From positions 22,952 to 43,909 of the forward strand of contig NZXM01000010.1 of NCBI GenBank assembly GCA_002701965.1: a DNA stretch of 20,958 nt, given 5' to 3'. Below the pieces are notes generated by a model that ran no database searches, had not been told where the DNA came from, and worked only from the letters and a program-made list of their open reading frames with translations. Source of the DNA: Methanobacteriota archaeon. GTDB taxonomy: Archaea > Thermoplasmatota > Poseidoniia > Poseidoniales > Thalassarchaeaceae. A program made the position numbers and the translations under genes. Shown in pieces: positions 1 to 20,958 of the stretch (its first letter is position 1; every line of letters begins with the position of its first letter).

Positions 1-1511
1 ATTTCTTCAGGTACTCCATCACAACTTTGAGGGACTTCAAAACCGAATCTTGGATCGATGACAAACTCGACATCATTGAGGCTTCCATCTAGTGCAGCAT
101 TGAGCAGTGCACGTGTCCATTTGATGCGGATTCGTTTACTCTTGCCGAATCCCCCACTAACCCAGCCGGTATTCAGTAACCAACACTTGGCTCCATGTTG
201 GGCCATTTTTTCAGCCAAGAGGTCTGCGTATATGCTTGGATGACGTGGCATGAATGGCGCTCCGAAGCAAGCAGAGAATGTTGCCTGAGGCTCCTTGACT
301 CCAACCTCTGTCCCGGCAACTTTGGCGGTGTATCCCGAGATGAAGTGATAGGCAGCTTGAGCAGGATTGAGTCGACTGATGGGTGGAAGAATACCAAACG
401 CATCACAGGTCAAAAACACCACATTCTGGGGGTGACCTGCCATGGAATCGTGTGTCCGATTCTCGATGAATTCTATCGGGTAGGAACCTCGGGTATTGGC
501 AGTGATTGAACCATCCGTGAAATCTGGAATCCCATTCTCATCCACGATGATATTCTCCAGAATAGAACCTGGCATTTGTGTAGTAGCAAAAATCGCCGGT
601 TCATCTTCTTCAGAGAGATCGATTAACTTTGCATAGCATCCACCTTCAAAGTTGAATACACCCTTCGCGGACCAACCATGTTCATCGTCTCCGACCAGAG
701 CTCGATTTGGGTCTGCTGAAAGTGTCGTCTTTCCAGTTCCTGATAGGCCAAAGAAGACAGCTGTGTTATCACCGGTTGTATTGGAAGAGCAATGCATAGG
801 CAGGTGTCCACGAGCAGGCAACAAATGATTCATAATTGAGAAAATAGATTTCTTGATTTCACCAGCATACTCTGTACCACCGATGATGACAGTTTTCTCT
901 TCAAAAGAAATCATCACAAAAACATGGGAATTGGTCCCATCGATTTCAGGATCTGCATGGAAGTGTGGTGCGTGTAAGATTGTGAATTCAGGCACATGAG
1001 ATTCAATCTCCGTGACGCTCGGACGAACGAACATGTTGCGGGCAAAGGCAGCATGCCAAGCATTTTCTGTGACTACACGAATCGGCAACCGCTCTGTTAG
1101 GTCGGCACCACAAAACAAGTCTTGAACATACAACTCATCTCTTGCCGACAAATAATCTCGAACTTTTGCACTTAATTTCTGAAATATTTCAGGTGTTGTT
1201 GGGACATTGACTTCTCCCCACCAAATATCGCGTGTAAGGGTGCCGTTTTCATCATCTTTGACAACAAACTTGTCATTTGGAGATCGTCCGGTACGTTCTC
1301 CAGTTTCAGCCATCAATACTCCATGGGTGGTTAATTTCCCCTCTCCTCTTCGAATCGCTGCATCGTACAGCGCTTGCCACTCAAGATTCCAGAATGTGGT
1401 GCCTGTAGGATTCAATCCATGATGGTGAACATCATGGTCTCCACGCCGGTCAGCACAACCGACGACCGGTAGGGCCATACCGCCTGCGCCCCACTGGCCA
1501 TTATAGTGCAT
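1..1511 (-). CDS. pckA: Phosphoenolpyruvate carboxykinase, ATP type (C-terminus outside window)
   Basis: This enzyme interconverts oxaloacetate + ATP and PEP + CO2 + ADP in the cytoplasm, the entry step of gluconeogenesis. I translated the minus strand from ATG at 1511; 503 codons are open to the window edge. The ATP-PEPCK family is about 530 residues, so only some 30 residues are missing. Visible motifs are the substrate-binding TGRSPNDKF (R76), the metal/oxaloacetate region GGTEYAGEIKKS (about 211-222), the Walker-A-like kinase-1a loop GLSGTGKT (255-262), and kinase-2 DDEHGW (275-280). The GTP-type enzyme found in many archaea lacks this arrangement, so the ATP type is clear. The start was chosen at the first ATG of the conserved reading. 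The frame stays open upstream without another ATG, and no Shine-Dalgarno sequence is visible. The gene is divergent from the large membrane protein gene, 109 bases away. Confidence 0.95.
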   Translation of the reverse strand, partial: MHYNGQWGAGGMALPVVGCADRRGDHDVHHHGLNPTGTTFWNLEWQALYDAAIRRGEGKLTTHGVLMAETGERTGRSPNDKFVVKDDENGTLTRDIWWGEVNVPTTPEIFQKLSAKVRDYLSARDELYVQDLFCGADLTERLPIRVVTENAWHAAFARNMFVRPSVTEIESHVPEFTILHAPHFHADPEIDGTNSHVFVMISFEEKTVIIGGTEYAGEIKKSIFSIMNHLLPARGHLPMHCSSNTTGDNTAVFFGLSGTGKTTLSADPNRALVGDDEHGWSAKGVFNFEGGCYAKLIDLSEEDEPAIFATTQMPGSILENIIVDENGIPDFTDGSITANTRGSYPIEFIENRTHDSMAGHPQNVVFLTCDAFGILPPISRLNPAQAAYHFISGYTAKVAGTEVGVKEPQATFSACFGAPFMPRHPSIYADLLAEKMAQHGAKCWLLNTGWVSGGFGKSKRIRIKWTRALLNAALDGSLNDVEFVIDPRFGFEVPQSCDGVPEE

Positions 1512-1620
1512 TTCGGAAGAATGAACCGGTCTGTTGGCCCCTAGATTGAAGCCAATAGACTCATATTTTATCGATACAAAGGGGCATGAGTCTTATGCGA
1601 CACATTGTCTGCATCTAACC
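1512..1620. promoter_or_regulatory. Divergent promoter region between pckA and the membrane protein gene
   Basis: This 109-base gap must hold the promoters for both divergent genes. The AT-rich stretch around 1562-1578 (CATATTTTATCGATAC) is the best archaeal TATA-like candidate. It lies about 45-55 bases from either start codon and reads TATA-like on both strands (TAAAATATG on the minus strand). Neither start has a recognisable Shine-Dalgarno sequence, so both mRNAs may have short or unstructured leaders. This is inferred from base composition and position only. Confidence 0.35.
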
Positions 1621-4600
1621 ATGGCCGGGGATGAAGAGGCAACTAAGCCCTCCTCTACCAAAGACAGAGTCATTGATTCTCGCGCATTCCAACTAGGCGG
1701 AGGCATTGATCTTGATGCATTCATTTCTACTGACGCCCTTGCCGAAGCGAAACGTCCAGCCTTACCTGGCGGTTCACCAACGGATGCGACTGCAGGCGGT
1801 GAAATTGCAGAACCTATCCTCGAAGATGAAGATACTGCAATTGGCGAAATCTTCGACCCCTTTGAACGAGATTCGGGACCAAAGCCAGGGGATATATTGC
1901 CCGATGGTACTGTTTATGAAACTCCTGAGTTGGACACAATCACTGAAGTTGCAGTACAAGGAGAACGCCGTCTGCATTGGGCTTTGATGGTAACCATGGT
2001 CTTTGTCTACAGCTTGATTGGATGGGTTGTTGCAACGGCTTTGGAACCATATCTTGCAACCGCAGGCTTGCTGTCATTGGCGGCAATGGGGTTTGCACTT
2101 GGAGAGCGATGGGTTCCAGACAAAGGCATGCACATTCTAGGTGTCACTTGGATTATCATTTCCATGAAATTACTGTATGGTTTGGCCTTGGACGCCCATC
2201 ATTGGGGCTGGATTAACACCTCGCAATTGGGCCTGACTTTGATTGCTCTGATTGGAGTCAACATTCTGGTTGGCTACCGTCATGAACATGATGCCATCAT
2301 GGCTCAAGCCACATTGGTTTCCTTGGCATTGGCTTCAGCCGCCGGTTCACTAGGTGGTGAAATGGGAATTGTAGTCATGATCTTACTCGCCACAATCCTT
2401 CTTCATGGGCTCGCCTATCATCGACAAAGTGGGAATCTAGCATCACTGGGAATCGCCGCCAGTCATCTTTGGATTGGGTTACATGCAATTCTATCCAAAC
2501 CCCTTGAAATTGGGGCTCTCAAGATTCTCCCCCTAGCAGATCCAATGCCCTTATTCCTTCTCGCATTGGCTGTAACTTGCATCAATGGTTCGATGGCGGC
2601 TCGATTCTCAAAACGGGAGAACTGGTTCAGTAAAGGCATCGCAGTTACCGGTTTAGGAACTCCTGGATTGTGGGGGGTTTCTGTAGGCCTTGGGATGATT
2701 GGTGCCTTTTTACTCCTAGCGAGTGGTCGCGATGAAACCGGTTACGCATTGGCCGTCCTCGTATCATTGCTGGCAGTGTATGGTGGATCGTATTTGGTCG
2801 TACGTGGGGTTGAGCCCATGCAAGTACTCAAGCCGTTACTCGGCAGTTTGCCCATTCTTTTGTTGGTACTGATTATTTTGGAAACTGAACTCCTCACCCT
2901 TTCATTCATTTCAGGATATGAGTCGTTTGCAGTCTTCGCCTCAGTTGTAACCTTCTCGATTTTACTTCAACATCAGACCAACGTCACTGATCGTGTCTTG
3001 TGGTTGGGTAGTTTAGTTCTGATTATATTGCTCACAATTTTGATCCCCGCAGAGACAGTGTCCGATGGCGGAGATGAGGGCCTACTTCTTCTGGTTGCAC
3101 TTATGCTAGTTCATATTTCCACAGGTGCTTTGGCATTGAAACGAACCTCTCCGAGTATTGCAGGCGCAACTGTGCTGGCGCCTTGGGCCTGGATGTTTGC
3201 TCACACTCTCTGGGTATCTTCGATTGAAACATTTTCTGAAGCCCGACCCAATATCGATACTTGGAACGTATTGATCGAGCTCGACCCACTCTACATTGCA
3301 ATTTATCTGACGCTTGCAGCCCTGATTCAGTACCCCATCAATCTCAGATTGGGAGATACAGGCGTAAACATCGCAGGTAAGCTACTCGGTGCCACTGAAC
3401 TCAGTTCGCGCCTTCGTGATTCGGGCATGATGAGACTTTGGAATTTGGGCCTGGTCTCAGGCTTGGCCGTGTGGTTGATATTCATGGACACTCGTGATGA
3501 AATCGGATGGTTCGTGCTCATAGGAATCACTTCATTGGCCGCAGTTCATATCACTGCTGAAGTACAGGGACGACATCAAGGGAATCCACGATTTATCTTG
3601 ATTAGTTTGGCACTTACACTCATTGTGTTTCAGTGGAATTCAGGCGCCGATGTATTCTGGATTCTCATCTTGAGCAGTGCATCCCTCGCGGTATTGTTAT
3701 CTCGCGGAGAGAAAGGTCCTACATCTCAGATGATGAGCTTAACGATGGCTTTGTTGACGTTACAAATTATCCTCTTTGAACTCGATCGAACCAATCAACA
3801 ATTGTTGTTAGATCCAGCCCCCATTGACAGGATGCAAACAGGTATCGTCATTCTCTTGGCGAGTGCAGGCCTCCTCTCAGTGTATCTCCCACGAGCAAGA
3901 AATTTGGAGAAATTACTACCTCCTGCAGTGGCCGTAGTCTGTCTTCTTGCAGTCCAAATTTGGGCAACATACGGAGAGGAAATGCACGTCGCAGAGTTAT
4001 TGGTTGCCATACTCATGTTCGTCGGCTCCGCCATCTATCTGGCTGCCACAGGTGAATTGCGAATGGAATTGAAGCAGGTGGGTAAGCGTGAAGCGAGATT
4101 GGCTGAAATCAACCGTCGATTGGCGATTGCTGATGCTTTGGAAAAAGGAAACCTAACCGCGCCCCTCAATGCATCTGCAAAATTGCTCACAGATTCTTCA
4201 GAACCCTCTACCTCATCTGCAATGACCGTAAATACAGAGATCGATACCGCGACCCTAGATTTGCAAAAGGGGGGCAATGTGTACCATTTTGCAGATGAAG
4301 ATTTGGCGAAAACCGCAACAAACGACCCCACTGGAAACTTGGCCAAATCCATGTCGCAGGCCATTTCCCGCGGGGGTATGAAAATGGCCGATGCAGAACT
4401 GTATACGCTTATCGAAAAACAGCGAAAACGCCGAAGAAAGGCGGGGGCTCAGTACAATTCTGAAGAATTGGATTTGCTTATCGGTGATATCCATCATCGT
4501 CCTGTCATCGTCCTCTCTTTCATTGCAGTGACCACATTGGCTGCTTGTTTTGTTGCTTGGATCCAAAGTGATACCAATCCTGGGCTGATGCTTTTGGTTA

Positions 4601-5703
4601 CCCTATTCGCGCTAACGCTAACTTGGGTCTCACGCCAACGCGCAAAGGTCCACAATCTACGATTACCCGATATCAATGGAATCGAAATGCCCTTTTTCGT
4701 GACCATGGGTTCCCTCACCCTGATCTATCTAGTGGGTCACTTTAGTGGTTCAAAATATGAGCAATTGGATTTATTTGTCCTCACCTTTGGTTTGCTCGGC
4801 TTGTCTGTGATATCGCTATATGGTCGCGAAGATTTGCCTTGGAGAATTCCTAGTGCGGTCGAAAGTGTAGTGACAATGTTGGTCATTTCTCGCATTGTAG
4901 GCTCAATGTTTGTGGAATCCGTCCCCTTCGTTTTCTCAGTCAATCCATTGGCAAGTGGTTGCTTTAGTTACTGCCCAGATTCAGAATTGATCAGTTGGCA
5001 ATTGCCATGGCTATTTCATGAAGTGTCGCTGTTGATACTTGTATTCATCTGGGAATGGATTGAAGGATTCCGTCGCACTCACAAAATGCCTGATCATCGC
5101 GGTGCAGCAGGCCGAGGAGGATTCGCTCTGATGGTGGTTCTAGTCTCAGCAGGGCCCGCTGGTATCTTGGCAGGAATCTTGTGTTTGAAGCGCTCTTTCA
5201 ATTGGAAACAACCTGCGGGGGCTGCCCTGTCAATCTATGCCATATTGGGTGGATTCATCGCGATGAATTCTTGGGATATCATTCCAGAATTCTCAACTGT
5301 TTTCGGAATGACCCTGTTGGTAATCGGTGTGGTCATGCTCGGCAGCCAAGCTTACACCATCTTTGCGGCCCTTCCCAAGTGGACGTCGGCTTGGCTTTGG
5401 AATGCCCACATTCTTCTGCCGATTGGCGTCTTTGTGGTCACAGGTTGGTCCGCATGGCTGGTTGTCTGTACCCTCGTGCTCTCGATGACAACTTGGATTG
5501 GGGGAATCCTCCAACTCCGCCGGGGGATGCGCGTGTTTGGTGCTTTGGACATGGTCCTTTCTTTCTGCATCGCATTGCTCATTTTGCAGGAGGGAATGCT
5601 CGACCCGGTCATGCTGTTGCTGATGCTAGGCGCGCTCGCAATCGAGTTGGGTATTGTCGCCTGGTTAGGCACACGGTATGACCTACAACTTGCTCAGGAT
5701 TGA
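1621..5703 (+). CDS. Very large polytopic membrane protein of unknown function (1360 aa, about 35 TM helices)
   Basis: I do not recognise the family. The N-terminal 115 residues are acidic and soluble. About 24 hydrophobic segments of 18-25 residues then run from roughly residue 116 to 810. A hydrophilic loop of about 150 residues (811-959) contains a charged, coiled-coil-like start and the basic cluster KQRKRRRK. About 13 more hydrophobic segments fill the rest to the C-terminus. The odd-even topology is unresolved. No transporter signature, catalytic motif or ATPase motif was seen. The ATG at 1621 was preferred because the frame extends upstream only to a TTG at 1534, with sequence that does not look like the start of this protein and overlaps the promoter area. 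The FKBP-like gene follows 133 bases downstream on the same strand. Two halves of unequal size joined by a cytoplasmic-looking linker suggest a fusion or internal duplication, which could not be tested by eye. Confidence 0.85.
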   Translation: MAGDEEATKPSSTKDRVIDSRAFQLGGGIDLDAFISTDALAEAKRPALPGGSPTDATAGGEIAEPILEDEDTAIGEIFDPFERDSGPKPGDILPDGTVYETPELDTITEVAVQGERRLHWALMVTMVFVYSLIGWVVATALEPYLATAGLLSLAAMGFALGERWVPDKGMHILGVTWIIISMKLLYGLALDAHHWGWINTSQLGLTLIALIGVNILVGYRHEHDAIMAQATLVSLALASAAGSLGGEMGIVVMILLATILLHGLAYHRQSGNLASLGIAASHLWIGLHAILSKPLEIGALKILPLADPMPLFLLALAVTCINGSMAARFSKRENWFSKGIAVTGLGTPGLWGVSVGLGMIGAFLLLASGRDETGYALAVLVSLLAVYGGSYLVVRGVEPMQVLKPLLGSLPILLLVLIILETELLTLSFISGYESFAVFASVVTFSILLQHQTNVTDRVLWLGSLVLIILLTILIPAETVSDGGDEGLLLLVALMLVHISTGALALKRTSPSIAGATVLAPWAWMFAHTLWVSSIETFSEARPNIDTWNVLIELDPLYIAIYLTLAALIQYPINLRLGDTGVNIAGKLLGATELSSRLRDSGMMRLWNLGLVSGLAVWLIFMDTRDEIGWFVLIGITSLAAVHITAEVQGRHQGNPRFILISLALTLIVFQWNSGADVFWILILSSASLAVLLSRGEKGPTSQMMSLTMALLTLQIILFELDRTNQQLLLDPAPIDRMQTGIVILLASAGLLSVYLPRARNLEKLLPPAVAVVCLLAVQIWATYGEEMHVAELLVAILMFVGSAIYLAATGELRMELKQVGKREARLAEINRRLAIADALEKGNLTAPLNASAKLLTDSSEPSTSSAMTVNTEIDTATLDLQKGGNVYHFADEDLAKTATNDPTGNLAKSMSQAISRGGMKMADAELYTLIEKQRKRRRKAGAQYNSEELDLLIGDIHHRPVIVLSFIAVTTLAACFVAWIQSDTNPGLMLLVTLFALTLTWVSRQRAKVHNLRLPDINGIEMPFFVTMGSLTLIYLVGHFSGSKYEQLDLFVLTFGLLGLSVISLYGREDLPWRIPSAVESVVTMLVISRIVGSMFVESVPFVFSVNPLASGCFSYCPDSELISWQLPWLFHEVSLLILVFIWEWIEGFRRTHKMPDHRGAAGRGGFALMVVLVSAGPAGILAGILCLKRSFNWKQPAGAALSIYAILGGFIAMNSWDIIPEFSTVFGMTLLVIGVVMLGSQAYTIFAALPKWTSAWLWNAHILLPIGVFVVTGWSAWLVVCTLVLSMTTWIGGILQLRRGMRVFGALDMVLSFCIALLILQEGMLDPVMLLLMLGALAIELGIVAWLGTRYDLQLAQD

Positions 5704-5707
5704 GATT

Positions 5708-5726
5708 CGTCCCTCTTAGAGGGACG
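5708..5726 (+). terminator. Perfect GC-rich hairpin after the membrane protein gene
   Basis: CGTCCCTC and GAGGGACG flank the triloop TTA, beginning four bases after the stop codon at 5701-5703. An 8-bp perfect stem directly behind a stop codon suggests a transcript 3' end or processing structure. There is no following T-run, so it is not a classical intrinsic terminator. It resembles the hairpins at 8039-8053 and 15631-15649. Confidence 0.5.
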
Positions 5727-5836
5727 GGAGAACGTTCAAACAGTTCGAACTTCCAGCATTGGTTGTGAGCGGCTCTTGGATCTCAGACCGACCTGCGGCA
5801 GAGGAACATCCTGTGATTCCTCTCGGTTTGAACGAG

Positions 5837-6733
5837 ATGACCGTCCCACGTCTATCCATCATCGCGAGTTTTGGGACGATTTTGATGCTCCTAGTTGCTG
5901 GTATTTGGATTGCCTTGGCAGCCAACACATTCTTGTCACAATTTGAGGATGCCTTTGCAGCTATTGATGAAAAAGAAATCCAAGTTGATGGGCGCTGGAC
6001 ATGGGAAGCAACCCTTCTATTTGGAGGCGGTGAAGACGCTTGTGATTCTCGAAATGGAGATTGGAATTGGCCGAATAGCCTCTCAGAACAAGATGAGTTG
6101 TTCTGGTTCCCTGGCGAGTTGCAATGTAGTTGGTTGCATCAAGGAGCTGGGGATTATGCACACTTGGCAATCCATAACGTCGATGAAGAAAATAGCCTGC
6201 CACTCTCGATTGAGGTCAGCTCCGAACTCGTTACCTCCGAGGAGGGCTTCGTCGAGGTAGAGGCTGGAGACGCAATTGTCATCCCATTGCGGTTAGAATC
6301 GGATGTTGAGGAGCTATTCTTCACCGTTGATGTATCACACGCGGTATTACCTACCGCTAGCGTTGGATTGGATGTGGAGATTGAACAAGATACAATCCAA
6401 CGAGACCGGCATGCCCGTAGTGAACACCTGGAGGTCCACTACGTTGTTTGGGATGTGGATACAGGAGAGAAGCTGGATGAAGGAGATTTAGGAGCCTATG
6501 CTGGTGAAGACCCACGCTGTGACACACCCATTCCATGGGTCTGCTACATCGAAGGGTTCGGCTGGGGACTTGTAGGCTTGGATGTCAACGATTTCGACCC
6601 ACAATTTGACTCAGGAACCACACACGACATCTACCTCCCTCCAGACCTGGCTTATGGAGGTCAAGATGGTCACCAGCTCCAAAATTCATGGTTACACTTT
6701 GAATTGACCCTGACCCGGCTTGCACCGGTATAG
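5837..6733 (+). CDS. Membrane-anchored extracytoplasmic protein with C-terminal FKBP-type peptidyl-prolyl isomerase-like domain
   Basis: The protein is 298 residues. An N-terminal hydrophobic segment (about residues 8-30, LMLLVAGIWIALAANTF) is a signal anchor. An acidic, tryptophan-rich, beta-type region (about 40-190) follows. The last 100 residues read as an FKBP domain: VHYVVWDVDTGEKLDEG aligns with the FKBP beta strand VHYTGxLxDGxxFD, GFGWGLVGL with the pocket GWEEGVxxM, LPPDLAYGG with the IPPxLAYG signature, and LHFELTLTRL with the final strand. Pocket Tyr, Asp, Trp, Tyr and Phe positions are kept; Phe36 of FKBP12 is replaced by Leu. Two cysteine pairs (DACD/LQCSW and PRCDT/WVCY) could form disulfides outside the membrane. 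The inferred role is folding or chaperoning of surface proteins. ATG 5837 starts the protein just before the anchor; the frame extends upstream to TTG 5759 without support. Isomerase activity is inferred, not shown. Confidence 0.72.
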   Translation: MTVPRLSIIASFGTILMLLVAGIWIALAANTFLSQFEDAFAAIDEKEIQVDGRWTWEATLLFGGGEDACDSRNGDWNWPNSLSEQDELFWFPGELQCSWLHQGAGDYAHLAIHNVDEENSLPLSIEVSSELVTSEEGFVEVEAGDAIVIPLRLESDVEELFFTVDVSHAVLPTASVGLDVEIEQDTIQRDRHARSEHLEVHYVVWDVDTGEKLDEGDLGAYAGEDPRCDTPIPWVCYIEGFGWGLVGLDVNDFDPQFDSGTTHDIYLPPDLAYGGQDGHQLQNSWLHFELTLTRLAPV

Positions 6734-6773
6734 TCTATTGGTGATATTTGTGACAACAATTCAACCTGTGGTC

Positions 6774-8036
6774 ATGGTACCAGATGACAATGCTCGGACC
6801 TATGCAGAAACCACAGCACCCGCGCAAATTGATGGCGATTCACCTGCTTTGCATTCTACGGAAGAGATGCGAAGATTGGCCACTCCGTGGTCGGTGGCTA
6901 TCGCGAAAGCCAAATTACTCGCTTCCTGTCAATTGCCCCCAGGTGTGATTCTGGACCCTGCATGTGGGAGTGGAACTCAACTTGCAGCCCTTTGCACTAC
7001 GTTGCAACGTCCAGGATTGGGTGTCGAATTATCCGGTGCAATTGCTCCTTTAGCTGCTGTGAATTTAGAACGATGTGAGGATTCTAGCGGTGGTGATTGG
7101 TCAGCTACAAGTCGAGTTATGTGGGGAGATGGAACCGCTGCAGCCGCAATCATTCAAGCCTATCACAAACATATCGATCAGAATCCAAACATTGCATTAT
7201 TGCACGTCGATCCTGCGCGTCCCAATGATGCCCAACAACATACACTGAATGAAATGGAACCTCGCCTAGATGAATTGCTCACATCTTGGGCGCCTTTCTT
7301 GAGTAAGAACCCCGCGCTTATTCTCGATGTTTCTCCACGTTTGCTGGATACACAACGCCTTGAAATCGAAACCATTGTTTCTTCAATTTGGGGTGCACTC
7401 CCAATGACTTGGCAATGGTTGACCCAAGGTCGGGGTCGAATTGATCGTTTGTCCCTTTGGGTTGGGGCAGCTTCCGGGACAAGCCCTAGTCGATTGGTTA
7501 GGTTGACAAAAACCGGAGAAATTCATACTATTGAGGGGGTTTCAAAATCCTTGAATGCTCAATCATCCACTGTTCAGATAGGAGATCACCTTGTCATTGC
7601 CGACCCCTGTCTAATTGCTAGTGGTTTGGGTGAAACATGGAAATCTCTCTTCGCAAATGAAGGGGGGCGATGGGACACTGTTCTAGGTAGACGACCAATT
7701 TTCATTAGCCCCAAACCGCCGCTTTTGGTTCAGGATGAATTAAACTCACACAAAGGCTCACGAATGATTGTTGAATCAATGATTCAATCAACAGGAGAAG
7801 TGGTTGCAACCATTCAGATATTGGATGAAGAAAGTATCTCTGATATCACTCGTATTGCAGCAAATACTGGGATTCACTCTCTCAAACTAAGATGCTCATT
7901 GGATCCAGATTTACAGCCCAAATTGCAGTCAAAAATTGATCGAGAAATGAGGGCCCACACTCCCACGGGGTCCACAAGATCGGGTTTCATCGCTGAGACA
8001 AGTTCCAGTCATGTGATTTGCAAAGAGTACGATTGA
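6774..8036 (+). CDS. Class I SAM-dependent methyltransferase with THUMP-like C-terminal domain
   Basis: The protein is 420 residues from ATG 6774. The Rossmann SAM-binding loop is DPACGSGTQL (61-70), followed by the second strand GLGVELS. The motif VDPARP (145-150) matches the DPARR signature of methyltransferases that carry the THUMP-like domain. Further on, IADPCLIASGLGETW resembles the EPDPAxIRAGL stretch of that C-terminal domain, and RRPIFISPKPP resembles its closing segment. The substrate is unknown. Because THUMP-type domains bind RNA in other proteins, a tRNA or rRNA target is a reasonable guess only. The gene starts 40 bases after the FKBP-like gene with no clear Shine-Dalgarno sequence and is followed by a hairpin. 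Upstream in-frame GTG codons (for example at 6750) are alternative starts. Confidence 0.75.
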   Translation: MVPDDNARTYAETTAPAQIDGDSPALHSTEEMRRLATPWSVAIAKAKLLASCQLPPGVILDPACGSGTQLAALCTTLQRPGLGVELSGAIAPLAAVNLERCEDSSGGDWSATSRVMWGDGTAAAAIIQAYHKHIDQNPNIALLHVDPARPNDAQQHTLNEMEPRLDELLTSWAPFLSKNPALILDVSPRLLDTQRLEIETIVSSIWGALPMTWQWLTQGRGRIDRLSLWVGAASGTSPSRLVRLTKTGEIHTIEGVSKSLNAQSSTVQIGDHLVIADPCLIASGLGETWKSLFANEGGRWDTVLGRRPIFISPKPPLLVQDELNSHKGSRMIVESMIQSTGEVVATIQILDEESISDITRIAANTGIHSLKLRCSLDPDLQPKLQSKIDREMRAHTPTGSTRSGFIAETSSSHVICKEYD

Positions 8037-8038
8037 GC

Positions 8039-8053
8039 TGCCCCGTAGGGGCA
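8039..8053 (+). terminator. Hairpin with GTA loop after the methyltransferase gene
   Basis: TGCCCC and GGGGCA form a perfect 6-bp stem around GTA, starting three bases after the stop codon. It separates the upstream genes from the ribosomal protein operon and probably marks a 3' end. It is followed by ATTCG rather than a T-run, so termination by this element alone is uncertain. Confidence 0.5.
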
Positions 8054-8072
8054 TTCGTACCTCTGCGAGTCG

Positions 8073-8080
8073 TTCATATA
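8073..8080 (+). promoter_or_regulatory. Candidate TATA box of the rpsM operon
   Basis: TTCATATA lies about 75 bases before the rpsM start and is directly followed by a run of seven G (8081-8087). Archaeal TATA boxes are centred about 26 bases before the transcription start, which would put the start near 8103 and give a leader of about 48 bases. The call rests on sequence and spacing only. Confidence 0.45.
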
Positions 8081-8115
8081 GGGGGGGCGAGTCGCGGTGT
8101 TGCTTCACATGAGGC

Positions 8116-8131
8116 CATCGGGCGACCGATG
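8116..8131 (+). promoter_or_regulatory. GNRA-tetraloop hairpin in the ribosomal operon leader
   Basis: CATCGG and CCGATG form a perfect 6-bp stem closed by GCGA, a GNRA tetraloop. It ends five bases before the Shine-Dalgarno stretch GGGGAGG (8136-8142), which is eight bases from the rpsM ATG. Leader structures next to the ribosome site of r-protein operons are often autoregulatory (E. coli S4 represses rpsM this way), but no equivalent is established for this archaeal operon. Regulation is inference. Confidence 0.45.
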
Positions 8132-8150
8132 AATAGGGGAGGACCCAAAA

Positions 8151-8621
8151 ATGAAAAAAATTGATGAGTCAGAACTTGGAGAAGATTTCAATTATATTCT
8201 CCGTCTTGCTGACAGTGACATAGACGGCCTAACTCGAATTGGGATGGGTTTGACAAGCGTGAAAGGAGTTGGTGCTCGAACTGCACTTGCTATCTGTGAA
8301 ATAGCAGGTATTGACAAGGAAAAGTTGGGTGGGCATCTTAACGATGAAGAACAACAAAAGATTCGAGATGCGATTGAGTCGTATCCAACCGAAGTCCCTC
8401 TTTGGATGTTAAATCGTCAAAGAGACATTGAGACAGGCGATGAATTGCATTTGTTCTCGATGGACGTGAGCATGACGCAGGATGATGATATCGCGCGCCT
8501 ACGTGCGACAAAAGCATATCGCGGACTGCGACATGCAGCAAGAAAGCGTGTACGTGGTCAAAGAACACGATCGAATGGAAGATCCGGACTCACACTTGGT
8601 GTGCAGCGGAAGAAGGCATGA
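8151..8621 (+). CDS. rpsM: 30S ribosomal protein S13 (uS13)
   Basis: This 156-residue protein is archaeal-type S13, which sits in the head of the small subunit and contacts the P-site tRNA and the large subunit. The helix-hairpin-helix GVKGVGARTALAICEIAGID is at about residues 39-58. The basic RNA-binding tail GLRHAARKRVRGQRTRSNGR is near the C-terminus. The length fits archaeal S13 (about 150) rather than bacterial (about 120). It is the first gene of the operon and has the strong Shine-Dalgarno sequence GGGGAGG eight bases before ATG 8151. The gap to rpsD is 14 bases. Confidence 0.97.
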   Translation: MKKIDESELGEDFNYILRLADSDIDGLTRIGMGLTSVKGVGARTALAICEIAGIDKEKLGGHLNDEEQQKIRDAIESYPTEVPLWMLNRQRDIETGDELHLFSMDVSMTQDDDIARLRATKAYRGLRHAARKRVRGQRTRSNGRSGLTLGVQRKKA

Positions 8622-8635
8622 TGGAGGTGTAATGA

Positions 8636-9307
8636 ATGGGACATCCAAAATTTGCAAGACCCAAGTATGACACACCGACTCACCCTTGGAAAAAGGGTCG
8701 AATCGAAGAAGAGCACGCTCTGAAAGAGCAGTTTGGCCTCAAGAAGGTCGGCGGAATGAAGGAGATTTGGAAGGCCAAGTCCAAGCTACGCCGTTGGAGA
8801 CAAAACGCGATGAAACTCATTGGTAGAGTCGACACATCCGATGGTCACTTCTCTCGTGAGAAGGACGATTTGGTTGAATCTCTTTACCGTCGAGGTCTCT
8901 TAGGAGATGGTGCATCTCTAGATGACATTCTTCAGATTTCAGTTGAGCACGTGTTAAGCCGTCGTCTACAGAGCCAGGTATACTATCGAGGACTCGCATC
9001 ATCGATGCGCCAAGCACGGCAACTGGTGGTCCACGGCCACATTGGTCTCGGTGACCAGAAAATGACCGTGCCCAGTTACATCATCAGTCGTGATGATGAA
9101 AATATCCTAACCTACCACCACACATCACCATTGACGGATGCAGGACATCCAATCCGAGTAGAGATTGAAGAAACCCGAGCCGCAGCTGAATATGGTGAAG
9201 GCGGCCATGATGACGCACCTTCGGAAGAATTTGTCGCAGGTGTCGCAGAGGCGGTCGAATCCGCTCCTGCAGCCGAGGATACCGAAGTTGAAGGAGGGAA
9301 TGCTTGA
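8636..9307 (+). CDS. rpsD: 30S ribosomal protein S4 (uS4)
   Basis: The protein is 223 residues and archaeal/eukaryotic-type S4, a primary 16S rRNA-binding assembly protein. The N-terminus [18 protein letters not shown] is typical of archaeal S4. The S4 RNA-binding domain lies at about residues 108-152 ([20 protein letters not shown] and following). An unusually long, acidic, alanine-rich tail of about 40 residues (184-223) ends the protein and has no RNA-binding character. The start is fixed by GGAGGTG at 8623-8629, six bases before ATG 8636; an ATG at 8632 is out of frame. The stop overlaps the rpsK start by one base. Confidence 0.97.
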
Positions 9308-9690
9308 TGTCACACAAGGCAGTTTTACACATTTACAGTTCGTACAACAACGTGTTGCTTACTGCGACAGATTTGACGGGCGCAGAAACCGTTGCCAAGG
9401 TCAGTGGCGGTCAGGTCACCAAGAAAGGTAGTGACGCCGGTGGCCAGTTCGCAGCAACACGTGCAGCGGAAAGAATCGCAGATATGCTACGTGAGAAGGA
9501 ATTCACACAAGTAATTGTCAAGTATCGAGGCGTTGGTGGTAACAAGTCACCCAACACTGGACCTGGTGCACAGGCTGCAATTCGTGCATTGACACGTGCT
9601 GGGATGACCATTACCCGAATCGAGGATGTAACCCCGATTCCCCATGATGGTACCAAGAAGAAAGGCGGTCGCCGAGGGCGACGTGTATGA
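9307..9690 (+). CDS. rpsK: 30S ribosomal protein S11 (uS11)
   Basis: The protein is 127 residues and archaeal-type S11, located on the small-subunit platform. Diagnostic stretches are LHIYSSYNN at the N-terminus, [30 protein letters not shown], and the C-terminal [20 protein letters not shown]. The start is ATG 9307, whose A is the last base of the rpsD TGA. GGAGGG lies eight bases upstream. A TTG three bases earlier is not needed. Translational coupling to rpsD is likely. Confidence 0.97.
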
Positions 9691-9699
9691 GGTGATTGA

Positions 9700-10590
9700 A
9701 TGGTTAAAATCGAAATTCTTGAAGAAAGCGAACATCATGTATCACTTCTGTTGAAAGAAACAGATCGTGCCTTTGCCAATGCAATGCGCCGGACACTGAT
9801 GAGCAATGTTCCAAAGATGGCGATCCACCGTGTTCGTTTTGAGTTGGGAACAATCACAGATAGCCAAACAGGAGAGGTTTACGAATCCGTTGGCGCACTT
9901 CCCGATGAAGTCATCGCGCACAGATTGGCCATGATTCCAATCCCGACCTTCCATGACGAATTCTGCTTCCTCGAGGATGACCCAGGCAACGAGGGTCTTC
10001 CACGTGAGGAATGGGGTACACCTGCAAGTCAGATCATCTATCACTGCAGTGCACGCGGAACACCTGAAGGTCGTCTGGTCACAGCAGGTGACCTGAACGT
10101 TCTCGGTGAAGAGAAGCTACAGATTCCTGAATTGTATCGTGGCATCCCGATTACCAAGTTGTATTCAGGCCAATATCTTGAATTCTATGCCTATGCTGTC
10201 ATGGGGGTCGGTTCAGACCACACAAAATGGAGCCCAGTATCTGGTGTTAGCTTCAAGTCTCGAAAGACTGCAACTCTTGAGAAGCCAACCAAGGCCAAGG
10301 CCTTGTGGGACCTCGACTTGTCAATCAAAAAATCCGATTTCAAGAACAAGAAACTCGAAGATATTGACAAGGTTGAGACCTTGATTCTTGAAATGCATCA
10401 TGTGGGTGATGGTACAGCTCGAATCGATGACTTTGCCGATGCAATCACACTCGAAGAAGTACCAGGTGAGTATCTGTTCAGTTTTGAGACAGATGGATCA
10501 ATGACTCCTCGCACCGCATTCGAAATGGCTTGCAAGTCACTATCTTCGCGGTTTGGTAGTATCCTAGAGCAGTTCTCTGAGGATCTTTGA
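9700..10590 (+). CDS. rpoD: DNA-directed RNA polymerase subunit D (Rpo3)
   Basis: The protein is 296 residues and is the archaeal counterpart of bacterial alpha and eukaryotic Rpb3, which dimerises with subunit L to start polymerase assembly. Visible are the alpha-type motif FANAMRRTLMSNVPKMAI (about 25-42), ALPDEVIAHRLAMIPI (about 66-81), and the C-terminal dimerisation helix around AFEMACKSLSSRFGSI. Only three scattered cysteines occur (FCF, YHC, MAC). The ferredoxin-like Fe-S cluster seen in some archaeal D subunits is therefore absent. The start is set by GAGGTG overlapping the end of rpsK, ten bases from ATG 9700. In many euryarchaea rpl18e, rpl13, rps9 and rpoN come next; here pantoate kinase does. 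Confidence 0.96.
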   Translation: MVKIEILEESEHHVSLLLKETDRAFANAMRRTLMSNVPKMAIHRVRFELGTITDSQTGEVYESVGALPDEVIAHRLAMIPIPTFHDEFCFLEDDPGNEGLPREEWGTPASQIIYHCSARGTPEGRLVTAGDLNVLGEEKLQIPELYRGIPITKLYSGQYLEFYAYAVMGVGSDHTKWSPVSGVSFKSRKTATLEKPTKAKALWDLDLSIKKSDFKNKKLEDIDKVETLILEMHHVGDGTARIDDFADAITLEEVPGEYLFSFETDGSMTPRTAFEMACKSLSSRFGSILEQFSEDL

Positions 10591-10618
10591 GAACATCGCG
10601 CCCATCTGAGGGTCTACA

Positions 10619-11593
10619 ATGCATGGTAGAGCCCATGTAGGTGGACACGTGACACTGATTTTCAGTGTCCAAGATGATGCTGACGATTTACTCGAGCAGG
10701 GTAGCCGAGGTGCTGGCTTATCGCTCAATTTGGGGGTCCTTGTCGAGGCCATAGCCAAGTCAGGCTCCGGACAGTTGCTAATCGAAGGTGACGCCCCAAG
10801 TGATCAGTTACATCACTTGGTGCTAGAAGAACTGGCTAAATTTGAATCTAGAATTAACGATTATGATTGGACCATTCAGCATTCTTGTGAACTCCCTCCA
10901 TCTCAGGGTTTCGGTCTTTCCGCTGCAGGCGCAATCGCCTGCAGTTTGGCCATTCAACGCGCTCTACAGATTGATGAGGAATTGACTCGTAACCGAGCCA
11001 TCCACATTGCTCATAGGGTTGAAAGACGGTTGTCGGGAGGACTCGGCGATGTTGCGGCATTGCATGCGGGAGGCATTGAATTACGTCTTGAGCCGGGCTG
11101 TCCACAATTGTCTGATGAATTGGGAGGACGTGGAGCAGTCCTTTCATGGCATGAAGAAATTCCAGTGGTTATTGTTTGGCGAACCACATCAAGTCAGCAC
11201 ACATCAAATTACATTGATGATGGTGAATGGAAACTTGCCATTCGTGCGGCAGGTGAACACTGTCTATTCGGATTACGTCAAGGCCAGTGGGATCGAACTC
11301 GTTGGAACGAACTGTTAACCAAGAGTGCAGAATTCGCCGAGCGTTCAGGGCTTTTGGCAGATTCAGGGCGAGTAGATTTACTCCATCTGATTGGAGGGGC
11401 ACTAGCGGGTTCTGGCCATGCTGACGGATCCTTGTTATCACGCCTGTGTATGCTGGGAGAAAGCGCAGTGATTGTTCCCAAGGAAATCCCTTCCGAATCG
11501 AATTGGCAGCAACAGGTAGTCGAGAATTTGCAAATGCGTAATTTGGGTGCTACTGCAGCTTTTGTTGCATCCGACGCGCTTAATCTGGATTGA
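10619..11593 (+). CDS. Pantoate kinase (GHMP kinase family)
   Basis: The protein is 324 residues. Archaeal pantoate kinase phosphorylates pantoate with ATP to 4-phosphopantoate, which phosphopantothenate synthetase then uses in the archaeal coenzyme A pathway. Visible are the family start HGRAHVGGHVTLIF, the conserved QGSRGAGLSLNLGV (27-40), and the GHMP nucleotide-binding loop PPSQGFGLSAAGAIACSLA (92-110). A third conserved stretch, RLSGGLGDVAALHAGG, follows. These match pantoate kinase better than mevalonate or homoserine kinase. The start is ATG 10619, seven bases after GAGGGT, with a 28-base gap after rpoD, so co-transcription is likely. The last 14 bases overlap the convergent nuclease gene. 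Confidence 0.88.
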   Translation: MHGRAHVGGHVTLIFSVQDDADDLLEQGSRGAGLSLNLGVLVEAIAKSGSGQLLIEGDAPSDQLHHLVLEELAKFESRINDYDWTIQHSCELPPSQGFGLSAAGAIACSLAIQRALQIDEELTRNRAIHIAHRVERRLSGGLGDVAALHAGGIELRLEPGCPQLSDELGGRGAVLSWHEEIPVVIVWRTTSSQHTSNYIDDGEWKLAIRAAGEHCLFGLRQGQWDRTRWNELLTKSAEFAERSGLLADSGRVDLLHLIGGALAGSGHADGSLLSRLCMLGESAVIVPKEIPSESNWQQQVVENLQMRNLGATAAFVASDALNLD

Positions 11594-12686
11594 CGCGTTC
11601 ATCGTTTAGGCGCTGATTGTGATTAATCAATTCAGTCAAATCAATCGGGCTTGCATCCAACAAAATTGCACCTTTGAGTTTCAATCCATCGCAGAAGCCA
11701 TGCCTGTAAATGATCGCACCATGTCCCCATTCCTCGACGTATCGATTGACTTGTTTCTGTGTCTTTTTCCTTTGGAAAGAGAGATTCGCCCCGTAGAAAT
11801 GTTTTGCATCAATCCAAGCGACAGGGACGCCATTGATCTCTACATGATCAAGCATCAGTAGGTCGGGTGTTCGAACAGGTCTTCCTTCGGCTTCTACTTG
11901 TTCTTTCAACAACTCGGTTTGTGTTCGAAAGCGAACACCATTTTCCTCAAAGTGATCACATAGTACCTTCTCAAACAAATCTGCTGCATGATGTGTTTCC
12001 GTTTGATTGACATGAGTTACCCGATCCTCACCCTCGGCTTTTCGAAATTCTTCCAGATCCCTCTTACTCAATTTCCGTTCTGGTTCACGTAGGGTTTCTT
12101 TGATTCGATTTTTCGACCAGTTTCGCGCCGATAGGATAGCCCGAAATAGATTTACAGGTGGGAAATCATAACGCTTCGATAGAGATAAAACGCTCTCGCC
12201 CCCCTCATATTTCCGGAGCATTTCTTGCGCTCTTCTTTGCAATCGTCCGTGACTAAATACCGCTTTTTCTTGATTCAATGCAGACCGTAAACTCAATGCT
12301 TGTTCCAAAGAAATCGGCCTCTTACCCAGTAATTCAGCGATTTCGTCGACTCTCTCATCATCGAGAAAACCGAATTCGCCAGGGCGGCAGACGATATCAT
12401 GTACCTCCCGCTCCACATTTTTCGGTACAGGTGACAATTTCCATTTGAGTTTGATATTTTGTGGGGGTGGACTCAACTCTGAGGGCAAACCCATCGCAGG
12501 AGTCCCCCTTTCAAAACGAGACTTTGCACGCTTGATGGCCTCCTCAACAAACGGATCGGGCCCTCGCTGCCCCCCTTTTCCACTATTTCCACCTCGCCGC
12601 CGTTTACCTTGGCGTGTTTTCTTCCCACCATTTTGACTTGGTTTTGGGGATGTGGAATCCTTGTTTGGATTCTTCTTGGTACTCAC
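11580..12686 (-). CDS. TPD-motif nuclease, homologue of human C15orf41/CDIN1
   Basis: The protein is 368 residues from a GTG start. Residues 1-45 are a highly basic disordered tail. Residues about 163-200 look like a helix-turn-helix (SVLSLSKRYDFPPVNLFRAI). The C-terminal part carries the TPD motif RTPDLLML (D275), then WIDAKHFYGA (D293, K295), giving a PD-(D/E)xK nuclease core. HGAIIYRHGF and KGAILLDASPIDL match the end of the human protein (GLVIYWYGF, GILLKACFP). In humans this protein partners codanin-1 and is mutated in congenital dyserythropoietic anaemia type I; the archaeal role is unknown. GGAAG lies 8-12 bases before the start, inside a small hairpin. The gene is 65 bases downstream of leuS on the same strand and converges with pantoate kinase. 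Confidence 0.85.
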   Translation of the reverse strand: MSTKKNPNKDSTSPKPSQNGGKKTRQGKRRRGGNSGKGGQRGPDPFVEEAIKRAKSRFERGTPAMGLPSELSPPPQNIKLKWKLSPVPKNVEREVHDIVCRPGEFGFLDDERVDEIAELLGKRPISLEQALSLRSALNQEKAVFSHGRLQRRAQEMLRKYEGGESVLSLSKRYDFPPVNLFRAILSARNWSKNRIKETLREPERKLSKRDLEEFRKAEGEDRVTHVNQTETHHAADLFEKVLCDHFEENGVRFRTQTELLKEQVEAEGRPVRTPDLLMLDHVEINGVPVAWIDAKHFYGANLSFQRKKTQKQVNRYVEEWGHGAIIYRHGFCDGLKLKGAILLDASPIDLTELINHNQRLNDERVNPD

Positions 12687-12702
12687 TGTTGTCTTCCAAC
12701 AG
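12686..12702 (-). promoter_or_regulatory. Small hairpin over the ribosome site of the CDIN1-like gene
   Basis: On the minus strand CTGTTG and CAACAG flank GAAGA. The stem takes in the first base of the GTG start codon, and the loop contains most of the likely Shine-Dalgarno GGAAG. It could modulate initiation. At 6 bp it could also be chance. Confidence 0.3.
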
Positions 12703-12751
12703 GAGGGGGTTCATCAATCAGTGGTTTAGATTTCGACCGACTTACTGTTGA

Positions 12752-15607
12752 TTATCGCCAAGCAATTCCAGGTTCAAGAGGTAAACTCGAACGAGCTTTT
12801 CCTGCAACATCTTCTCCATCGCCTGCCCGGTAGGCCTCAACAGTACCAATCTCGAGTGCTTGCGAGATGAATCCGGTATTCGCAGTAAGGAACGCAACTT
12901 CGTCAAATCCACTTTGAATCAGATTGTTTTCCTGCTTCCCCCAAGTGTAAATCCGCCCGCGACGTTTCTTTTGGCCGACTACAACCATTTTCCAAAACTG
13001 CATGACCTCTCCTTTCGTTTCTTCATCACGGAAGTAGGGTTGGGTTTGCAAGAATTTGTTCCCACCTTGCTTGAAGTCAAATGATTCTTGATGCATTTGA
13101 ATCGCCCGATTTGCAAGGTCATTCTTCCAATCTTGTGCCGTTTGGATAATCAATGACGAGAGTTCACCGTCAGTGTGGCGTTGAGCAAGTTCACGAACAC
13201 TCCTCGCACGATCGATGACACGTCGCAAGTATTCCTCTTGGGCCAAGGTGATTGAATCATTTTCATCCGTCACCAGATCTATCTCGATGATCGTTTTTGC
13301 AAGCATAGTGGTTTCACCCAAAATCTGCCACATTTCTTCTGCGAGGTGAGGTGTTGCTGGATACAGCATCGGAATCCAAGTTCGAAGGTATGCCTGTGCA
13401 GCTTGACGACTCACGCCTCCACGACGCTGTGCCCATTGCCAATCAGACACCATTTCGAAATGGCTAATCATCACACCTTCCCTTAGACCAATATTGGACA
13501 TTTGATCGTTCCAATCAGCATATGATTTTCGAGCTCGAGCAAGCAACCATTCATCCATCGAACCGACAGCAGCGTCATTCTGAATCCCTTGAACCAACGC
13601 TGTGTGAATGGCCCGCATTTGTCGATAATTTGACTCAATCGCTGAATCAGACCAATCCATTCCAGCCTCGGGATTCGCACCAAAGAGAATGAACAATCGT
13701 ACAGTATCGGCACCAAACTTCTCAATCATCAATTCTGGACTGACAGTATTGCCCAAACTCTTGCTCATCTTGGCTGATCTAAACGTCAATGCATCTCCAC
13801 AAGTAGGACATGGAGTATTCTTCAAGTCGACATGTAACTCTACATTACAGGATGCGCAATATGGTGTTGGCGCGTTGACCATACCCTGACATACCAATCG
13901 AGAGAACGGTTCAGAGACATCATTGAGTCCAGCATCTCTCAATGCCTTTGTGAAGAAACGAGCGTACAACAAATGCATTACTGCGTGCTCAATTCCACCA
14001 ATGTACAGATCCACTCCACCATCCATCCAGTAATCAGCATTGATTTTGTCAAATGGTGCATCACTATTCATCGCATCTGTAAATCGCAAGAAGTACCATG
14101 AAGAATCATAGAAGGTGTCCATGGTATCGGTTTCTCGCTTTGCCGGAATTCCACAAACGGGGCAAGTCGTATTGACAAAACCTGCATGTGATGCCAATGG
14201 ATTTCCAGATTGTCCTTCGGTGAAGACGACATCGAGTGGGAGTTCAACAGGCAAATCTTCGGCAGGAACCGGAACAACACCACAGTCCTCACAATGAATG
14301 AATGGAATCGGCGTCCCCCAGAATCGCTGTCGGCTAAGCAACCAATCCTTGAGACGATATTGGATGGTCCCTTGACCCATTTGTTCCTGCTCAAGTAATT
14401 GTATGACCGCTTGCTTGGCTTCATCACCATATAACCCGTCAAAGCCATCTCTACCTGCGTTAATCATCCACCCCAGTCCCTCGAATGCTCTCCCGGTTAC
14501 CTTCGGTTCCTTGCCCTCCTCTTCAGACAGAACTTGACGGATGGAGATATCGTATTTCTTTGCGAAATCAAAGTCACGCTGGTCATGACCTGGAACTGCC
14601 ATGACAGCACCAGTTCCATAGGATGCAACAACAAAATTTCCAGCATAAATCGGTACTTCTTCTCCAGTCAGTGGATTGGTAGCGTAACGACCGAGGAAAA
14701 CACCCTTTTTGTCTCGTAGCATATTGATACGATCAAACTCAGATATTCGCGCGCATTCATCCGCTAATTCTCGATAGTCCGCTTCAAATTCCGTTCCAGA
14801 AACCAGTGTTTCGCATAGTGGGTGCTCAGGCGCCAGCGTCACAAAGGTCACACCAAAGATGGTGTCTGGTCGAGTGGTAAAGGCACGAATGACATCATCT
14901 TCACCAACGATGGGGAAATCGATATCGACACCATGTGAGCGACCAATCCAATTTCTCTGCATAGCTTTAACATTCTCAGGGAAATCAATATCGTCTAAAG
15001 CGTCGAGTAATTCATCAGCATAGGTTGTCATCTTGAGGAACCACTGTGCCATATCTTTCTGACGAACTTCTTCAGCACATCGCCAGCATCGGTTGTTTTT
15101 GACTTGCTCATTCGCCAATACAGTATCACATGGGTCGCACCAATTGACAGGGGCGGTTCGCCTCTCAACGAGGCCCATTTCGTAGAATTTCAGAAAGATC
15201 CACTGATTCCACTTGTAGTATGTCGAATCACTGGTTGCCAATTCTCGTCGCCAGTCATAGGAGAACCCCATTCTCTGTAAATCATCGCGGATACTTTCGA
15301 TATTCGACCATGTCACATCATGGGGGTGTCCACCGATTTTCTTCGCTGCGTTTTCTGCAGGCATTCCAAATGAGTCATAACCCATCGGATACAGAACATT
15401 GAATCCAGACAAGCGTCTGAACCTAGCCATGCTGTCTCCAATGCTGTAATTTCGAACGTGACCCATATGCATTTTTCCACTGGGGTAGGGGAACATCTCT
15501 AGGCAGTAGAACTTGGGTTTACCTTCATCCACTTCACTCTCAAAGGCGGCCGCCTCATTCCACATCTCTTGCCATTTGGCCTCGATTGCGGCGGGGTTGT
15601 AGTGCAT
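12752..15607 (-). CDS. leuS: Leucyl-tRNA synthetase, bacterial type, with extra zinc ribbon
   Basis: The protein is 951 residues and charges tRNA-Leu with leucine. The sequence is bacterial type: MFPYPSGKMHMGHVRNYSIGD contains the HIGH motif as HMGH (47-50), and GYDSFGMPAENAAKK follows. Next come a first four-cysteine site (C157, C160, C174, C177), the CP1 editing domain (TTRPDTIFGVTF, GTGAVMAVPGHDQRD), and the ZN1 domain (CEDCGVVPVP ... TTCPVCG). DTMDTFYDSSWYFLRF and KMSKS (613-617) complete the catalytic core. Just before KMSKS sits an additional zinc ribbon, C584, C587, C600, C603. The C-terminal end (KARSSLPLEPGIAWR) does not look like the usual bacterial ending. The start is ATG 15607, preceded by AGGGA seven to nine bases away; GTG 15610 is an alternative. 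An archaeal genome would be expected to carry the archaeal type, so horizontal origin is likely. Confidence 0.95.
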   Translation of the reverse strand: MHYNPAAIEAKWQEMWNEAAAFESEVDEGKPKFYCLEMFPYPSGKMHMGHVRNYSIGDSMARFRRLSGFNVLYPMGYDSFGMPAENAAKKIGGHPHDVTWSNIESIRDDLQRMGFSYDWRRELATSDSTYYKWNQWIFLKFYEMGLVERRTAPVNWCDPCDTVLANEQVKNNRCWRCAEEVRQKDMAQWFLKMTTYADELLDALDDIDFPENVKAMQRNWIGRSHGVDIDFPIVGEDDVIRAFTTRPDTIFGVTFVTLAPEHPLCETLVSGTEFEADYRELADECARISEFDRINMLRDKKGVFLGRYATNPLTGEEVPIYAGNFVVASYGTGAVMAVPGHDQRDFDFAKKYDISIRQVLSEEEGKEPKVTGRAFEGLGWMINAGRDGFDGLYGDEAKQAVIQLLEQEQMGQGTIQYRLKDWLLSRQRFWGTPIPFIHCEDCGVVPVPAEDLPVELPLDVVFTEGQSGNPLASHAGFVNTTCPVCGIPAKRETDTMDTFYDSSWYFLRFTDAMNSDAPFDKINADYWMDGGVDLYIGGIEHAVMHLLYARFFTKALRDAGLNDVSEPFSRLVCQGMVNAPTPYCASCNVELHVDLKNTPCPTCGDALTFRSAKMSKSLGNTVSPELMIEKFGADTVRLFILFGANPEAGMDWSDSAIESNYRQMRAIHTALVQGIQNDAAVGSMDEWLLARARKSYADWNDQMSNIGLREGVMISHFEMVSDWQWAQRRGGVSRQAAQAYLRTWIPMLYPATPHLAEEMWQILGETTMLAKTIIEIDLVTDENDSITLAQEEYLRRVIDRARSVRELAQRHTDGELSSLIIQTAQDWKNDLANRAIQMHQESFDFKQGGNKFLQTQPYFRDEETKGEVMQFWKMVVVGQKKRRGRIYTWGKQENNLIQSGFDEVAFLTANTGFISQALEIGTVEAYRAGDGEDVAGKARSSLPLEPGIAWR

Positions 15608-15630
15608 CACAGTGTTCCCTCATGCGTGTA

Positions 15631-15649
15631 CGTGCACCTACGGTGCACG
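15631..15649 (-). terminator. Perfect hairpin with GTA loop between the regulator gene and leuS
   Basis: On the minus strand CGTGCACC and GGTGCACG flank GTA. It lies 46 bases after the regulator stop codon and 23 bases before the leuS start. A second weak inverted repeat (CCACC/GGTGG, 15691-15706) spans the regulator stop codon itself. The strong hairpin could end the upstream transcript or sit in the leuS leader. It resembles the elements at 5708-5726 and 8039-8053. Confidence 0.5.
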
Positions 15650-15695
15650 CTTCGCCAATTCAGGGGCATTCTTGAATGAACCGCAAACGTCCACC

Positions 15696-18290
15696 TCATT
15701 CGGTGGAAATATCGTATTCATTGCTATTGACCAAAAAGATTGCTTCGCGAGTCAATTGGTATCGGTATCGCATACCGACCTTTTCTCGCTCAACTAGACC
15801 AAACTTTTCGAGAGTCCTCAGGTGGTGGCTAATCAGTTGCTGACTGGCTTTCAATCGAATTGCCAGTTCTTTCTGACTCAGGTTGACAATGTCATTCTCA
15901 GTTGCATCTAGCAATCGTAGAATCTTACCCTGAAGACTGTTTGGATCCGGAGTAAGCAATGGAATCGGCAGCTCATCAACACCAAGATTTGATTGGATTG
16001 TTGCTGGATAAAATCGAACCAATCGTCCGTCTTTTCTTCTCCAAATTCTCTCATCACCTTCCAAGTGCTTGAGGTGATGAGTCAACTGTCCATTACTCAT
16101 ACTCAGAGCGCCGAGTAAAGCGCGGAAGTGAACACCGGGATTGGCCGCAAGGTAACCCATGATCCGCCCACGTTGATATTCACCATCGTGCTCGCCATTT
16201 TTTCGAACCATACCAACCAATCCGATGCCGACTTGAAGTGCAGGGATTCTGATCCATTCGGTATTGCCTAAGTATAGCAGGCCAATGATGGACAAGGAGG
16301 TCGTGGCAACAACCGTTACAGTTGCTGGCGCCAGTTCTACAATTTCATCGACAGGAGTACTCTTTGCAATCGTTGGTTCGACAGGGTTGCTAATTTGAGG
16401 TACAGTTTCTGTTTCATCTAATGTTTGCAGGATGACAATTCCTGACCAGGTTGAGCACGCCCCAGTCGATTTGCTGACTTCAACGGAGTAACTACCACTC
16501 AATCCAGGTTGCGGAGACCACCCACCATCTTTCATGTGTGCAACAAAGTTGTGTTCGATACCCTCTGAGTCTGTGAGTAACCAGCAGCCCTGAGTAGAGG
16601 TTGTAACATAATTCCAATCACCACCAATTTGTAGGGGTTCAACATTTTGTTCGTTGATTTGCGCAACCGGTTGCACCTCTTCTTCAGATGGAGTCTCTTC
16701 AACAATTTCTTGCAAGTATACTCCATCATAGGTATGTGCCAATTGGGATCGGAAGGTTGGAAGCGATGTGGTTTCGATAGAAATCTGCCAATTGCCATGT
16801 GCCAATTCCTGACCACCCTCTGCGAATGAAACAATCAGAGTTGGCCAAGTATAACTTTGCGATGATTCGATTGTCGTTCGCTGTCCACCGACTGCCTCAC
16901 AACCTTCGTACCAAACCCTCTCGGGCTCTTCTCCAATCAGGAATAGTTCGAGCTGTAGAGCGCAGTCAGTGGGCCAATAGAAGTCAAATCCTTCATCGCC
17001 ACTGTTTACAATAGTGACTTTGAAAGAAATTCTTTCATTCAACCCATCCGCATCCAGCACGGCTAGATTGTCTATTCTCAATTGGACGGACGCATCATCT
17101 TGATAATCTAGGCCACAAGCAGGATTGAATCCGCTATTTTCATGGATAAAGGACTGCGTAGCAACGATGCCATGGTCTGGCTGACTCACGACCAAAAGGT
17201 GCATTCCATCCCCAATCTCACATCCATTTGAACCGATAAAGTCCCAATGTTCTGAGGCAACAGTATGTGTGGTTAATGGAGCAATTTTTTGTTCAACTCC
17301 AGTATCTGGACAAAATCGATCACCTCGTGAATCGAAGACAATTTCGCCATTCGGTGCGATGACGTGGGCTTCTGCGATACAAGCGTCTTCAAAGACCAAT
17401 TTCGCGGGAACATCTGCTGAATTCTCCAGCGTAAAGTGCCATTCTAGAAGATTATCAGTATCAATGGTTACACTTGGGATTAATTGAGGTACAGAGTTGG
17501 TGGGTGTTCGCATGTATGTTGTTTCTACAGTTGTGGTTGAGCCAATGACACCTGATAGCGAAATTGGGATCAATATGTCACCATCCTCGGCGCCCTCAAA
17601 ACCCCATGCAAACCAACCTAGAGCCAAGCGCTCACCTGATTCAATGGCCCCAAATCCACAAGATAAATCGGTTAACACATTCGTTTGAACCCTACAGTTT
17701 TCATCGAATGGAAGTGTGATCAAATCAGTGCCGATGTTACTCAATGACAGGTAAATCATGGCGGGCATTGATGAAGTGTGACTGTTTTCTTGACCCAATG
17801 TTTCTGCAAGTATAGCATCTAACTTGAGATTCTCAGGCATTTCGACTGTACGTTGGAATATCAGGGATTGTATGTCCTCAAGATTAGCTTCACTCTGTGC
17901 AAATTCAAAGTCTAAGTCTCCACTGGGTGCGTTATTCCAATCCCACGTCCAGGTCGACAAGATTCGCTCTTGACCGGGCTGAATAGACATCGCTCGGCTT
18001 TGATCAGGACAGATTCGTTCATCGTCAAGGTCCATTTGCCATTCATCACTTGAGATAACCAAATCAAATGGACAAGCGGGGTTGTAAACCAATTCCCGTG
18101 CCGTATCGGCATGATTCTTGATTCGAATGGTTACCTCCAAATCTCCAGTATCGGAATAATATATTCCATTACTTGGTTCGTCAATATCGATTCGCAATTC
18201 AAGATTGGATTCGGATGAATCAGCACTGGCCATTGGGGCGAGAATCATAACGAGAAGCAACCCAACCAAAGGAGTCGACCTGAAATTCAC
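15696..18290 (-). CDS. Transmembrane one-component regulator: secreted repeat sensor plus two cytoplasmic winged-helix domains
   Basis: The protein is 864 residues from GTG 18290. A signal peptide is at about 1-23 (VNFRSTPLVGLLLVMILAPM, then ASAD). Four beta-rich repeats fill about 27-530, each with a cysteine pair: C73/C94, C199/C211, C304/C327, C443/C464. Repeats 1 and 3 look like BsuPI-type Ig-like domains (LEVTIRIKN ... CPFDLVI ... IQPGQERI ... W). A fifth, different segment with C569/C612 and a Glu/Pro/Thr-rich linker lead to one membrane helix (about 655-675). The cytoplasmic end has two winged helices: about 703-765 (VHFRALLGALSMSNGQLTHHL) and about 785-852 (ELAIRLKASQQLISHHLRTL). This order puts the sensor outside and DNA binding inside. 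The ligand and regulon are unknown. The start is uncertain: GTG 18302 is possible, and longer in-frame extensions run into the divergent gene. The gene is 124 bases from the MBL-fold gene. Confidence 0.8.
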   Translation of the reverse strand: MNFRSTPLVGLLLVMILAPMASADSSESNLELRIDIDEPSNGIYYSDTGDLEVTIRIKNHADTARELVYNPACPFDLVISSDEWQMDLDDERICPDQSRAMSIQPGQERILSTWTWDWNNAPSGDLDFEFAQSEANLEDIQSLIFQRTVEMPENLKLDAILAETLGQENSHTSSMPAMIYLSLSNIGTDLITLPFDENCRVQTNVLTDLSCGFGAIESGERLALGWFAWGFEGAEDGDILIPISLSGVIGSTTTVETTYMRTPTNSVPQLIPSVTIDTDNLLEWHFTLENSADVPAKLVFEDACIAEAHVIAPNGEIVFDSRGDRFCPDTGVEQKIAPLTTHTVASEHWDFIGSNGCEIGDGMHLLVVSQPDHGIVATQSFIHENSGFNPACGLDYQDDASVQLRIDNLAVLDADGLNERISFKVTIVNSGDEGFDFYWPTDCALQLELFLIGEEPERVWYEGCEAVGGQRTTIESSQSYTWPTLIVSFAEGGQELAHGNWQISIETTSLPTFRSQLAHTYDGVYLQEIVEETPSEEEVQPVAQINEQNVEPLQIGGDWNYVTTSTQGCWLLTDSEGIEHNFVAHMKDGGWSPQPGLSGSYSVEVSKSTGACSTWSGIVILQTLDETETVPQISNPVEPTIAKSTPVDEIVELAPATVTVVATTSLSIIGLLYLGNTEWIRIPALQVGIGLVGMVRKNGEHDGEYQRGRIMGYLAANPGVHFRALLGALSMSNGQLTHHLKHLEGDERIWRRKDGRLVRFYPATIQSNLGVDELPIPLLTPDPNSLQGKILRLLDATENDIVNLSQKELAIRLKASQQLISHHLRTLEKFGLVEREKVGMRYRYQLTREAIFLVNSNEYDISTE

Positions 18291-18345
18291 CTCGCCTAGC
18301 ACCCGCTCCGCCTCAGTTGTGCAGCCTACTCCTCCCGTTTGAAAC

Positions 18346-18373
18346 CATTGGCACCCCCTAAGGGGGGCCAATG
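18346..18373. promoter_or_regulatory. Long imperfect palindrome in the divergent intergenic region
   Basis: CATTGGC pairs with GCCAATG and CCCCC with GGGGG, with one bulged A and a three-base loop (TAA on plus, TTA on minus). Twelve base pairs in a 124-base divergent promoter region suggest either an operator for a dimeric winged-helix protein or an RNA hairpin in the leader of the minus-strand gene. Self-binding by the neighbouring regulator is an inference. Confidence 0.5.
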
Positions 18374-18414
18374 AGACGCCGAACGATTGATTCACCGAGT
18401 CTTCATCGCAGTAC

Positions 18415-19170
18415 ATGGGCCTGCGAGAAGGTGAATTTGACAAATCCACGAGCGACCCTCAAGTCGAGATTTGGGTCACTCAAATGGGTTCATGGGCCAA
18501 CATGAATACTGCCTTCATCGATCGAGAAAATCAAGTTGTTGCCATTGTCGACCCATTCGATGGTGAAGCATGGATTGAGGCCTTGAGTCATGAAAATTTG
18601 GTCCCCTCACATATCCTTCTGACACATACGCATCGAGACCACACACCGGGAGTAAAGGCGATTCGAAATGCATACCCTGAGGTTGAGGTTTGGGGGCATG
18701 AGGAATCAGTATCACCGAGTCTGTTTGGTAGGATCATTTTCCGGAGGACCGATTTTACCCATGTTTGGAATCATGCTCCCAATCAAATAGAGACATGGCA
18801 ATGTGGTTCAATCGAGCTTTCCGTCATTCACTCGCCGGGCCATGCTCCGGGCCATGTCACATTCCATGGGCATGGAGTCTATGTTGCTGGGGATTTACTG
18901 TTCACAATGCGCTCTGGGCGAGTCGATTTACCAGGCTCAGATCCGAACGCGCAGTGGCGGAGTCTTGCCTTTGCGAAATCGATCTTAAAATCGCTGCCTT
19001 GTGATTGGCGTCTAATCCCTGGACACCGCTATGATTGGATCGATGGAAGCACACCTGATTGGGTCACCATCGAACAGGCACTCGCGCACAATTTGTCGCT
19101 AAATGCTCCGAACATTGAGTCGTTCGATGCACTTGCATTCAATCGATTTGATGACGACTTGGCGGCTTAA
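18415..19170 (+). CDS. Metallo-beta-lactamase-fold hydrolase (glyoxalase II/LACTB2-like)
   Basis: The protein is 251 residues and cytoplasmic, with no signal peptide. It carries the metal-binding signature THTHRDH (H71, H73, D75, H76). The third ligand is in HSPGHAPGH (H143), the bridging aspartate in VAGDLLF (D160), and the last histidine in PGHRYDW (H204). This is the complete two-metal set of the glyoxalase II-like branch. The substrate cannot be read from sequence: thioester hydrolase, lactamase or endoribonuclease (LACTB2-like) are all possible. No Shine-Dalgarno sequence precedes ATG 18415. The gene is divergent from the transmembrane regulator, and its TAA overlaps the stop of the convergent repeat protein. 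Confidence 0.87.
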   Translation: MGLREGEFDKSTSDPQVEIWVTQMGSWANMNTAFIDRENQVVAIVDPFDGEAWIEALSHENLVPSHILLTHTHRDHTPGVKAIRNAYPEVEVWGHEESVSPSLFGRIIFRRTDFTHVWNHAPNQIETWQCGSIELSVIHSPGHAPGHVTFHGHGVYVAGDLLFTMRSGRVDLPGSDPNAQWRSLAFAKSILKSLPCDWRLIPGHRYDWIDGSTPDWVTIEQALAHNLSLNAPNIESFDALAFNRFDDDLAA

Positions 19171-20958
19171 CCCAGCAAGTCCCCGAATTCTGGAAGCGCA
19201 TTATTCTCCGCCTCTTGTTGCTCCATGTGAACTTGCCATTCGGCTTTCTCAACATATCCGAGTTCTTTCGCTTTCTCGATTTCACCAGTCGCCAAATAAT
19301 GATCAATCCACTTTTGTCGTCGCTCTTCTTCCTCATTGTTGAACGCCATCTCTTGAGCCTGTAACTGGCGAATTTCCGAAAGTCGCTTCCGGGCTCCCAT
19401 TTGTTTTGCAACCAAGGCAACGAAAATCAGTGCCAACATCAGTGCAATCGCTCCACCCATGATGTACAACATGACAGATGAGCTTTCATCTTCTTCGGCT
19501 TGTGACCCTTCAGATTCGGGTTCGGTTACAACACAACGCTGTCCAATTAGGTGGATATCTGGGTCGTAGGGGCAAGCATCAGCGGTATCGGACCAACCGT
19601 CAGAGTCGCTATCCAAGCAACCAAACTTGTCTTCATAGGAGAATCCTTGGACACTCTTGCAAAGGTCCGGCTGGAAAGCCAAGCCTGTACTATTGTCCCC
19701 ATAGCCGTCACGATCAGCGTCTTTGTTCTGTGTAAATCGGAGTGGGAAGGCGTCAGTATTTCTTGCATTCTCTACCAATTCTCCAGGCCAACACTCGAGT
19801 CTTATTGTTGAATTATCCTTGTAATTGTCACCAAATCCATCGCCATCGACATCGCTCCATTGTGTGGGTTCATCAGGGAAAGCATCGCCATTTTGGACAC
19901 GGCTTTGAATCAAACCAGGGTCTACATCGCAAACCCATCGATAGGTTTCATCGGAAAGGGTTTCTCCGGTGATATTGGTGTACGTATAATTGTCACCGTA
20001 TCCGTCTCCATCTGAGTCAATCCATTGGGTTTCATCTTCAGGGAAAATATCGATTGAGTCGGCCCATCCATCCCCATCAGAATCTGTACATCCGTACACA
20101 TTCCCTTCCGTGGAGGTGCCAGGCCAATCTGGGCAGTCATCTCCGTCCACGGTTAACTGACTGTCACCAAACCCATCGCCATCTGTGTCGGCATCTTGGA
20201 ATGGGTCATCGGGGAATGCATCTTGAGGATCAGGAGTTCCGTCTTGGTCACTGTCAGGACATCCACGTGCTTCGTCGGTATTCGTAGTCCCGTACATCAT
20301 TGGACAGATATCGTAGTTGTTTCCATCTGGGTTGTCGCCAAATCCATCTCCATCACCATCCCACCACTGAGTGGGGTCATCAGGGAACCAATCTCCATTC
20401 TCACCGCTCGGGTTGTCGCCATAGCCGTCCCCATCACGATCTCCACACTGGGCACTATCCATGGGGAACAAGTCAGGATTGTTTCCGTTCGGGTTGTCTC
20501 CACATGAAGACTCAGCATTGTTACGGTCAAACCCATCTCCGTCCGAATCCGACCATTGTGTAGGGTCATTCGGGAAGGCTTCACCGGCGTTGGCATATCC
20601 ATCGCCATCATTGTCTGCACAACCATACCATGTTTTGTCATCGTAAGTCTGTGAGGTTTCATTCCATTCGATGGCCTTCATGCTTGTTCCAGCTTCTCCT
20701 GGGCACTCATCACCCATGTTGCCTGACTTATTGTCTCCGAATTGATCTCCATCTGAATCGTGCCATTGTGTTGGGTCATTGATGAATGCATCCGCGTCTC
20801 CAAGTGGACTTGCGATCCCTTCGCCTTCAGCAGCATTACCTGGATCAGACCAGCCATCTCCATCTGAGTCAGGACAACCGATTCGATCCCATACCGAATT
20901 GCCCCATGCAAGTGGACAACCATCCCAAGCAGAATTTTGGCTGAACGGTTCATCACCA
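19167..20958 (-). CDS. Large calcium-binding surface protein with thrombospondin-3-like repeats (N-terminus outside window)
   Basis: 596 residues are visible and the frame is open to the window edge; an internal ATG at 20717 is not the start. At least 13 Asp-rich motifs of the form DSDGDGxGDN occur (DSDGDGWSD, DRDGDGYGDN, DVDGDGFGDN and others). Several are linked by a conserved spacer such as FPNDPTQW, giving units of about 25-50 residues. Such loops bind calcium in thrombospondin type 3 repeats. Paired cysteines occur between units. After an acidic linker there is one membrane helix (about 19410-19486, YIMGGAIALMLALIFVALVA). A cytoplasmic tail of about 75 charged residues follows, with a coiled-coil-like start and the stretch YLATGEIEKAKELGY. 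The repeats are therefore outside the cell and anchored at the C-terminus. The role may be adhesion, S-layer or extracellular enzyme display; the missing N-terminus would decide. Confidence 0.88.
   Translation of the reverse strand, partial: GDEPFSQNSAWDGCPLAWGNSVWDRIGCPDSDGDGWSDPGNAAEGEGIASPLGDADAFINDPTQWHDSDGDQFGDNKSGNMGDECPGEAGTSMKAIEWNETSQTYDDKTWYGCADNDGDGYANAGEAFPNDPTQWSDSDGDGFDRNNAESSCGDNPNGNNPDLFPMDSAQCGDRDGDGYGDNPSGENGDWFPDDPTQWWDGDGDGFGDNPDGNNYDICPMMYGTTNTDEARGCPDSDQDGTPDPQDAFPDDPFQDADTDGDGFGDSQLTVDGDDCPDWPGTSTEGNVYGCTDSDGDGWADSIDIFPEDETQWIDSDGDGYGDNYTYTNITGETLSDETYRWVCDVDPGLIQSRVQNGDAFPDEPTQWSDVDGDGFGDNYKDNSTIRLECWPGELVENARNTDAFPLRFTQNKDADRDGYGDNSTGLAFQPDLCKSVQGFSYEDKFGCLDSDSDGWSDTADACPYDPDIHLIGQRCVVTEPESEGSQAEEDESSSVMLYIMGGAIALMLALIFVALVAKQMGARKRLSEIRQLQAQEMAFNNEEEERRQKWIDHYLATGEIEKAKELGYVEKAEWQVHMEQQEAENNALPEFGDLLG

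Follow-up and report, generated by a model that had tools for sequence, protein, structure and literature searches.

A predicted transmembrane one-component regulator with repeated BsuPI-like outer domains and two winged helices in Poseidoniales

The regulator gene and its neighbours

The window, a stretch of 20,958 nucleotides of Poseidoniales DNA, carries on its minus strand a gene for a long, multidomain protein. The features of the locus are given below, with residues numbered throughout in the 864-aa frame from GTG 18290.

12752..15610, minus strand: downstream gene, which we take from its sequence to be leuS-like; conserved neighbour
15696..18302, minus strand: whole regulator gene; 868 aa from GTG 18302, 864 aa from GTG 18290
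18219..18290, minus strand: predicted signal peptide, residues 1–24 (hydropathy peak, A-x-A end; short helix 6–17 in the model)
17841..18215, minus strand: D1, BsuPI-like, residues 26–150, limits set by hand, Cys73/94 (PF12690, profile homology, cysteine register, model)
17505..17840, minus strand: D2, residues 151–262, Cys199/211 (profile homology, cysteine register, model)
17100..17504, minus strand: D3, residues 263–397, Cys304/327 and an extra pair, Cys357/392
16701..17099, minus strand: D4, residues 398–530, Cys443/464 (profile homology, cysteine register, model)
16401..16643, minus strand: D5, fifth beta domain, residues 550–630, Cys569/612 (model)
16263..16331, minus strand: predicted membrane helix, residues 654–676 (hydropathy, charge, model)
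16209..16259, minus strand: conserved helix predicted just inside the membrane, residues 678–694 (conservation; low model confidence)
15996..16187, minus strand: WH1, first winged helix, residues 702–765, PF24266 (Pfam, model)
15723..15935, minus strand: WH2, second winged helix of MarR/ArsR type, residues 786–856 (Pfam, model, fold)
18346..18373, no strand: 28-bp palindrome CATTGGCCCCCCTTAGGGGGTGCCAATG, candidate operator between the regulator gene and the divergent gene
18415..19170, plus strand: divergent metallo-beta-lactamase-fold gene (PF00753, 60.1 bits); conserved neighbour
19167..20957, minus strand: TSP3-like repeat surface protein, cut by the window end, with a C-terminal membrane helix by eye; conserved neighbour

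The minus-strand frame is open from 18449 to 15696. GTG 18302 is probably the true start, because the closest homologues with visible starts (P0001–P0003; 868 aa, 80–97% identity) begin at its equivalent, 4 codons before that of GTG 18290. From the N to the C terminus the chain consists of the signal peptide, D1–D4 (26–530), D5, an acidic stalk (631–653), the membrane helix, the juxtamembrane helix, WH1 and WH2. The initial annotation, which had placed a signal peptide, repeats, a membrane helix and two DNA-binding domains in one chain, is confirmed. D5, the inner part common to relatives across the phylum, the conserved neighbours and the palindrome are additions to it. Conservation was assessed in an alignment of 69 sequences, i.e. 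the window and 68 homologues drawn from 120 listed of 549 found.

A second BsuPI match in the same assembly, on contig C82, was considered as a paralogue and rejected. It matches the window from about 16584 upward, ends with its contig inside the gene, is 95% identical over residues 1–569 and has the same upstream neighbours (lactamase-fold and TSP3 side, by eye). This copy of the first two thirds of the gene is strain variation within the assembly. Six listed relatives have one in-frame stop each (TGA in G149, G186, G014, G049 and G047; TAG in G045). Two records titled Deltaproteobacteria AH-558-G13 (L125) and Blastopirellula NAT61 (L134) hold the gene beside a leuS-like gene, the former also with lactamase-fold and TSP3 genes, and look mis-assigned.

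Synteny around the gene spans both families of the order. Of 188 confirmed relatives the best 80 were compared. A leuS-like gene follows downstream in 78 of these loci, and in the other two the contig ends at or just after the regulator gene. A TSP3 protein is encoded upstream in 71 of the 80; eight of the nine loci without it are at or near contig ends, and the ninth, L124, is not. The divergent lactamase-fold gene is present in 61 loci, while of the 19 without it four are at contig ends and 15 have the TSP3 gene directly upstream. All three neighbours occur together in 54/80 loci. In the window, the TSP3-like protein matches PF02412 only below the Pfam cut-off.

Outer domains, topology and winged helices

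PF12690 (BsuPI) matches the protein over two stretches at 38.6 bits, above the Pfam cut-off of 22.9, and the predicted structure of D3 has the BsuPI Ig-like fold. Profile comparison of sub-alignments with hhalign links all six pairings of D1–D4 (E 1.7e-18 to 3.3e-6, as single-pair values that are not database-calibrated), and both cysteines align in 6/6 pairings. By contrast, no comparison of D1–D4 with D5 or with the winged helices reached an E-value better than 0.059. Structure prediction, named beforehand as a test that might refute the four repeats, displays a repeated domain. The kinship with BsuPI, suggested at the outset as a comparison to make, and the recurrent cysteine spacing of 12–23 residues, noted then from the sequence, also held: the distances are 21, 12, 23 and 21 for 73/94, 199/211, 304/327 and 443/464. 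Pairs 357/392 and 569/612 were absent from that first description. Eleven of the twelve cysteines are C in 69/69 aligned sequences and C443 in 68/69, in domains whose mean identity to the window is only 0.34–0.44 (68 homologues). The pairs are putative disulfides.

The two strongest hydrophobic peaks of the chain are the signal peptide (1–24) and the helix near 654–676, in agreement with the proposed signal peptide and single membrane helix. Mean net charge over the 69 sequences is −4.2 (range −8 to −1) at 631–655 and +1.2 (range −1 to 5) at 676–702, and hydrophobicity past the membrane helix is moderate (mean 1.09 vs 2.13 for the helix itself). This charge asymmetry and the moderate hydrophobicity of the next segment favour a topology with the N-terminal part outside, the C terminus inside and one crossing, which is the orientation initially predicted; the second segment may be re-entrant. 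Residues 677–700 have a mean identity of 0.63 (68 homologues), and the stalk between D5 and the membrane is of low confidence in the models.

The first winged helix matches PF24266 (HTH_HVO_0163_N) at 55.6 bits (cut-off 31), and the second matches MarR at 31.7 bits (cut-off 24.6) and has a predicted MarR-like winged-helix fold. Pfam and the model therefore both bear out the claim of two winged helices. They are modelled with low confidence in the full-length model (blocks of about 38–71) and with pLDDT block means of 73–97 in a second model. As pTM is low in both (0.49 and 0.40, respectively), the arrangement of the domains is not given by them. Mean identity of the winged helices to the window (0.80–0.81; 68 homologues) is far above that of the outer domains, and both contain invariant stretches at the expected place of the recognition helix.

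Transmembrane transcription regulators (TTRs) are defined by a DNA-binding domain that shares its chain with one or more membrane helices, and sequence and model predict this combination here. It had further been suggested that the protein contacts DNA from the membrane without a kinase step. The second half of this claim stands in that no phosphotransfer, histidine-kinase or receiver domain was found in the chain (Pfam, E≤1), whereas sensing, DNA binding in vivo and action while anchored we infer from sequence. Regulators of the ToxR/CadC type carry an N-terminal winged helix of the OmpR/PhoB type (Trans_reg_C). The present protein has no Trans_reg_C match (Pfam, E≤1), and its DNA-binding part is C-terminal.

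Distribution and the upstream palindrome

Within the order, a match at E≤1e-10 is found in 198 of the 243 genomes drawn, in 34/35 near-complete ones and in 22/22 genera, although many of the 198 are C-terminal only. The search for the same architecture in other Poseidoniales genomes, suggested in the initial annotation, yielded full-length homologues in both families of the order, with conserved neighbours. In the window's own family, genomes with a best match below E 1e-40 come from genera g1, g6, g8 and g11. The other genera of this family have shorter listed proteins (frames of about 270–390 aa; one reads through masked bases to 1466). Twelve such short-form loci (5.9–10 kb each) contain no leuS-like gene, lactamase-fold gene or C-terminal part of the TSP3 protein; the outer domain is short in ten, and the remaining two have TSP3-like repeats (by eye). 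L195 and L196 are direct fusions of TSP3-like repeats (by eye) with a membrane segment and a winged-helix tandem like that of the regulator.

Outside the order, homologues among the matches listed cover only about residues 572–851. In nine hand-picked ones, PF24266 is followed by a second winged helix in 9/9, BsuPI is found in 0/9 at E≤0.001, and in seven the outer part contains a named Pfam domain that scores above its cut-off (CARDB, NPCBM_assoc, NosD/beta-helix, GLUG, Ig types). A hydrophobic peak lies about 50 residues before PF24266 in 7/9; L238 and L240 have no membrane peak there and an N-terminal peak only. PF24266 is present in 156/194 genomes of the phylum, in frames of up to 2047 aa among the matches listed, and eight genomes have at least 28 matches each, possibly a large set of receptors. 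In the window's assembly, a 254-aa frame (L004, G000:C69) combines PF24266 with an N-terminal hydrophobic segment (by eye); a second PF24266 match of this kind occurs in 13/17 genus genomes.

The palindrome pattern CATTGGCCCCCCTTAGGGGGTGCCAATG (≤3 mismatches) lies upstream of the regulator gene in 17/17 genomes of the genus, its place in G505 being deduced from the distance to the PF24266 match. Among named close relatives it is present in 14/16; the loci of the remaining two include no upstream DNA. In its own genome the pattern occurs here and on the strain-variant contig, with one further site at three mismatches. Other sites at two or three mismatches exist in 13/17 genus genomes, and a reversed-pattern control gave 0–2 sites per genus genome. 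Two GC-rich look-alike palindromes with the core CACCCCYTWRGGGGTG (G141:C66:23421 and G141:C10:15225) have equivalents in part of the genus. One is next to a gene that resembles acyl-CoA carboxylase, the other separates a divergent gene pair (genes named by eye). Since three mismatches must be allowed for either to fit the pattern, we do not put forward a regulon.

The place of the palindrome would fit an operator serving both divergent genes. A conserved order-wide operator was rejected: dyads were scored in 67 upstream regions against 20 simple shuffles each (L018 and L019, with no upstream DNA, and L020 were left out; L012 is mis-indexed, its contig ending early), and other genera have different dyads at different places, or none. 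Outside the genus the winged helices stay conserved but the palindrome does not, so the palindrome may belong to the core promoter or to an RNA instead of being the operator of this regulator. In the genus it lies just upstream of the TATA-like TTTCAAAC (by eye) and thus may not be transcribed with the regulator gene. Rfam gave one match at E 0.14 and 21.3 bits (cut-off 46), and a 111-base stretch around the palindrome folds better than shuffles at z −1.83, 10 of 200 shuffles being as good.

Proposed mode of action and known systems

We propose, with a probability of roughly three in four, that the protein is a single-chain transmembrane transcription regulator in which an outer sensor acts on membrane-proximal winged helices without a kinase. 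The outer part, i.e. the four putatively disulfide-stabilised BsuPI/Ig-like domains and D5, would recognise a protein or surface ligand outside the cell. The stalk, the one helix that crosses the membrane and the conserved helix next to it would relay the ligand state to the winged-helix pair, which would bind DNA at or near the membrane. Within the genus, the regulator would probably act on its own divergent promoter via the 28-bp palindrome. All steps of this scheme, from the recognition of a ligand to autoregulation, are putative. On present evidence the ligand would most likely be a protein, either secreted or on the cell surface, and the TSP3 surface protein encoded next to the regulator is the first candidate.

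Alternatively, the signal might travel by regulated proteolysis: cleavage at the acidic stalk (631–653) would release the outer part, and an intramembrane protease would free soluble winged helices. The low-confidence stalk between D5 and the membrane would suit such a route, inhibition of a subtilisin has been reported for the founding BsuPI protein (PMC3901451), and the TTR TcpP is cut in this way (cited in PMC10269533). We nevertheless consider it unlikely, as the good conservation of the membrane-adjacent helix 678–694 (0.63 for 677–700) fits continued membrane contact. BsuPI-type domains could also serve adhesion or protease binding instead of sensing. In the extreme, the main work of the outer domains would be to inhibit proteases at the surface or to mediate adhesion, and the winged helices would tether DNA to the membrane without regulating it. 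The BsuPI fold and the conserved adjacency to the TSP3 surface-protein gene are compatible with such a role, which we hold to be quite improbable: the winged-helix pair occurs under unrelated outer domains and in BsuPI-less short forms, as expected of receptors, and invariant stretches lie at the expected recognition helix in both winged helices. A joining of two genes by sequencing or assembly error, for which no support was found, is refuted by the same architecture in full-length homologues of both families and can be neglected.

A single-chain regulator would resemble the TTRs surveyed in PMC10269533, which unite a DNA-binding domain and a membrane helix without a kinase; 1,384 archaeal TTRs are counted there, and about 56% of TTRs are single-pass. 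It differs from them by the signal peptide, five outer beta domains and C-terminal tandem winged helix, and the words Poseidon-, Thermoplasmata and BsuPI are absent from the main text of that survey. ArnR and ArnR1 of Sulfolobus acidocaldarius are likewise membrane-bound one-component regulators of an archaeon, described as activators, and two inverted repeats in the flaB promoter have been proposed as their target (PMC6396743). In ArnR, however, the HTH is N-terminal, putative HAMP and sensing parts come next, and two membrane helices stand at the C terminus (PMC6396743). The present protein runs in the opposite order and has a single membrane helix and a large outer sensor, which sets it apart from the ArnR type.

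The outer domains recall IPI/BsuPI of Bacillus subtilis (PDB 3ISY, PF12690), whose fold is an Ig variant (PMC3901451). That source relates that many IPI relatives have signal peptides, that its 30 archaeal homologues are in Halobacteriaceae and that MEROPS dropped the family as inhibitor and competing substrate were indistinguishable; its text uses neither the word helix-turn-helix nor the word fused. IPI is a single intracellular domain, unlike the four secreted-type copies here, each with a conserved cysteine pair and fused to a regulator. The first winged helix is shared with Haloferax HVO_0163 (PF24266). The one paper found on that protein (PMC10294847) only lists it, as ArsR-type, with the proteins that rose in a hypochlorite-stress dataset. 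Thrombospondin genes are widespread according to a Poseidoniales genome paper, which links them to adhesion. A literature search, with subscription journals mostly outside its scope, returned no description of PF24266 or of this domain combination.

The initial interpretation of the protein as a membrane one-component regulator is supported. The kind of regulator is already known, since membrane one-component regulators have been described in archaea (PMC10269533, PMC6396743). Its sensor composition, its order-wide conservation with synteny and the shared chassis look undescribed. It is tempting to speculate, albeit at less than even odds, that the protein belongs to an undescribed class of archaeal receptors which spans the phylum and does the work of bacterial two-component systems. 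A constant chassis (membrane helix, adjacent helix, PF24266 and second winged helix) would carry interchangeable outer domains, namely the BsuPI tetrad in Poseidoniales and CARDB, NPCBM-associated, NosD beta-helix, GLUG or Ig domains elsewhere, with at least 28 PF24266 proteins per genome in some lineages. The Poseidoniales member would read the state of the cell surface via its TSP3 neighbour or secreted peptidases.

Poseidoniales have been described as the most abundant archaea in the plankton of ocean surface waters and are without cultured representatives (PMC6461757), and little is therefore known about how they sense their surroundings. Receiver-domain matches are few in the genus (1–3 in 16/17 genomes and none in one, most genomes being incomplete), which makes this conserved membrane regulator a good candidate for a main route from the surface to DNA. 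If a shared chassis with swappable sensors is indeed used, archaeal signal reception would become testable by domain swaps.
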